Positions 1 through 57,336 of a DNA stretch of 57,336 nt are shown here, piece after piece (positions within the stretch are counted from its first letter, which is position 1; each line of letters starts with the position of its first letter). The notes beneath the pieces were generated by a model, which had not been told where the DNA came from, ran no database searches, and was given only the letters and a program-made list of their open reading frames with translations. A program made the position numbers and the translations under genes. Source of the DNA: an uncultured Lachnospiraceae bacterium (GTDB lineage: Bacteria > Bacillota > Clostridia > Lachnospirales > Lachnospiraceae); assembly GCA_949502235.1 (NCBI GenBank), contig CATBDC010000020.1, positions 1-57,336 on the forward strand. Direction: 5' to 3'.

Positions 1-52
1 ATAAGCGGCTCCCAAGGATTAAATTGGTGGCTCTCAAGCATTAGAATAATCA
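1..52. mobile_element. Probable terminal end of an IS21-type insertion sequence
   Basis: Two imperfect 15-base direct repeats, GGCTCCCAAGGATTA at 7-21 and GGCTCTCAAGCATTA at 29-43, lie 22 bases apart, and the tract ends in CA at 51-52. Immediately afterwards a reading frame homologous to an M42 peptidase begins, in the middle of that protein. IS21-family elements are known to carry several short repeats just inside each end and to end in CA. From this I infer that the window opens in the last bases of such an element inserted in the peptidase gene. No transposase lies in the window, so the family call is weak. Confidence 0.35.
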
Positions 53-658
53 GAAATTCTTCTGGATGAAAATGTCCACTCAAAAAAAGGCGTCAAAAGG
101 CTGGGGATACAGAACGGGGATTTCATTGCAATGGATCCGCGGACGGTCATTACGGAAAGCGGATATATAAAGAGCCGCTTTTTAGACGACAAGCTTTCTG
201 CAGCCATCCTTTTAGGACTGGCAAAAGCAGTAAAGGAAGAACCCCTCTCTCTTAGGCGTAAGATAACACTTCTCTTCACCGTCTATGAGGAGGTAGGGCA
301 CGGAGCCTCCTTCCTTCCTGCAGATACAGCGGAAATCCTTTCTGTAGACATGGGATGCGTAGGAGACGGCCTGGAATGTAACGAGCATATGGTTTCCATC
401 TGCGCAAAGGATTCCGGCGGCCCTTATGACTATGAGATTACCGCAAAATTAATCGGCCTGGCTAAGGAATACGAGCTTGACTATGCGGTTGACATTTATC
501 CCCATTATACTTCTGATGCGGGGGCTGCTCTTAAAAGCGGCCATGACGTCCGCTATGGCCTGATCGGTCCGGGTGTATACGCCTCCCATAATTATGAGCG
601 GGCCCACACAAACGGAATGATGAATACTTACAGGCTTCTTAAAGCATATGTGGAATAA
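53..658 (+). pseudogene. 5'-truncated M42-family metallo-aminopeptidase (endoglucanase M / FrvX type)
   Basis: About 202 codons of the C-terminal half of an M42 zinc aminopeptidase, a cytosolic peptide-trimming enzyme normally of about 340 residues. The frame is open from position 50, and family-like sequence (ILLDENVHSKKGV, then LGIQNGDFIAMDPR) precedes the first ATG at 131, so that ATG is not a real start. Metal and catalytic motifs present are FLDDK, YEEVGHGAS, SVDMGC and the final VYASHNYERAH. The N-terminal part with the first metal-binding His is missing, so the product should be inactive. Truncation coincides with an apparent insertion-sequence end at about 52. A good terminator follows. 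The 5' part may survive on the other side of the element, outside this window. Confidence 0.75.
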
Positions 659-688
659 AGGATATAAATGTTCACTGGTATAAAATAA

Positions 689-721
689 GCCGGCAGGGTA
701 CGCACTGCCGGCCTGCTTTTT
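689..721 (+). terminator. Rho-independent terminator after the M42 gene
   Basis: GCCGGCAG (689-696) pairs with CTGCCGGC (705-712) around an 8-base loop and is followed by CTGCTTTTT. It lies 30 bases after the plus-strand peptidase stop codon. Confidence 0.75.
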
Positions 722-809
722 AGCATATGATATCTGGCGCGGCTTACCGTTAGCGCCCCTGCTTCCCTGTTCCATTTAAAGGCACAATCCGCTTCCCCGG
801 GCTGCGCAG

Positions 810-1493
810 TTATTGTCCGATGGTCTTCGCAGTTACACCGCACACCGTCAGGAGCCCTTCCGCCACGGTAAAGTGTATCTCCATCCCCGCATATGCCATC
901 CCGTACACCCGCTCCTTATCCTCCTGATAGGAGGGTCTGGGATCCTGGCTTAGTATCTCCCTTAACGTCTCCTGGTGCTCCTTCGGCACCTTTTTAAGCC
1001 ACTCCCCAGGAAATTCTACGGAAAGTCTGTAATCCTTTATATCCCTGGTAAATCCGTCCTCCGCCTCCGGGTGGGAATCTACATAAGGAAGATAGGGCTT
1101 AATGTCAAAAACCGGCGTTCCGTCTGTCATATCCACACCCGACACACACAGAACCAGACCCTCCTGCCTTTGTTCTATTCTCTCAAGCTTCACACAGGAT
1201 AATCCTACAGGATTCGGGCGGAAGGGTGAGCGGGTGGCAAACACGCCCTCTCTTTTATTCCCCCCAAGCCTGGGCGGGCGCACCGTAGGGCTCCATTTTC
1301 CCTCCGGCACCTCTGAAAAGCCCCACAAAATCCATAGATGTGAAAAGCCCTCTATCCCTCTTAAGGCTTCCGGGTCTCTGTACTTTGGCTCAAATACAAT
1401 CACTCCCTTTGTATCCGCAAGGCCGCTCTGTCTGGGCACGCCGAACTTCTCGGGAAAATCCGTACGGATGCGCGCGATAATCTTAAGGATCAC
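810..1493 (-). CDS. trmO: tRNA (adenine(37)-N6)-methyltransferase TrmO
   Basis: A 227-residue protein of the TrmO (formerly TsaA/YaeB) family, which uses S-adenosylmethionine to methylate N6 of t6A37 in certain tRNAs. The N-terminus ends in FGVPRQSGL (residues 17-25), typical of the family. The signature SPFRPNPVGLS (89-99) and the stretch DMTDGTPVFDIKPYLPYVD (121-139) are both intact. Length matches the roughly 235 residues of the E. coli protein. The start is GTG at 1493, overlapping the TGA of the upstream ATPase gene as GTGA, so the two are probably translationally coupled. It is the last gene of a minus-strand group with an ABC-class ATPase and a pentapeptide protein. Identity is secure; why these genes cluster is unknown. 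Confidence 0.92.
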   Translation of the reverse strand: MILKIIARIRTDFPEKFGVPRQSGLADTKGVIVFEPKYRDPEALRGIEGFSHLWILWGFSEVPEGKWSPTVRPPRLGGNKREGVFATRSPFRPNPVGLSCVKLERIEQRQEGLVLCVSGVDMTDGTPVFDIKPYLPYVDSHPEAEDGFTRDIKDYRLSVEFPGEWLKKVPKEHQETLREILSQDPRPSYQEDKERVYGMAYAGMEIHFTVAEGLLTVCGVTAKTIGQ

Positions 1494-3193
1494 AGCTTTA
1501 ATCCCCTGTAGCGGTTTACACAGGCATAGATTTCCTGCTTTCTGGGAAGCGCCAGATTGCCGGAAAGATATCCTTCGCCGCTTACCGCTTCAAAGCCCTT
1601 TTTCTCCATATTAGAAACCAGGCCCTCCACAAGCTCCCGGACTGTCCTTCTGCCATCCAAAAGCTCTTCTTCCATATGCTTTAAGATATATCCGAGACAG
1701 GTAAGCTGCTCATAGTCCGCAAGCTGTTCCACATACCGCAGATCCACTGTCTCGTGATTCAGCTGTACGCCGTCCTTTCCCATTGTCTTGATCTTAATCC
1801 GCCCTTTATGGACAATCCCCGGATTTTTCCGCGGCCTCCTCTCAAAGGAAGGCATCTCTGCCCGATCCTTTGGAAGTTCAAGGGAAGGATATCCTGACGC
1901 CGCCTCCTTTGCCCGCGCCGTGATCTCCCGGGGAATATAGCGGTCCATCTGTAATACCGTATCCGCCACCTGAAAGTAAGCGCCGGAGCTTCCTGCCACA
2001 AGAACCGTAGAAATGCCCAAAACCTCATACAGATCCCGCATCCTTTCAATAAAAGGAGTAATAGGCTCCATATTCCGGTGAATCACCTGCTGCATCAGCT
2101 CATCCCGCACCATAAAATTGGTAGCGCTCGTATCCTCGTCAATAAAAAATGACGTTCCCCCGGCCTCCATGGCCTCAATCACATTTGCTGCCTGGGAGGT
2201 ACTGCCGCTTGCGTCCTCCGTAGAAAATGCCTTCGTATCCTTTCCATTGGGGAGATCATTAATAAACATGGAAATATCTGTCCGCTTAATGCTCCTCCCG
2301 TCCTCCGCGCGGATCTTAACTGCGCAGTCCTCTGTCACCACATATTCCCGGCCATCGCCGGCAATATGAGGATATACTCCTGCCTCAAGGGCCCTAAGAA
2401 GGGTGGATTTTCCGTGATAGCCGCCGCCCACAATAAGGGTGATTCCCTTTTTAATCCCCATCCCGGTAATCTTTCCCTTATAGGGAAGGTTCATAGACAC
2501 CTCCATAGACTCTGGCGAAGTAAATTTTACCGCTCCCTTCATAGGCCTCTGGGACACTCCCGATTCCCGGGGAAGGACAGAACCATTTGCCACAAATGCC
2601 ACAAGGCCCATCTCTCCTAAGCGGCTCCTGATATACTCCCTGTCCTCGGAGAGCTCCATCACCTTTTCCGCCTTCGCCCGATCCTGATTCCTGTATATCA
2701 GCGCGTTTTCCACACAATCCGGCAGAAAATCAAACAAAATCTTCATAAGCTCTCTTGCGTTAATGGTTCTCCCGTTTGCAGGGAAACCTGCCTCAAAACG
2801 TACCGTTACATCTCCATTTGCCGGATTCACTGTGCAGGCGCTCCGCTCTAAAATCTCCTGCCCGCATCTTGTAACAGAAAGAATCCCGCTTTTGCCGGAA
2901 CCCTTCGCCTGAAAGGAGTACTCTGCCGTCTGCCTCTCAAAGCATCTGGTCAGGTAGTCCTGCAGGGCAACACGCTTATGCTTCCTGTCATAAAGTCTCT
3001 CTGGAAATCCCGCCGTTTTCCCCGGCACTTCAATATGAAGCTTAGACGGAGCCGCAAACGGATCCCCCTGTACGTGGTCAATTACCAGCACATATTTCCC
3101 GAAGCGGTAGCTCCCCTTCGTTCCCTTATATGCCGGATATCCTTTTCTGTCAATACTGTATAATAGCTGCCTCAAATCCTCTGCTGTTTTCAT
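1490..3193 (-). CDS. ABC-class ATPase of the PF09818 type
   Basis: A 567-residue cytosolic protein of the 'predicted ATPase of the ABC class' family, whose biochemical role is not established. A P-loop of the form GGGYHGKSTLL lies near residues 253-263 and a Walker-B-like stretch SFFIDEDTSATNFM near 345-358. No transmembrane segments are visible, so it is not a transporter subunit. I start it at the ATG at 3193, the third base after the stop of the upstream pentapeptide gene (TAAGTATG). A longer reading to 3259 would add 22 residues that do not resemble the family. A GGAGG lies 16 bases upstream, rather far, so coupling to the preceding gene is likely. Its stop overlaps the trmO GTG start. 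Confidence 0.85.
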   Translation of the reverse strand: MKTAEDLRQLLYSIDRKGYPAYKGTKGSYRFGKYVLVIDHVQGDPFAAPSKLHIEVPGKTAGFPERLYDRKHKRVALQDYLTRCFERQTAEYSFQAKGSGKSGILSVTRCGQEILERSACTVNPANGDVTVRFEAGFPANGRTINARELMKILFDFLPDCVENALIYRNQDRAKAEKVMELSEDREYIRSRLGEMGLVAFVANGSVLPRESGVSQRPMKGAVKFTSPESMEVSMNLPYKGKITGMGIKKGITLIVGGGYHGKSTLLRALEAGVYPHIAGDGREYVVTEDCAVKIRAEDGRSIKRTDISMFINDLPNGKDTKAFSTEDASGSTSQAANVIEAMEAGGTSFFIDEDTSATNFMVRDELMQQVIHRNMEPITPFIERMRDLYEVLGISTVLVAGSSGAYFQVADTVLQMDRYIPREITARAKEAASGYPSLELPKDRAEMPSFERRPRKNPGIVHKGRIKIKTMGKDGVQLNHETVDLRYVEQLADYEQLTCLGYILKHMEEELLDGRRTVRELVEGLVSNMEKKGFEAVSGEGYLSGNLALPRKQEIYACVNRYRGLKL

Positions 3194-3195
3194 AC

Positions 3196-3897
3196 TTAAT
3201 ATCTTTTTGCCTCCTCTCTCGTCAGCCAGAAATGGATTCCCGTGGTGGAATCCTGCCATCTGTCCTCATTAAAGTCCTTCACTTCCACCCACTGCCCTTT
3301 TCTGTAAGCAAAATTTTCATCTACCAGAGACCATGCCTCGTCAAAGCTTTCACGGTAATCAAAGCTTTTAATAGTCAGCACCTTTGCCCTGTTACAGCGG
3401 CAGGAGGGGCGGGTAGCGGAGGTCCGTTTCGCGTCCGCAGGCACAAGAAGCTGCACCAGCCGGTCATTCACACATTTCTTATATGCAAGAAAGGCTCCCT
3501 TTTCCGGACAGTGAAGGCGGAACCACTTCGTGCTCTCATCGGAAATAATTCCATCAAGTCTGGCAAATTCCAGAACCGCTCCAAACAGGTTGGCTCCGCA
3601 GATATTATCGTTTCGCATATCACAATACCGGAAGGACGCCGTAACCATCCGGGAATTTCTAAAATCTGCCCCGCGCATAGGGCAGCCGTCAAACAGGGCG
3701 TTCTCCACACTGCTTCCGGAAAAGTCCGCGCCATTTAAAAAAACCTCCTGAAAGGAGCTTAAAGTAAAATCAATATCGGAAAGCCTCCATCCTGTCAGAT
3801 CCATCCCCCTGAACTCACAGGATGGAAACGACAGCCGCTCCCCCTCTTTCCTTCCCTCAATCCGGCCCCTAAGCTCATCCTCCGACACTCTCCGCAT
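3196..3897 (-). CDS. Pentapeptide-repeat protein with DUF5758-like C-terminal half
   Basis: A 233-residue protein. Residues about 30-115 contain tandem pentapeptide units of the A(D/N)LXX or A(D/N)FXX kind (GADFSGSSVENALF, RGADFRNS, CGANLFGAVLEFARL), which fold as a quadrilateral beta-helix. The C-terminal half (STKWFRLHCPEKGAFLAYKK onward, with VLTIKSFDYRESFDEAWSLV) resembles the domain often found after such repeats in Firmicutes proteins of unknown function. There is no signal peptide or membrane segment. GAGAGGG lies 6 bases before the ATG. It precedes the ABC-class ATPase by 2 bases, suggesting co-transcription. Function unknown; some pentapeptide proteins protect topoisomerases, but nothing here points to that. 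Confidence 0.85.
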   Translation of the reverse strand: MRRVSEDELRGRIEGRKEGERLSFPSCEFRGMDLTGWRLSDIDFTLSSFQEVFLNGADFSGSSVENALFDGCPMRGADFRNSRMVTASFRYCDMRNDNICGANLFGAVLEFARLDGIISDESTKWFRLHCPEKGAFLAYKKCVNDRLVQLLVPADAKRTSATRPSCRCNRAKVLTIKSFDYRESFDEAWSLVDENFAYRKGQWVEVKDFNEDRWQDSTTGIHFWLTREEAKRY

Positions 3898-3942
3898 AAC
3901 AAACCCTCTCTTTTTTCAATTTACAATTCCACAGTTTTCCGT

Positions 3943-4479
3943 TTACAAATCCACAATCCGGGGCCTGTGGTGGATATGGGGAAGAAATTTCTTTAAAAGA
4001 TCCTGGGTTTTAAACTTCAGATGACTGGTGTTAATCCCCGGATTACACCCAAACCATTCACTCTCTGCAACCTCTTTATCAATAATCACCTGCACATAAT
4101 CATCCTCATCCGTAAGAAGCCCCGCGACACTTGCAGAGCCCGGCGTTGTCCCCAGATGCTCCATCATCTTCTCCGGCGGCGCAAAGGACATATGGGACAC
4201 GCCCAGCTTCTTGCTGAAGGAAGCCGTGTCAAAGGCCTTGTCCGCAGGCATCACCAGAAGAAAAAATGTCGTTTTTTTCTGGTTGCATAAAAAAACATTC
4301 TTCCGGATCTGCGTTCCAATCGCCTTGTCAATAGCAGCGCACTCCTCCATAGAAGCTGCCGGATCATTATCTACCCTCTCATAAGGGATCTTAAGCTTAT
4401 CCAAAGTCTCATACATTTTCCTCTCCAAAGGCATCCTCTCATCTTCAGGCGCTGTGGTTGTAATCTCACTGATATACAT
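3943..4479 (-). CDS. ProX/YbaK-type aminoacyl-tRNA deacylase (prolyl-tRNA editing protein)
   Basis: About 178 residues, a free-standing trans-editing domain of the YbaK/ProX superfamily. Such proteins hydrolyse mischarged tRNA, commonly Ala-tRNA(Pro). Recognisable features are the start YETLDKLKIPYERVDNDPA, the RKNVFLCNQKKTTFFLLVMP core with its conserved Lys, and the GTTPGSASVAGLLTD loop, which matches the GxxPGxxSxxGL motif of the group. GGAGG lies 9 bases before the ATG at 4479 and only 3 bases before an in-frame ATG at 4485, so I prefer 4479. A TTGACA with AAGAAT 17 bases on may be its promoter. The precise tRNA substrate cannot be read from sequence. Confidence 0.85.
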   Translation of the reverse strand: MYISEITTTAPEDERMPLERKMYETLDKLKIPYERVDNDPAASMEECAAIDKAIGTQIRKNVFLCNQKKTTFFLLVMPADKAFDTASFSKKLGVSHMSFAPPEKMMEHLGTTPGSASVAGLLTDEDDYVQVIIDKEVAESEWFGCNPGINTSHLKFKTQDLLKKFLPHIHHRPRIVDL

Positions 4480-4544
4480 GTCCATATACCTCCGTTATTC
4501 TTTCATTAATATCAATATCTGTCAAATGAACACCTAACCTTTGC

Positions 4545-4586
4545 TTTTATTATAAAACACAGGGAGGCACTTTTCAATGCCTCCCT
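4545..4586 (-). terminator. Terminator after the cohesin-anchor gene
   Basis: On the minus strand AGGGAGGCA and TGCCTCCCT (plus 4578-4586 and 4561-4569) form a 9-bp stem around 8 bases, followed by GTGTTTTATAATAA. It lies 20 bases past the stop of the cohesin-domain gene. Confidence 0.7.
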
Positions 4587-4605
4587 TGCATCCCTTTTTT
4601 ATTTT

Positions 4606-5571
4606 TTACCGCCTTCTTTTCTGGCTCTGCCTGTATATAATCCAGTAGATCCAGGCCATGATAAGAAGAACACAAAGAAGTCCTGCCATCACATAAAGTA
4701 TCACCGGTGAAGAGGACTTAAGCTTTGCGCTGTCAGAGTCCTTCTGGCTCTTATTATGCTTTTCCTCAGCGCTTGAAGGGCTGTTATTCTTAAGATTCCC
4801 CATTGCATTTTGAAGATTCTGAAGAGACTCCTCCTTCTCTTTTTCTGAAGCATCCTTCGATTTCAGGGTATTTTCTGCCTTTTTCAGTGCATCCTCCATG
4901 ACCTGATAGCTTTCCTTCGTATACATGCTGCTATCGTAGCCCTTTGCCGCGTCCACAGCCTGCCACCCGGATGAATTTCCTCCGGTGCTTCCCCCGGCGC
5001 TGCCGGATCCGCCGTTAGTTCCGGGCGTGTTTCCTCCGGGTACTGTTACGTCCCCGCCTCCTGCAGGAGTTATACGAAGTTCAGGCAGCTCTGTAAAGCT
5101 TACAGGCTCTTCCTTAGACCTCCCGGGGAGCTTTAAGGCTCCTTCCTCTGGAACACGGACAGTAAAGGGCTGCCCCGTCCCGCTGCTATCTAAAACTGCA
5201 ATACTTCCAAGCAGCAGCTTCTCGCCGCTCTGGCTGAAAATCCCTTCAGTTCCTGCAATATAAAGGTTCAAAATACCGCTCTCCGGATGATACCGGTACT
5301 CCTTTACCTTGGCATTTACAAGAGACGCCTCACTGAACTGGAAGGAAACATTCGATGCCCCAGAACCCTCTGGTATCACATTAAGGCTTAGCTGGAGAGA
5401 GGAAATCCCCTCTCCTGCGGCTTTGGGAACCCCCAGCCTTACTTCCGCATTCTGCCCGTTTCCATTAAACTCTATGGTTTCCTCCCCGGCATCTGCAGCG
5501 GCGGCCAGTGCCGCCGGAGCCGCGGATATTATCAGTACGGCTAAGAAAAGCCGCAATACATATTTTCTCAT
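4606..5571 (-). CDS. Membrane-anchored surface protein with cohesin-like domain and FIVAR module
   Basis: A 321-residue surface protein. Residues 1-24 form a signal peptide (basic start, hydrophobic core, AAPAALAAA). Residues about 30-165 read as an immunoglobulin-like cohesin fold: alternating beta strands, FSEASLVNAKVKEYRY, then GILNLYIAGTEGIF and GEKLLLGSIAVL. A Gly/Ser/Thr linker (about 170-205) precedes a FIVAR-like helical module (about 208-262), a charged stretch, one transmembrane helix (about 289-311) and a basic tail QSQKRRR, giving a C-terminal membrane anchor without an LPxTG motif. It starts 3 bases after the stop of the dockerin-bearing M60 protease, so the two are surely co-expressed. 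I infer it displays the protease by cohesin-dockerin binding. The cohesin call rests on strand pattern and context. Confidence 0.7.
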   Translation of the reverse strand: MRKYVLRLFLAVLIISAAPAALAAAADAGEETIEFNGNGQNAEVRLGVPKAAGEGISSLQLSLNVIPEGSGASNVSFQFSEASLVNAKVKEYRYHPESGILNLYIAGTEGIFSQSGEKLLLGSIAVLDSSGTGQPFTVRVPEEGALKLPGRSKEEPVSFTELPELRITPAGGGDVTVPGGNTPGTNGGSGSAGGSTGGNSSGWQAVDAAKGYDSSMYTKESYQVMEDALKKAENTLKSKDASEKEKEESLQNLQNAMGNLKNNSPSSAEEKHNKSQKDSDSAKLKSSSPVILYVMAGLLCVLLIMAWIYWIIYRQSQKRRR

Positions 5572-5574
5572 ATC

Positions 5575-8500
5575 CTACTCCCCTATCTGAATTTCCGGAA
5601 GCGTCTGCGGCATACCTTCGAATAAAGAATCACTGACCATACGCTCCCCTTCATTTGTCAGGGCATCATCCACACGGTACAGCTCTGCGCGCACCTTCAC
5701 AAGCTTCGTAAGATCAACGGTATCCTGCGGATCAATCCAGTAGATCCATGTGCCGTCTGAAACATCCCTGATATTTCCTGTTTCCGGAACATCCGCCAGA
5801 ATCGTCTGGTATGCTTTGAGCTCTCCCTTGTCATTAAGGCCTCCTACTACATTGCCCTCCTGATCATAGAGTATTACCACATTGTAGGCCGGATTGCCTT
5901 TGTAGGAGCCGGTAAATACAATAGAACCCTTCGGAATCACTTCATTCTTCTCTTTATCGTATACAAAGTCGCTTCCCAGTCTTCCGATTGCCGCCTTTCC
6001 TTCTCCGGTACGCCTGAAATCCACATTATCCCCGGTCACGCCAAGTATATCAAGCTCTGAAACCGTAACGTCCTTCCCAGACATATTTTTCACTGCCAGC
6101 TTCACTGCCGTAGTCTTGTAGGAGGCAATATTTCCTTTCTTTTCACTTTCAAAGTTTACAGTCTGTACCTTATCCTCCGTAAAGCTTCCTGCCGAGACGC
6201 TCTTCCAGCCTTCCCCATCGCGGACAAATATCTCATAATCTTTCACAGGCGTTCCCTCGCCTGCCGTATACTTAAGTCCTGTAATGGTAAGGGACTTATG
6301 GAATTCCAGAATTATCTCTGCATTTGCCCCTGCCGTGCCGGTATAAGAAGTATTCGTATTGTTATCAATAGCCTTATCTGCCAGATTTTCATTTTCCTTT
6401 TCACATGTATGATCCGCCGCATCCTCCGGCTTTAGCACGGCCTCGCCCACTGCTGTCATATCGCTGGTACTGATGGTAAAGCCCGCCTTGTCAATGCTTC
6501 CGTCATGTTCAATCTTTACAGGCTCCAATGTCTTAGCCGCCGAACGGTTCAGGTATTTATCAATCACAGTAACCTTGTAGGTAACCACCCTGTTATTCAT
6601 AGTCGTTACATAATCACTGAAGGTCCCTGATGCGGCTTCCTCTGCCGTTACAAATGCCACAGGCTCTTCCATCATAATACCGCCGGAAGTGGTGCCCCGC
6701 ACAATCTCATATCCCAGAACGTCCTCTGCCGGAACCAGCTTTGAATCCAGCACAAAGTCTACCTGATTAGCTGATGCCTGATTTACCTGGGCTCTGGTGC
6801 CGTCTCCGACTGCCTCCACGGTACCTTCTGTATTTAACGAGCTTCCCCCGTTCTGCATACGGTATACGCGGGCCTCGTCATTTACGTAATAAATAGCTCT
6901 TGTTTCCTTGCCGAACTGGGAGGCATAAGCAATTGTATCCTCATCCGGAGTAAAGCCCCAGCGTCTGAAAAATTCAAGGATATCCTTTTCTGCCGCCGCA
7001 CAGGCAAGCCGCATGAGGTTCTGCTGTGTGCCTCCGGAAAGAGAGAGCGCAGTTCCCCCCGGCGCCGGCGCCTTTGCCGGTGCTCTCGAATAGCTGTCGA
7101 CACGGGCAAAAAACAGATTTTTAAGCTGGTCGGCATGGTTCTCATAGGTTTTATAATTATACCCGTTATCATAAGCCAGATGAAGCTGCCAGTACAGGCC
7201 AAGCTGTGTAAATACATTGGAAGCAGGGCCTTGTTCGCCTGACGTCACCTTATTATATACATTGCTGTACTTAAAGCGCACACTGTCATTTGTATCCTTT
7301 GCCTGGGCAAGGACAGAGAAGTAATTGTTAGTCACCTCCGCCACCACGTAACTGCCCTGATTAATGCAGTGGCCGATCTCATGGGCAATTCCCCATCCGA
7401 AATACCTGCCGTCTACATACCTTCCCTCTGCGTCCGCCTGCACCGGAGTACAGTTTACCATACCTGCAGTCTCATTATACTCAATGCCGATATGGTTGCC
7501 GGAAGCGTACATAAATGCACCTGAAAACATTCTCTGGTAGCGGATATTCAAGTGTCTCACCGGATATCTGTCTATCACATTTTCCGCACTGTTATTCAGC
7601 CCCTTATGCTGATAGAACAGATGCATCATGCCCTCCATTGCATCCATGGAGTCTACAAGCTTCCGGGCCCGTTCAGAAATACTTCCGCTTCCGGTTCCTG
7701 CCCAGATCTGCTGTGCCGGAAGAGACAAAAGCATGGTATCCAGCATAATATCAGAAGCGCCTAAAATACAGTTATGGGCGTCATACGCTTCCTCTTCCCC
7801 GTGAACCTGGGTGTGAAGGCTGCTTATATTATTTACATACTCATCCAGCTCGGTTAAGAAGCTCTCCGCTTTCTCAAGCCTTACATTCCGGTCGCTCACT
7901 TTGTAAAGGTCAAGGGTCGGGACCTTTGTTCCTCCGCTTACTCTTACCGCATACTGATCACTGTCGCTGTTCCCTGTATACTGAATGTAGAGCGCCCCTC
8001 CCTTTTCTCCTTCTACGGAGCTAATCTGAGGAATGGTAATCTCATTCTTTCCAATGGTAAGCGCTTTTTTCCCGGTAGGATTTACCCCCTGACTCACACC
8101 GTCTGATTCACTGTGATACTGGGTCACTACAAGCTGCAGGTTCGTGGATTCTCCTGTTTTCTTGCTGTTATGCCCTACATATACAGTAATCTCTTCACCT
8201 GCCGCAGCCGTGATTCCGAGAGGCTGCCATGCATTCAGGCCGCCAAAGCCCCTGTTCACATCACTCGTAGTAATGCCGTTATGGACAAGATACGGCTCTG
8301 CCAGATTCGTTTCATTCAGAATCTCTTCCGCAGTCCTAAGCTCTCTTTCAAGCTTTTCCCTGTCCGGATGATACTCCCCGCTGGCCGCATCCGGCGTATT
8401 GAGCCTTGTTCTTAAGGCGTCAATAATCTCCTGTGTCACATCCTCACGCAGCACCGTATGCAGATCATCCGCATAAAGGGCCATAATGTCATCCTCCAGG

Positions 8501-10815
8501 GTATCATACTGGTAAAAATATACCTCTGCTATGGTATTTGTGCCCGATGCAGTCCCCCGCGCGAGTCCGAACTGGATCTTTTTCACTGCGGCTGCCTCCG
8601 GCAGGGTTATCATATAGTAAATTCTGTTTTCAGAGTCTTTCTTTTGCTGAACGGACGCGCTGCGCAGGTTTGTCTCTGTGCCTTCTCCATCCCAGTAACG
8701 CACCTTAACATAGCCATAACTGGCATTTCCCGGCATTGCCTCCGTAACCGCGAAGGACTTCATCATATAAGCCTCATCAAATTCATAGACAAGTCCATGA
8801 CTTGCAGATAGATTACCGCCTACAGGATTAAATCCTCCGGAATCCCACGAGCCATGATAATGATAGGAAAGAGGATTATTATCTACGGTTCCCCAGGCGC
8901 TCTTTCCTTCTGTATCTAAGGGACTGTCCTTCATCTCTCCCTGCAGGTACTGGGCGCTGATGATATGCTCACTTGTCTTTCCTTCCTCTGAAGCATTGAT
9001 AAGTCTGTACTTCGGCACCTGGGCCGGATCGGGATTTATCGTTTTTGCCGTGCTTGTAAGGGATGGCTTTCCTTCTCCCAGCTCATTCACTCCTGTTACA
9101 TAAAGCTCGTATTCTGTCTCGTTCTTCAGATCTGACAGCACATAGCTGCTTGATGTAATGTTTTCCCTTTTTAAGTAGTCCCCTGCTCCTTTTTCCCGGT
9201 AATACAGATTGTAGGTATCCGCATCCTTTACCGCCTTCCAGGAGACCTGAATGGATTTGAACTGCCCCACAGCCTTTAGACTATCCGGGGCATCCGGCTT
9301 TTTGTCTGTTTTCGGCACCACACTTATGTAATCGCTGTAACCGCTTCTCCACAGGCCGTTTACAGACTGCACCCTTACCTTATATTCCTCTTTATTTACG
9401 AGCTTTTCGCCGTTCAAGGACGATACGTTCAGGGTATTGTTCTTTGCAGCTTTTATCTCCTGCTCATCCCCGTGGGAAATCTCCACCTCGTATCCCGTAA
9501 TATTCACGCACTTATCCCAGGTAACGGTAAAGCTCTTATTTCCCGGCTCTGCCGAAAGATTCTCCGGGATATTCATCTCCGGCGCCGGGATACGGTTCTC
9601 CATGCCGTTTACAAACTCCACCTTTGATATCTCTGCAAGTGTCTTGTTCTTTTTCATTCCCATAATTGTGAGGGTAACCTTCTTTACAGCAATCCGGGAA
9701 CCCAGATGGATACTGATTGCTCCATCCGGCTCTGTCTCCGGCTTCACGCTCTCTTTTGCCAGAAGGTACTTAACCCCTTCCTCAATGGGCACATCTATAT
9801 GCTGCTCTGCCCCGTTTTCTACATAATCAATCCCGACAATACCCTTCGTTATCTGATCCCCGCCGCCGGCCTCAAGCACAATTCCATCCACCGGGAATTC
9901 TTCCTTTTCCGGAAAATCAAAGGTTATAGAAACCGGATTATCTGCTGAAAGCTCTTTTCCGTCCGCCCGTGATATCTTCACACTGCTTTCATTTTTCAGC
10001 AGGGCGCTTAAGTCTCCCTGGGCTGCTCCGTCACACTTAATAGCAACTGCCCCTGCCGGCACGCTGACCTCAACTGTTGAATCTGTGTTCCCGCTGACCT
10101 TATATCCTTTTGTGAAATACTCCAGATCCACAATGTCAACCGTACCGTCACCGTTCATGTCGTACTCCGGTGACTGGTTTCCGGAGTCAACAGCATTCAC
10201 AAGTATATCCTTATCTGTATCATCCACCACACCATCGCCGTTCACATCGCCGATTAAAAGAATACCCGGATGAGGAACTCCCTCATCATATTTCACCACT
10301 CCTGTAGTCAGCTCCACGGAGTAGGCCCAGCCCTCCACAAGAATCTCCTGGCTGAAGGCTGCAAAGCCGGGCGCTGTTACGGTAAGTGTATAGCTGCCGT
10401 CCGAAAGATCTTCAAAGGTTACTCCGCCTTCCTCCCCGCTCTTTCCCGAATCTGCCGCAAGGACGATCTTCCTATCCTCCTGATCTGTAAGTGAAATGGT
10501 AAATTCAACGCTTTTTTCTAAGCGCACCGCTGCCCGGACAGTGACATTCACCTGTCCGTACGACTTTTCTTCATCTTCTGGATTCTCTGCCTGCTCTTCT
10601 TCTTTCACGATGGCAGCATCCGGCGTCTCGTCTTCGTCTGCCCCGTCTTCGTCTGTAACTTTTTCATCTTTTACGTCTTCTGCGTCCGGCTCCGAAGAAA
10701 CACTGCTCCCTGCCGTGTCTTCTCCTGTTCCTTTATCCGGCTCTGATGCAAAAGCCTGAAGGCCTGATGTGAAGATAAGCACCAGTGCAAGCAGAAATGC
10801 TATTCTCCGCTTCAT
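5575..10815 (-). CDS. Secreted dockerin-containing M60 (mucin-type glycoprotein) metalloprotease
   Basis: A 1746-residue exported protein. Domains in order: signal peptide (1-24); Asp/Glu-rich linker (about 25-90); a small beta domain (about 92-180); a type I dockerin (about 189-240) with two calcium loops, GDVNGDGVVDDTDKD and DMNGDGTVDIVDLEY; a further beta domain; two fibronectin type III repeats (about 410-605); discoidin-like beta regions; the M60-like catalytic domain with HEIGH at 1145-1149 and a downstream Glu at 1160, the family's HExxH-x(8-24)-E zinc site; then further beta modules including a second galactose-binding-like domain (about 1480-1590). M60 enzymes cleave O-glycosylated proteins such as mucin. 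There is no cell-wall anchor of its own; the downstream cohesin-like protein probably supplies it. A promoter and a dyad lie upstream. The N-terminal dockerin position is unusual. Confidence 0.88.
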   Translation of the reverse strand: MKRRIAFLLALVLIFTSGLQAFASEPDKGTGEDTAGSSVSSEPDAEDVKDEKVTDEDGADEDETPDAAIVKEEEQAENPEDEEKSYGQVNVTVRAAVRLEKSVEFTISLTDQEDRKIVLAADSGKSGEEGGVTFEDLSDGSYTLTVTAPGFAAFSQEILVEGWAYSVELTTGVVKYDEGVPHPGILLIGDVNGDGVVDDTDKDILVNAVDSGNQSPEYDMNGDGTVDIVDLEYFTKGYKVSGNTDSTVEVSVPAGAVAIKCDGAAQGDLSALLKNESSVKISRADGKELSADNPVSITFDFPEKEEFPVDGIVLEAGGGDQITKGIVGIDYVENGAEQHIDVPIEEGVKYLLAKESVKPETEPDGAISIHLGSRIAVKKVTLTIMGMKKNKTLAEISKVEFVNGMENRIPAPEMNIPENLSAEPGNKSFTVTWDKCVNITGYEVEISHGDEQEIKAAKNNTLNVSSLNGEKLVNKEEYKVRVQSVNGLWRSGYSDYISVVPKTDKKPDAPDSLKAVGQFKSIQVSWKAVKDADTYNLYYREKGAGDYLKRENITSSSYVLSDLKNETEYELYVTGVNELGEGKPSLTSTAKTINPDPAQVPKYRLINASEEGKTSEHIISAQYLQGEMKDSPLDTEGKSAWGTVDNNPLSYHYHGSWDSGGFNPVGGNLSASHGLVYEFDEAYMMKSFAVTEAMPGNASYGYVKVRYWDGEGTETNLRSASVQQKKDSENRIYYMITLPEAAAVKKIQFGLARGTASGTNTIAEVYFYQYDTLEDDIMALYADDLHTVLREDVTQEIIDALRTRLNTPDAASGEYHPDREKLERELRTAEEILNETNLAEPYLVHNGITTSDVNRGFGGLNAWQPLGITAAAGEEITVYVGHNSKKTGESTNLQLVVTQYHSESDGVSQGVNPTGKKALTIGKNEITIPQISSVEGEKGGALYIQYTGNSDSDQYAVRVSGGTKVPTLDLYKVSDRNVRLEKAESFLTELDEYVNNISSLHTQVHGEEEAYDAHNCILGASDIMLDTMLLSLPAQQIWAGTGSGSISERARKLVDSMDAMEGMMHLFYQHKGLNNSAENVIDRYPVRHLNIRYQRMFSGAFMYASGNHIGIEYNETAGMVNCTPVQADAEGRYVDGRYFGWGIAHEIGHCINQGSYVVAEVTNNYFSVLAQAKDTNDSVRFKYSNVYNKVTSGEQGPASNVFTQLGLYWQLHLAYDNGYNYKTYENHADQLKNLFFARVDSYSRAPAKAPAPGGTALSLSGGTQQNLMRLACAAAEKDILEFFRRWGFTPDEDTIAYASQFGKETRAIYYVNDEARVYRMQNGGSSLNTEGTVEAVGDGTRAQVNQASANQVDFVLDSKLVPAEDVLGYEIVRGTTSGGIMMEEPVAFVTAEEAASGTFSDYVTTMNNRVVTYKVTVIDKYLNRSAAKTLEPVKIEHDGSIDKAGFTISTSDMTAVGEAVLKPEDAADHTCEKENENLADKAIDNNTNTSYTGTAGANAEIILEFHKSLTITGLKYTAGEGTPVKDYEIFVRDGEGWKSVSAGSFTEDKVQTVNFESEKKGNIASYKTTAVKLAVKNMSGKDVTVSELDILGVTGDNVDFRRTGEGKAAIGRLGSDFVYDKEKNEVIPKGSIVFTGSYKGNPAYNVVILYDQEGNVVGGLNDKGELKAYQTILADVPETGNIRDVSDGTWIYWIDPQDTVDLTKLVKVRAELYRVDDALTNEGERMVSDSLFEGMPQTLPEIQIGE

Positions 10816-10845
10816 ACTCTCCTGTACCCCCTTAAGAATGTTTTT

Positions 10846-10871
10846 CCAGTATATGAGCTGTCATATACTGG
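10846..10871 (-). promoter_or_regulatory. Perfect 11-bp inverted repeat at the predicted 5' end of the M60 operon transcript
   Basis: CCAGTATATGA and TCATATACTGG (10846-10856 and 10861-10871) flank a 4-base spacer. The repeat starts about 10 bases downstream of the predicted -10 box (10882-10887). There is no T-run on either side, so it is not a terminator; it could be an operator or a 5'-terminal mRNA hairpin. Confidence 0.5.
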
Positions 10872-10881
10872 TATTGTTACT

Positions 10882-10911
10882 AATATAGCACAATTTTTAC
10901 CGTATACGCAA
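10882..10911 (-). promoter_or_regulatory. Predicted sigma-A promoter of the M60/cohesin operon
   Basis: On the minus strand TTGCGT (10906-10911) and TATATT (10882-10887) are separated by 18 bases. The inverted repeat follows directly. The start codon of the protease gene is at 10815. Confidence 0.45.
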
Positions 10912-10941
10912 TACATATTTCCCGGATTTTCATTTTAAAGA

Positions 10942-10970
10942 TTTACATTAGAAAACAATTTTACTATAAT
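10942..10970 (+). promoter_or_regulatory. Predicted sigma-A promoter of the FtsA-like gene
   Basis: TTTACA (10942-10947) and a consensus TATAAT (10965-10970) are separated by exactly 17 bases, 45 bases before the ATG. GGAGG precedes the ATG at 11016. Confidence 0.75.
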
Positions 10971-11015
10971 ACTATGTAGAAATGATTACTTAAGCAGCTA
11001 TAGGAGGAATCGGAC

Positions 11016-13178
11016 ATGGCAGAAGAACAGAACACAGCGTTAAAGCCGCAGCCGGAAGCCGCGGTATTTGCCTTGGATATAGGAACACGGAGTATTATCG
11101 GCATGGTAGGCACCGTCCATGACGGAAAGGTAGATATTATTGCCATTGAAAAGGAAGAGCATACGGAGCGCGCGATGATAGACGGGCAGATTGAAAATAT
11201 CGGGCGGGTATCCCTGCTTGCCGGCAGGGTAAAGAAAAGGCTGGAGGAAAAGCTGGGCTTTCAGCTGAAGCGTGTCTGTGTCGCGGCTGCCGGACGGGCG
11301 CTTAGGACAAAACGCGCCGATTATGAGCTTACACTTCCAGGCCCGAAGCTTATTGATGACGAGATCATAAGCAGGCTTGAGGCGGGCGCCATCAGTCGGG
11401 CCGAGGAATTATTTGATGCTGAAAATGCTGCCCAGAATGACTCCCGGCGTTTTTACCTGGCAGGCTATACTGTCTGCCAGTACTATCTGGATCAGTACAT
11501 GATTTCCAGCCTGAAGGATCATAGGGGAAAAACCATAAAGGCGGATTTAATTGCCACCTTTCTTCCAAGTGAGGTTGTGGAAAGCCTGTACACAACGATG
11601 AATAAAGCGGGACTGGATGTTGTCAGCATCACCTTAGAGCCTATTGCCGCCATTAATGCGGCAATTCCTGAAAATTTAAGGCTCCTTAATCTTGTCATGG
11701 TGGATATTGGCGCAGGAACCTCCGATATTGCTGTCTGCACAGGCGGAAGCGTCATCGGGTATACCATGGCAACCGTAGCTGGTGATGAGATTACGGAAAT
11801 GCTTATGAAGGAATATCTGGTAGATTTTCCTACTGCGGAGCTTATAAAGGCACAGATCGATTTACAGCAGGAGGTAACCTTTACCGATATTTTAGGCTTT
11901 GAAAAGACTGTCTCGCAGGAAGAGCTTCTCCGCGCGATACAAAATGCCTCCCAGCTTTTATGTAAGGAAATCTCCGATAAGATCCTGGAGGTGAATGGAA
12001 ATGCCCCCTCCGCCATCTTTCTTGCCGGCGGCGGCAGCAAGCTGGCCGGCTTAAAAGAAGGGCTTACCGAAGCCCTTAAGATGGACGAAAACCGTATTGC
12101 CATAGCCGGAAATAATTTTCGGACAAATGCATACTCTGATGAGTATGACCTGAATAATCCAGAATATACGACTCCTCTTGGAATTGTCATATCCTCTGGG
12201 TTAAATCTCATTAATGACAGCTTCCGGGTAACCTTAAACGGAAAGCCCGCAAAGCTGTTCCGCAGCGGAAGCTTTACAGCGTTAAACCTCTTAATGATGA
12301 ACGGCTACAGCTACCAGGATATTTTAGGGCAGACGGGCTTAAGTCTTGTAATAACAATAAATGGAAAAAGGAAAATATTTTACGGCATGGCCGCCCAGCC
12401 TGCCTCTCTTCTTATTAATAAAAAGGACGGCAGACTCTCCGATATCATTCATGCGGGAGATAGCATTGAATTCACCCCAGCCGTTCCCGGAGTATCCGCA
12501 AGCAGGCGGCTCGGCGAGCTTGAGGGCGCTTCAGAGGCTCTTGAGGTCACATTAAATGGCGAGCCGGCTTCCCTTGACACCCCTCTTAGAAATGGGGATA
12601 TTGTCCGCATACGGACACATGAGAATGAGGAAAGCACGGAAGACAAAGAAGCAGACACTGTTGAATTCGATTTCGAGAATAAAGCAGATACAGATGATCT
12701 GGACTGGGAGGTTGTTTCTGTCATAGATCATATACCGGGTAATATTACTTCCGAAGAAGCTGTCCTTGAAGCCGCCGCTGCAGATAAAACAACAGATGGG
12801 CATGAAACAGACCTGGATGAAGAAGCAGACTGGGATGGCTGGGACGAGGATGAGACAGACGGGGATGACTGGGATGCTGACGAAGCCTATCTGGAGTCCC
12901 GGCCTGCTGCTCCTTTTTCAGCGCCGGACACTTTTCAGAAGCCGGCCCCTAAGCTCCCCCGGCCCGATGTCCTTCTTCATTTAAATAATGCTCCCTTACG
13001 CCTTCCCGGTAAGGAAAACGGAGAGCCCTATTATCTGATGGACATGATTGAATATTCCGGCATTGACATCAAGCACCCCAGGGGACGTGTAAGGCTAACC
13101 GTAAACGGGAGCCCGGGAATGTTCCAGCAGGAGCTTAGGACCGGCGATGTGATATGCATTGTAGACGAAGGCGACTGA
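11016..13178 (+). CDS. FtsA/PilM-like actin-fold ATPase with repetitive C-terminal extension
   Basis: A 720-residue protein. Residues about 15-400 form an actin/Hsp70-fold ATPase of the FtsA/PilM group: phosphate-1 motif ALDIGTRSIIGMV (19-31), phosphate-2 motif VDIGAGTSDIAV (229-240) and adenosine motif FLAGGGSKLAGL (335-346). FtsA is usually about 400-430 residues, so about 300 are added here. The extension holds units with TLNGKPAKL (about 405), TINGKRKIF (446), TLNGEPASL (510) and TVNGSPGMF (694), three of which are followed by LxxGDxIxI-type turns, resembling beta-grasp modules. Residues about 531-630 are very acidic and contain Trp-Asp runs. No amphipathic membrane-targeting helix is obvious at the C-terminus. 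The gene precedes maf by 33 bases. A role in division or envelope assembly is inferred from the fold only. Confidence 0.8.
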   Translation: MAEEQNTALKPQPEAAVFALDIGTRSIIGMVGTVHDGKVDIIAIEKEEHTERAMIDGQIENIGRVSLLAGRVKKRLEEKLGFQLKRVCVAAAGRALRTKRADYELTLPGPKLIDDEIISRLEAGAISRAEELFDAENAAQNDSRRFYLAGYTVCQYYLDQYMISSLKDHRGKTIKADLIATFLPSEVVESLYTTMNKAGLDVVSITLEPIAAINAAIPENLRLLNLVMVDIGAGTSDIAVCTGGSVIGYTMATVAGDEITEMLMKEYLVDFPTAELIKAQIDLQQEVTFTDILGFEKTVSQEELLRAIQNASQLLCKEISDKILEVNGNAPSAIFLAGGGSKLAGLKEGLTEALKMDENRIAIAGNNFRTNAYSDEYDLNNPEYTTPLGIVISSGLNLINDSFRVTLNGKPAKLFRSGSFTALNLLMMNGYSYQDILGQTGLSLVITINGKRKIFYGMAAQPASLLINKKDGRLSDIIHAGDSIEFTPAVPGVSASRRLGELEGASEALEVTLNGEPASLDTPLRNGDIVRIRTHENEESTEDKEADTVEFDFENKADTDDLDWEVVSVIDHIPGNITSEEAVLEAAAADKTTDGHETDLDEEADWDGWDEDETDGDDWDADEAYLESRPAAPFSAPDTFQKPAPKLPRPDVLLHLNNAPLRLPGKENGEPYYLMDMIEYSGIDIKHPRGRVRLTVNGSPGMFQQELRTGDVICIVDEGD

Positions 13179-13211
13179 TATAAAAACCATTTCATTCAAG
13201 GAGATATGAAT

Positions 13212-13814
13212 ATGAGATATATTTTAGCATCTGCCTCCCCCCGCAGAAGGGAATTACTTTCACAGGCCGGTATTTCTTTTGAGGTAATTCCTTCCACTGT
13301 AAAAGAGAAAATTACAAAAACCGATCCCCGGGATGTTGTCATGGAGCTTTCTTTTCAGAAGGCAAAGGACGTGTACCGCCGGGTCTGCTCATCCGAAAAA
13401 GAAACAAACCAGCTGGAAGAAGATATTACCGTAATCGGTGCGGACACCATCGTTGTCTACAGGGGCGGGATTCTCGGAAAGCCTGCGGATACCTCCGAGG
13501 CCTATGACATGCTCTCACTTCTTTCAGACCGGACACATCAGGTTTATACCGGTGTATCCCTGATGATGTGTATAAACAAAAAAGAGTCACATCGTATCTT
13601 CTATGAAAAAACCGATGTGACTCTCTATAAAATTGCAAAGGAGGATCTGCGTGCCTATGCAGAGTCCGGCGATTCCCTTGATAAAGCCGGTGCCTACGGC
13701 ATACAGGGACCCTTTGCTATTCATGTAAAGGGGATAAATGGTGATTACAACAATGTGGTAGGGCTTCCTATCGGACGGCTCTACCAGGAGCTTACCGCTC
13801 TTATTCCCTCGTAA
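13212..13814 (+). CDS. maf: Maf family nucleoside triphosphate pyrophosphatase
   Basis: A 200-residue Maf protein, a house-cleaning enzyme that hydrolyses dTTP, UTP or modified nucleotides to the monophosphate; overexpression of Maf proteins inhibits septation. Motifs seen are ILASASPRRRELL at the N-terminus, ADTIVVYRGGILGKP, and DKAGAYGIQGPFA with VGLPIGRLYQEL at the end. AAGGAG at 13198-13203 is 8 bases from the ATG at 13212 and only 2 from an in-frame ATG at 13206, so 13212 is the likelier start. It follows the FtsA-like gene by 33 bases, consistent with an operon. Its 3' end overlaps the convergent downstream gene by 14 bases. Confidence 0.92.
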   Translation: MRYILASASPRRRELLSQAGISFEVIPSTVKEKITKTDPRDVVMELSFQKAKDVYRRVCSSEKETNQLEEDITVIGADTIVVYRGGILGKPADTSEAYDMLSLLSDRTHQVYTGVSLMMCINKKESHRIFYEKTDVTLYKIAKEDLRAYAESGDSLDKAGAYGIQGPFAIHVKGINGDYNNVVGLPIGRLYQELTALIPS

Positions 13815-14394
13815 AACGCTCCAGCAGGTTATCCCTCCACTCTGTCACCCTGTCCGGCAGATCATCCTTTTTCTCCCGGTACATGGCTATCATAAAATCA
13901 ATCATATATAATACGAGGATAATACTTCCTATTATCTTTCCTGCCAGAAGCGGAACACAGTCCACCATATTTACTACAAGATTATGTAAAAACAGAAACA
14001 ATCCTACCGTGTAAAAGCCCCATGCAACCGAGCTTTCCAGACAGATGATCCCCCTGTAATTAAAGGGCTTTTCCCGGTAATCCCACCAGATCTCCCCAAA
14101 AATCCTCTGCATAATACGGGCGGTTATAAACTCTAATGCCGTGGCAAGAAACATCCCCATAAAAAACAGACGGACAGGGTTATCGCTGTAAGGCCTTAAC
14201 AGGAAAAACACTGTCAGCGCGCCAAAGCCGTAGATCGGGCACATGGGTCCCTTTGTAAACCCTCTGTTTGTTATTTTTCTGTTACAGATTGACATATATA
14301 TAGATTCCACAATCCATCCTAAAATACTGTATGTTAAAAACCATAATACCACATGGTATGCGCTCCATCCGAATATGACCTTATTCCACCACAT
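13801..14394 (-). CDS. CmpB-type (PF06541) membrane protein, putative ABC transporter permease
   Basis: A 197-residue integral membrane protein with five or so hydrophobic segments. The family markers are GWIVESIY near the start, then RGFTKGPMCPIYGFGA, the EIWWDY...FNYRGIICLESSVAWG stretch, and a hydrophobic C-terminal region ending in basic residues. It belongs to the 'putative ABC-transporter type IV' family, for which no transport substrate is firmly established. No ATP-binding partner is adjacent. The stop codon overlaps the end of maf on the other strand. A 54-base dispersed hairpin repeat (14414-14467) lies directly upstream, within its likely leader. Confidence 0.8.
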   Translation of the reverse strand: MWWNKVIFGWSAYHVVLWFLTYSILGWIVESIYMSICNRKITNRGFTKGPMCPIYGFGALTVFFLLRPYSDNPVRLFFMGMFLATALEFITARIMQRIFGEIWWDYREKPFNYRGIICLESSVAWGFYTVGLFLFLHNLVVNMVDCVPLLAGKIIGSIILVLYMIDFMIAMYREKKDDLPDRVTEWRDNLLERFTRE

Positions 14395-14413
14395 AAGATT
14401 CCGTCCTTTTACT

Positions 14414-14467
14414 GAATCGTCCTCTTACGGACTTTGCAGTAAATACAAAGTCCTGCGTAAACAGTAA
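14414..14467 (+). repeat. Dispersed 54-base hairpin repeat, copy 1
   Basis: This tract matches the reverse complement of 57283-57336 at 45 of 54 positions by my alignment. Its core is a hairpin with arms GGACTTTGCA / TACAAAGTCC. Both copies end in AACAGTAA. It lies upstream of the minus-strand CmpB-type gene. Confidence 0.65.
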
Positions 14468-14556
14468 TCCTTTCTTCATTTGCTGTAATTAATATATCAG
14501 TTAAATCTTAAGATATTCCCGGTTTAAAACAAAAGGTTTTCTTAAGAACGGCTTTA

Positions 14557-14588
14557 AATTAAAAACGGGAGTGTTCCATCGAACTCCC
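14557..14588 (-). terminator. Terminator after rpsU
   Basis: On the minus strand GGGAGTTC, loop GATG, GAACACTCCC (plus 14567-14588) form a stem with a bulge, followed by GTTTTTAATTT. It is 17 bases past the rpsU stop codon. Confidence 0.7.
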
Positions 14589-14604
14589 CCATTCGCTGCA
14601 CATA

Positions 14605-14781
14605 TTAGTTATACTTACGCTTTCTGGCTGCTTCAGACTTCTTCTTACGTCTTACACTTGGCTTTTCGTAGTGTTCTCTTTTACGAATCTCCTGCTGAAT
14701 GCCAGCCTTCGCACAATTTCTTTTGAATCTGCGTAAAGCGCTATCCAACGTCTCGTTCTCTTTAACGATTACATTTGACAT
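14605..14781 (-). CDS. rpsU: 30S ribosomal protein S21
   Basis: A 58-residue basic protein of the small ribosomal subunit, needed for efficient initiation. It shows the expected [20 protein letters not shown] start, the [20 protein letters not shown] core and the Lys/Arg-rich tail ending in ARKRKYN. A longer in-frame reading to 14823 adds 14 residues unlike any S21, so I use the ATG at 14781, preceded by AGGTGAG. It is transcribed alone, from a clear promoter (14859-14886) to its own terminator. Confidence 0.97.
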
Positions 14782-14858
14782 AGACTCACCTAACCTCCCC
14801 TCCAGTCCTATATTGTGCATCATACGACTGTTCGGGTATTTTTACTGCACTACATAAG

Positions 14859-14886
14859 ATTATATCATATATTTAGCTTTCGTCAA
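14859..14886 (-). promoter_or_regulatory. Predicted sigma-A promoter of rpsU
   Basis: On the minus strand TTGACG (14881-14886) and TATAAT (14859-14864) are separated by 16 bases, about 80 bases before the rpsU start. Confidence 0.7.
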
Positions 14887-14930
14887 CATTTTTTTGGAAA
14901 ATTACGGTCAAAGGTTCTTAAGTTACTGTT

Positions 14931-14947
14931 CACTCCGTTCACTGCAG
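14931..14947 (-). repeat. Short repeat, copy 1 (3' side of alaS)
   Basis: On the minus strand the core is GTGAACGGAGTGAACAGTAA. The same core occurs upstream of alaS at 17624-17640 and, diverged, in the pnp leader at 56006-56030. This copy begins 8 bases past the alaS stop codon. Confidence 0.55.
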
Positions 14948-14954
14948 CCTGAAT

Positions 14955-17591
14955 TTACATTTGCCCCTCCAGAACACCCTTCACGGCTGCTATAGCGTCC
15001 TCAATTCCTGCCGGATTTTTGCCGCCTGCCTGTGCCATATTCGGGCGGCCGCCTCCGCCTCCGCCTACGAAGGAAGCAATCTCCTTTATAAGGTTGCCCG
15101 CATGTGCTCCTTTTTCCACTGCTCCTTTTGTTGCCATTGCCATAAGTGATACTTTGCTGTCCACTGCCGAAGCAAGAACAACCACACCATCACCCAGCTT
15201 ATCCTTAAGGCTGTCGCCTAAGTCCCTAAGCCCGTTCATATCCACTCCCTCTACCTTCGCGGCGAGTAGCTTTATGCCCTTCACCTCCGTAACCTGATTC
15301 ATAATATCTCCCATTGAATCCTTGGCCATCTTACTCTTTAAGCTCTCCACCTCCGAAGAAAGGGCTTTATTTTCTGCCAGAAGACGGCCTATTCTCTCAG
15401 AAAGCTGATCCGGCTTCGCCTTCACAAGCTTTGTAAGCTCCAGAAGCTTCTCCTCAAGCTCATGGTAATATTTCATAAGCCCCTTAGCGGTAAGGGCCTC
15501 AATACGCCTTACGCCTGCCGCAACGCCTGTCTCGGAAATAATCTTAAATGCCGTGATCACGCCCGTATTTGCCACATGGGTGCCTCCGCAGAATTCCTTT
15601 GAAAATTCTCCCATACTCACCACCCGGACAATATCTCCGTACTTTTCTCCGAAAAGGGCTGCCGCCCCGGTCTTTCTTGCCTCTTCAATGGGCATATTTT
15701 CCGCTGTAACCGGAAGCCCCTTCATAATCTGCTCGTTTACAATCGCCTCCACCCTTTCTATCTCTTCCTGACTCATGGCCGAGAAATGAGTAAAGTCAAA
15801 ACGCAGCCTGTCCGCATTGACCGAAGAGCCTGCCTGCTCCACATGATTTCCGAGAACCATGCGCAGCGCCTTCTGAAGCAGATGCGTTGCGCTGTGGTTA
15901 TTGGCGGATAATGCACGCTTCTCGCGGTCCACCTTTAAGGCCACCACATCACCGGTCTTTACCATGCCCTGTGTCACACGTCCTCTGTGAGCGATTTTTC
16001 CGCCCGGAAGCTTCATGGTATCCTCCACCTGGAACACGAAGTCCTCTCTGGTAATCACGCCGGTATCCGCCTCCTGGCCGCCGCTTGTGGCATAGAATGG
16101 AGTCTCCTCTGTGAGGATGGTTCCCTCATCTCCGTCAGATAATGCTTCCACAAGCTCCGTATCTGTCGTAAGAACCGTAACCTTTGAATCTGCCTCAAGA
16201 CAGTCATATCCTACAAATGTACTTGTAATCTGAGCATCTATCTCGTCATAAACACTTGCCTCACGCCCGCTGTAGCTGTGCTCGCCAAAGGTTCCCTTCG
16301 CTTTTTGCTTCTGCTCCTTTACAGCCTCCTTAAAGCCCTCCTCATCAATGGATAAGCCCTTTTCCGCAAGGATCTCGGTAGTTAAGTCCACCGGGAAGCC
16401 GTAAGTATCATAGAGCCGGAAGGCCTCCCCGCCGGAGAGAACCTTCTCCCCCTTCTTCTCCATCTCCTCCTCAATCCCAGAAAGGATAGAAAGACCCTGG
16501 TCAATGGTCTTATTAAACTGCTCCTCTTCCTTTGCAATCACCTTAAAGATGAAATCCTTTTTCTCCTCCAGCTCCGGATAACCGTCCTTCGAGCCCTCAA
16601 TCACTGTCCCTGCAAGCTCCACAAGAAATGCCCGGTCAATGCCAAGAAGCCTGCCGTGGCGGCTTGCCCTCCTTAAGAGTCTCCGAAGCACATAGCCCCG
16701 CCCGCTGTTAGACGGCAGGATCCCATCTGAAATCATAAAGGTTACGGAACGGATATGGTCTGTAATGACACGGATAGAAATATCCGTATCCTCTTCCTTC
16801 CCATACTCTGCCCCAGCAAGCTTACACACATGCTCCCGAAGAGAGTGCAGGGTATCGATATCAAACATGGAATCCACATCCTGCACAATACATGCCAGCC
16901 TCTCAAGCCCCATGCCTGTATCAATGTTTTTCTGTTCAAGCTCCGTATAATGATTATGCCCGTCATTGTCAAACTGGGTAAATACGTTATTCCAGATCTC
17001 CATATAGCGGTCGCACTCGCACCCTACCGTACAATCCGGCTTTCCACAGCCGTATTTTTCCCCCCGGTCATAGTAAACCTCTGAACAGGGGCCGCAGGGA
17101 CCAGAGCCGTGCTCCCAGAAATTGTCCTCTTTTCCGAAACGGAAGATTCTCTCCGGCGCGATGCCAATCTCCTTGTTCCAGATCTCCCACGCCTCATCAT
17201 CCTCAAGATAAACTGACGGATAGAGCCTGTCGGGGTCTAAGCCCACTACCTCCGTTAAAAACTCCCAGGTCCAGTGGATGGACTCCCTCTTGAAATAATC
17301 CCCAAAGGAAAAATTCCCAAGCATCTCAAAAAACGTCCCGTGGCGGTCTGTCTTGCCCACATTATCAATATCACCCGTACGGATACACTTCTGGCAGGTA
17401 GTAACCCGTCTTCTCGGCGGAATCTCCTCTCCCGTAAAATATGGCTTCAGCGGCGCCATGCCGGAATTAATAAGAAGCAGGCTCTTATCATTATGGGGCA
17501 CCAGCGAAAAGCTCTTCATAGCAAGATGCTCCTTGCTCTCAAAAAATTCAAGGAACATTCTCCTAAGTTCATTTACTCCGTATTTCTGCAT
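14955..17591 (-). CDS. alaS: Alanyl-tRNA synthetase
   Basis: An 878-residue class II synthetase that charges tRNA(Ala), of standard bacterial length. The N-terminus (YGVNELRRMFLEFFESKEH) and the RVTTCQKCIRTGDIDNVG region of the catalytic core are typical. The editing domain has its zinc-type ligands in HSATHLLQKAL (about 563-573) and CGGTH (about 667-671). The C-Ala domain ends with a glycine run and RPNMAQAGG. AAGGAGG precedes the ATG. There is no T-box leader: only 118 bases separate it from the next gene. A promoter embedded in a perfect dyad lies at 17662-17700, and a short repeat flanks the gene on each side. Single-gene transcription is likely. Confidence 0.98.
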   Translation of the reverse strand: MQKYGVNELRRMFLEFFESKEHLAMKSFSLVPHNDKSLLLINSGMAPLKPYFTGEEIPPRRRVTTCQKCIRTGDIDNVGKTDRHGTFFEMLGNFSFGDYFKRESIHWTWEFLTEVVGLDPDRLYPSVYLEDDEAWEIWNKEIGIAPERIFRFGKEDNFWEHGSGPCGPCSEVYYDRGEKYGCGKPDCTVGCECDRYMEIWNNVFTQFDNDGHNHYTELEQKNIDTGMGLERLACIVQDVDSMFDIDTLHSLREHVCKLAGAEYGKEEDTDISIRVITDHIRSVTFMISDGILPSNSGRGYVLRRLLRRASRHGRLLGIDRAFLVELAGTVIEGSKDGYPELEEKKDFIFKVIAKEEEQFNKTIDQGLSILSGIEEEMEKKGEKVLSGGEAFRLYDTYGFPVDLTTEILAEKGLSIDEEGFKEAVKEQKQKAKGTFGEHSYSGREASVYDEIDAQITSTFVGYDCLEADSKVTVLTTDTELVEALSDGDEGTILTEETPFYATSGGQEADTGVITREDFVFQVEDTMKLPGGKIAHRGRVTQGMVKTGDVVALKVDREKRALSANNHSATHLLQKALRMVLGNHVEQAGSSVNADRLRFDFTHFSAMSQEEIERVEAIVNEQIMKGLPVTAENMPIEEARKTGAAALFGEKYGDIVRVVSMGEFSKEFCGGTHVANTGVITAFKIISETGVAAGVRRIEALTAKGLMKYYHELEEKLLELTKLVKAKPDQLSERIGRLLAENKALSSEVESLKSKMAKDSMGDIMNQVTEVKGIKLLAAKVEGVDMNGLRDLGDSLKDKLGDGVVVLASAVDSKVSLMAMATKGAVEKGAHAGNLIKEIASFVGGGGGGRPNMAQAGGKNPAGIEDAIAAVKGVLEGQM

Positions 17592-17623
17592 GATTTCCTC
17601 CTTGTATTCTATATACTGTTCAC

Positions 17624-17640
17624 TCCGTTCACAGTAACTT
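17624..17640 (-). repeat. Short repeat, copy 2 (alaS leader)
   Basis: On the minus strand ACTGTGAACGGAGTGAACAG sits between the alaS promoter and its ribosome-binding site, 33 bases upstream of the start codon. The core matches the copy beyond the 3' end of alaS in the same orientation. Confidence 0.55.
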
Positions 17641-17661
17641 AAAATCTACAACTATTTTCTA

Positions 17662-17690
17662 ATTATAATGACAAGCCCGCCGTTTGTCAA
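17662..17690 (-). promoter_or_regulatory. Predicted sigma-A promoter of alaS
   Basis: On the minus strand a consensus TTGACA (17685-17690) and a consensus TATAAT (17662-17667) are separated by exactly 17 bases. The -35 box occupies the loop of the dyad at 17673-17700. Confidence 0.8.
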
Positions 17691-17700
17691 CGGCGGGCTT
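17673..17700 (-). terminator. Perfect 12-bp dyad between the AAA-ATPase gene and alaS
   Basis: AAGCCCGCCGTT (17673-17684) and AACGGCGGGCTT (17689-17700) flank TGTC. It begins 9 bases past the stop of the upstream ATPase gene and so probably ends that transcript, although the following TGTCATTATAATT is a poor U-tract. It also contains the alaS -35 box. Confidence 0.55.
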
Positions 17701-17709
17701 ATTATCCTT

Positions 17710-19260
17710 TTAAACAACTGCTTCCACTAAAACCTTATCTCCTATTACAATCTCATAAACGCCAATCTGTTTATTTTTGTTAAAGTTAAAGCTCAACATG
17801 TATCCTTTCTTTTTATGGTAATCATCCAAATACTTTGTAAGCTGCTCTTCTCCGCGCATATGATATTCATTCCCCCGCCAGATCTTCATCTCGATCACAT
17901 ACTGCTCTCCTCTGTAATCTACAATCACATCTGTCCTGCCCATTGTTCTTGTCCTGGATTCGATATAATAATTGCCGGTTCCATTTATAATAGGCCGAAG
18001 ATAAAGAAGAAAGTATTTTCTTCCTGCTTCTTCAATAAATGTTTCCTTTCTGTCATGGTATAAATCATTAAAATGAACCACAAACTTTTCGAGAATTCTC
18101 TTCATATTCAGATGACCGTCAACAATAAACATATTTTTATCCTGCTTTGACGCCTTACATATTTCCATTCCTTCAGTTTCTGCCATTGAAAGAAAATAGT
18201 TATAAAGCCTTGTCTCAAAAATACGGTTTGCAATTGCGACATTGCCCTGACAGTTTTTCACAAAACCCAGCATAGCCGCATTGCTGATTGCAGGGTTATC
18301 AGAATTGTACACCGTACTTTCCCCTGCAAATAACAAAGATGAAATTACCGTGTTTAGTTCTGGTTCCTCCCGAAGCTTCCCAATCAATGAATCAAAAAGT
18401 GAATTTTCTTCTGCAAGGATAAGACGTACTGCCTCGTGAAAGCCTTTATCCGTCCATACTGAACCTTCCTTCCTGAAATCTTCTCTCCCGGGAATTTTTT
18501 CATCCATCAGCCTGCACAGTCTGGAAACAAGAAAGGGGTACCCGGATGTATAATCAAATAATAATTCTGACATCCGCCTGATATCCATTCCCGTCCTGTA
18601 ATCTTTCTCATATTCCTCAAGCATCCCGGCAATCTCTTCCTGGGAAAAGCTCATATTTACCGCGAAGTCGGCTGCAATATTCCAGGGACTGTTAACCTTA
18701 TGTTCACCATCTGTCCGAATCTTGTGCCGGATATTTCTGATATCATAAACTCCTGCCAGAATGACCGACTGGAATGTTACTATCCCTTTTAAATCTCTGT
18801 CCAGATAGCTGTTCCTAAGCTGGGCCAGAAAATCGAGAAAAACCTGATTATTTGTTGCTGAATCGACTTCATCAATGATAAGAACCGCCGGTTTATCCAG
18901 GTATCCGCAAAAAGCCCGTAATATTTCAAACATCCTCATCAAATTGAAATCAGCATCTGTTTTCAGACGCGCCAGCTCTTCTAATTTCGCTTCACACTCC
19001 TTCTGCCCCGTCAGGGAACGTCCGGCCTCATCTACAAACGCGGAAGAAAATGCATAACAAAACTTCCATTCATTTTCAAAACACGAGTGGCTTAATCTTT
19101 GAAAATCCAGACTCAGAACCATATATTCTTCCTGAAGCCTTCGCGCAAGTGCTGCAAGGATCGTTGTTTTGCCATACTGTCTTGCCCTGTTCACCGTGAA
19201 ATATGCGCCGTCATCAACCATCTTATGGATCTGCTCTAACCGTTTTTCCAGATCCACCAT
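17710..19260 (-). CDS. AAA-ATPase with C-terminal PD-(D/E)XK nuclease domain
   Basis: A protein of 516 residues from the ATG at 19260. It has the P-loop NRARQYGKTT (24-33), a Walker B PAVLIIDEVD (about 127-136), and a C-terminal PD-(D/E)XK-like core: RTDVIVDY then YVIEMKIW, about residues 444-466. This matches the multi-copy 'AAA-ATPase-like plus PDDEXK_9' family of gut bacteria, function unknown. Family-like sequence continues in frame upstream of 19260 (KRFNTTGPCIPRKHY), but that extension begins with ATA at 19308, preceded by GGGAGGGG. The ancestral ATG seems to have become ATA, so translation may start there weakly or at 19260. The gene looks more AT-rich than its neighbours, compatible with transfer. 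Confidence 0.85.
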   Translation of the reverse strand: MVDLEKRLEQIHKMVDDGAYFTVNRARQYGKTTILAALARRLQEEYMVLSLDFQRLSHSCFENEWKFCYAFSSAFVDEAGRSLTGQKECEAKLEELARLKTDADFNLMRMFEILRAFCGYLDKPAVLIIDEVDSATNNQVFLDFLAQLRNSYLDRDLKGIVTFQSVILAGVYDIRNIRHKIRTDGEHKVNSPWNIAADFAVNMSFSQEEIAGMLEEYEKDYRTGMDIRRMSELLFDYTSGYPFLVSRLCRLMDEKIPGREDFRKEGSVWTDKGFHEAVRLILAEENSLFDSLIGKLREEPELNTVISSLLFAGESTVYNSDNPAISNAAMLGFVKNCQGNVAIANRIFETRLYNYFLSMAETEGMEICKASKQDKNMFIVDGHLNMKRILEKFVVHFNDLYHDRKETFIEEAGRKYFLLYLRPIINGTGNYYIESRTRTMGRTDVIVDYRGEQYVIEMKIWRGNEYHMRGEEQLTKYLDDYHKKKGYMLSFNFNKNKQIGVYEIVIGDKVLVEAVV

Positions 19261-19347
19261 ATAATGTTTCCTGGGAATGCACGGCCCTGTCGTATTAAAT
19301 CGTTTTATGATACATCCCCTCCCTTCCCAGGTGACTATCCAGCAATA

Positions 19348-20856
19348 TTACTTCAATTCAATCTCTTCAAGCTCTTTTGGCGGAATGGGATTGGTGGACG
19401 CCTTTACAAAGTCCTTAATCTTCTTCTGGGCCTTCGCCACTGGGATATTTGTCCCGGCTCCTGCCACACAGCCTCCGGGGCACCCCATTCCTTCTATCAG
19501 ACAGCCGTTCATCTTTCCGGCTTTCGCAAGGGCAAGTACCTTCTTACACTCGGCAAGGCCTTCCGCATGCTCAATATTTACCTCTGTTCCCGGATAATAT
19601 TCTCTGATACATTTCTCAATGGCTTCCGCCACGCCTCCTGCCACCGCATAGCCGCGGCCCGCTCCTGTGGCGTTGTGGAAGGAGGATTCCGCCTCATATT
19701 TTGTAAGATCAATATCCTTTGCGTCAAACATGGCCTGCAGCTCCTCAAAGGTAATGACAAAGTCCACATCACTTCTTACGGTTCTGCGCATGGCCTCCAG
19801 CTTCTTCGCCGCACATGGCCCGATAAATACAACCTTTGCATTTGGATGCTCCTTCTTAATCGTACGGGCAGTGGCGACCATAGGCGTCAGCTCCTGGGAT
19901 ACCTGATCTACAAGATCTGGAAAATAAATCTTCGCCAGCATGGCCCAGGACGGGCAGCAGGAGGTAAGAAGGAAGGGAAGCTCCCCGGTCGTCACCTTAT
20001 TTACATAATGATGCGCCTCTGCCACCGCACCGATATCCGCTCCTAACGCAACCTCATAAAATTCAGAAAATCCAAGCTCCTGAAGGGCTGCTTTTAAGTT
20101 CCTTGGAGTAATATTATCCCCAAACTGTCCTGCATATGCCGGTGCAATCTCTGCCACAATCTCATCCCCCTCTGCAAGGGCGCGGGCAAGCTGAAAGATC
20201 TGGGACTTATCGGAAATTGCGCCAAAGGGGCAGTTTACCATACACATGCCGCAGGAAACACATTTGTCATTATTAATCTTTGCCCGTCCCTGTGCGTCAG
20301 ATTCAATAGCACCTACGCCGCACGCCTGCTGACAGGGCCGCTCCTTCTTGGAAATCGCGTCATAGGGACATGCTGATTTACATTTGCCGCATTTGATACA
20401 TTTCTCCTGATCAATATAAGACTTCCCATTAACCATAGAGATAGCGCCCTTGGGGCATACCTCCATACAGGGGTGGGCAAGGCATCCCTTACACATATTG
20501 CTGACCTCATAGCCCCTCTCTTCACACGCCATACATGCGGATGGGATAACCTGCATAAGCGGCGGCTCATAATACTTATCAGAAATATTGCTGGCCTCAA
20601 CGCCCGCTGTCAGATGCACCGGCTTGTCCTCCGGTCTGAGTGACAGGCCCATGGCAAGCCTTAAGCGCTCCCTTACGATTGAACGGGCGCGGTATACGCT
20701 GTCCCGGTACTTTGTCTCGTCATTTACCATTCTGTACGGAATTTCCTCCATATCATTGTGCAGCGTCTCGGCGTTTGCTTTAAAGCCAAGCCTTGCAACC
20801 TCCTCAAAAACTCTCCTTCTTATCCTTCTGACTGTTGTATCAAGTCCACGTATCAT
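19348..20856 (-). CDS. Monomeric-type [FeFe] hydrogenase with multiple ferredoxin-like clusters
   Basis: A 502-residue iron-only hydrogenase, catalysing reversible proton reduction to H2 with ferredoxin-type electrons during fermentation. After a helical N-terminus come Cys-rich [4Fe-4S] segments (CMACEERGY...CKGCLAHPCMEVCP, CIKCGKCKSACPYDA, CVSCGMCMVNCPFGA). The H-cluster domain has L1 TSCCPSW (about 298-304), L2 GPCAAKKLE (about 345-353) and L3 EGMGCPGGCVAGAG (about 450-463). L2 has Gly where classical HydA has Met, and L3 has GAG for GGG. AGGAGG lies 10 bases before the ATG at 20856; a GTG start at 20886 would place that site inside the gene. Divergent from a LysR gene, possibly its regulator. 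Maturases HydEFG are not in the window. Confidence 0.9.
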   Translation of the reverse strand: MIRGLDTTVRRIRRRVFEEVARLGFKANAETLHNDMEEIPYRMVNDETKYRDSVYRARSIVRERLRLAMGLSLRPEDKPVHLTAGVEASNISDKYYEPPLMQVIPSACMACEERGYEVSNMCKGCLAHPCMEVCPKGAISMVNGKSYIDQEKCIKCGKCKSACPYDAISKKERPCQQACGVGAIESDAQGRAKINNDKCVSCGMCMVNCPFGAISDKSQIFQLARALAEGDEIVAEIAPAYAGQFGDNITPRNLKAALQELGFSEFYEVALGADIGAVAEAHHYVNKVTTGELPFLLTSCCPSWAMLAKIYFPDLVDQVSQELTPMVATARTIKKEHPNAKVVFIGPCAAKKLEAMRRTVRSDVDFVITFEELQAMFDAKDIDLTKYEAESSFHNATGAGRGYAVAGGVAEAIEKCIREYYPGTEVNIEHAEGLAECKKVLALAKAGKMNGCLIEGMGCPGGCVAGAGTNIPVAKAQKKIKDFVKASTNPIPPKELEEIELK

Positions 20857-20972
20857 AACATATGTCCCTCCTGTTATTTTCTTCACGTAATTATTGTACT
20901 TGATTTCCGGCTGATTTTCAAGGTAGTTTCAGTAACCTTTCGCTGATATCATTATATGAAATTAAAAAAAAC

Positions 20973-21001
20973 TGTAAAGTCCGGCAGTGATGATGTATAA
21001 T
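20973..21001 (+). promoter_or_regulatory. Predicted promoter of the lysR gene
   Basis: A TATAAT at 20996-21001 is preceded, 17 bases upstream, by a weak -35 box TGTAAA. The start codon is at 21049. Confidence 0.5.
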
Positions 21002-21048
21002 AAAAAAATCGCAGACAAAGTAAACAGTAACAGGGAGCTTAAACTACA

Positions 21049-21927
21049 ATGGACTTAAACAAAATACACTATTTTTTCAGAGCCGCAGAGCTTAAGAATT
21101 TTACAAAGGCCGCTCAGGAATGTCATATCGCACAGACCACCATGAGCAAATATATTTCCACCTTAGAGCAGGAGCTTCATCTTAAATTATTTATCCGTGA
21201 CCAGAAAAGCCTTATGCTGACAAGCCAGGGACAGCGGTTCTATGAAGGGATGAAGGATATCTCTTTACAGTATCAGGGACTGTGCCAGAAGCTTATGAAA
21301 AACGAATCCCGGGAATTACATATTGGCGTTGCAACTACTGATTATACGGATTTTAAAATCATTGAATCCTTCGAAAAAAAGTATCCTTCTGTGTATGTCT
21401 CCTATGTTTTTTCTGATGAGGAGAAGCTTCTTATGGACTTGAAGTCCTCTAAGCTGGATGCTTTCATATGCCCTGATATGCTGGAATTTTATCACAGCAT
21501 CAGGGAACAGGTTGAGGAGCTGTCCCTTGCACGCATAAAGGTTTCCTTAGTCTGTTCCAAAAAGCTGATTGACAGGTACCATACCATTGAAAATGTCATC
21601 AGCCATGTTCCTTTTATTACAAAAGCAAAGGAAGAAAATTATCATAATTTCTGCAAGGAAGATCTGTACAGCCAGTTTCACCAGACCTTTCACGATACCA
21701 TTGTCGTAAAAGAGTTTCCAAAGCAGCTTCTGCTTCTTAGCCTGTCACATGGGTTTTCTATTCTTCCGGAGGAAAAGATCAGGGCGGAGGAAAACCTTTT
21801 GTCCTTTGAGGCAGGCGGCAGGTTTACAGAGACAGAAAAGCTGATCTGCATGAAAAGTAATCCCTCTGAATCCTTACGGCTGTTATTAAAACATTGCCGG
21901 ATGGCCGGTAATGAAAAAAAGTGCTGA
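21049..21927 (+). CDS. LysR-family transcriptional regulator
   Basis: A 292-residue regulator. The N-terminal winged helix-turn-helix (residues 1-60: LNKIHYFFRAAELKNFTKAA, then HIAQTTMSKYISTLEQEL) is the standard LysR DNA-binding domain; the rest is a periplasmic-binding-like effector domain (from about residue 88). The start has GGGAGC 10 bases upstream. It is divergent from the [FeFe] hydrogenase gene with about 190 bases between starts, the usual arrangement for a LysR protein and its target, and lies 73 bases upstream of a MATE exporter, an alternative target. The effector is unknown. A terminator follows at once. Confidence 0.92.
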   Translation: MDLNKIHYFFRAAELKNFTKAAQECHIAQTTMSKYISTLEQELHLKLFIRDQKSLMLTSQGQRFYEGMKDISLQYQGLCQKLMKNESRELHIGVATTDYTDFKIIESFEKKYPSVYVSYVFSDEEKLLMDLKSSKLDAFICPDMLEFYHSIREQVEELSLARIKVSLVCSKKLIDRYHTIENVISHVPFITKAKEENYHNFCKEDLYSQFHQTFHDTIVVKEFPKQLLLLSLSHGFSILPEEKIRAEENLLSFEAGGRFTETEKLICMKSNPSESLRLLLKHCRMAGNEKKC

Positions 21928-21943
21928 TAAAAGCACTTTTTTC
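21914..21943 (+). terminator. Terminator after lysR
   Basis: AAAAAAGTGCT and AGCACTTTTTT (21915-21925 and 21932-21942) form an 11-bp stem with a 6-base loop and its own T-run. It overlaps the lysR stop codon. Confidence 0.75.
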
Positions 21944-22000
21944 TATTTCACAAATTTCTCCTTTTGAATTATAATTACAAATCGAAAGGAGAGATTCATC

Positions 22001-23335
22001 ATGCAGCGGGATTTAACACAGGGAAGTGCTTTAAAAAATATTATTATTTTTTCATTTCCCTTTTTGATTTCTAATTTTTTACAGACCTTTTACGGAATGG
22101 CCGATTTATTTATTGTGGGGCAGTATAATGGAGCCGCCTCTCTTTCAGGCGTATCCATCGGAAGCCAGGTGATGCACATGCTTACGGTCATGATTGTGGG
22201 CCTGGCAATGGGAACCACCGTCATGATCGGACGGTATGTGGGAGAAAGAAAGGAAGAGGAAAAAAGAACTGTAATCGGAAATACGGTTCTTTTGTTTCTG
22301 GCGGTTTCCTTACTTCTTACGGTCGTACTGCTGTTATGTATAAACCCTGTAATAAGGGTGATGCTTACACCCCCGGAAGCAGTTCAGGAAACAAAATTAT
22401 ACCTGGCCATCTGTTTTATGGGAATCCCCTTTATAACTGCCTACAATGTCATAAGCTCCGTTTTCCGGGGGCTTGGAGATTCAAAAAGCCCTATGATTTT
22501 CGTAGCCTTTGCCTGCATTTTTAATATCGCGCTGGATTATTTGTTCATCGGGTATTTCGATATGCACGCCGCAGGGGCGGCCCTTGGAACCGTGCTGTCG
22601 CAGGCAGCCAGTGTGGGGATCGCTTTCACGGCTATCATCAGGAAAAGGCTCATTATAGTAAAAAAGGAAAATTTTCGTTTACATAAACCAACCATAGGGG
22701 ATATGCTTAAAATCGGTTTTCCTATCTGCATACAGGACGGGCTGATTCAGGTATCCTTTATTGTAATTACCATTATCGCGAATTCCAGGGGAGTACATAT
22801 TGCCGCCTCTGTGGGGGTTGTAGAAAAAATTATCGGCTTTCTCTTTCTGGTCCCCTCCAGTATGCTGTCCTCCATTTCTTCCATATGTGCCCAGTGTATC
22901 GGTACAAAGCAGCCTGAAAGAGCGGCCAGGACTCTTAAATACGGCTGTCTTACCGCCCTTTGCTTTGGTGTGTTCTTTACGGTGATCTGTCAGTTTATTT
23001 CAGAGCCGGTTTTATCCTTATTTACGGATGATGCCATTGTAATTACATATGGAAGCCAGTACCTGAAATCCTATGTGGCGGATTGTATTTTTGCAGCGGT
23101 TTCCTTTAGCTTCAGCGGCTTTTTTACTGCCTATGGATACTCGGTTATTTCCTTTTTGCACAATATTGCCTCCATCATCCTTGTGAGAGTGCCGGGAGCT
23201 TATCTGGCCTCCAGGTTCTACCCGGACACACTGTTTCCCATGGGGCTTGCCTCACCCTTAGGCTCCCTTTTGTCTGCTGTTATCTGCATAAATGTATATC
23301 TCTGCCTAAAGAAACGGAAGCGCTTTGACCCCTAG
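22001..23335 (+). CDS. MATE-family multidrug/Na+ or H+ antiporter
   Basis: A 444-residue integral membrane protein with about 12 hydrophobic segments in two similar halves, the layout of MATE exporters, which extrude organic cations, drugs or metabolites. Typical stretches are NFLQTFYGMADLFIVGQYNG near the N-terminus, GRYVGERKEEEKR in the first cytoplasmic loop and FRGLGDSKSPM in the middle. AAAGGAGAG precedes the ATG with good spacing. It follows lysR and its terminator, so probably has its own promoter. The last 30 bases overlap the convergent ABC permease gene. The substrate cannot be predicted. Confidence 0.93.
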   Translation: MQRDLTQGSALKNIIIFSFPFLISNFLQTFYGMADLFIVGQYNGAASLSGVSIGSQVMHMLTVMIVGLAMGTTVMIGRYVGERKEEEKRTVIGNTVLLFLAVSLLLTVVLLLCINPVIRVMLTPPEAVQETKLYLAICFMGIPFITAYNVISSVFRGLGDSKSPMIFVAFACIFNIALDYLFIGYFDMHAAGAALGTVLSQAASVGIAFTAIIRKRLIIVKKENFRLHKPTIGDMLKIGFPICIQDGLIQVSFIVITIIANSRGVHIAASVGVVEKIIGFLFLVPSSMLSSISSICAQCIGTKQPERAARTLKYGCLTALCFGVFFTVICQFISEPVLSLFTDDAIVITYGSQYLKSYVADCIFAAVSFSFSGFFTAYGYSVISFLHNIASIILVRVPGAYLASRFYPDTLFPMGLASPLGSLLSAVICINVYLCLKKRKRFDP

Positions 23336-24454
23336 CACTGCAAGGAGAAGCATAATTACAGGGACAACATATTTCCGCGGATGATGCCACAGATCGCTTT
23401 CAATCTTCCAGCTCCTGACAGGGCAAAACCATTCCAGAAGCACAGACAGCGCTGCACTAAGTAAGGCAAAAAAAACAGCCCCGGCAATGATGAGAACCGT
23501 AACGCCGCCGTTTTGTATCTGCCAGCTTAAGAGGAATATCACATCTGCGGCCATATTGCAAAAGAAGATAAACATGCAGTATGGGATGCAAAAACGCTTT
23601 TTCTGGCCGGGCAGGAAACGGACCGCCTGCTCCAGATCACGGTCACAGGACAACAGAATACAGATGGGCGTATTCAGGGATAGAACCGCAAAGCCAAACG
23701 GGATAACAAACTGTCCCATTTCTCTAAAAAAATATGGCATTACAATGGCTGCGCACCACATCACAGCTGTATTGACAAGATAATTTTTGTGGCAGCATAG
23801 ATACCGGAAAAAATACCGCCACAGGGAAGCCCTTTTCCTCTGCCGGACAGCGTGTTTTACGCAGCTTCCTGTATTGTAAAAAGCATATCCGTCTGCTCTC
23901 CACAAAAACAGGGCGGCAGACATTCCACTCATGAACAGCAGCAGAAACATCCACGGCCTGTTTCCCAGAAGAACAATGACAGACGCCACAACAGCAGTCC
24001 AAAGAGCACCCGCGTACCAGTACTTTCTCAGGGAATAAACGGCAGCCGCCATCAGGACAGCATGAATCATGCAGGTAACAATTCCTATGATTTCTATCGT
24101 CTTCCATGCTGAAACAGCCAGCAAAACAGCCAGAAGCATCCCTGTCCTCGTAAGAACTGTATATCCTCCCAGTGCAGCTATATAGGAGAAGACAAACTCC
24201 CGGCGTTGAACGGGCAGCATCAGCATATGCTGCAGCTCTATGGCATTATCTTCAGAAGAGAGAGCCTGCCACATTACACCGGCGGTAAAGGAGCTTACCA
24301 GCAATATTCTGACAGACGGTGCAATCTGCACCTGAAAGCCTGCCGTATGCAGGCCCAAAAATACAATCAAATCAATCAGAAGAGTCCGGGTAAGCCGCTC
24401 GTATTTTGCCCCAAACAGCTTTTTCGCAAAAGCCTTATCTGTTGTTTTCATCAT
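23306..24454 (-). CDS. ABC transporter permease
   Basis: A membrane protein of about 382 residues with roughly ten hydrophobic segments and no binding-protein domain, the likely transmembrane half of an exporter. GGGAGG lies 7 bases before the ATG at 24454, which sits inside the 3' end of the ATPase gene (20-base overlap), so the two are translationally coupled. A longer reading to 24481 lacks a ribosome-binding site. It is the third gene of a unit: 50-residue membrane protein, ATPase, permease. The stop codon overlaps the convergent MATE gene. Substrate unknown; placement next to a LytTR/GHKL pair suggests peptide or bacteriocin handling, but this is only inference. Confidence 0.8.
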   Translation of the reverse strand: MMKTTDKAFAKKLFGAKYERLTRTLLIDLIVFLGLHTAGFQVQIAPSVRILLVSSFTAGVMWQALSSEDNAIELQHMLMLPVQRREFVFSYIAALGGYTVLTRTGMLLAVLLAVSAWKTIEIIGIVTCMIHAVLMAAAVYSLRKYWYAGALWTAVVASVIVLLGNRPWMFLLLFMSGMSAALFLWRADGYAFYNTGSCVKHAVRQRKRASLWRYFFRYLCCHKNYLVNTAVMWCAAIVMPYFFREMGQFVIPFGFAVLSLNTPICILLSCDRDLEQAVRFLPGQKKRFCIPYCMFIFFCNMAADVIFLLSWQIQNGGVTVLIIAGAVFFALLSAALSVLLEWFCPVRSWKIESDLWHHPRKYVVPVIMLLLAVLGVKALPFL

Positions 24455-25142
24455 GTAGCGCCTCCCTGATATCTGCGGCATTTATCTGCCCGCGTTCAAA
24501 TGTCTGCCGGACTTTTCCGTTTTCCAGGACAAATACCCGGTCAGATGTCAGTGTGATGCTCTCCAGAATGTGAGAGGAAAACAGGACACATCCATATTCC
24601 TTATACCCCAAAATCTGCTGATACAGATATTCCGTACTCTGAAAATCCAGCCCGTTAACAGGCTCATCCAAAAGAAGCAGTCTGGGTTTCAGGGCAAAAG
24701 CCGTAATCAGAAATGCCTTTTTCCGGTTCCCGGTTGACAGCTCTCTTAACAGGGTATCCGCATACTCTTCAAAGTGAAATCCCCTTATCAGCTCCGACAC
24801 ATCCGGCGTTTCCCTGCCATAAGCGGCGCATACATATGCCAGATATTCCCGGAAGGTAAAATACGAAAAAGAATTGTCCTCGGCAAACACAGTGTAGCGG
24901 CAGAGTTTAAATTCCTGTTTCCGGAAATCCACAGGAGAGCCGCTAAAGCAGATGTCCTCTGAACGGAAAGTGGCAAGCAGGCCGGAGAGTACCTTTAAGA
25001 ATGTGGTTTTCCCGGCCCCATTAAGCCCGATAAGCCCTGCCACTTCATGCTCTGCCAGCTCAAAATAAAAATCCGAAAGTATCGTCTTCTCTTCACTGTA
25101 CCATGCACTTAGATTTTTAACAGTCAGGAGTTTTTCTCCCAT
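24435..25142 (-). CDS. ABC transporter ATP-binding protein
   Basis: A 235-residue nucleotide-binding subunit. It has the Walker A GLNGAGKTT, a variant signature ELSTGNRKK in place of LSGGQ, and the Walker B LLLLDEPVNGLD. AAAGGGGGTG precedes the ATG at 25142; a longer frame to 25241 would add 33 residues unlike the family and run through the upstream small gene. The upstream neighbour is a 50-residue membrane protein ending 25 bases before it, and the permease follows with a 20-base overlap. The altered signature motif is common in single-ATPase exporters of Firmicutes. Confidence 0.9.
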   Translation of the reverse strand: MGEKLLTVKNLSAWYSEEKTILSDFYFELAEHEVAGLIGLNGAGKTTFLKVLSGLLATFRSEDICFSGSPVDFRKQEFKLCRYTVFAEDNSFSYFTFREYLAYVCAAYGRETPDVSELIRGFHFEEYADTLLRELSTGNRKKAFLITAFALKPRLLLLDEPVNGLDFQSTEYLYQQILGYKEYGCVLFSSHILESITLTSDRVFVLENGKVRQTFERGQINAADIREALHDENNR

Positions 25143-25167
25143 ATTACACACCCCCTTTGCTATCTTT

Positions 25168-25320
25168 TTACTTTTTCCACATAGTGTAGGCTGAATACAG
25201 GAACACTCCTCCAAGAAGTACATATAAGCCAGCCATTTCAAACCTTCCTGTTACTCCACTTATCACTGCACATACCGCCCACAGCACTCCCAGAAAAAAT
25301 CTGATATAAATATGACGCAT
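25168..25320 (-). CDS. Small (50-residue) membrane protein of the ABC unit
   Basis: A 50-codon reading frame with a strong AAAGGAGG, 9 bases before its ATG, that fills the gap between the kinase terminator and the ABC ATPase gene. The product begins MRHIYIRFF, has two hydrophobic stretches (about residues 7-22 and 30-45) separated by SGVTGRFEMA, and ends in MWKK, consistent with a two-pass hairpin. I do not recognise a family. It has no double-glycine leader and no Cys near its end, so it does not look like a bacteriocin or an AgrD-type signal. It could be a small subunit or regulator of the adjacent transporter. Confidence 0.65.
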   Translation of the reverse strand: MRHIYIRFFLGVLWAVCAVISGVTGRFEMAGLYVLLGGVFLYSAYTMWKK

Positions 25321-25380
25321 AATAAAATCCTCCTTTTATCTCTTTTCATTTTTCTTGTTCCTTGTGAATCTATCATATAC

Positions 25381-25420
25381 AAAAAATCTGCCCTCTGCGG
25401 AAATGTCCGCAAACGGCAGG
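25381..25420 (-). terminator. Terminator after the histidine kinase gene
   Basis: On the minus strand CTGCC...TGCGGA, loop CATT, TCCGCA...GGCAG form a two-part stem followed by ATTTTTTG. It separates the two-component genes from the small-protein/ABC unit. Confidence 0.7.
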
Positions 25421-25436
25421 TTTTTGACCACGAATT

Positions 25437-26735
25437 TTATTTTATATCTATTCCGCGATAGGACAGGGTTGCAACTGCACAGAATATATTTCCTTCACAT
25501 GTTATCCCTACCATTCCGTCATATTTTTCGGCGGCAGTGCGGGCGCTTTTTAACCCCCATCCATGAAGTCCTCCCTCTGTCTTGGTTGTTTTAAGCTCCC
25601 CGTTTTCCCTCTCTGTCCTTCCGTCAAAGCTGTTCTCCACCTTTATCACCAGCATCTGATGGATGCGCCGTATGGTCAGGGCAGCCTTTCTTTCCCCCGC
25701 TTCCTCCACCTTCCCTGATGCCTCCAGCGCATTATCCAGAAGATTGCCGAGAATGGCGCAGAGATCCGCGCTGCGGATATTTGTGCGGCGGGGATATTCC
25801 ACCTGCACCTGAAATTTTATTCCTTTTTCAGCTGCCGCTTCAGCTTTACTGTTAATCAGATAGTCTGCCGCTTCATCCCCGGTCCAGACTGTGTCTGTCA
25901 TCTTACGCACCGGCCCCTGAAGCTCATCAAGATAGCTTAAGGCCTCCTCATATTTTTCATGACTCACAAGCTGCCTGACTGCTCCCATATGATTATGAAA
26001 ATCATGAAACAGCTTCGCATTGACCTCATAGGCTTCATTCAGCGCCGTATAGTCTCTCTCTAAAAGCTCCGCCTGGGCAGATTTAAGCTCTGAAAGCTCT
26101 TTTTCCACCTCGTATTGGCGGCTGATGTTAAATACCAGAAGAGACATCATCAGAATCACTGACAGGATCACCCACATATAAATCGTATCATCTGGTATTG
26201 CCAGTCTCGTCTGCTGTCCCAATGTGATTACTGCGAAAAACCCGGCAAGTACAACCGCAGAGGAAAGCCTGAATGCCTCCTGCCTTGTTATATCCGGCTT
26301 CTTCCCTATATATACCGCCAGGCACAAAAGCAGCACATGCGCCGCCCATCCTGCGGCCTGCCCCTCCCAAAGCTCTCTATTTAGGAAAGCCTCCGACATA
26401 AACAAAATACCAAAGCCAGATGAAAAAAGAAACCACCAGAAATATACCGCGATTTCATAAAAAATACTGATAAACAGCCGAAGCCGGATCCCCGCAGTTC
26501 CTGGCCTGCCAAGAGACCATGAAAGCCACAGGGCCTCCGCCCCTATAAGGAAAGCCTCTGTCCCGTGCAGTAAAAAAAGAACTGCTCCCAAAACTCCGTT
26601 TCCAAAGGATACGGCCAGAAACAGTTTTTTCCCGGGCAGCTTTTCCTTTAACAGCCTGTATACAAGAAACAGGCATATGGCACCCCGTAAAGCGCCAGCT
26701 GCCATATGGGAGCATAAAACCAGTCCATCCATCAT
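25437..26735 (-). CDS. GHKL-domain sensor histidine kinase (AgrC-like)
   Basis: About 432 residues. The N-terminal half has six or so transmembrane segments; a short coiled coil follows (VEKELSELKSAQAELLERDY), then the phosphoacceptor region LFHDFHNHMGAV (about 247-258) and a GHKL ATPase domain with NLLDNALEAS and GWGL. This is the AgrC-like kinase class that usually pairs with LytTR regulators and often senses peptides. GGGAGG precedes the ATG at 26735, which overlaps the regulator's stop as ATGATG/TGA. No agrB/agrD genes are nearby. A terminator follows at 25381-25420. Confidence 0.9.
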   Translation of the reverse strand: MMDGLVLCSHMAAGALRGAICLFLVYRLLKEKLPGKKLFLAVSFGNGVLGAVLFLLHGTEAFLIGAEALWLSWSLGRPGTAGIRLRLFISIFYEIAVYFWWFLFSSGFGILFMSEAFLNRELWEGQAAGWAAHVLLLCLAVYIGKKPDITRQEAFRLSSAVVLAGFFAVITLGQQTRLAIPDDTIYMWVILSVILMMSLLVFNISRQYEVEKELSELKSAQAELLERDYTALNEAYEVNAKLFHDFHNHMGAVRQLVSHEKYEEALSYLDELQGPVRKMTDTVWTGDEAADYLINSKAEAAAEKGIKFQVQVEYPRRTNIRSADLCAILGNLLDNALEASGKVEEAGERKAALTIRRIHQMLVIKVENSFDGRTERENGELKTTKTEGGLHGWGLKSARTAAEKYDGMVGITCEGNIFCAVATLSYRGIDIK

Positions 26736-27451
26736 ATATGCCTCCCCCAATAGCTGTTAATCTGCTCCTTTACCTCCGGCAGATGGGAACGGCTGACCCC
26801 AAGAACAGTTCCGTCTTTTAGTACAACATTTCCCAAGCTCACCTGCATAATATGAATCAGATTCACAATGCATCCTCTGTCAATGAAGATAAATTCTTCG
26901 CAGTCAAGCTCCTGAAAGATCCCCTGCAGAGTCCGACGTACCTTTGAGGTTCCTGTCTTTGTCACGATATCTGCATTTTTTCCGTCCCGCTCAATATAAA
27001 GGATATCCCTATAGGGTATCCGCTCAAGCCTGCTGCTTGTCTGTATGGTGTACACCCTTCCCTCTTCTAAGGCAAGCAGCTTAAGGGCATCCGTAACTGC
27101 CGCCGGAAGCCGCTTTTCCAGGTCACTTTTCGGAACATAACGGAAAATGGACAGCTCGAAAGCATCTATGGCATACTCAACATGAGAAGTTATAAAAATA
27201 ACCTTTACCTCCGGCAGTACCGGCTTTATCTTTGCCGCCAGCTCCATCCCCGTAACCTGGGGCATCTCAATATCAAGCAATATTAAATCAAAGTAGAATC
27301 CGTCTTCCGTAATATCATAGAGGAGGTTATCACTGCTGATATAGGTTTTTATTTCACCGGCAGTACCGGTCTTTTTCAGACATTCCTCTGCAATCCGGAC
27401 ATTTGCCTGAATCATTGCCTTCTCGTCATCGCAGACTGCTATACGAAACAT
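26732..27451 (-). CDS. LytTR-family response regulator
   Basis: A 239-residue two-component regulator. The receiver domain has the acidic pair at Asp8/Asp9, the phosphoacceptor Asp60 in LILLDIEMP, and Lys in the RYVPKSD segment. The C-terminal LytTR DNA-binding domain (about 135-235) shows IPYRDILYIERDGKN and FIFIDRGCIVNLIHI. LytTR proteins bind imperfect direct repeats upstream of targets. It overlaps the kinase gene by 4 bases and is the first gene of the pair. The ABC unit immediately downstream is a plausible target. Confidence 0.93.
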   Translation of the reverse strand: MFRIAVCDDEKAMIQANVRIAEECLKKTGTAGEIKTYISSDNLLYDITEDGFYFDLILLDIEMPQVTGMELAAKIKPVLPEVKVIFITSHVEYAIDAFELSIFRYVPKSDLEKRLPAAVTDALKLLALEEGRVYTIQTSSRLERIPYRDILYIERDGKNADIVTKTGTSKVRRTLQGIFQELDCEEFIFIDRGCIVNLIHIMQVSLGNVVLKDGTVLGVSRSHLPEVKEQINSYWGRHI

Positions 27452-27509
27452 ATGCTCACCTGTACCTCCCCTGTTTTACATACTCCCGGGAAACCGGAAG
27501 CCGCTTTGT

Positions 27510-28517
27510 TTACAATAAGAAAATATCATTCTGCCTGCAGGTTTCCCGCATCTCCTTCGGCCAGATACTTGCCTGCACCTCACCCACATGGGCGCGGTCA
27601 AGAAGCAGCATGCACAGCCTTGACTGGCCGATTCCGCCGCCGATGGTAAGGGGAAGTTCTCCTGCAAGAAGCATTTTGTGATAAGGAAGCTTGCATCTCT
27701 CCTCGCAGCCTGCCTTCTTAAGCTGCTCCATGAGTGACTTTTCATCCACACGGATTCCCATACTGGAAATCTCCAGCGCACATCCAAGAGTATCATGCCA
27801 GAACAAAATGTCTCCGTTCAGCTTCCAGTCATCATAATCCGGCGCCCGCCCATCGTGGGGAATACCGCTTTTCAGTTTATCGCCGATCTGCATCAGAAAG
27901 ACACAGCCATATTCCTTTGTAATAAGATTCTCCCGTTCCTTAGGGGTCTTATCAGGATAGCGGTCCTCCAGCTCCTGGGAGCTAAGGAAGGTAATATCCT
28001 TTGGCAAATGCTTAACAGCATTGGGGTATCTGTACCACACCTCATGCTGCATATGCTTAATGATCTTGAAGATGGTCCGTACCGTCTCCTCAAGCTTTTC
28101 TACCGTACGCTCCTGCCTTGTAATGACCTTTTCCCAGTCCCACTGATCCACATAACAGGAATGAAGATTATCAAGCTCCTCGTCCCTGCGGATTGCATTC
28201 ATATTCGTATAAAGCCCTTCCCCCGGCTTAAACTTATACTCATAAAGCGCCATGCGCTTCCATTTTGCAAGAGAATGTACTACCTCTATGGTCTCCTGGG
28301 GAACCGCTGCCATATCAAACTGAACCGGACGTTCCACGCCGTTCAGGTTATCATTAAGGCCGCTGCTCTTTTCTACAAACAGAGGGGCGGAAATCCTCTC
28401 AAGATTCATCTCTTTTCCAAATTCCTTCTGGAAGGTATCCCGAATGTATTTGATTGCTTCCTGTGTCTCCCTCACTGTAAGATGGGGGTCGTAATTTTTC
28501 GGTATCACTAGTGCCAT
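27510..28517 (-). CDS. asnA: Aspartate--ammonia ligase
   Basis: A 335-residue class II-synthetase-like enzyme that makes asparagine from aspartate, ammonia and ATP in the cytosol. The N-terminus ([20 protein letters not shown]) and the middle [20 protein letters not shown] are characteristic of AsnA, as are WDWEKVI and the C-terminal [17 protein letters not shown]. Length matches the E. coli enzyme (330). AAGGAG precedes the start by 10 bases. It lies downstream of metH on the same strand with a 33-base gap, possibly co-transcribed. Confidence 0.97.
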
Positions 28518-28550
28518 TGTTCTGATTCTCCTTTTATATTCCAGTTCTTT

Positions 28551-30956
28551 TTATATCTCCTGACGGCCGAAGCATTTCTGTGCGTAATATACGGACTGCA
28601 TTGCATCCTTCCCATAGAAATCCGCTCCAATCATATCCGCATACTCCTGATTAAGCACTGCTCCCCCTACCATAACCTTACAGTCCGGCTTTTTTTCCCG
28701 AAGCTTTTTTATGGTTTCCTCCATACTGGCCACTGTTGTTGTCATAAGGGCGCTTAAGCCCGCAAGCTTTACATCCTCACGTATGACTGTCTCCACAATC
28801 TTTTCCGGGGCAACATCCTTTCCTAAGTCAATCACATCGAAGCTGTAGTTTTGAAGCAGCACCTTCACAATATTTTTCCCAATATCATGTATATCCCCTT
28901 TTACGGTAGCAAGAACAATTTTGTCCCTTTTCTGCTCTGTATCTCCTGTTTCTTTTATGGCATCCTTCAAAACAGCAAATGCGATCTTCGCCGCGTCCGC
29001 GCTCATAAGAAGCTGGGGCAGAAAAACAGTTCCCTTCTCAAAGCCTTTACCAACCGTATCAAGAGCGGGAATCATCTCCTCATTGATAATCTCAAGAGGT
29101 TTTCTTTCTGCAAGAAGGACCCCGGCCAGGTGATGCGCCTCCTCCTTGAGGCCTTTCTCAATAGCTGTCCTAAGTGTTATCCCCTCATTTTTTGGAGCAG
29201 GAGCAGTATTTGTCTGCCCTGCATACCGCCCGATATAACGCTCACAGTTCTTATCATAGTTCATAAGCGCGCAGAAGGAATCATAGGAACGCATCATGTC
29301 CTCAGACAGAGGATTGATGATTCCGGCGCTAAGGCCCGCCTGCAGGGCCATGGTATAAAAATTAGAATTTATGGCCGGACGGCAGGGGAGGCCGAAGGAA
29401 ATATTGGAAACTCCCAGCACCGTACATACGCCGTACCTCTCTTTTACAAGCCTTAATGCAGCGAGGGTGGTCTTCGCTCCCTCCGGATCCGAGCTTATGG
29501 TCATAGCAAGGACGTCAATGACAATATCCTTCTTCTGAATCCCGTACTTTTTTGCCTCTTCAATGATCTTCCCCGCAATATCTGCCCGGCCTTCTGGCGT
29601 ATCCGGGATTCCCTTCTCATCCAGAGTAAGCCCCACAACCACGCCGCCGTATTTCTGGATCAGCGGAAGGACTGCGTCCATGGATTCCTGTTTGCCGTTA
29701 ACTGAGTTGATCATGGGCTTTCCGTTATATATCCGCATGGCAGCTTCAAGAGCCCGGACATCTACAGAATCAATCTGGAGGGGCAGGCTTGTGACGCTCT
29801 GAAGCTCCGTAACAGTCTCCTTCATAAGTGCAGGCTCATCAATATCAGGAAGCCCCACATTTACATCCAGAATATGGGCTCCCGCATCCTGCTGGGCGAT
29901 CCCCTCCCGCAGGATATAATCAATATCATGGTTCTTTAAAGCCTCTTTAAATTTCTTCTTTCCGGTAGGGTTGATACGCTCCCCGATGATGCGGGGCTCC
30001 TCCCCTAAAATCACTGCCTTTCCATAGGAGGATACAATGGTAAAATCCTCTGCCTTTCTTTTTTCTCTCACGGAAAGACTTTTAAGCTTTTCTGTCTTTT
30101 TAACCAGAGCCCGGATATGCCTCGGAGTGGTGCCGCAGCATCCTCCCACGGCGCTTGCGCCCATCTCTGCAATCTCACGCATAATTTTTGCAAATTCAGC
30201 GGGAGTCACATCATAATAGACCTGTCCGTCCTTCTGCTTCGGAAGGCCCGCATTTGGCTTTACGATAACAGGCACCGATGCGTATTTTAAAATCTCCTCC
30301 AGCAAGGGAATCATCTGGGCCGGGCCCATGCCGCAGTTAATCCCCAGGGCATCTACCCGAAGGCCCTCCAAAAGCGCCACCACGGAAGGAATATCTCCCC
30401 CGGTCAGAAGCTTGCCCTTCTCGTCAAAAATCATAGTGGCAAATACTGGGAGGGATGTGTTCTCCTTTGCCGCCAGGACTGCTGCCTTTACCTCATAGGT
30501 ATCACTCATGGTTTCAATATGGATTAAGTCGGCTCCCGCCTCCTCCCCGCAGCGCGCCACTTCTTTAAAAGCGTCATAAGCCTCCTCAAAGTCCAAATCT
30601 CCCATAGGCTTTAAAAGCTTCCCGGTAGGGCCTATATCAAGAGCAGCATATACCTCCCTGCCGTCATGGACGCCCATCCAGGCGCCTTCCTTTACATTCA
30701 CCACAGCTGCGGCTACGATATCCTCCAGTTCATAGTCCGTGTTATGGAATTTCAGGGCGTTTGCCCCAAAGGTATTGGTAAGCACAATATCACTGCCTGC
30801 CTCAAAGTACTGTCTGTGAATATCCACCATCTCTTCCGTGTGGGTCAGGTTCCATGTCTCCGGCAGCTCCCCCGGCTTCATCCCTTTTTCCTGAAGAAGT
30901 GTCCCTGTGCCGCCGTCAAAATACAGCAGTTCTTTTCCAAGTCTTTCTAATATCAT
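28551..30956 (-). CDS. metH: Cobalamin-dependent methionine synthase lacking the activation domain
   Basis: An 801-residue enzyme that methylates homocysteine from methyltetrahydrofolate through B12. Domains: homocysteine/zinc barrel (about 1-290; Cys ligands in GINCGMG near 203 and GGCCGTT near 268), pterin-binding barrel (about 310-560; GERINPTGKKKF), B12-binding cap (about 590-680) and cobalamin domain with the axial-His motif GDIHDIGK (about 684-691). The activation domain of full MetH (about 1200 residues) is absent and is encoded by the next gene upstream, which ends 56 bases before this start. AAGGAG lies 9 bases before the ATG at 30956; the longer frame to 31001 lacks support. Confidence 0.95.
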   Translation of the reverse strand: MILERLGKELLYFDGGTGTLLQEKGMKPGELPETWNLTHTEEMVDIHRQYFEAGSDIVLTNTFGANALKFHNTDYELEDIVAAAVVNVKEGAWMGVHDGREVYAALDIGPTGKLLKPMGDLDFEEAYDAFKEVARCGEEAGADLIHIETMSDTYEVKAAVLAAKENTSLPVFATMIFDEKGKLLTGGDIPSVVALLEGLRVDALGINCGMGPAQMIPLLEEILKYASVPVIVKPNAGLPKQKDGQVYYDVTPAEFAKIMREIAEMGASAVGGCCGTTPRHIRALVKKTEKLKSLSVREKRKAEDFTIVSSYGKAVILGEEPRIIGERINPTGKKKFKEALKNHDIDYILREGIAQQDAGAHILDVNVGLPDIDEPALMKETVTELQSVTSLPLQIDSVDVRALEAAMRIYNGKPMINSVNGKQESMDAVLPLIQKYGGVVVGLTLDEKGIPDTPEGRADIAGKIIEEAKKYGIQKKDIVIDVLAMTISSDPEGAKTTLAALRLVKERYGVCTVLGVSNISFGLPCRPAINSNFYTMALQAGLSAGIINPLSEDMMRSYDSFCALMNYDKNCERYIGRYAGQTNTAPAPKNEGITLRTAIEKGLKEEAHHLAGVLLAERKPLEIINEEMIPALDTVGKGFEKGTVFLPQLLMSADAAKIAFAVLKDAIKETGDTEQKRDKIVLATVKGDIHDIGKNIVKVLLQNYSFDVIDLGKDVAPEKIVETVIREDVKLAGLSALMTTTVASMEETIKKLREKKPDCKVMVGGAVLNQEYADMIGADFYGKDAMQSVYYAQKCFGRQEI

Positions 30957-31011
30957 GCGCTCACGCTCCTTTATTTTATCTGTAAGTATCCCGTTTTCCA
31001 AATACTATGTG

Positions 31012-31656
31012 TCACTGCCTCCGATATATACAGTCTGTTTTTTTACATTCTTCACATCCCTTTTTATGACAGGGGATGTCTTCTCTGCTCATTCCAATCA
31101 CTGCCGTTACAGACTTAGTCGGTGTAAGCATACAGCCGTCTGTCATGGTAAGTCCGATTTTTTTCGCGCTGTCCAGCATCCTGATAAAATCCTTCTGGTG
31201 GGAAATGTCAAAGTCTCCGTAGCCGGGGCTGAAACGGGGACGAAGATAATACCCTTCCCCTGCGGCCTCGTTTTTAAACTTTTCCTGCCATTCATCCAGA
31301 TATTCCTCCAGGGCCGCGGCAGCACATGCCTGCAGCACAAGGGCCCGCGTCATATCCGTAAGAGAATACCGCTTCATCAGCATATCCACCTGGATTCCAA
31401 GGGTTGCGCCCAACATAACCGCCCGCCGGCAGCCTTTCATGTTCTTTGCCAGATTTCTGCTGGCAATCTCCAGATCTTCGATTTTCACTCTGCCGTCATC
31501 TGGTACGTCCAACTCAAAGATGCGATAGACGAGCCGGCCTTGTACAGTCCTGTCAAGCTCTTCAAAAGAATCCCTGACAAGCCCTTTTGTCTTCTCATCT
31601 ACCGCATGTCTTCCATATCCAAGATAACGGACCGCCTCTTTTACCCTGCTGTCCAT
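31012..31656 (-). CDS. Stand-alone methionine synthase activation-domain protein
   Basis: A 214-residue protein resembling the B12-dependent methionine synthase activation domain, which binds S-adenosylmethionine and supports reductive remethylation of inactive cob(II)alamin. It contains the YLRPRFSPGYGDFDIS stretch, where the RxSPGYG form is diagnostic, and ends in a Cys-rich tail with CHKKGCEECKKTDC. It lies between metF and a metH that lacks this domain, so the three together complete the folate-to-methionine route. The Cys-rich tail is not part of the E. coli domain and might bind a metal or an iron-sulfur cluster. Confidence 0.88.
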   Translation of the reverse strand: MDSRVKEAVRYLGYGRHAVDEKTKGLVRDSFEELDRTVQGRLVYRIFELDVPDDGRVKIEDLEIASRNLAKNMKGCRRAVMLGATLGIQVDMLMKRYSLTDMTRALVLQACAAAALEEYLDEWQEKFKNEAAGEGYYLRPRFSPGYGDFDISHQKDFIRMLDSAKKIGLTMTDGCMLTPTKSVTAVIGMSREDIPCHKKGCEECKKTDCIYRRQ

Positions 31657-31665
31657 ATCCTTTTC

Positions 31666-32547
31666 CTAATCCTGTTCCTTCTTCACAATATCCGAAAGAT
31701 TGCTCATAATCGCTTCCGCCACCTCCGGCTTATTCATGGAGTATACATGAATATGGTTGATGCCGTTGGCAATCAGATCAATAATCTGATCTGTTGCATA
31801 AGCGATTCCTGCCTGCTTCATAGCCTCCGGGTCTTCACCGAAACGATCTAATATAGCCACAAATCTCTGGGGAAGGACGGTGCCTGAAAGCTCTAAGGTG
31901 CGCTTCATCTGTCTGGCATTGGTAATAGGCATAATCCCCGGAAGCACCGGGATAGTAATTCCCTTTTCCCTGATTCTGTACAGGAAATTATAGAGAATAT
32001 TATTATCAAAAAACATCTGTGTCGTAAGGAAATCTACCCCGCAGTCCACCTTATTTTTCAGATTCCGGATATCGTCCTTCTTATGCTCTGTCTCTACATG
32101 CCCTTCCGGGTAGCATGCAGCTCCGATGCAGAAGTCCCCCTGTGCCTTAATATCCTCGATTAATTCACAGGCGTACCTGTACTGCCCCGGAAGGGGGAAA
32201 GCCATGTCCTTTGGCTTATCTCCCCTGAGGGCAAGAATGTTCTCAATCTCTCTGCTCTTAAGCTCGGCAATTACCTTATGTACCTCCTCCCTGGTAGAGG
32301 ACACACATGTCAAGTGTGCAAGACTTGTTACGCCCAGCTCTTTAATGTGAGAAGCTATCTTCACTGTATTTTTGCTGGTTCCGCCCCCCGCGCCATAGGT
32401 TACACTAATATATGACGGTTTTAATGCTGCAATCTTTTCTGCCGCGGACAGGACGCTTTCATACCCTGCATCTGTTTTCGGAGGAAATATCTCAAAGGAG
32501 ATATGGGGTTTCTCCGATTTCAGTATATCTCTTATCCTACATGTCAT
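31666..32547 (-). CDS. metF: Methylenetetrahydrofolate reductase
   Basis: About 293 residues, a TIM-barrel flavoprotein that reduces 5,10-methylene-THF to 5-methyl-THF, the methyl donor for the adjacent MetH; in acetogenic relatives it also serves the Wood-Ljungdahl pathway. Markers are ISFEIFPPKT near the N-terminus, YISVTYGAGG, HLTCVSSTREEV and FFDNNILYNFL. I choose the ATG at 32547, which lies inside the 3' end of glgA; an ATG at 32562 is possible. No S-adenosylmethionine or cobalamin riboswitch is visible upstream, because the gene abuts glgA. The activation-protein gene follows after 9 bases. Confidence 0.95.
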   Translation of the reverse strand: MTCRIRDILKSEKPHISFEIFPPKTDAGYESVLSAAEKIAALKPSYISVTYGAGGGTSKNTVKIASHIKELGVTSLAHLTCVSSTREEVHKVIAELKSREIENILALRGDKPKDMAFPLPGQYRYACELIEDIKAQGDFCIGAACYPEGHVETEHKKDDIRNLKNKVDCGVDFLTTQMFFDNNILYNFLYRIREKGITIPVLPGIMPITNARQMKRTLELSGTVLPQRFVAILDRFGEDPEAMKQAGIAYATDQIIDLIANGINHIHVYSMNKPEVAEAIMSNLSDIVKKEQD

Positions 32548-33973
32548 CGTATAATGCCTCATACTGTTTTGCAGAATTCTTCCAGGAGAAATCCTGTTCC
32601 ATTCCCCGCTCTACAATTTTATTCCAGTCTCTCTTCTTATCGTAATAAATTCTCTGGGCATACCGGATAGTGCCCAGCATCTCATGTGCATTGTAATTTA
32701 AGAAGCTAAAGCCTGTTCCGGTCTTTTCATATTCATTATATGCCTCCACCGTATCCTTAAGTCCGCCTGTCTCTCTTACAATCGGAACTGTTCCGTATCT
32801 TAAGCTCATAAGCTGGCTTAAGCCGCAGGGCTCAAATAAGGAGGGCATAAGGAAGGCATCGGAAGCCGCGTAAATCTTATGTGACAGCTCCTCCGAGTAA
32901 TAGATATTCGCAGATACCTTTCCATGATACTTCCAGTCAAAATGACGGAACATGTTCTCATACTGCTCCTCGCCTGTTCCGAGAACAACAATCTGCACGG
33001 CATCCTGACAAAGCTCATCCATAATATAGGCAATTAAGTCAAAGCCCTTCTGGTCTGTAAGTCTTGAAACAATTCCAATCATCATGGTCTTCGGATCCTG
33101 TTCAAGCCCCAGTTCCTTCTGAAGAGCAATCTTATTCTTTACCTTCTCCTTACGGAAATTGCTGATATTATAGGTCTTCTCAATACATTTATCCGTCTCG
33201 GGGTTAAAATCATCATAATCGATTCCATTCACAATACCGGACAGGCAGTTAGAGCGGGCGCGCATGAGCCCGTCAAGCTTCTCCCCGTAGAACGGCATCT
33301 TAATCTCCTCCGCGTAAGAATTGCTTACGGTTGTTATCCGGTCCGCATATACGATACCGCCCTTTAAGTAATTGGCATCCTTATAAGCCTCCAGCTTGTC
33401 CGGCGCAAAATAGTAAAGAGGAAGCCCCGTAATATCTCTTACTCTCTTCGTATCCCATGTGCCCTGGAATTTCAGATTATGGATGGTCATAATCGTCTTG
33501 ATTCCGCGGTAGTATTCATTTGAATAGCGGAAATTATCCAAAAAAATGGGAACAAGCCCTGTCTGCCAGTCGTGGCAGTGGATAATATCCGGCCTGAAAT
33601 TAATTACAGGCAGTGCACTTAATACCGCCTTGGAGAAAAACGCAAACTTTTCAATATCCGCGTACATGTCCCCATATGGTGCAAAGCCGTTAAAATAATA
33701 TTCATTATCTATAAAGTAGAATGTAATTCCATCGTACTGTGTCTCTAAAACTCCTACGTACTGTGTCCTCCATCCCAGATCCATATAAAAATGGCTGTGG
33801 TATGTAAGCTTCTCCTTCCACTGCTCTTTCATACACATATACTTCGGAAGCATGACTCTTACATCATATTTTTCCTTATCAAAATTTTTTGGCAAAGTTC
33901 CCGCAACATCAGCCAGTCCCCCGGTCTTTATAAATGGTACTGCTTCTGAAGTTGCAAAAAGTATTTTCTTCAT
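32537..33973 (-). CDS. glgA: Glycogen synthase (ADP-glucose type)
   Basis: A 478-residue GT5 glycosyltransferase that extends glycogen from ADP-glucose. The N-terminal KTGGLADV motif (17-24) binds the nucleotide sugar, and the C-terminal domain has the expected MPSLFEPCGLSQLMSLRYG and RETGGLKDTV. Length is normal. It overlaps metF at its 3' end by about 11 bases, unusual partners for glycogen metabolism, and other glg genes are absent from the window. malQ, also an alpha-glucan enzyme, is 18 kb away. A TATAAT at 34009-34014 (minus strand) may be part of its promoter. Confidence 0.96.
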   Translation of the reverse strand: MKKILFATSEAVPFIKTGGLADVAGTLPKNFDKEKYDVRVMLPKYMCMKEQWKEKLTYHSHFYMDLGWRTQYVGVLETQYDGITFYFIDNEYYFNGFAPYGDMYADIEKFAFFSKAVLSALPVINFRPDIIHCHDWQTGLVPIFLDNFRYSNEYYRGIKTIMTIHNLKFQGTWDTKRVRDITGLPLYYFAPDKLEAYKDANYLKGGIVYADRITTVSNSYAEEIKMPFYGEKLDGLMRARSNCLSGIVNGIDYDDFNPETDKCIEKTYNISNFRKEKVKNKIALQKELGLEQDPKTMMIGIVSRLTDQKGFDLIAYIMDELCQDAVQIVVLGTGEEQYENMFRHFDWKYHGKVSANIYYSEELSHKIYAASDAFLMPSLFEPCGLSQLMSLRYGTVPIVRETGGLKDTVEAYNEYEKTGTGFSFLNYNAHEMLGTIRYAQRIYYDKKRDWNKIVERGMEQDFSWKNSAKQYEALYDDM

Positions 33974-34040
33974 TCCTTTTCTTCCTCCCGATTTCTACGA
34001 TATTCTATATTATACCGCATTTTCGCGCGGAAGGAAAGCA

Positions 34041-34832
34041 TTATCTGTTTTTATATTCCAAACGAATTGTATCTGCAATAAGAGCAATAAATTCCGAGTT
34101 GGTGGGCTTTCCCTTTCCATTGCTTACGGTATATCCAAATAAATCATCCAGTGTATCCAGTTTTCCCCTGCTCCAGGCAACCTCAATTGCGTGGCGGATT
34201 GCCCGTTCAACGCGGCTTGATGTTGTCTGGTGCTTTTTCGCCACCGTAGGATACAAAACCTTTGTGATGGCATTTAATACATCCATATCCTCTATGGCCA
34301 TGATGATAGCATCTCTCAGGTAATGGTAGCCCTTAATATGGGCCGGAATTCCAATCTCATGTATCATGTCGGTTACACGGGCTTCTAAGTTCATCCCCGG
34401 CTGTGACAGCGCCTCATGCTCTTTTTCCCCTGTCAGGCGCACATCATGGCAGGGGCCGCTTCCCGCACTTTTTATCCTGTTTAACACCATCTCATTATTA
34501 AAGGGCTTCAGGATGTAATAATTTGCCCCCTTTCTGAATGCATCCTCCGTAATGCGTTCCTGACCTACCGCTGTAACAATAATAAAGCTTGGACGTTTTT
34601 TTATTTCTTTGTCATGATTCACCATATCCATAACACTAAGTCCGTCCATTTTCGGCATAATCAGATCAAGAAGCATAACATCCGGCTTTTTATCCTTAAT
34701 TATCGTATATGCATCTTCCCCGTTTTTTGCTTTTCCTACAAGGCTTAAGCTTTTATCTGTATCAATAATTTCGCCAAGCAGATCCAAGATTCTTTCATTG
34801 TCGTCGGCTATTGCCACGGCTATCTGTCCCAT
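34041..34832 (-). CDS. spo0A: Stage 0 sporulation response regulator Spo0A
   Basis: The master regulator of sporulation, 263 residues. The receiver domain has Asp10/Asp11, the phosphoacceptor Asp56 in MLLDLIMP, and KPF. The C-terminal DNA-binding domain has the family hallmark [17 protein letters not shown], which contacts the 0A box. I start it at the ATG at 34832 ([11 protein letters not shown]); AGGAGG lies 11 bases upstream, and the alternative start at 34871 would precede that site. It follows spoIVB, the usual order. Candidate 0A boxes and a promoter lie in the 126-base gap. As in other clostridia no phosphorelay genes are nearby. Confidence 0.98.
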
Positions 34833-34876
34833 TTCACATAAATCCTCCTTTCTAAACTCTAAAACCGTCAAAAAAT

Positions 34877-34951
34877 ATTATATAATTCGTCATAATTCAA
34901 AGCAAGAATTTACTGTCGTAAAAACATACAAAAACATGTCACATATCGACA
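34877..34951 (-). promoter_or_regulatory. Predicted spo0A promoter with candidate 0A boxes
   Basis: On the minus strand TTGCTT (34900-34905) and TATAAT (34877-34882) are 17 bases apart. Two near-matches to the 0A box TGTCGAA lie just upstream: TGTCGTA on the plus strand (34914-34920) and TGTCGAT on the minus strand (34945-34951). Each differs from the consensus at one position. Autoregulation is known for Spo0A; the site assignment is inference. Confidence 0.45.
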
Positions 34952-34958
34952 CATTCTC

Positions 34959-36026
34959 TTAATTTTTTGCTTCATTCAACATATTTTCTATAAATATCCC
35001 ATAGCCTTTTGTGGGATTATTAACGAAAACATGCGTCACTGCCCCTATGAGCCTTCCGTTCTGGAGGATGGGAGAGCCGCTCATCCCCTGTACAATCCCC
35101 CCTGTTTCTTTTAAAAGCTCCTCATCTGTCACCTCAATTGTCAGCCCTTTATTTATTTCACCCGGATAGAAATCAATGCCGGTAATCTCAATATCATATT
35201 CCTTAATTTCTCCGTCTACCGCACATCTGATTTTTGCCGGCCCCTCCTCTATTTCCTCCTTCACTGCTGTTTCCACCGGCTCCTGATCTGAAAAGAGGGC
35301 GTCTATCCGGTCTACGGTGCCGAAAATGCCTACATCCGTATTTTTTCTGATGGTGCCAAGTACATTATAATTGTTATAGACTATAATTCCTTCCATGCCT
35401 CCCGGCGCCCCGCTCTCACCCTTTTGTATATCCTTAATACTCGTAATATAAAGGGTGCCGTCAGAAATATTAAAAAGCTCGTTTGTATCAATGTCATGGA
35501 TTCCATGCCCCAGGGCGCCGAACGTGCTGTCTGCGTTCAAAAATGTAATTGTGCCTAAGCCCTGGGTGTTATCTCTTACCCATATGCCCAGCTTATACTC
35601 ATCAGCTTTGCACTTGACACATTTAAATCGGATATCAAGCTCCTCATCCTTCCTCTTTACCGTAAGCACTACCTCTTCCTCCTTAAGGTTTTTAACGGCA
35701 TCTATGAGCTGTGATTTGGCCCTAATCTCCTGACCGTTAAATTTTACAATATAATCCCCGGATTTTACCAGATGTTCTGCGGGATTATATTTCATTCCAT
35801 CTATTCCTGTAAGCTCTTCTGTTCCGAGTATCATCACTCCGTCTGTCTCCAGATAGATACCCACAGGCATGCCTCCCGGGATCACCATTGTATCCTCATG
35901 GGTCTCCCCGCTTACTTCCTGCCTTAAGCTTACGCGCTGCTCTTCTATCAGAATATAGCTGCCTCCCGCAAAAATAACAAAAACCAAAATCATGATCAGA
36001 ATTCTTCGATACCAGTATTTAATCAT
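34959..36026 (-). CDS. spoIVB: SpoIVB signalling serine protease
   Basis: A 355-residue protease of family S55, secreted by the forespore to trigger SpoIVFB processing of pro-sigma-K. It has one N-terminal transmembrane segment (about 10-27), a PDZ domain (about 75-150, with LVKSGDYIVKFNGQEI), and a chymotrypsin-like domain with the catalytic His in FGALGHGIHD (about 169) and Ser in QGMSGSPIL (about 316). GGAGG lies 8 bases before the ATG at 36026. It sits between recN and spo0A, its conserved place in spore formers. A hairpin terminator lies between it and recN, so it probably has its own sporulation promoter. Confidence 0.96.
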   Translation of the reverse strand: MIKYWYRRILIMILVFVIFAGGSYILIEEQRVSLRQEVSGETHEDTMVIPGGMPVGIYLETDGVMILGTEELTGIDGMKYNPAEHLVKSGDYIVKFNGQEIRAKSQLIDAVKNLKEEEVVLTVKRKDEELDIRFKCVKCKADEYKLGIWVRDNTQGLGTITFLNADSTFGALGHGIHDIDTNELFNISDGTLYITSIKDIQKGESGAPGGMEGIIVYNNYNVLGTIRKNTDVGIFGTVDRIDALFSDQEPVETAVKEEIEEGPAKIRCAVDGEIKEYDIEITGIDFYPGEINKGLTIEVTDEELLKETGGIVQGMSGSPILQNGRLIGAVTHVFVNNPTKGYGIFIENMLNEAKN

Positions 36027-36051
36027 CTTCACTACCTCCGCCTGAAAATAA

Positions 36052-36086
36052 AAGACAGACACCCTTTTTATAAGGATATCTGTCTT
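36052..36086 (-). terminator. Hairpin between recN and spoIVB
   Basis: On the minus strand AAGACAGATATCC and GGGTGTCTGTCTT can form a 13-bp stem with two G-U pairs around a 9-base loop, followed by TTATTTTC. It lies 28 bases past the recN stop. Confidence 0.6.
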
Positions 36087-36113
36087 AGTATGTTACATTT
36101 TTCTGTTTTTCAA

Positions 36114-37787
36114 TCATTTTATTTCTCTTGCAAGCTTCTTCATTTCTCTTGCATTTTCAAGCACAGTCTCTGTAATCTTTGCTCCTCCTAAAATTCTTGC
36201 AAGCTCCTTAATTTCTTCTTTCTCTGAAAGCCTTCTGATTCCTGTTGTGGTTCCATTTTTTTCCACTTTTTTTTCAATCAGAAAATGAGTGTCAGCCATA
36301 GCCGCTATCTGGGCAAGATGGGTAATGCAGATCACCTGGTGCCCCCGTCCGATTACCGCCATTTTTTCAGAAACCTTCTGGGCGGTCCGTCCGCTGATTC
36401 CTACGTCAATCTCATCAAAGATCAGAGTCTCTATATCATCCCTGTCTGCCATAACGGTTTTTATTGCAAGCATAATCCTGGAAAGCTCTCCGCCGGAAGC
36501 AACACTGACAAGGGGCCTTACCGGCTGCCCCGGATTTAAGGATATTGCGAATTCCGCCTCATCCATGCCCCCAGAGGTATAATGGTCCAGCCCTTGGAAT
36601 TCGATTTCAAATTTTACGTCCGCAAAATTCAGATCCCTTAATCCTGCCTCCACCTTCTGTTTTAAAAGCTTTCCCTGGGCAGTTCTTATTTTTGTCAGCT
36701 CACCGGAATATTTAAGCAGCTCCTTTTCTTCTTTTTCTAAATCTTCCTTAAGCCTTCCAATATATTCCTCATGGTTGGCAAGCTTTTCAAGCTTCGCCTT
36801 CCTGTCCTCTCCATAAGCAAGGATATCCTCTATCGTGCTCCCGTATTTTGTCTTAAGATGATTGATCTCATTCAAACGTTTTTCTGTTTCATAAAACTCC
36901 TCTTCTGAAAACTCACAGGAATCGGAGTAATCTGACAGCTCCCGGTTGAAATCATTTAAGAGGCTGTCGATCTCAGAGAGCTGGTTATAAAGCTCTGCAG
37001 CCTTTTTATCATATCCGGCTATATCGGAAAGCAGCCGTATGGCGCGGCTTAGATTCTCACTGGCGCTTGCATCCTGTCCGCTTGTATAGGAATATGCTGC
37101 CGATGTACTTTCCGCTATCTTTTTGCCGTTTGTCATCCTCTTATAAAGGCTTTCAAGCTCCTCATCCTCCCCCTCCTTTAAGCAGGCATTGTCAATCTCA
37201 TCTGCCTCAAACTGAAGAAATGACATCTCCTTTGCCCGCTGGGCTTCGTCCATATCAGCCTCTTCTAACTGCTTTTTAAGCTTCTGGTATTTCTGGAAGG
37301 AGCGTCCCACCCTTTCTCTTTTCTCTTCTGCGGCTTCTCCGGCAAATGCATCCACAAACCCAAGATGATTTTTTTTATACAGCAGAGACTGGTGTTCATG
37401 CTGTCCGTGAATATCAATCAGAACAGATGCGGCGGCCTTTAATACTGACATGGTGACTGTCTCCCCGTTAATACGGCTTACACTTCTTCTTTCCATAAGA
37501 CGGCGGCTTAATACCACTGCCCCGTCCTCCGGGAAAATGTCAAGCTCCTTAAGGGCTTCTGCGTGCACAGGATTTTCAACCTCGAAGGTAAGCTCCACAT
37601 ACCCGTAGTCCGCGCCCTCTCTTATCATGTCCTTTGTATATTTCCCTCCCAGCGCAAGATTCACAGAGCCCAGGATGATAGATTTTCCTGCCCCCGTCTC
37701 TCCGGTCAGTATATTTAAACCTCTCTCAAATTCCACCTCAATTTCTTCGATCAAGGCCAGGTTTTTTACATGTAAACTACGTAACAT
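36114..37787 (-). CDS. recN: DNA repair protein RecN
   Basis: A 557-residue SMC-like ATPase used in recombinational repair of double-strand breaks. The head has Walker A GETGAGKSII (29-38), the C-terminal signature SVASGGELSRIMLA and Walker B TLIFDEIDVGISG (about 452). The middle (about 150-370) is a charged coiled coil. Length is normal. It follows argR by 9 bases on the minus strand, the standard Firmicutes arrangement, and is followed by a hairpin before spoIVB. Confidence 0.97.
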   Translation of the reverse strand: MLRSLHVKNLALIEEIEVEFERGLNILTGETGAGKSIILGSVNLALGGKYTKDMIREGADYGYVELTFEVENPVHAEALKELDIFPEDGAVVLSRRLMERRSVSRINGETVTMSVLKAAASVLIDIHGQHEHQSLLYKKNHLGFVDAFAGEAAEEKRERVGRSFQKYQKLKKQLEEADMDEAQRAKEMSFLQFEADEIDNACLKEGEDEELESLYKRMTNGKKIAESTSAAYSYTSGQDASASENLSRAIRLLSDIAGYDKKAAELYNQLSEIDSLLNDFNRELSDYSDSCEFSEEEFYETEKRLNEINHLKTKYGSTIEDILAYGEDRKAKLEKLANHEEYIGRLKEDLEKEEKELLKYSGELTKIRTAQGKLLKQKVEAGLRDLNFADVKFEIEFQGLDHYTSGGMDEAEFAISLNPGQPVRPLVSVASGGELSRIMLAIKTVMADRDDIETLIFDEIDVGISGRTAQKVSEKMAVIGRGHQVICITHLAQIAAMADTHFLIEKKVEKNGTTTGIRRLSEKEEIKELARILGGAKITETVLENAREMKKLAREIK

Positions 37788-37796
37788 CTGTTCCTC

Positions 37797-38246
37797 CTAC
37801 AAAACAATCTTATTGATCTTATCCATAACCTGCACTGTATCATCCACGGTCCGTATTGCGCACATAATCGTATCGTCTCCCGCAATACTGCCTACCACCT
37901 CTTCCCATTTCATGGCGTCAATGGCGGCGCACACGGCCATGGCCATGCCGGACACGGTTTTAATCACCAGGATATTCTGTGCCATATCCATAGACACATA
38001 TCCGTCTTTGAGCACACGCATATATTTCTCATTCATTCCGCTTTCCGCGGCCTGATGAACTGCGTATCTCTGCCCGCCTCCCTCTGCCGGAACCTTTGTA
38101 AGCCTAAGCTCCCTGATGTCACGGGACACTGTTGCCTGTGTCACCTGGAATCCCGCCTCATTTAGACGGAGGGCAAGATCCTCCTGGGTTTCTATATTAT
38201 ATGTGCCAACCAGTTCTATAATCTTTCTGTGCCTGCTCGCTTTCAT
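37797..38246 (-). CDS. argR: Arginine repressor
   Basis: A 149-residue ArgR/AhrC homologue. The N-terminal winged helix (MKASRHRKIIELVGTYNIET, then TQATVSRDIRELRL) binds ARG boxes; the C-terminal domain (QNILVIKTVSGMAMAVCAAID, then GSIAGDDTIMCAIR) forms the hexamer and binds arginine. It is 4 bases downstream of nadK and 9 bases upstream of recN. Position here is syntenic and need not mean arginine genes are adjacent; none are in the window. Confidence 0.97.
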   Translation of the reverse strand: MKASRHRKIIELVGTYNIETQEDLALRLNEAGFQVTQATVSRDIRELRLTKVPAEGGGQRYAVHQAAESGMNEKYMRVLKDGYVSMDMAQNILVIKTVSGMAMAVCAAIDAMKWEEVVGSIAGDDTIMCAIRTVDDTVQVMDKINKIVL

Positions 38247-38250
38247 GTCC

Positions 38251-39084
38251 TTACTTTCCTTTCATTTTCCTGCGGAGTGTCTCTAAAAAGCTGATTTTGT
38301 TAAGCTTGATAATCTTAGCTGCCGCACCGGAGCGCCTGATAATTACCTTCTCTCCTGTGACCATCTTAATTGCGTCAGTCCCGTCAAAGGCAATTAAAGC
38401 CTCCTCTGTCTTATTGTGCTTTCCTTCTCCTATCTCGATCACCAGTTCATCCTCCGCCGAGAGTACAATGCTGCTTGTATTAAGCGCATGGGAACAGATT
38501 GGCGTAATGACGATCATCTCTGCCGTAGGCTCCACAATAGGCCCTCCTGCAGACAGATTGTATGCCGTGGAGCCTGTGGGAGTCGAAATAATGACTCCAT
38601 CGGCCTCATAGGAATTTAAAAGCTCTCCATTTACATAAAGTCTGAAATGAATCAGACGAAGGTTCGCGCTTCTTGCCACTACTATGTCGTTTAGAGACAC
38701 ATCCCGGAAGGACTTTCCCAGACGCCCCTCCAGCATCATCCTGTCCTCCACCTCGTATTTCCCGGAAATAAGGGAAGCAACAGCCTCCTCAATATGACCC
38801 ACCTCTACCTCTGCAAGATATCCGAGGGCGCCCATATTAATTCCAAGTATGGGGATGTTCCTTCCGTGAAGAGCCCTTGCCGCCTCAATGAGCGTCCCAT
38901 CGCCGCCGATTACAACCGCGCAGTCAAACTCTTTTGGTATGCTTGACAAAATAATCCTCTTATTTTCATCCTTAAGGCATCTGGTGCACTTTTTTCCTAA
39001 GCCTTCGAGAATCCGTATCACCTGGTCTGTCACCTTTTGTCCTTTATCTTTTCCGTCATTCGTCACAATAAAAAAATGTTCCAT
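38251..39084 (-). CDS. nadK: NAD kinase
   Basis: A 277-residue enzyme that phosphorylates NAD to NADP. The nucleotide-binding motif VVIGGDGTLIEAAR and the NE/D-type stretch GVIISTPTGSTAYNLSAGG are both intact. AAGGGG lies 7 bases before the ATG at 39084; a longer reading to 39111 would place that site inside the gene. The first bases of the gene lie just past the tlyA stop at 39089, so the two are coupled. Confidence 0.96.
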   Translation of the reverse strand: MEHFFIVTNDGKDKGQKVTDQVIRILEGLGKKCTRCLKDENKRIILSSIPKEFDCAVVIGGDGTLIEAARALHGRNIPILGINMGALGYLAEVEVGHIEEAVASLISGKYEVEDRMMLEGRLGKSFRDVSLNDIVVARSANLRLIHFRLYVNGELLNSYEADGVIISTPTGSTAYNLSAGGPIVEPTAEMIVITPICSHALNTSSIVLSAEDELVIEIGEGKHNKTEEALIAFDGTDAIKMVTGEKVIIRRSGAAAKIIKLNKISFLETLRRKMKGK

Positions 39085-39088
39085 ATCT

Positions 39089-39898
39089 TTACCCCTTCGC
39101 AAGCGTCTCAAATGCCTCGTCCACTATCCTTTTAATATCTGCCTGCCTGCTTATGATTCCCACATCCTGGCTTTTTTTCAAATGTACCAGATATTCAATA
39201 TTTCCTTCCGGTCCCCGGATAGGGGAAAAGGTCAGATTTTCCACATGAAAACCATTTGATACTGCAAAGCCTGTCACTGCTTCTATAACCTCAATATGGG
39301 TGCTTTTTTCTCTTACGACACCCTTCTTTCCAACCTTATTTCTTCCTGCTTCAAACTGGGGCTTAATAAGCGCCGCGATTTCTCCGTCCTTCTTAAGATA
39401 ATTCCGGATTGGCACAAGCACTTTAGAAAGGGAAATAAAGGAAACATCCACAGAAGAAAAATCTACAGCCTCCCCTATGTCTTCAGGAGTCACATACCGG
39501 ATGTTGGTCTTCTCCATGCAGACCACACGCGGATCCTGCCTAAGCTTCCAGTCAAGCTGTCCCCGCCCCACATCAATAGCATAGACCTTCCGGGCGCCGT
39601 TTTTCAGCATACAGTCAGTAAAGCCTCCTGTTGAGGAGCCCACATCCGTACAAATCTTTCCCTCCACGGAAAGCGCAAATACCTTTAACGCCTTTTCCAG
39701 CTTAAACCCGCCCCTGCTTACATAGGGCATGGCGTTTTCTCTTACCTCTATCGTTACGTCTTCCGAAAAGGAAGTGCCGGGCTTATCCTCCTTTTGTCCC
39801 TCTACATATACATTTCCGGACATAATCACTGCTTTTGCCTTTTCTCTGGATGCTGCCAGATTACGCTTTACCAAAAGCACATCCAATCGTTCCTTCAT
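39089..39898 (-). CDS. tlyA: TlyA-family rRNA 2'-O-methyltransferase
   Basis: A 269-residue protein: an N-terminal S4 RNA-binding domain (RLDVLLVKRNLAASREKAKA, residues 4-23) followed by an FtsJ-like S-adenosylmethionine methyltransferase with DVGSSTGGFTDCML (about 81-94), the VDVSFISL strand and the KPQFEAG motif. Family members methylate ribosomal RNA; some are named hemolysins for historical reasons. AAAGGAG lies 10 bases before the ATG. The gene starts 38 bases before the end of dxs, so its ribosome-binding site lies within dxs. Confidence 0.95.
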   Translation of the reverse strand: MKERLDVLLVKRNLAASREKAKAVIMSGNVYVEGQKEDKPGTSFSEDVTIEVRENAMPYVSRGGFKLEKALKVFALSVEGKICTDVGSSTGGFTDCMLKNGARKVYAIDVGRGQLDWKLRQDPRVVCMEKTNIRYVTPEDIGEAVDFSSVDVSFISLSKVLVPIRNYLKKDGEIAALIKPQFEAGRNKVGKKGVVREKSTHIEVIEAVTGFAVSNGFHVENLTFSPIRGPEGNIEYLVHLKKSQDVGIISRQADIKRIVDEAFETLAKG

Positions 39899-41765
39899 TT
39901 TCTTTAAGCTCCTTTAGCGCCTCTAAAATTCTTTTTGTCATGCCTTCGCTGTCGATTCCGTTTTCCTTTCGCAGAACACTGACATTTCCATGCTCCACAT
40001 ACATATCCGGGAGCGCCAGTATCAGCACGTCCGATGGAAGGTGCCTTCTTCGCACGCACTCCAGCACATGCTCTCCAAATCCGCCGGTCTTTACATTCTC
40101 CTCGATGGTGACAATCAGGCTGTGGTCTTTACTTAGCTCTGTAATCATCTCCTCGTCAACCGGCTTTACAAATCTGGCATTTACAAGGCTGCAGCCTATC
40201 TGTTCCTTTTTCAGGTTTTCCCGCACCCTTACAGCCTCTTCAAACATGTGGCCCACGCTTAAAATGGCCAGGCCTTTCTCCCTGTATATCCATTCGGCCC
40301 TTCCATATTCGATGGGGCTTCTGTATTCACTGTAACCGGCATAGGCCGTCCCCCTTGGATAACGCAGTGCCGCCGGAGTGTGAAGGCTTAAGGCAAACCG
40401 GACCATATCCGCCATCTCATACTTATTTTTCGGAGTCATGACCGTCATTCCCGGAATAGCGCTTAAATAGGAAAGATCAAAAATTCCCTGATGTGTCTCT
40501 CCATCGCTGCCCACAAGGCCCGCGCGGTCTACTGCAAATACAACCGGAAGGTTCTGCAGGGCCACATCATGGATAATCTGGTCATATCCTCTCTGAAGAA
40601 AAGAGGAGTATACTGCAAACACAGGTTTCATTCCGCCGGCAGCAAGCCCTGCGGCAAAGGTAACTCCGTGCCCCTCCGCAATTCCAACATCAAAAAAACG
40701 CCCGGGAAAACGCTTAGAAAACCTTGTAAGGCCTGTCCCATCGGTCATTGCGGCCGTAATGGCCGCAATATCAGGGTTCTTAGCCGCTTCCGCACAGATT
40801 ACTTTTCCGAACACATCCGTATACGTGTCCTCCTTTTTTGCGGCGCTCACTTCACCGCTTTCAATATCAAAGGGGCCGATTCCGTGAAACTTATCTGGTG
40901 CTGCTTCTGCCGGCTCATAGCCCTTTCCTTTTTGCGTTATTACGTGGACTAACACCGGTCCGTCTACCTTTTTTGCTTCCCTTAGCACTCTGCAGAGCAT
41001 GGGAACATTATGTCCCGGCACGGGTCCTAAATAGGTGAGCCCCATATCCTCAAAAAGCATGCCGGGAACTACCAGCTGCTTGATGCTGCTTTTTGTCTTT
41101 CGTATCTGCTCGATCATGGTATTTCCTACAACCGGAACCTTCTCAAGCACATCTGTTACGCCTTTTTTCAGTCCCGTATATATGGATGCTGTCCTTAAAT
41201 GTGAGAGATATTTTGACATACCCCCTACATTTTCAGAGATAGACATATGATTATCATTTAAAATAATAATAAAATTCGTTTTTAAATGGGAGGCATTATT
41301 CAGCGCTTCATACGCCATGCCCCCTGTCAGTGAGCCGTCTCCGATTACAGAGATAACCGAGTACTCCTCCCCCTTTATGTCTCTTGCCTCAACAAGGCCG
41401 AGGCCCGCTGAAATTGACGTAGAGCTGTGTCCGGTATCAAAGGCATCGCAGGGACTTTCCTTTCTTTTTGGAAACCCGCTCATACCCCCAAAGCTTCTAA
41501 GGGCGTCAAACCCGTCTTTTCTTCCAGTCAAAAGCTTATGCGTATAGGACTGGTGCCCTACATCCCAGATAATCTTATCCTCCGGAAGGCTGAACACTAG
41601 ATGAAGGGCCATTGTAAGCTCTACAACTCCAAGATTAGACGCAAGATGCCCTCCGGTTTTGCTCACCTTGTCAATGAGGAAGCCCCGTATCTCCTCTGCA
41701 AGAATTCCAAGCTCCTCACGGTTTAAACTTTTTATATCATTTTCCTTTTGTATCCTCTCAAGCAT
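39861..41765 (-). CDS. dxs: 1-deoxy-D-xylulose-5-phosphate synthase
   Basis: A 634-residue thiamine-diphosphate enzyme that condenses pyruvate and glyceraldehyde 3-phosphate, the first step of the MEP isoprenoid pathway. The ThDP motif is VIGDGSLTGGMAYEALNNA (about 140-158), ending in a conserved ILNDNHMSIS. The transketolase-like region has VGIAEGHGVTFAAG and VFAVDRAGLVGSDGETHQG. It is 12 bases downstream of ispA, so two isoprenoid genes are coupled, and it overlaps tlyA at its 3' end by 38 bases. Confidence 0.97.
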   Translation of the reverse strand: MLERIQKENDIKSLNREELGILAEEIRGFLIDKVSKTGGHLASNLGVVELTMALHLVFSLPEDKIIWDVGHQSYTHKLLTGRKDGFDALRSFGGMSGFPKRKESPCDAFDTGHSSTSISAGLGLVEARDIKGEEYSVISVIGDGSLTGGMAYEALNNASHLKTNFIIILNDNHMSISENVGGMSKYLSHLRTASIYTGLKKGVTDVLEKVPVVGNTMIEQIRKTKSSIKQLVVPGMLFEDMGLTYLGPVPGHNVPMLCRVLREAKKVDGPVLVHVITQKGKGYEPAEAAPDKFHGIGPFDIESGEVSAAKKEDTYTDVFGKVICAEAAKNPDIAAITAAMTDGTGLTRFSKRFPGRFFDVGIAEGHGVTFAAGLAAGGMKPVFAVYSSFLQRGYDQIIHDVALQNLPVVFAVDRAGLVGSDGETHQGIFDLSYLSAIPGMTVMTPKNKYEMADMVRFALSLHTPAALRYPRGTAYAGYSEYRSPIEYGRAEWIYREKGLAILSVGHMFEEAVRVRENLKKEQIGCSLVNARFVKPVDEEMITELSKDHSLIVTIEENVKTGGFGEHVLECVRRRHLPSDVLILALPDMYVEHGNVSVLRKENGIDSEGMTKRILEALKELKENEGTIGCAFGKA

Positions 41766-41777
41766 ACGAATCCCTCT

Positions 41778-42680
41778 TTACCTGTCTCTGTGAATAAGCT
41801 CCATAAAAAGCTCTTCCAGATAACTGTTTTTCCCCGGAAGCTTCTTCAAAAGCCTGACTGCCTCGCAGGATTTTTCTTCTACTTCCTTTTTGGCCTCCTG
41901 AATACCAAGGAGCGTTACATAGGTCGTCTTTTCATTTTTTTCGTCACTATGCAGCGGCTTTCCTAAAGCCTCTTTTGTTCCTGTCACATCCAGAATGTCG
42001 TCCTGAATCTGAAATGCGGTTCCGATATTTCCGGCTATCTTCTCGACTATCTTCACCTCTTCTTCAGAGGCTCCTCCAAGAATCGCCCCAATCATCATGG
42101 CGGCTTCTATAAGGGCGGCTGTCTTAAGCTCGTAAATCGTATCCAGCACTTCCTTTGAAACCGCGTGCCCAGTCTCCTTTACATCAATTACCTGGCCGCC
42201 TATCATGCCGTATATGCCGGCTTTTTTCCCCAGCACCCCCAGTGCTCTTCCTATGAGCAGGCTGTCCTCCGGCTCCGTGACAAATGCTTTGAAGGCTGTC
42301 TCGAAGGCATAATTAAGAAGGGCGTCTCCCGCAAGAATTCCCATGTCCTCGCCATATACAACATGCGTGGTTTTCCGTCCTCTTCTATAATCGTCATTAT
42401 CCATGGCAGGAAGGTCATCATGCACAAGGGAATAGGTATGAATCATCTCAATGGCTGCCATAAAGGGCTTAAGGGCTTTCGAATTCCTGCCGAACAGGCG
42501 GCAGGTTTCCTGCATAAGCATAGGCCTTAGCCTTTTTCCTCCTGCAAGCAGGCTGTATCCCATGGCCTCCATAATAATTTTCTGGCGGCCCTTCTGCTTC
42601 GGGAGATATTCCTGAAGAATATTTTCAATCTCCCTTAATCGTTTCTCCTTTAACATTTTATACTCATTGTTCGAACTCAT
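41778..42680 (-). CDS. ispA: Polyprenyl (farnesyl/geranyl) diphosphate synthase
   Basis: A 300-residue prenyltransferase building C15 (or C10/C20) chains from IPP and DMAPP. It has the GGKRLRPML motif, the first Asp-rich motif DDLPAMDND (about 86-94), and the second in FQIQDDILD. The ATG at 42680 has AAGGAG 6 bases upstream; the frame to 42707 lacks a site. The start overlaps the 3' end of xseB by 17 bases. Chain length is not certain from sequence. Confidence 0.93.
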   Translation of the reverse strand: MSSNNEYKMLKEKRLREIENILQEYLPKQKGRQKIIMEAMGYSLLAGGKRLRPMLMQETCRLFGRNSKALKPFMAAIEMIHTYSLVHDDLPAMDNDDYRRGRKTTHVVYGEDMGILAGDALLNYAFETAFKAFVTEPEDSLLIGRALGVLGKKAGIYGMIGGQVIDVKETGHAVSKEVLDTIYELKTAALIEAAMMIGAILGGASEEEVKIVEKIAGNIGTAFQIQDDILDVTGTKEALGKPLHSDEKNEKTTYVTLLGIQEAKKEVEEKSCEAVRLLKKLPGKNSYLEELFMELIHRDR

Positions 42681-42897
42681 GCACTTCTCCTTCTTCATCC
42701 AATACAAGCATCTTTTTTTCTATCTTATCCAGCCGGTCGTTACAGGATTTCAGAAGCTCCATGCCTCTGTGATAAAGCTTAAAGGATTCCTCCAGGGAAA
42801 CCTCCTGCCTTTCCATCCCGTCTATCACCTCTTCAAGTCCTGCAAATAACTCTTCCAATGTCTGCTCTTCTAATGTCTGCTCTTCTGCCTTAGCCAT
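42664..42897 (-). CDS. xseB: Exodeoxyribonuclease VII small subunit
   Basis: A 77-residue helical protein that, with several copies per large subunit, makes up exonuclease VII, which degrades single-stranded DNA. The core LEELFAGLEEVIDGMERQ, then SLEESFKLYHRGMELLKSC is diagnostic. The N-terminus carries a small duplication, EEQTLEEQTLEE. It overlaps xseA by 8 bases and ispA by 17. Confidence 0.95.
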   Translation of the reverse strand: MAKAEEQTLEEQTLEELFAGLEEVIDGMERQEVSLEESFKLYHRGMELLKSCNDRLDKIEKKMLVLDEEGEVHEFEQ

Positions 42898-44101
42898 GAC
42901 GCTCCTCCTTTATCTCTTCTACTTTAGCGCGCACCATACCGTCCGTCACATGGATCATGATATGATCCAAAGGTTTAAGCTGCCGGACACTTTTAAGCGC
43001 CCTTCCCTCCTGATCCCTTACATAGGCATAGCCCTGGCTTAATTTCTTAAGGGGAGAGAGCCCATTAAGCCTTTCGGCAAAAACCTGAAATCTATGGCGG
43101 GATGACACAAAGGATGCCGAAAGCAGTCCCCTAAGCCTGTCCTCCATCTCTGCAAGTCTAAGCCTGTCCTCCCTAAGCTTGTTTTTAGGATGCAGATAGC
43201 TTAATTTCGTCTGATATTTTTCAATGCGCATCCGTCCCATCTGAAGCTTCTGCCACAGCTCTCTTAAAAGCTTTAATTCATATTCCTTAAGCATCTCCTC
43301 CGTGCGGTAATAGTCGTAAACCGCAAGCTCTGCCGCGGCAGAGGGGGTAGGCGCACGCAGATCCGCCACATAATCCGCTATGGTTGTATCTGTCTCATGC
43401 CCCACCGCCGATATCACCGGTATAGAGCAGTTAAAGACAGCCCTCGCAACTTCCTCTTCATTAAAGGCCCACAAATCCTCAATAGAGCCTCCGCCCCGCC
43501 CCACAATCATAACATCAACGCCAAGCCGCTCTAGCAGGCTGATTCCCTTTACAATACTTTCCTTAGCCCCTTCTCCCTGCACCAAAGCTGGATACAGAAT
43601 TAACTGTACATAGGGATTCCGCCGCTTTGCTATATTCATGATATCTCTGACAGCCGCACCCGTAGCCGCAGTCACCACACCGATCCTCTTTGCATAGCGG
43701 GGGATGGGCTTTTTATATTCGGGAGCAAACATTCCCATCTCTTCAAGCTCTTTTTTCAGCATCTGGAACTTCTCATATAGAATTCCTTCTCCGTCCAGAC
43801 GGATTTCTCTTGCATAGAGCTGATAGGAGCCGTTTCTTTCATATACATTTACGGAGCCGAATACCACCACCTGCTGTCCTTCACCCATACGAAAAGAGAG
43901 CCCGCCCCGCTGCCCGGCAAACATAACACAGGCAATCGTTCCCGACTCATCCTTTAACGAAAAATATATATGCCCTGAAGTGTGGTATTTACAATTAGAC
44001 ACTTCTCCTTTTACATAAATACGGCCAAGCATATAATCCTGGGTGAACATATTTTTTATATATGAATTTACCTGTCCTACCGTATATACATTCCGCGTCA
44101 T
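42890..44101 (-). CDS. xseA: Exodeoxyribonuclease VII large subunit
   Basis: A 403-residue catalytic subunit of exonuclease VII. It has an N-terminal OB-fold (YTVGQVNSYIKNMF, then RIYVKGEVSNCKYHTSGHIY) and the catalytic-domain signature GRGGGSIEDLWAFNEE with SAVGHETDTTIADYVAD. The ATG at 44101 has AGGTGGGG just upstream, 14 bases past the nusB stop at 44116; the longer reading would overlap nusB. Confidence 0.97.
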   Translation of the reverse strand: MTRNVYTVGQVNSYIKNMFTQDYMLGRIYVKGEVSNCKYHTSGHIYFSLKDESGTIACVMFAGQRGGLSFRMGEGQQVVVFGSVNVYERNGSYQLYAREIRLDGEGILYEKFQMLKKELEEMGMFAPEYKKPIPRYAKRIGVVTAATGAAVRDIMNIAKRRNPYVQLILYPALVQGEGAKESIVKGISLLERLGVDVMIVGRGGGSIEDLWAFNEEEVARAVFNCSIPVISAVGHETDTTIADYVADLRAPTPSAAAELAVYDYYRTEEMLKEYELKLLRELWQKLQMGRMRIEKYQTKLSYLHPKNKLREDRLRLAEMEDRLRGLLSASFVSSRHRFQVFAERLNGLSPLKKLSQGYAYVRDQEGRALKSVRQLKPLDHIMIHVTDGMVRAKVEEIKEERHG

Positions 44102-44115
44102 GAACCCCACCTCTG

Positions 44116-44523
44116 TCATTCATCTGCAAGCTTTGCAAGCACGCCGTTTACAAATGAAGGGCCGTCCTGTCCGCTGTATTTTTTTGCAAGCTCAACAGCC
44201 TCATTAATCGCAACACCCTCCGGAACGTCCTCATCCCATTTCATCTCATATACCGCAAGCCTTAAAATACTAAGATCCACCTTATTCATACGGCTCGTCT
44301 TCCAGCCCTTCGTATACCTGTTAATAAGCGCATCCGCCTCATCTGCCTTCAGGATGACATTTAAAGCCTTCGTCCTGATATACTCCGCGTCCTCTTCCTT
44401 CGGCATGCCTTCCTCAAGCTGCTCAAAATAGAGCTGCATCTGCTGCGGCATCTCGCTGTCGCTGTTAAATTCAAAGGCAAACACCATTCTGAAAACATGT
44501 TCCCTTAATTCTGACCTTTTCAC
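44116..44523 (-). CDS. nusB: Transcription antitermination factor NusB
   Basis: A 135-residue all-helical RNA-binding protein acting with NusE at boxA elements of rRNA operons. The N-terminus (RSELREHVFRMVFAFEFN) and the C-terminal IRLAVYEMKWDEDVPEGVAI-type stretch, here LRLAVYEMKWDEDVPEGVAI, then NEAVELAKKYSGQDGPSFVN are typical. It starts directly after the Asp23 gene (no gap) and is followed by xseA. Confidence 0.95.
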   Translation of the reverse strand: MKRSELREHVFRMVFAFEFNSDSEMPQQMQLYFEQLEEGMPKEEDAEYIRTKALNVILKADEADALINRYTKGWKTSRMNKVDLSILRLAVYEMKWDEDVPEGVAINEAVELAKKYSGQDGPSFVNGVLAKLADE

Positions 44524-44907
44524 TTACGCTTCCTCCGGCACGTCCACTCCTGCAACCCGGATATTCACATCCGCAACCTCAAGGCCCGTCATATTCTCAA
44601 TCGCAGCCTTAACCTTTTCCTGCACCTTCTCCGTAACCTCCTTGATGCTGCAGCCGAATTTTATATTCATAGCCAGGGAAACTGTCACAATTCCCTCCAG
44701 AACATCAACCTTAACCCCTTTAGATAAAGACTTCCTTCCAAACTTGTTGATAAGCTCCTTTGTCGCATTTCCCACCATGGAAGACACGCCGTCCACCTCC
44801 ATAGCCGCAAGGCCCGCAATGATGGCAACAACCTCATCCGCTATCTTAACCTCTCCCAGATTTTCTTCCATCTTTATTGTATAGGAACTCTTTTCTTCTT
44901 TTCCCAT
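44524..44907 (-). CDS. Asp23/Gls24 family envelope-stress protein
   Basis: A 127-residue cytosolic protein of the Asp23 (alkaline shock protein) family. Core motifs are VVAIIAGLAAMEVDGVSSM and the alternating-strand region VDVLEGIVTVSLAMNIKFG. In Firmicutes such proteins associate with the membrane via partner proteins and are linked to cell-envelope stress. In clostridia a member is conserved directly before nusB, as here. It is the first gene of the nusB-xseA-xseB-ispA-dxs-tlyA-nadK-argR-recN run, so the run's promoter should lie in the 44908-44987 gap, where I cannot identify one with confidence. Confidence 0.93.
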   Translation of the reverse strand: MGKEEKSSYTIKMEENLGEVKIADEVVAIIAGLAAMEVDGVSSMVGNATKELINKFGRKSLSKGVKVDVLEGIVTVSLAMNIKFGCSIKEVTEKVQEKVKAAIENMTGLEVADVNIRVAGVDVPEEA

Positions 44908-44987
44908 GTCATTAAACCTCCTGTCAATTTCTATATTTTAAATCATTTTAGACCATTATAACAAATTAAAGCGGATTTGCAAAGTAG

Positions 44988-45059
44988 GGACAGGGTATTT
45001 TTAATCGGGGACGGAGTAATTTTAAAATTACTCCGTCCCCGATTAAAAATACCCTGTCC
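44988..45059. repeat. 72-base perfect palindrome
   Basis: Two 36-base arms (44988-45023 and 45024-45059) are exact reverse complements with no spacer. Each arm contains two sub-motifs, GGACAGGGTATTTTT and GGGGACGGAGTAATTTT. It begins 10 bases past the prfC stop codon, 81 bases upstream of the asp23 gene. There is no clear T-run beyond the stem, so it is not an ordinary terminator, although a transcript would fold tightly. It has the look of a small mobile palindromic element. Confidence 0.85.
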
Positions 45060-45069
45060 GGGGGCTTTC

Positions 45070-46671
45070 CTATCGGGCGAATTCTGTCAGTACCAGCCCG
45101 TCATTCCTCTCCTGTGTCATACGGATACTCCACTCATTCACAAAGAGAAGAAGCGGACGTCCTTTTAAGTCCTTCACCCGTTTCATATCTGAAGTGCCTG
45201 TTATCTTCCCCACATCAATGTCTGCATTGTCAATCCACCTGATATATTCATAAGGAAGACTGTCCATACGGATCTCTACATTATATTCATTCTCCAGACG
45301 GTATTTTAATACGTCAAACTGAAGCACGCCCACTACACCCACAATAATCTCTTCCATGCCGGTATTGAATTCCTGAAAAATCTGGATGGCGCCTTCCTGG
45401 GCAATCTGATTGATTCCCTTTATGAACTGCTTGCGCTTCATGGTGTCTACCTGGCGCACTCTCGCAAAATGCTCCGGCGCAAATGTGGGGATCCCTTCAT
45501 AGCTGAATTTTTCACCTGCGGTTGTGAGTGTGTCTCCAATAGAAAAAATACCGGGATCAAAAACTCCTATGATATCGCCGCCATATGCTTTTTCTATCAT
45601 CTTACGCTCACTGGCCATAAGCTGCTGGGGCTGGGATAACCTGACTTTTTTCCCTCCCTGCATATGAAAGACCTCCATGCCGGCTTCAAAGGATCCGGAG
45701 CAGATGCGCATGAAAGCAATTCTATCCCTGTGTGCTTTGTTCATGTTTGCCTGAATTTTAAAGACAAACGCAGAAAATGCCTCCTCTTTTGCGGGGTCAA
45801 TCCACCCTTTGTCTGACATACGCGGCAGGGGCGGGGTTGTCATCAAAAGAAAATGCTGCAGAAATGTCTCCACGCCGAAATTGGTAAGTGCCGAGCCGAA
45901 AAACACCGGGGACAGCTCGCCCCTGCTTACCAATTCCTGGCTGAATTCCTCGCCTGCGCCATCTAAAAGTTCTATCTCCTCCTCAAGCTTTTCTCTCTGT
46001 CCCTCGCTGATAAGCCCCGAAAGCTCCGGGGACGACAGGGGGAGCTTCTTTACCTCTCCCTGGATTGTACCTTTTCTGGTGTCAGAAAAAAGCTCCACCT
46101 TTTTGCCTGTTCTGTCATAAACGCCCCTAAATTCCTTTCCCGAACCAATGGGCCAGTTCACCGGGCAGGTTGCGATTCCAAGCTCAGTCTCAATATCCTC
46201 CAGAAGCTCGAAGGTATCCATTGCCTCCCTATCCATCTTATTAATAAAAGTAAAAATAGGAATATGCCTCATCGTACATACTTTAAAAAGCTTTCTCGTC
46301 TGGGCCTCCACGCCCTTTGACGCGTCAATCACCATAACTGCGGAATCTGCCGCCATAAGCGTCCTGTACGTATCCTCCGAAAAGTCCTGATGGCCCGGCG
46401 TATCCAGAATATTAATACAGTACCCGCCATAATTAAACTGGAGAACCGAAGAGGTTACAGAAATACCCCTCTCCTTTTCTATCTCCATCCAGTCCGACAC
46501 TGCATGCCTTGCTGTTGCCTTTCCCTTTACACTTCCCGCCTGGTTAATCGCGCCTCCGTACAGAAGGAACTTTTCCGTCAAAGTCGTTTTGCCCGCATCC
46601 GGATGGGAAATAATTGCAAATGTTCTTCTTTTTTCTATCTGTTTTTTTACTTCACTTTGATTCTGTGACAT
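45070..46671 (-). CDS. prfC: Peptide chain release factor 3
   Basis: A 533-residue translational GTPase that recycles RF1/RF2 after termination. GTP motifs are ISHPDAGKTTLTE (G1, about 24-36), DTPGHQDFSEDTYR (G3) and FINKMDRE (G4). The pattern YGGAINQAGSVKG then WMEIEKERGISV marks RF3 rather than EF-G. The ATG at 46671 is preceded by AGGAG; a GTG at 46683 is less likely. A candidate promoter is at 46694-46721. It is monocistronic, ending at the large palindrome. Confidence 0.97.
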   Translation of the reverse strand: MSQNQSEVKKQIEKRRTFAIISHPDAGKTTLTEKFLLYGGAINQAGSVKGKATARHAVSDWMEIEKERGISVTSSVLQFNYGGYCINILDTPGHQDFSEDTYRTLMAADSAVMVIDASKGVEAQTRKLFKVCTMRHIPIFTFINKMDREAMDTFELLEDIETELGIATCPVNWPIGSGKEFRGVYDRTGKKVELFSDTRKGTIQGEVKKLPLSSPELSGLISEGQREKLEEEIELLDGAGEEFSQELVSRGELSPVFFGSALTNFGVETFLQHFLLMTTPPLPRMSDKGWIDPAKEEAFSAFVFKIQANMNKAHRDRIAFMRICSGSFEAGMEVFHMQGGKKVRLSQPQQLMASERKMIEKAYGGDIIGVFDPGIFSIGDTLTTAGEKFSYEGIPTFAPEHFARVRQVDTMKRKQFIKGINQIAQEGAIQIFQEFNTGMEEIIVGVVGVLQFDVLKYRLENEYNVEIRMDSLPYEYIRWIDNADIDVGKITGTSDMKRVKDLKGRPLLLFVNEWSIRMTQERNDGLVLTEFAR

Positions 46672-46693
46672 TATCCTTACCACTCCTAATGAA

Positions 46694-46721
46694 AGTATAC
46701 CCTGTAAAATAAACCGCTAAA
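46694..46721 (-). promoter_or_regulatory. Candidate prfC promoter
   Basis: On the minus strand TTTAGC (46716-46721) and TATACT (46694-46699) are separated by 16 bases, 23 bases before the prfC start. The -35 match is weak. Confidence 0.35.
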
Positions 46722-46766
46722 CAGTATAACATATGGATAGATTTTCCTCAATACCTATTAAAAAAT

Positions 46767-47384
46767 CTATTTGCCGTCAGAGTATACCGGTGTGATCACT
46801 ACGTTTTCTGCCGCAATCCCTGTCTTTCTTGTCACAATATCTTCAATCTGCGCAAGGCTTGCATCATCGATCTCTTTTGCATTTACTACCACGTCTGCCG
46901 AGTCCGCCGTAAGGCTTACCACGGTTTCACTGAAGCCCTTAGAGGAGAGCATTGTCTCTGCCGCAGCCTCCTTTTCTGCCAGATCGGTCATGGAAACCAT
47001 CTGGTTTACAGCATCCTGCTTCTGCTCATCGCTTAAGTTTTCACTGTTAATGATCTCTAAAAGTGTTTCCTTGTTTTTGGCACGGACCTGTTCTCTTGTC
47101 ACCTTTGCCTCCGCTACTACAGCGCCTGCTTCTCCTGATGTAAGTACAGCCTCTCCCGGTGTACCGTCAACATCTCCGTCCTGGCTTTTGATGTCATCTG
47201 ACGCACTGGCAAGATCTTCTTCTGAGATATCCAAAAGCTCCTTATTCGCTATCTCGTTATTCGCCGTTGCCGCTTTCTTCTCGTCTCCAAACAGCCGTCC
47301 GGAATAGTTCAGATACCCTGCTGCTGCAATCATTACTGCCAGGGCCGCGATAATAATTTGATTTTTCTTAAATATTCGTTTCAC
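46767..47384 (-). CDS. spoIIIAH: Stage III sporulation protein AH
   Basis: A 205-residue mother-cell membrane protein. One N-terminal transmembrane segment (about 9-25) is followed by an acidic linker and a C-terminal ring-building-motif domain (about 95-200; MVSMTDLAEKEAAAETML, then VVVNAKEIDDASLAQIEDIV). SpoIIIAH pairs with forespore SpoIIQ to form the feeding-tube channel across the intermembrane space. It is the last gene of the operon, overlapping spoIIIAG by 4 bases. Confidence 0.94.
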   Translation of the reverse strand: MKRIFKKNQIIIAALAVMIAAAGYLNYSGRLFGDEKKAATANNEIANKELLDISEEDLASASDDIKSQDGDVDGTPGEAVLTSGEAGAVVAEAKVTREQVRAKNKETLLEIINSENLSDEQKQDAVNQMVSMTDLAEKEAAAETMLSSKGFSETVVSLTADSADVVVNAKEIDDASLAQIEDIVTRKTGIAAENVVITPVYSDGK

Positions 47385-47983
47385 TTACCTTCCCTCCTAC
47401 CTTTCACTATCCTAATCTTATGCGTGTCTATCCCAAATAATGCCTGCACAGCTTCAGTTATATTTTTAACTACAACCGCATTATCGCCTCCGGGGGCTAT
47501 TACCACCACTCCTTCCACTCTGGGACTTAGCCTTTTACTTATATATGGAGTCTGCTCACTGCTTTTTTCATCACCGCCATATACCGCCGTCTCTTTATAG
47601 TCCGCATTTTCTGTTATTCTCTGCCCTCCCTGGCTGTCGCTTTCCGTCACTTTCTCCTTCTTTTCTTCTCTGTCCTTCTCCACGACCTGCTCTGCAGAGG
47701 ATTTTAACGTAACCATCACCGCCACTTCTCCCGCCCCGTCTATCCCGGACAGAATTTCCTCCAGACGCGCTTCAAGCTCTCTTGCATATATCTCCTCCTG
47801 ATACCCGCCTTCTTCTGCACGATCCGCAGGAAATGTCTCTTCCTTCCCCGTCCCTCCTGAGGGCAGTGCGATAATAAGAAGCAGTATCCCTGCAAGGAGG
47901 AAAATCAGAAGCTGATCCTTTTTTATGTTTTTACTTTTTATTTTCTCAAGAAAATCTTTTATAACACTTTTTTTACCATTCAA
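47381..47983 (-). CDS. spoIIIAG: Stage III sporulation protein AG
   Basis: A 200-residue protein: one transmembrane segment near residues 24-40 (LLIFLLAGILLLIIALP) and a ring-building-motif domain in which strands AEVAVMVTLKSS-type (here GAGEVAVMVTLKSS) and RVEGVVVIAPGGDNAVV are conserved. SpoIIIAG assembles a large ring in the SpoIIIA-SpoIIQ channel. It overlaps spoIIIAF by 11 bases. Confidence 0.95.
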   Translation of the reverse strand: MNGKKSVIKDFLEKIKSKNIKKDQLLIFLLAGILLLIIALPSGGTGKEETFPADRAEEGGYQEEIYARELEARLEEILSGIDGAGEVAVMVTLKSSAEQVVEKDREEKKEKVTESDSQGGQRITENADYKETAVYGGDEKSSEQTPYISKRLSPRVEGVVVIAPGGDNAVVVKNITEAVQALFGIDTHKIRIVKGRREGK

Positions 47984-48254
47984 TCCGAATCTCCTCCACC
48001 CCTATGTCATCTTCCTTCTCTATCTCCCTCCAGACCGCCTCCTCATAATCCATATATTCGTGCAGATCCGTAAGCTTCGCTTCTGTTCCAAACAGCCTTA
48101 ATACAGGTGTTACAATCATAAGAATCAGGACAAGCCCCGTAAAAAAGCGGATGTATTTCTGATACCCTTTATCTGGAACCGCATGCAGAACCGCTGTCAC
48201 CAGTACCAGATAGAACGCAATATTCTGTATCCACTCATAAAGATAATCAAACAT
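47973..48254 (-). CDS. spoIIIAF: Stage III sporulation protein AF
   Basis: A 93-residue protein, shorter than the roughly 200-residue Bacillus SpoIIIAF. Two transmembrane segments (about 9-27 and 33-52) are present, followed by a short hydrophilic tail ending VEEIRIEW. The soluble ring-building domain of the Bacillus protein is largely absent, a state also seen in some clostridia. Identity rests on position between spoIIIAE and spoIIIAG and the WIQNIAFYLVLVTAV start. Confidence 0.85.
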   Translation of the reverse strand: MFDYLYEWIQNIAFYLVLVTAVLHAVPDKGYQKYIRFFTGLVLILMIVTPVLRLFGTEAKLTDLHEYMDYEEAVWREIEKEDDIGVEEIRIEW

Positions 48255-48263
48255 ATCTCCTCC

Positions 48264-49421
48264 CTAAACATTCCCCGTAGAAGCCGACACAATGACAATT
48301 GTAAGAAGAAACAAAAGGCCGGATGTAAAGATGATACGCATCAGAAGCCTGCACCCGTCTCCCACACTTTCTATACATCCTACAATCCTTTTATCTGACA
48401 CCGGCTGAATCAGTGCGGCGGCCAGCTTATACATAAGGACAATACAGCCGATTTGTACAAGGGGAAACAGACAGAGGGCAAAACAGATCACTGCTCCTGT
48501 CATACCTATGCCGTTCTTTACCAGAACTGCCGTGCCAAATACAACTTCCGTCATACCGCCAAGCACATCCCCGATACCTGGAATAGCCTCGGCACCTCTT
48601 GTCACCACGCTTCTTTTCACTGTATCGATGGCTGGACTTATAAGGCTCTGCAGCACATTCAGTCCGATAATACAGGTAAGAAATGTCTTAAGAGCCCAGG
48701 AAACCGCTGTCTCTATCAGCTCCGCAAACTTGCTTAAATATTCCTCCGGAGACAGGAAATCTAATATTTTTATCATCATATATACATGCACCATAGGAAG
48801 CAGAAGCCTTACAATCAAAAGCTCCACCACAAGTATCAGAAACAGCGCCAGATTATAGAAGGCGGCAGCAGTTACACTTCCCTTTGCAATTGTTACCGCC
48901 AGAAAATAGACGGGACAGAATACCTTCATGAAGGAGGCAAGACTCTCCACCCCTCCGGATGCCCATTCCACCACGGTTCTGAATGAATTCAGACACAGCG
49001 CGATCATCAGAAGATACAGAACAAAAAAACTGGCTTCAGAAATTTGCCGGCTCTGGAAAATATGTCCAAAGTTGGTAAATACCGCCGCTATTACCGCCAG
49101 AAATAAAATATGCCCCAGATTCTCCCTGCAGCTTTTTACCGCGTAGGTAAGCTGCTCTGACACAAGCCTGTTTAATAGTTCCCCGGTAAATGCAATATCT
49201 CCGGATAATATGCCCATCATTGTATCCTTAAAGCTTAATCTCTGCTCCGGAAATAATCCGTCTAATTCTTCGTCTATCTCCCCGAAATCAAACTGCCCCA
49301 AAAACTCCTCTGCCGCTGCCTGCATGTCCTGTTCTTCTTTGCCGGATGCCCTGGCGGTTACCTGCATCATAAAAAGGCTTATCCCAAACAGGAATATCCA
49401 GACAGCTGTCCTTTTTTTCAT
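48264..49421 (-). CDS. spoIIIAE: Stage III sporulation protein AE
   Basis: A 385-residue polytopic membrane protein with a signal-like N-terminus and about seven transmembrane helices, the largest component of the SpoIIIA complex. AGGAG lies 8 bases before the ATG at 49421, which overlaps the spoIIIAD stop (ATGA). An apparent longer start at 49472 would run through the end of spoIIIAD and is rejected. Conserved stretches include GLNVLQSLISPAIDTVKRSV and RGAEAIPGIGDVLGG. Confidence 0.95.
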   Translation of the reverse strand: MKKRTAVWIFLFGISLFMMQVTARASGKEEQDMQAAAEEFLGQFDFGEIDEELDGLFPEQRLSFKDTMMGILSGDIAFTGELLNRLVSEQLTYAVKSCRENLGHILFLAVIAAVFTNFGHIFQSRQISEASFFVLYLLMIALCLNSFRTVVEWASGGVESLASFMKVFCPVYFLAVTIAKGSVTAAAFYNLALFLILVVELLIVRLLLPMVHVYMMIKILDFLSPEEYLSKFAELIETAVSWALKTFLTCIIGLNVLQSLISPAIDTVKRSVVTRGAEAIPGIGDVLGGMTEVVFGTAVLVKNGIGMTGAVICFALCLFPLVQIGCIVLMYKLAAALIQPVSDKRIVGCIESVGDGCRLLMRIIFTSGLLFLLTIVIVSASTGNV

Positions 49422-49804
49422 GACAGAAACTCCTGAATCGTATCCAGCAGAGCCAGAAGAACCGGCATGCACAGCACAAGCACCGCAAGCTTGCCGAATA
49501 TCTCAATCTGCACCGCAACGGTCTGATAACCCGCATCCTTGCAGATCCCTGCTGAAAGCTCCGCAATATACGTAATGCCCAGCATTTTTATCAGGGTTCC
49601 TATGTAGGCCGCCTCCAGGTGAATGTAGCTGCTTATAGTCTTTACAGCTTCAATAATGATTCCCATATGGTCAAGAACACAGAAAAATATAATCAGGCTT
49701 AATACAATACTGATATAAATTCCATATTCCTCACGTCCTCCTTTAAACTGCACTGCAAGAAGTGTGCCTGCTGCTCCAATCAGGCCGATCTGTATCATAT
49801 TCAT
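49418..49804 (-). CDS. spoIIIAD: Stage III sporulation protein AD
   Basis: A 128-residue protein with four transmembrane segments, similar in build to two tandem SpoIIIAC units. Motifs are the central IHLEAAYIGTLIKMLGITYI and GICKDAGYQTVAVQIEIFGK. It lies between spoIIIAC and spoIIIAE, coupled to the latter by an ATGA overlap. Confidence 0.95.
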   Translation of the reverse strand: MNMIQIGLIGAAGTLLAVQFKGGREEYGIYISIVLSLIIFFCVLDHMGIIIEAVKTISSYIHLEAAYIGTLIKMLGITYIAELSAGICKDAGYQTVAVQIEIFGKLAVLVLCMPVLLALLDTIQEFLS

Positions 49805-49822
49805 TCCTAAAGCACCTCTTTT

Positions 49823-50017
49823 CTATAACGCGAACAGACGCTGTATGGATTCAAACAGCTCATAAATATATGGCACAATCCAGAACAATACTAAAATCAG
49901 TCCCGCAAGGCTTGTCAGAAATGCCTGTTCCTCCCTGCCGCTGTGCTTAAGAACCTGGCTTAGTACTGACACCAGAATTCCTACCGCGGCAATTTTAAAG
50001 ATTATATTTACACTCAT
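49823..50017 (-). CDS. spoIIIAC: Stage III sporulation protein AC
   Basis: A 64-residue two-helix membrane protein: VNIIFKIAAVGILVSVLSQV, then a hydrophilic loop KHSGREEQ and a second helix FLTSLAGLILVLFWIVPYI. Length and loop match the highly conserved SpoIIIAC of spore formers. It is 12 bases downstream of spoIIIAB. Confidence 0.95.
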   Translation of the reverse strand: MSVNIIFKIAAVGILVSVLSQVLKHSGREEQAFLTSLAGLILVLFWIVPYIYELFESIQRLFAL

Positions 50018-50029
50018 GTATTCCTCTCC

Positions 50030-50548
50030 TTATAATAGCAGGATAACGATCAGCATGCCGCTCATAACACCCAGGCAGTGGCACAGTCTGACTCTGCTCT
50101 TCATCCCTTCACGTATCTCCTCTATAGAAGATGAGAGTCCCGAAAGATAAAGCTCCACCGCCTTTACCTGCATATCGGCGTCCATAAGCCCAAGCCTGCC
50201 TCCAAGCTCTTCCAGTCTGTTAAGCTCAGTCTGTGAAAGCGCTGACACTCCCAGATATTTTCTGACCCCGGCCCTCCACAAATCATAAAAGGTGCCCCCG
50301 TCTCTTTTACTCATTTCTTCTCCCGTCCTTAAAAGCCATATTCCATAAGGATCCTTTGCATTTTTTCCTATAGAAGCAAAGATTTCACCAAGAGGACTTC
50401 TTGCGTAGCGTATTTCACTTTGAAGCTGATAAAAAAGATGCCTGACATACTCCATCTGCCGGCACTGTTCCCGAAGCTCTGATGCTCTTTTCATGCCAAA
50501 CAGGGTCGTTGCGCCCATAACCAGAATACTCCCTGCAATCTTCAGCAT
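50030..50548 (-). CDS. spoIIIAB: Stage III sporulation protein AB
   Basis: A 172-residue protein with a hydrophobic helix at each end and a helical cytoplasmic middle resembling GspF/T2SS-type proteins. It shows MEYVRHLFYQLQSEIRYA, then GEIFASIGKN and LGLMDADMQVKAVELY. With SpoIIIAA it forms the ATPase-membrane base of the channel. It overlaps spoIIIAA by 7 bases. Confidence 0.94.
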   Translation of the reverse strand: MLKIAGSILVMGATTLFGMKRASELREQCRQMEYVRHLFYQLQSEIRYARSPLGEIFASIGKNAKDPYGIWLLRTGEEMSKRDGGTFYDLWRAGVRKYLGVSALSQTELNRLEELGGRLGLMDADMQVKAVELYLSGLSSSIEEIREGMKSRVRLCHCLGVMSGMLIVILLL

Positions 50549-51495
50549 ACTTTTTTCTCCGCATCGTTTTCGTGGAACAAACAGGATACATCGTTGTCAT
50601 AGATTGCTGATATTGCGCCCGTTCCCGCATGGTTTCCCAGCAGGATATACCGCTCAAACCTCTTTTCCCTGATTAAACGGTCAAATACCGGCTTCCTCTT
50701 AAGCTCATCTAACGATCTTCCATGAACCGTGGCAATCAGCTTGCACCCGCAGTGCATGGCATATTCAACAGCATGTACATCCTCTTCATTACCTATCTCA
50801 TCTACTGCTATTACTTCGGGCCCCATAGAGCGGATCAGCATAATCATACCCTCCGCCTTGGGGCAGCAGTCCAGGATATCTGTCCGTATACCAAGCTGGT
50901 TTTGTGCGGCCCCCATGTAACAGCCGCCGATTTCCGAACGTTCATCCACCACTCCTACCGATTTTCCTTTGAGATACCTGTTCCCGTCAGAAATCTGGCG
51001 TATCATATCCCTTAAAAGGGTTGTCTTCCCGCACCGCGGCGGCGATATAACCAGCGTGTGGTAAAGCTCCTTCTGCCTGGTAATATACGGAAATACCTTG
51101 TCCGCACATCCAATCACCTCATGGGACATACGTACATTGACCGAAGAAATATGCTTTATATTTTTCACTCTGCCCGCCTCAAGAATCACCTGTCCTGCCA
51201 TGCCTATCCTGTGTCCTCCCTCTACTGTAATAAATCCCTGCTTCATCTCCTGTTCATAAGCATATAAAGAGTAGTTGCTGATATAATCAACCATTTCCTT
51301 TAAGTCCTCTTTTGTGACAATATAAGGCTCACCCCGCACCCTCTCCACAAAAAGCTCCTTCCCGCCATATACAAGAAGAAGAGGTTTCCGTGTCCTAAGC
51401 CGGATTTCCTGAAGAAATTCAAAATCAGGAACCGACCTCTTTACAAGGAACCGGACACTGCGCGGAAGTATATTCAGGATTCTTTCTCCCTGCAT
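50542..51495 (-). CDS. spoIIIAA: Stage III sporulation protein AA (secretion-type ATPase)
   Basis: A 317-residue AAA-type ATPase related to type II/IV secretion ATPases that powers the SpoIIIA-SpoIIQ channel. It has Walker A SPPRCGKTTLLRDM (about 150-163), the VGVVDERSEIGG motif and the Walker-B-like VIAVDEIGNEED. It is the first gene of the operon, with AGAGGTGGTG before the ATG and a plausible sigma-E promoter 23 bases upstream. Confidence 0.96.
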   Translation of the reverse strand: MQGERILNILPRSVRFLVKRSVPDFEFLQEIRLRTRKPLLLVYGGKELFVERVRGEPYIVTKEDLKEMVDYISNYSLYAYEQEMKQGFITVEGGHRIGMAGQVILEAGRVKNIKHISSVNVRMSHEVIGCADKVFPYITRQKELYHTLVISPPRCGKTTLLRDMIRQISDGNRYLKGKSVGVVDERSEIGGCYMGAAQNQLGIRTDILDCCPKAEGMIMLIRSMGPEVIAVDEIGNEEDVHAVEYAMHCGCKLIATVHGRSLDELKRKPVFDRLIREKRFERYILLGNHAGTGAISAIYDNDVSCLFHENDAEKKVC

Positions 51496-51517
51496 CTAAT
51501 CACCACCTCTTTACGTA

Positions 51518-51545
51518 AATATATGTCCATGCTCTCAATTTATTC
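51518..51545 (-). promoter_or_regulatory. Candidate sigma-E promoter of the spoIIIA operon
   Basis: On the minus strand GAATAA (51540-51545) and CATATATT (51518-51525) are separated by 14 bases, close to the sigma-E consensus. The spoIIIA operon is a known sigma-E target in spore formers. The -10 box differs from CATACAnT by one or two positions. Confidence 0.5.
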
Positions 51546-51642
51546 CAATCCGGCATTACTTTTTTCGTTATCCAAGGAAGGGCATCTTAAAACTTCCGTC
51601 CCTTAAACAACATTTCAACCGTACAGATAGAAAAATCCCCTG

Positions 51643-51700
51643 TATATAAAAAAACGCCGGCTTTTCTGTCACGAAAACAGAAAATACCAACGTTTACTAT
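51643..51700 (-). terminator. Terminator after malQ
   Basis: On the minus strand an imperfect stem AAACG...TTTTCTGT / ACAGAAAA...CGTTT around TTTCGTG is followed by TTTTTTATA. It lies 15 bases past the malQ stop and separates it from the spoIIIA operon. Confidence 0.7.
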
Positions 51701-51714
51701 TTTTGTCCCGGGCA

Positions 51715-53211
51715 TTAACGCCCGTATAACACGGCAAGCTGCTTCATCTCCTCTTGGAGCTTTTCATCAAACTGCCCTTCCTTAAGCCTCCATTTCCAGT
51801 TTATTCCAAGGGTAGACGGCTTATTCATCCTCGCCGTATCATCAAGCCCTAAGTAGTCCTGCATAGGAATAATACATAAATCCGCCACACTCCCCAGAGC
51901 CAGAAAGACAAGCTTCTTCACAAGAGCCTTTTCCTCTGTGGAAAAATCCTGGAGATAGGTCCGCACCATGCGTCTCTCCTTCGGCGTAATATTCCGAAAC
52001 CAGGAAACAAGCGTCTCATTATCATGGGTACCTGTATAGACCACACAGTTTCTCGGATAATTGTGGGGGAGATAATCACTGGCGTTTCCCGTGTCCCTCT
52101 CATCAAAAGCAAACTCCAGCACCCGCATATTCGGATAACCGCTGTCACGCACAAGCTGTTTTACGGATTCTGTCATATAGCCCAGATCCTCTGCAATAAT
52201 GTTTCTTACTCCCAGGTGGTAAGAGATTGTTCTGAACAGGTCCATGCCAGGCCCTTTCTCCCACCAGCCATTTGCCGCTGTTTTATCTCCGTAAGGAATA
52301 GCGTAGTACTCATCAAATCCCCGGAAGTGGTCAATCCGAAGCACATCATACATGGTAAAGCAGTGGGCAATTCTTTTTACCCACCAGTCAAAGCCGGAGC
52401 TTTTATGCACCTCCCAGTTATAAAGAGGATTTCCCCAGAGCTGTCCTGTCTCCGAAAACGCATCCGGAGGACAGCCGGATACCTGCACCGGATAGTTGTC
52501 CCTGTCAAGCTTAAAAAGCCAGGGCGATGCCCATGTGTCTGCGCTGTCCATTGCTACATAGATAGGGATATCTCCGATAATCTCAATGCCCTTTTCATTT
52601 GCGTAAGCCTTAAGCTTCCCCCACTGCTCATAAAACTTAAACTGCATATATTTCTGGAATTCAATATCAAAATACAGCTCTTCCCGGTAATAGTCCAATG
52701 CATACTGATAACGCAGGCGGATATCCTCTGCCCACTCGCTCCAGGGCTTGCCTTCAAACCGCCCTTTTACCGCCATAAAAAGAGCATAGTCCGAAAGCCA
52801 GTAGTCCTCTTTACGTTCAAACTCTTTAAACCGAGGATTTTCTGCAATCTGGCTCCTCTCATAAGCCTTCCTTAAAAGCGCGAATCTGTTAAGATAAAGC
52901 TTTTCATAATCAATCTCCGTCTCCTTATCCCCAAAATCCGCCGCGTCACACTCTTCCTTTGTAAGGACTCCTTCTGTAGTCAAATCCTCCAGACTGATAA
53001 GGTAAGGATTCCCCGCAAATGTAGAAAAGGACTGGTAGGGAGAATCCCCGTAGCTGGTTGGGCCGAGAGGAAGAATCTGCCAGGAGCTCTGCCCCGCACG
53101 CACAAGGCTGTCCACAAACTCATAGGCGCTCCTTCCGAATCCCCCGATACCATATTTACCCGGCAGACTGCTCACCGGAAGCAATACGCCGCATCTTCTT
53201 ACTTTAGACAT
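51715..53211 (-). CDS. malQ: 4-alpha-glucanotransferase (amylomaltase)
   Basis: A 498-residue GH77 enzyme that transfers alpha-1,4-glucan chains in maltodextrin and glycogen metabolism. The N-terminus (GVLLPVSSLPGKYGIGGFG) and the active-site stretches IIGDIPIYVAMDSADTW, VLRIDHFRGFDEYYAIP (nucleophile Asp) and NIIAEDLGYMT (acid/base Glu) are present, as is YTGTHDNET. Two adjacent ATGs exist; the second (53211) has the better spacing from AGGAGG. It lies 55 bases downstream of the acetyltransferase gene, with a weak hairpin between. Confidence 0.96.
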   Translation of the reverse strand: MSKVRRCGVLLPVSSLPGKYGIGGFGRSAYEFVDSLVRAGQSSWQILPLGPTSYGDSPYQSFSTFAGNPYLISLEDLTTEGVLTKEECDAADFGDKETEIDYEKLYLNRFALLRKAYERSQIAENPRFKEFERKEDYWLSDYALFMAVKGRFEGKPWSEWAEDIRLRYQYALDYYREELYFDIEFQKYMQFKFYEQWGKLKAYANEKGIEIIGDIPIYVAMDSADTWASPWLFKLDRDNYPVQVSGCPPDAFSETGQLWGNPLYNWEVHKSSGFDWWVKRIAHCFTMYDVLRIDHFRGFDEYYAIPYGDKTAANGWWEKGPGMDLFRTISYHLGVRNIIAEDLGYMTESVKQLVRDSGYPNMRVLEFAFDERDTGNASDYLPHNYPRNCVVYTGTHDNETLVSWFRNITPKERRMVRTYLQDFSTEEKALVKKLVFLALGSVADLCIIPMQDYLGLDDTARMNKPSTLGINWKWRLKEGQFDEKLQEEMKQLAVLYGR

Positions 53212-53233
53212 CATAATCCTCCTTTTTAATTTG

Positions 53234-53261
53234 AAGGGCGGAACAAAAACCGTCCGCCCTT
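53234..53261 (-). terminator. Hairpin between the acetyltransferase gene and malQ
   Basis: AAGGGCGGA (53234-53242) pairs with TCCGCCCTT (53253-53261). On the minus strand it is followed by CAAATTAAAAAGG, a poor U-tract, so termination may be partial. Confidence 0.4.
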
Positions 53262-53266
53262 AAGTA

Positions 53267-53884
53267 CTATGAATCCCATTTAATTTTTCTGTCCTTATAG
53301 TAATACTTTCTGTCATGCTCGCCCACTTCACGGAGTACCCTGCAGGGATTGCCAACCGCCACTACATTTGACGGAATATCCTTTGTTACAACACTCGCCG
53401 CGCCGATGACCACGTTGTCCCCTATAGTAATTCCAGGCAGGATTACCGCATTTGCTCCAATCCAGCAGTTCTTCCCGATACGCACCGGCATATTATACTG
53501 CAGTCCCTTTTCCCGAAGCTCCGGACAGATGGGATGCCCCGCTGTTGCAATCGTTACATTAGGCCCGAACATGGTATAGTCTCCCACATAGATGTGGGTA
53601 TCATCCACAAGCGTCAGGTTAAAATTCGCATACACATTTTTTCCGAAATGCACATGATGACCTCCGAAATTTGAGTGGAGGGGCGGCTCAACATAGCACC
53701 CTTCCCCAATCTCGGCAAACATTTCCTTTAAAAGCTGCTCCCTTTTGTCCATCTCTGTAGGACGGGTCATATTAAAATCATACAGCATATTAATATAGCC
53801 AAACTGCTCTTTCATCAGTTCTTCATCATTTGGAAAATAAATCTCTCCGCTGTGCATTTTTTCCTTTATATCTGATAAACTCAT
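53267..53884 (-). CDS. Maltose/galactoside-type O-acetyltransferase (left-handed beta-helix)
   Basis: About 205 residues of the NodL/LacA/Maa family, which transfer acetyl from acetyl-CoA to sugars. A helical N-terminus (SLSDIKEKMHSGEIYFPNDE) is followed by hexapeptide-repeat coils with the catalytic-His segment ATAGHPICPELR, and the acetyl-CoA region GKNCWIGANAVILPGITIGD, then GAASVVTKDIPSNVVAVGNP. The start at 53884 follows the pnp stop by one base (TAAGATG); an ATG at 53899 would overlap pnp. Proximity to malQ suggests a maltose/glucan substrate but does not prove it. Confidence 0.9.
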   Translation of the reverse strand: MSLSDIKEKMHSGEIYFPNDEELMKEQFGYINMLYDFNMTRPTEMDKREQLLKEMFAEIGEGCYVEPPLHSNFGGHHVHFGKNVYANFNLTLVDDTHIYVGDYTMFGPNVTIATAGHPICPELREKGLQYNMPVRIGKNCWIGANAVILPGITIGDNVVIGAASVVTKDIPSNVVAVGNPCRVLREVGEHDRKYYYKDRKIKWDS

Positions 53885-53885
53885 C

Positions 53886-55973
53886 TTACTCTGCCACATC
53901 CTTCATACTGAATGAAAATCTTCCCATCTTATCCTTGCCAAGACATACAACCTTTACTTTATCTCCAAGAGTCAGCACATCCTCTACATGGTTCACTCTC
54001 TCCTTTGAAATCTTGGAAATATGCACCATGCCTTCCTTACCCGGCGCAAATTCTATAAAGGCGCCAAACTCCTTAATGCTGATAACCTTTCCTTCCAGAA
54101 CCTGTCCGGCCTCAAAATCTGTCACAATAATATAAATCAGTTTCTGGGCCTCTTCCATGCTCCTGCTTTCCGTACCGCAGATAGAAACCGAACCGTCATC
54201 TGTAATGTCGATCTTCACGCCTGTCTGCTCAATAATCGCATTAATCGTCTTTCCCCGCTGTCCCACAACGTCTCCGATCTTCTGGGGATCAATCTGCATC
54301 TGGATAATCTTCGGCGCGTACGGGCCTACCTCCGGCCTCGGTTCGGCAATAGCCTTATTCATAACCTCATCGATAATATAAGTCCTGGCCTTCTTTGTAG
54401 CTACAATGGCCTCCTCGATAATCGGCCTTGTCAGACCATGAATCTTAATATCCATCTGGATTGCCGTGATACCCTTGTGTGTTCCTGCTACCTTAAAGTC
54501 CATATCGCCGAAGAAATCCTCAAGTCCCTGGATATCCGTGAGCACCAGATAATCGTCATCCGTCTCTCCTGTCACAAGACCTGCGGAAATTCCTGCCACC
54601 GCAGACTTAATCGGAACGCCTGCTGTCATAAGGGACATGGAGGATGCACACACGCTTGCCTGTGAGGTGGAGCCATTGGACTCAAAGGTCTCAGATACCG
54701 TACGGATTGCATACGGGAATTCTGCCTCGCTTGGAAGCACCGGCACGAGAGCGCGCTCCGCAAGGGCTCCATGTCCGATCTCACGGCGTCCCGGCCCTCT
54801 TGAGGGTCTTGTCTCTCCAACCGAATAGGACGGGAAATTATAGTGATGCATATATCTCTTGGAGGTTTCCGCCTCATCAAGCCCGTCAAGTCTCTGTGCC
54901 TCTGCAAGGGGCGCAAGGGTAGTAATGGTACAGATCTGTGTCTGTCCTCTCGTAAACATTGCAGAGCCGTGAACTCTGGGAATCAGGTCAATCTCTGCAG
55001 CCAGAGGACGGATCTGATCAATAGCCCTTCCGTCCGGACGCTTATGATCCTTTAAGATCATCTTGCGCACTGTCTTTTTCTGGTACTGGTAAACAGCCTC
55101 GCCCAGCACAGAAAGCCATTCTTCTTTTTCAGCAAATGCCTCTTCGAGCTTCTCTGTAATCTGCCTGATATTTTCTTCCCTTACCTGCTTTTCATCTGTA
55201 AATACAGCCTCTTCCATAGCCTGCGGCGGAACAATCTCCTTTATCGCCGCAAACAGCTCTTCCGGCACCGCACAGCTCTCGTATTCATGCTTCGGCTTTC
55301 CGCACTCCGCAACAATCGTATCAATAAACGCAATAACCTTCTGGTTCAGCTCATGAGCCGCAAAGATGGCCTCAATCATCCTGTCCTCCGGAACCTCATT
55401 AGCCCCTGCCTCAATCATGATTACCTTTTCCCTTGTGGATGCCACGGTAAGGGCAAGGTCTGACACCTCCTTTTGCGCCGCCGTAGGGTTAAATACAAAC
55501 TCTCCCTCTACCAGTCCCACCTGGGTTGTGGAAATAGGGCCGTCAAAAGGAATATCCGAAATTGTTGTTGCAATAGCTGCACCCAGCATGGCCGTAAGCT
55601 CCGGTGAACAGTCCTGATCCACAGACAGCACCAGATTTTCAAGAGTTACGTCATTGCGGTAATCCTTGGGAAACAGCGGCCTCATAGGACGGTCAATAAC
55701 ACGGTCAGTAAGCACCGCATTTTCTGACGCCTTTCCTTCTCTCTTATTAAAGCCTCCCGGAATCTTTCCTACAGAATAGAGTCTCTCATTATACTCCACG
55801 CTTAAGGGGAAGAAATCTATCCCGTCCCTTGGCTTTTCTGATGCCGTAGCCGTACACAGCACCGTTGTATCTCCATAGTGCATCAGCACCGCACCATTTG
55901 CCTGCTTTGCAACTCTGTCCACATCTACACACAGAGTCCTTCCGGCTAATTCCATTTCAAACTTCTTATACAT
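53886..55973 (-). CDS. pnp: Polyribonucleotide nucleotidyltransferase
   Basis: A 695-residue exoribonuclease of the RNA degradosome. Two RNase PH-like domains (about 10-230 and 315-545), with FTRGQTQ and the second-domain catalytic stretch MDFKVAGTHKGITAIQMDIK, are followed by a KH domain (about 555-615; GKTINAIIEQTGVKIDITDD) and an S1 domain (about 622-690; GQVLEGKVISIKEFGAFIEF). AAAAGGAG lies 6 bases before the ATG. Its long leader (from a promoter at 56167) contains a 24-bp stem suggestive of autoregulation. Confidence 0.97.
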   Translation of the reverse strand: MYKKFEMELAGRTLCVDVDRVAKQANGAVLMHYGDTTVLCTATASEKPRDGIDFFPLSVEYNERLYSVGKIPGGFNKREGKASENAVLTDRVIDRPMRPLFPKDYRNDVTLENLVLSVDQDCSPELTAMLGAAIATTISDIPFDGPISTTQVGLVEGEFVFNPTAAQKEVSDLALTVASTREKVIMIEAGANEVPEDRMIEAIFAAHELNQKVIAFIDTIVAECGKPKHEYESCAVPEELFAAIKEIVPPQAMEEAVFTDEKQVREENIRQITEKLEEAFAEKEEWLSVLGEAVYQYQKKTVRKMILKDHKRPDGRAIDQIRPLAAEIDLIPRVHGSAMFTRGQTQICTITTLAPLAEAQRLDGLDEAETSKRYMHHYNFPSYSVGETRPSRGPGRREIGHGALAERALVPVLPSEAEFPYAIRTVSETFESNGSTSQASVCASSMSLMTAGVPIKSAVAGISAGLVTGETDDDYLVLTDIQGLEDFFGDMDFKVAGTHKGITAIQMDIKIHGLTRPIIEEAIVATKKARTYIIDEVMNKAIAEPRPEVGPYAPKIIQMQIDPQKIGDVVGQRGKTINAIIEQTGVKIDITDDGSVSICGTESRSMEEAQKLIYIIVTDFEAGQVLEGKVISIKEFGAFIEFAPGKEGMVHISKISKERVNHVEDVLTLGDKVKVVCLGKDKMGRFSFSMKDVAE

Positions 55974-56005
55974 TATTTTCTCCTTTTCTGTTACATACTT
56001 GGCGG

Positions 56006-56030
56006 CTGCTCACTTCGTTCACAGTAGCCA
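56006..56030 (-). repeat. Short repeat, copy 3 (pnp leader, diverged)
   Basis: On the minus strand CTGTGAACGAAGTGAGCAG lies 40 bases upstream of pnp. It resembles the two copies around alaS with a few changes. Its ends GGCT/AGCC are complementary. Confidence 0.5.
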
Positions 56031-56057
56031 TACTTATGACCGCGGGACAGGAGCTTC

Positions 56058-56137
56058 CCGAAACTACTGAAATATATACTTTATCATACTGCTTCTAAAA
56101 GATATCTCATCCCAAATATACATTTCAGTGGTCTCGG
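56058..56137 (-). promoter_or_regulatory. Long stem-loop in the pnp 5' leader
   Basis: Arms at 56058-56081 and 56114-56137 can pair over 24 positions in the minus-strand RNA, with three G-U pairs and one C-A mismatch; the loop is 32 bases. In E. coli the pnp leader has a long stem cut by RNase III and used by PNPase for autocontrol. A similar role here is inferred. Confidence 0.65.
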
Positions 56138-56166
56138 CTAAAATCTCTCTGCCCACAATCTTTAGT

Positions 56167-56175
56167 ATTATAGCA
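56167..56175 (-). promoter_or_regulatory. Predicted extended -10 promoter of pnp
   Basis: On the minus strand TGCTATAAT (56167-56175) provides an extended -10 box; no good -35 box is seen. The transcript would include the long stem. Confidence 0.5.
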
Positions 56176-56215
56176 CACCTGCCGTAAATATACCACATAA
56201 ATTTCTAGAATCTTT

Positions 56216-56255
56216 AAAAGGAGGGCAGGAATCAAAACATTCCTGCCCTCCTTTT
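56216..56255 (-). terminator. Strong bidirectional hairpin terminator
   Basis: AAAAGGAGGGCAGGAAT (56216-56232) and its exact complement (56239-56255) form a 17-bp stem around 6 bases, with T-runs on either side. It ends the coiled-coil gene just before the pnp promoter. Confidence 0.85.
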
Positions 56256-56259
56256 TTCA

Positions 56260-56565
56260 TCAGGCCACACCCACCTTCTTTTCCACAACCAGTACACGTT
56301 TTTCCAGATTGTCATTTGATTTCAGCAGTGTACTCACTGTATCCGCCTCTAAATGTGCAATGCGGTAAGTATTTTCGTATACGTCTATACGTTTCATAAT
56401 CTCTCGAAACCGTGCCTCATTCTTCTTATCATATCTCTCCATTTCATCCAGCATGGAGCTTTCAGATTTTAAAATCCTTCTGTCCACCTCTCTCAAGATG
56501 CGGGCAGTCGATTTACCGATCCGTTTATCCATCTCCTTATTTAAACGGAACTCCATGTTTCTCAT
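56260..56565 (-). CDS. Coiled-coil protein, probably the remnant of a longer gene
   Basis: A 101-residue, highly charged protein predicted to be almost entirely helical coiled coil (RNMEFRLNKEMDKRIGKSTA, then RILREVDRRILKSESSMLDE, VEKKVGVA at the end). I recognise no family. No ribosome-binding site stands before the ATG at 56565. The frame is open upstream to a stop at 56710-56712, and matching coiled-coil repeats there are in a different frame, indicating a frameshift in a run of G near 56612. It ends at a strong terminator. It may be non-functional or translated from elsewhere. Confidence 0.5.
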   Translation of the reverse strand: MRNMEFRLNKEMDKRIGKSTARILREVDRRILKSESSMLDEMERYDKKNEARFREIMKRIDVYENTYRIAHLEADTVSTLLKSNDNLEKRVLVVEKKVGVA

Positions 56566-56591
56566 CTGCCTGGTATGTCTTGCTTCGGATT

Positions 56592-56705
56592 CTACAAACC
56601 GTCTATCCCCTTCATCCGGCCCTCGGATTCCGTTATCTGACGGCCCATCTCCTCCTTCATCCGGCCTTCCGATTCCTTTATCTGACGACCGGTTTCTTCC
56701 TTCAT
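56592..56705 (-). pseudogene. Frameshifted 5' part of the coiled-coil gene, with 15-residue repeats
   Basis: A 37-codon frame begins at ATG 56705 and contains two near-identical 45-base units (RMKEExGRQIxESEG) and the start of a third. It meets TAG at 56592-56594 just past a G4 tract. One added G would continue the third unit in frame as GDRRFVESEARHTRQ, then MRNMEF of the downstream frame. The repeats are clear; the ancestral start is not. Confidence 0.5.
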
Positions 56706-56806
56706 CCGGTTACCCCTGCCATTATTATACAGTCCTCTATAATTTCTGTCACCACTTTTTCAGGCAAAAATATTACCAAAATTTTGCCGAAAAATGCAAT
56801 TTCTAT

Positions 56807-56844
56807 AAAAAAGTGCCTCTCCCTCCCTGGGGCAAAGGCACTTT
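56807..56844 (-). terminator. Terminator after rpsO
   Basis: On the minus strand AAAGTGCCT and AGGCACTTT flank a loop of about 18 bases and are followed by TTTATAG. It lies 11 bases past the rpsO stop. Confidence 0.75.
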
Positions 56845-56854
56845 CTCATCATCA

Positions 56855-57121
56855 CTATTTACGAAGTCCTAATCTCTCAATCAGTGAACGATATCTCTCA
56901 ATATCCGTCTTCTTAAGATATGCCAGAAGTCCTCTTCTCTGTCCTACCATCTTAAGAAGTCCTCTTCTTGAATGATGATCCTTCGGATTCGCCTTAAAAT
57001 GCTCTGTCAGATCATTAATTCTTGCAGTAAGAATCGCGATCTGTACCTCCGGTGAACCTGTGTCACCCTCTGTTCTTCCATAGTCAGCAATAATCTGCTC
57101 TTTTCTTTCTTTTGAAATCAT
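56855..57121 (-). CDS. rpsO: 30S ribosomal protein S15
   Basis: An 88-residue primary 16S rRNA-binding protein of the small subunit. It shows [20 protein letters not shown]-type sequence (here [20 protein letters not shown]), [20 protein letters not shown]-type core and LIERLGLRK at the end. AAAGGAGG precedes the ATG. It is transcribed from a clear promoter and terminates at 56807-56844. pnp follows on the same strand, as in many bacteria. Confidence 0.98.
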
Positions 57122-57205
57122 CCTTGATTTCCTCCTTTAAACTCTTAGTACCGCCTGATATTAAGTAACGGCTGGAGTATCCAGTTACCGAACACCGGCT
57201 GTTTC
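57122..57205 (-). promoter_or_regulatory. Structured rpsO leader, possible S15 autoregulatory site
   Basis: In the minus-strand leader GTAAC and GTTAC bracket an inner stem CTGG/CCAG, and further complementary segments continue to the ribosome-binding site. S15 represses its own mRNA through such leaders in several bacterial groups; I infer the same here. Confidence 0.45.
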
Positions 57206-57214
57206 CAATTGGAA

Positions 57215-57243
57215 AGTATAGCATAAGTTGTGCGGAATGTAAA
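57215..57243 (-). promoter_or_regulatory. Predicted sigma-A promoter of rpsO
   Basis: On the minus strand TTTACA (57238-57243) and TATACT (57215-57220) are separated by exactly 17 bases. Confidence 0.7.
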
Positions 57244-57282
57244 GAGGCCTGAAAAAATTTCCTGTGCATCGAAAATGATGCG

Positions 57283-57336
57283 TTACTGTTCACACAGTAC
57301 TTTGCATTTACTGCAAAGTACGTAAGAAAGTGATTC
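57283..57336 (-). repeat. Dispersed 54-base hairpin repeat, copy 2
   Basis: This is the inverted partner of 14414-14467 (45 of 54 positions alike). The core hairpin has arms GTACTTTGCA / TGCAAAGTAC, a perfect 10-bp stem around 5 bases. It lies upstream of rpsO and reaches the window edge, so it may extend further. Confidence 0.65.

Follow-up and report, generated by a model that had tools for sequence, protein, structure and literature searches.

Type II X-dockerins tie cellulosomes to cell surfaces, and in Clostridium (Acetivibrio) thermocellum the X-dockerin ends a scaffoldin that bears many enzymes. The adaptor and autonomous cohesins of Ruminococcus flavefaciens serve a plant-fiber cellulosome with many dockerins and are not known to form an enzyme-specific gene pair. 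Enzymes of the M60 type are known to act on mucus proteins, and which neighbors benefit from the products of mucus degradation depends on whether the enzyme stays on the cell or is set free. In the sections of the published sources that we draw on, the Limousia mucinolysome is described as comprising scaffoldins that bear multiple cohesins and numerous glycosidases that bear dockerins, identified by means of Pfam models, together with a surface-anchored scaffoldin, cSca5, that carries LPxTG, and its definition required scaffoldins with several cohesins (PMC12997984). In C. perfringens, the source of ZmpB (PMC9513282), a glycoside hydrolase domain accompanies the cohesin in each of the five cohesin proteins (PMC12997984). 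No pair of an M60 enzyme and a single-cohesin protein is described in those sections of the mucinolysome report, and the term "M60" is absent from its main text. A 2012 survey of M60-like proteins of host-associated microbes saw dockerins in no more than 2 of 415 such proteins, and the Clostridium and Bacillus sequences shown in its figure have no evident surface anchor (PMC3267712).

The window analyzed here is a 57,336-nucleotide stretch of DNA from an uncultured Lachnospiraceae bacterium, and we consider it quite likely that two adjacent genes within it encode a surface display system, in which an M60 enzyme bearing an X-dockerin is kept on the cell surface by a membrane-anchored, cohesin-like partner. 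The enzyme gene (positions 5575..10815, minus strand), recognized from its open reading frame and from PF13402 (40 bits against a Pfam cut-off of 25.8), encodes a 1746-aa metallopeptidase with a signal peptide. Since that peptide is the sole hydrophobic stretch in a hydropathy scan, the protein appears to have no membrane helix or other membrane anchor of its own. The catalytic core (6955..7407, minus strand; Pfam stretch at residues 1137-1287) contains the motif HEIGH at residues 1145-1149 and the distal glutamate E1160, and both are invariant in 10 aligned sequences including that of the window. Among M60 loci taken as the best 80 of at least 479 confirmed relatives, ranked against full-length X-dockerin M60 proteins, HExGH..E(I/V)TN is present in 79, the exception, L050, reading ETTN; the alignment set A3 comprises 72 loci plus the window, 74 having passed the length limit and 2 near-copies having been removed. 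The enzyme also has two fibronectin type III domains (two Pfam fn3 stretches, residues about 414-592; 9040..9576, minus strand) and an F5/8 type C (CBM32-like) domain (residues 1474-1561; 6133..6396, minus strand; 34.2 bits, cut-off 28.2). The solved sequences nearest to the catalytic part, at distant similarity, are named glycopeptidases that include Zmp enzymes, most of which we take to be from C. perfringens. Membership of the M60 family suggests that the target is mucin. At 10846..10871 (no strand assigned), 30 bases ahead of the start of the M60 gene, two 11-bp arms in inverted orientation enclose a 4-base loop; this repeat, seen as a pattern only, is a possible operator or RNA hairpin.

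As the first-pass annotation had proposed, the protease carries a dockerin near its N terminus (residues about 186-238; 10102..10260, minus strand). Two F-hand calcium-loop motifs, DVNGDGVVDDTD and DMNGDGTVDIVD, are present, and PF00404 matches residues 189-232 over its cut-off (26.9 bits against 22.9, and 32.3 bits in the whole-genome search); 56 of the 78 dockerin members match PF00404 at E ≤ 0.01. The dockerin is no lone domain, a point that the same annotation had missed. An X-module precedes it (residues about 87-172; 10300..10557, minus strand), a beta sandwich of the carboxypeptidase-regulatory or PEGA kind over which Pfam gives a CarboxypepD_reg match below cut-off. In a model of the two (pLDDT 90.5), the X-module packs on the dockerin as one structural unit, and the 8 best rows of the structural comparison are type II X-dockerins.

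The partner gene (4606..5571) follows on the same minus strand, 3 bases (GAT) separating the TAG stop of the M60 gene from its ATG, and encodes 321 aa made up of a signal peptide, a cohesin-like domain, a Gly/Ser linker, FIVAR-like helices, a C-terminal helix, and a basic tail. Open reading frames and hydropathy agree with the earlier description of a membrane-anchored partner directly behind a protease without a wall anchor: the hydrophobic helix occupies residues about 284-315, its core at about 288-315 corresponding to 4627..4710 on the minus strand. In NCBIfam, the FIVAR-like stretch (residues about 205-260; 4792..4959, minus strand) resembles the LnbX tail, and no more than weakly (E 5.9e-5). 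The stretch also matches many large open reading frames in other genomes. Orf78 and RIFIN, the best Pfam matches of the partner, score below cut-off and lie within the helices and the membrane segment; we discounted them as effects of composition. Just after the partner stop lies a terminator-like hairpin that the first-pass annotation did not mention (4561..4586, minus strand; 11 pairs and a T-rich tail), again a pattern only; the region has 7 such sites, against 5.8 in shuffles.

Residues about 25-165 of the partner form a beta domain (5077..5499, minus strand) that is a cohesin by fold and not by sequence family. No Pfam model matches it, NCBIfam likewise names no cohesin there, PF00963 is absent from the 25 of 34 Pfam families shown for 73 partner members, and a profile of the domain gave no matches among PDB sequences at E values up to 10; PF00963 also found no cohesin anywhere in the genome assembly, the completeness of which is about 96%. 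Because none of these searches named a cohesin, fold comparison was needed. The AlphaFold model of the domain (pLDDT 90) has the jelly-roll beta fold of solved cohesins, rows 1-29 of the VIA structural comparison are all cohesins, and the top Foldseek match is a C. perfringens cohesin. The cohesin-like domain of the first-pass annotation is upheld on this basis, and a fold other than cohesin, which that annotation had named beforehand as grounds for abandoning the proposal, did not emerge from the structural comparison. Cohesins and CBM3 modules have a common fold, and the Foldseek list also holds CBM3 and collagen-adhesin domains (1amx at rank 2, 4b9f, and 3zqx), as would be expected if the domain were a CBM3-like jelly-roll module for glycan binding, or an adhesin, aiding the enzyme but making no contact with the dockerin, which would then bind another cohesin. 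We consider this reading unlikely in view of the unbroken run of cohesins in the VIA rows and of the results on loci, covariation, and the bacterium's own genome that follow.

A cohesin-like domain lies directly downstream of the M60 enzyme, or is fused to it, in 76 of the best 80 loci; L085, L110, L118, and L120 have no partner match. The X-dockerin is present in 78 of the 80 (the two exceptions, L099 and L119, begin partway through the gene), a figure that is not a rate for M60 enzymes at large, because the ranking queries themselves carry an X-dockerin. Related loci include representatives of Oscillospiraceae, Ruminococcus, Roseburia, Dorea, Erysipelotrichaceae, and Acetatifactor muris. The 397 genomes of the family offer a fairer comparison. 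An X-dockerin M60 is present in 35 of these genomes. We accepted as a full X-dockerin any match at E ≤ 7.1e-15, a threshold chosen once the list had been viewed; 36 matches passed it, and the next stands at 3.0e-9; at E ≤ 0.001, the X-dockerin profile matched at least 100 of the 397, mostly with short dockerin-only or X-only sequences. The partner was recognized by profile in 29 of the 35 carriers, the remaining 6 having a weaker match next door, and by profile in none of the 6 genomes among the 397 that hold an M60 gene without a full X-dockerin. In G179 and G242, both counted as misses, the M60 protein has a divergent dockerin and a secreted-looking neighbor that the profile did not recognize; in G054, G100, G110, and G140, profiles found no dockerin in the M60 open reading frames and no cohesin-like open reading frame in the fetched stretches. 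By eye, the end of the G100 enzyme resembles a membrane helix of its own. Across the phylum, in a thin sample, the partner profile matched 1 of 398 genomes, that of the window. Conservation across the 80 loci and the 397 genomes places the two-gene arrangement beyond chance, and the way in which the partner tracks the X-dockerin M60 argues against a glycan-binding module or adhesin.

Covariation points in the same direction. In 69 loci plus the window (L061, L068, L072, L078, L082, L099, L119, L085, L110, L118, and L120 were left out), the dockerin stretch shows the strongest covariation with the cohesin-like domain when other regions are controlled for, and the partial correlation peaks there, not at the putative glycan-binding modules, which again disfavors a glycan-binding role for the partner. 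Covariation of this kind bears on dockerin-cohesin binding only indirectly. Mutual information with average-product correction, which has little power in this set of 70 sequences (effective number, 49), gave no excess for dockerin against cohesin-like columns over other windows, and its top pairs lie mostly in loops (16 of 25). Taken together, conservation of the pair, the loci described below in which both halves form one polypeptide, and dockerin-centered covariation point to a dedicated pairing.

The genome as assembled contains one cohesin-like domain, one X-dockerin, and one M60 enzyme, which fits the earlier description of the complex as self-contained. A search for other dockerin proteins, as that description had recommended, gave one further match, on contig C35, in what looks by eye like a truncated gene. 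With one cohesin-like domain, no Pfam cohesin, and two dockerin matches, the assembly fits the definition of neither a cellulosome nor a mucinolysome, a scaffoldin with several cohesins plus several dockerin enzymes, and no other cohesin for the dockerin was found in it, contrary to what a non-binding partner would require. The dockerin might instead be meant for a larger multi-enzyme complex, with the adjacent partner as one of several usable cohesins. Five of the 35 carriers do have 18 to 37 Pfam dockerin matches, and 19 have some Pfam cohesin match; however, 22 have at most one Pfam dockerin, 16 have no Pfam cohesin, and the window's genome pairs a single X-dockerin with a single cohesin-like domain. 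Three of the five dockerin-rich carriers, G098, G158, and G220 (27, 18, and 37 Pfam dockerin matches), have fused forms, and additional dockerin sequence closes the fused proteins (over cut-off in L084 and L036, below it in L082), which would also suit a larger assembly. A single change on the tree accounts for these forms, which may thus go back to one event rather than three, and the other two rich carriers, G157 (19 matches) and G255 (27), keep separate partner genes. We therefore dropped a link between dockerin-rich genomes and fusion, and we judge the multi-enzyme reading improbable.

LPxTG is absent from the partner in the window, and the substitution of a C-terminal helix for this motif, noted at first pass, is true of that protein; it is no rule, since 6 Ruminococcus relatives have an LPxTG tail. 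The anchoring tail of the partner varies among relatives, being a membrane helix, LPxTG, cell-wall repeats, or a dockerin of its own, and in 4 of the best 80 loci, as also in L037, the M60 enzyme and the cohesin-like domain are one polypeptide. Tail labels were assigned by simple rules, and those of L068, L078, L039, and L191 are unsafe because the first two are cut short, the helix of L039 lies further in, and L191 is probably wall-binding. The tail tree omits L192, which has no motif in the tree, and also L050, L077, and L095, whose contigs equal those of L033, L035, and L036 in length and were treated as identical to them; L194, equal in length to L082, is probably the same contig. In a third reading, the two genes would be no more than cotranscribed, and the partner would assist the protease as a chaperone, inhibit it, or be a surface protein with no relation to it; the gene for a chaperone or an inhibitor could be linked just as tightly. 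A chaperone or inhibitor, however, needs no C-terminal membrane, LPxTG, or wall-binding tail, and the X-dockerin and the cohesin fold would be left unexplained, which makes this reading very improbable.

The enzyme is probably held at the surface, because the fold of the adjacent partner looks like the matching half of a clip. In the surface display that we favor, both proteins would be secreted by way of their signal peptides, and the X-dockerin would clip with calcium onto the cohesin-like domain. The enzyme would thus be held by its N terminus, with the catalytic domain and glycan-binding modules facing outward, and could cut host proteins that bear O-glycans, mucins among them. The partner would be a dedicated dock with a single site, unlike a scaffold that gathers many enzymes; in relatives, this dock would be fixed by LPxTG or cell-wall repeats, bear its own dockerin, or, in one clade, be fused to the enzyme. 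The system is cohesin-dockerin surface display in a new form, one enzyme with one neighboring dock. More broadly, the chances seem to us evenly balanced that a class of cohesins unseen by Pfam, paired one to one with the enzyme's X-dockerin, is the usual surface hold of M60 mucin-type proteases in Lachnospiraceae and gut Ruminococcus, the recognition pair being kept while the tail is exchanged freely and the fused clade docks to itself or chains head to tail. For many gut bacteria, this would offer an answer to how M60 enzymes are anchored, namely by a separate neighboring gene with a divergent cohesin, and one enzyme paired with one dock would make a natural display module of minimal size. 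Surveys of cohesin-dockerin systems in gut genomes based on the Pfam cohesin model are likely to be incomplete, because the 35 carriers contain 25 PF00963 places, none of them, in a comparison by eye, on the contig of the partner gene.

Among described systems, the locus resembles the M60-like, PF13402 proteins of 2012 in joining M60 to CBM32 and fn3 domains and differs, as far as the sections of that source drawn on here go, in that a second gene would supply the anchor (PMC3267712). It resembles the Limousia mucinolysome of 2026, another cohesin-dockerin system of gut Bacillota with dockerin-bearing peptidases (PMC12997984), but in the genomes checked here the partner family is unseen by the Pfam cohesin model. 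With the X82 cohesins and FIVAR-dockerins of C. perfringens it has in common the top Foldseek match, the FIVAR-like helices, and Zmp glycopeptidase relatives, whereas the cohesin-like protein here lacks a catalytic domain and serves as an anchor. The adaptor or autonomous cohesins of R. flavefaciens (PDB 4n2o, 4wkz, and 8ajy), which appear in the fold list, are likewise single-cohesin proteins, and 4wkz has an X-dockerin partner, as here. The type II X-dockerin and surface cohesin of C. thermocellum cellulosomes (PDB 2b59, 5k39, 5g5d, and 3kcp) are similar in kind, although the profile of the partner cohesin matches no PDB sequence; in contrast to that system, the X-dockerin here lies at the enzyme's own N terminus, with one enzyme per dock.

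In the window, the M60 metallopeptidase gene (1746 aa; 5575-10815, minus strand) and its partner gene (321 aa; 4606-5571, minus strand) are ORFs separated by three bases. From its N terminus, the M60 protein carries a signal peptide, then an X-module and a dockerin (together the X-dockerin), a conserved stretch without a name, a pair of fibronectin type III domains, and a segment alignable to part of a solved Zmp-type enzyme. The catalytic core, containing HEIGH and a distal glutamate, comes next and is followed by an F5/8 type C domain and by a further conserved region at the C terminus; a hydropathy scan found no hydrophobic stretch in it other than the signal peptide. The partner consists of a signal peptide, a beta domain (the cohesin-like domain), a Gly/Ser linker, FIVAR-like helices, a C-terminal membrane helix, and a basic tail. 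ORFs and hydropathy confirm the first-pass annotation's description of a protease lacking its own anchor and followed after three bases by its partner. By pattern match only, a terminator-like hairpin follows the partner stop codon, and an 11-bp inverted repeat (10846-10871) precedes the M60 start by 30 bases and sits between it and a divergent gene at 11016, a position that would suit an operator or leader hairpin. The divergent neighbor (11016-13178) encodes an ATPase of the FtsA/PilM-like kind that has an acidic stretch and gives a weak ThiS/TGS-like match.

Solved proteins closest to the enzyme in sequence bear the names F5/8 type C domain protein, ZmpC and ZmpA glycopeptidase, and O-glycopeptidase BcM60. 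The first-listed relatives (F5/8 type C domain protein) we take to be ZmpB of C. perfringens. Because the nearest solved relatives include named glycopeptidases and the F5/8 domain fits glycan binding, the M60 enzyme likely cleaves mucin-type glycoproteins, as judged from sequence. BcM60 is attributed to Bacteroides caccae (PMC13355702).

When 200 family genomes were searched with the partner, 22 matched, the own genome counted in, and the majority of matches fell on the FIVAR-like portion of large, unrelated ORFs. Among the matches listed, eleven places outside the own genome align from the partner's first 30 residues onward, and all eleven have an M60 gene directly upstream or are fused to M60 (L036 and L037); at locus L041 the contig covers just the end of the M60 gene. 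Scanning genome contigs with an M60 alignment confirmed at least 479 relatives, and the best 80 of these were kept. Because the ranking was against full-length X-dockerin M60 proteins, rates among the 80 loci are not unbiased; with that qualification, a cohesin-like domain was found in 76 of the 80, lying downstream in the same orientation at 72 loci and joined to the M60 C terminus at 4 (the fused loci L081, L082, L084, and L095), and an X-dockerin was present in 78, the remaining two sequences beginning inside the gene. The M60-to-partner distance has a median of 20 bases and is at most 50 in 61 of the 72 downstream cases. The four loci without a cohesin-like domain are L085 and L110, where the contig has no room, L118, with 152 bases left, and L120, where 1149 bases of contig remain after M60 and contain no partner.

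As a fairer sample, 397 family genomes were searched with a cohesin-like profile, an X-dockerin profile, and the Pfam M60 model. Places matched by the cohesin-like profile numbered 30, spread over 29 genomes. At E <= 0.001 the X-dockerin profile hit 100 of the 397 genomes, mostly through short dockerin-only or X-only matches; full X-dockerins, defined by E <= 7.1e-15 (a cut chosen after the list was seen, the next match being at 3.0e-9), occupied 36 places in 35 genomes, and all 29 genomes matched by the cohesin-like profile were among these carriers. For G042 and G158, which belong to the 29, the matches of the two profiles lie on separate contigs, apparently one gene broken where a contig ends. 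The six remaining carriers (G379, G366, G176, G280, G283, and G111) have, adjoining the M60 gene, an ORF whose cohesin-like match is weaker (E from 1.7e-11 to 0.008 in a small search, weakest in G111). With the Pfam M60 model, 41 genomes gave a match: the 35 carriers and G054, G100, G110, G140, G179, and G242; a partner was recognized by profile in 29/35 carriers versus 0/6 of the other M60 genomes (Fisher p 2e-4). The profiles found no dockerin in the M60 ORFs of G054, G100, G110, and G140, and the G100 enzyme, judged by eye, seemingly has its own C-terminal membrane helix. In G179 (L200:8950-10992) and G242 (L195:6230-7960) a divergent M60 with a weak, divergent dockerin has a secreted-looking neighbor unrecognized by the cohesin-like profile; the two may be an even remoter version of this pair. 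G306, from the window's own genus, gave no cohesin-like-profile, X-dockerin, or M60 match.

For 70 pairs, pairwise distances were calculated for the cohesin-like domain and for nine M60 regions and then correlated. Without controls, the dockerin's correlation of 0.535 was not the highest, three other M60 regions reaching 0.556-0.557; when each region was controlled for all others, the dockerin ranked first, at 0.29, with the next at 0.17. When 160 windows, each 57 residues long, were scanned, the best four start at residues 160 to 190 and all overlap the dockerin, and none of the 148 non-overlapping windows reached the dockerin's 0.272 (closest, 0.262). Across 300 half-samples of taxa, the dockerin ranked first in 234. 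Residue-by-residue mutual information between dockerin and cohesin-like domain resolved no contacts.

The own genome assembly contains a single copy each of the cohesin-like domain, the X-dockerin, and M60, and lacks any Pfam cohesin. A genome search for other dockerin proteins, envisaged in the first-pass annotation, turned up one further Pfam dockerin match, at the start of contig C35 (L044:1118-1603, minus strand), in a gene that by eye looks truncated or frameshifted. What looks by eye like a second gene remnant, likewise truncated or frameshifted, lies on C35 at about 1453-2900 on the opposite (plus) strand; both apparent remnants end in type I dockerin sequence. No more than one Pfam dockerin occurs in 22 of the 35 carriers, 16 lack any Pfam cohesin, and by eye none of the 25 Pfam cohesin places in the carriers falls on a contig bearing the partner gene; the Pfam model misses this cohesin-like family in the genomes checked. 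Five of the 35 are dockerin-rich (18 to 37), and the pair therefore coexists with a larger system in some species. Overall, the pairing of M60 enzyme and anchor, first put forward for this locus alone, is real and stronger than the sequence alone could show: it is an enzyme-specific cohesin-fold/X-dockerin pair, with predicted binding, conserved across gut Lachnospiraceae and Ruminococcus.

Partner tails, typed by simple rules in 95 rows (11 of them unlabellable), comprise a membrane helix in 51, LPxTG in 6, cell-wall-binding repeats in 3, no recognized helix in 18, a dockerin in 1, and fused forms in 5, and on the catalytic-region tree (94 rows) the tail type must have changed 12 times or more. 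The tail of the partner varies while the recognition pair is kept. Anchoring by a C-terminal helix in place of LPxTG, as initially described, holds for the window partner but not as a rule, since the six LPxTG tails, all from Ruminococcus records, depart from it. Just before the membrane helix, many partner tails (e.g., L047, L048, L051, L058, L060, and L079) carry a TGD motif, which by eye resembles a variant of a sorting signal and not simply a membrane anchor. A Pfam scan of ten partners or fused ends found fn3 in L034, Big_2 in L035, choline-binding-type repeats in L040, and dockerins over the cut-off in L119, L084, and L036 and below it in L082, with no match in the partners of L103, L124, and L093. 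The 220-aa Ruminococcus partner at L119:4218-4880 is a cohesin-like domain plus a dockerin, an adaptor in miniature. The fused M60-cohesin proteins L036, L037, L081, L082, and L084 form one clade. Fused proteins keep the N-terminal X-dockerin wherever the contig covers it, and at least two have gained a C-terminal dockerin; speculatively, such proteins could therefore self-dock, chain head-to-tail, or join a larger complex.

In the passages cited, the Limousia mucinolysomes described in 2026 combine multi-cohesin scaffoldins, one of them LPxTG-anchored, with dockerin-bearing glycosidases and peptidases, and were found with Pfam models (PMC12997984). A 2012 survey of M60-like proteins is cited for dockerins in 2 of 415 proteins and for Clostridium and Bacillus sequences drawn there without a surface anchor (PMC3267712). 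Among the titles and abstract openings listed by full-text searches, in a library that covers few subscription journals, none describes an M60 protease paired with a single-cohesin anchor gene of its own. Functionally, the predicted pair would resemble the type II attachment of cellulosomes to the cell surface, pared down to a single enzyme with a single dock.
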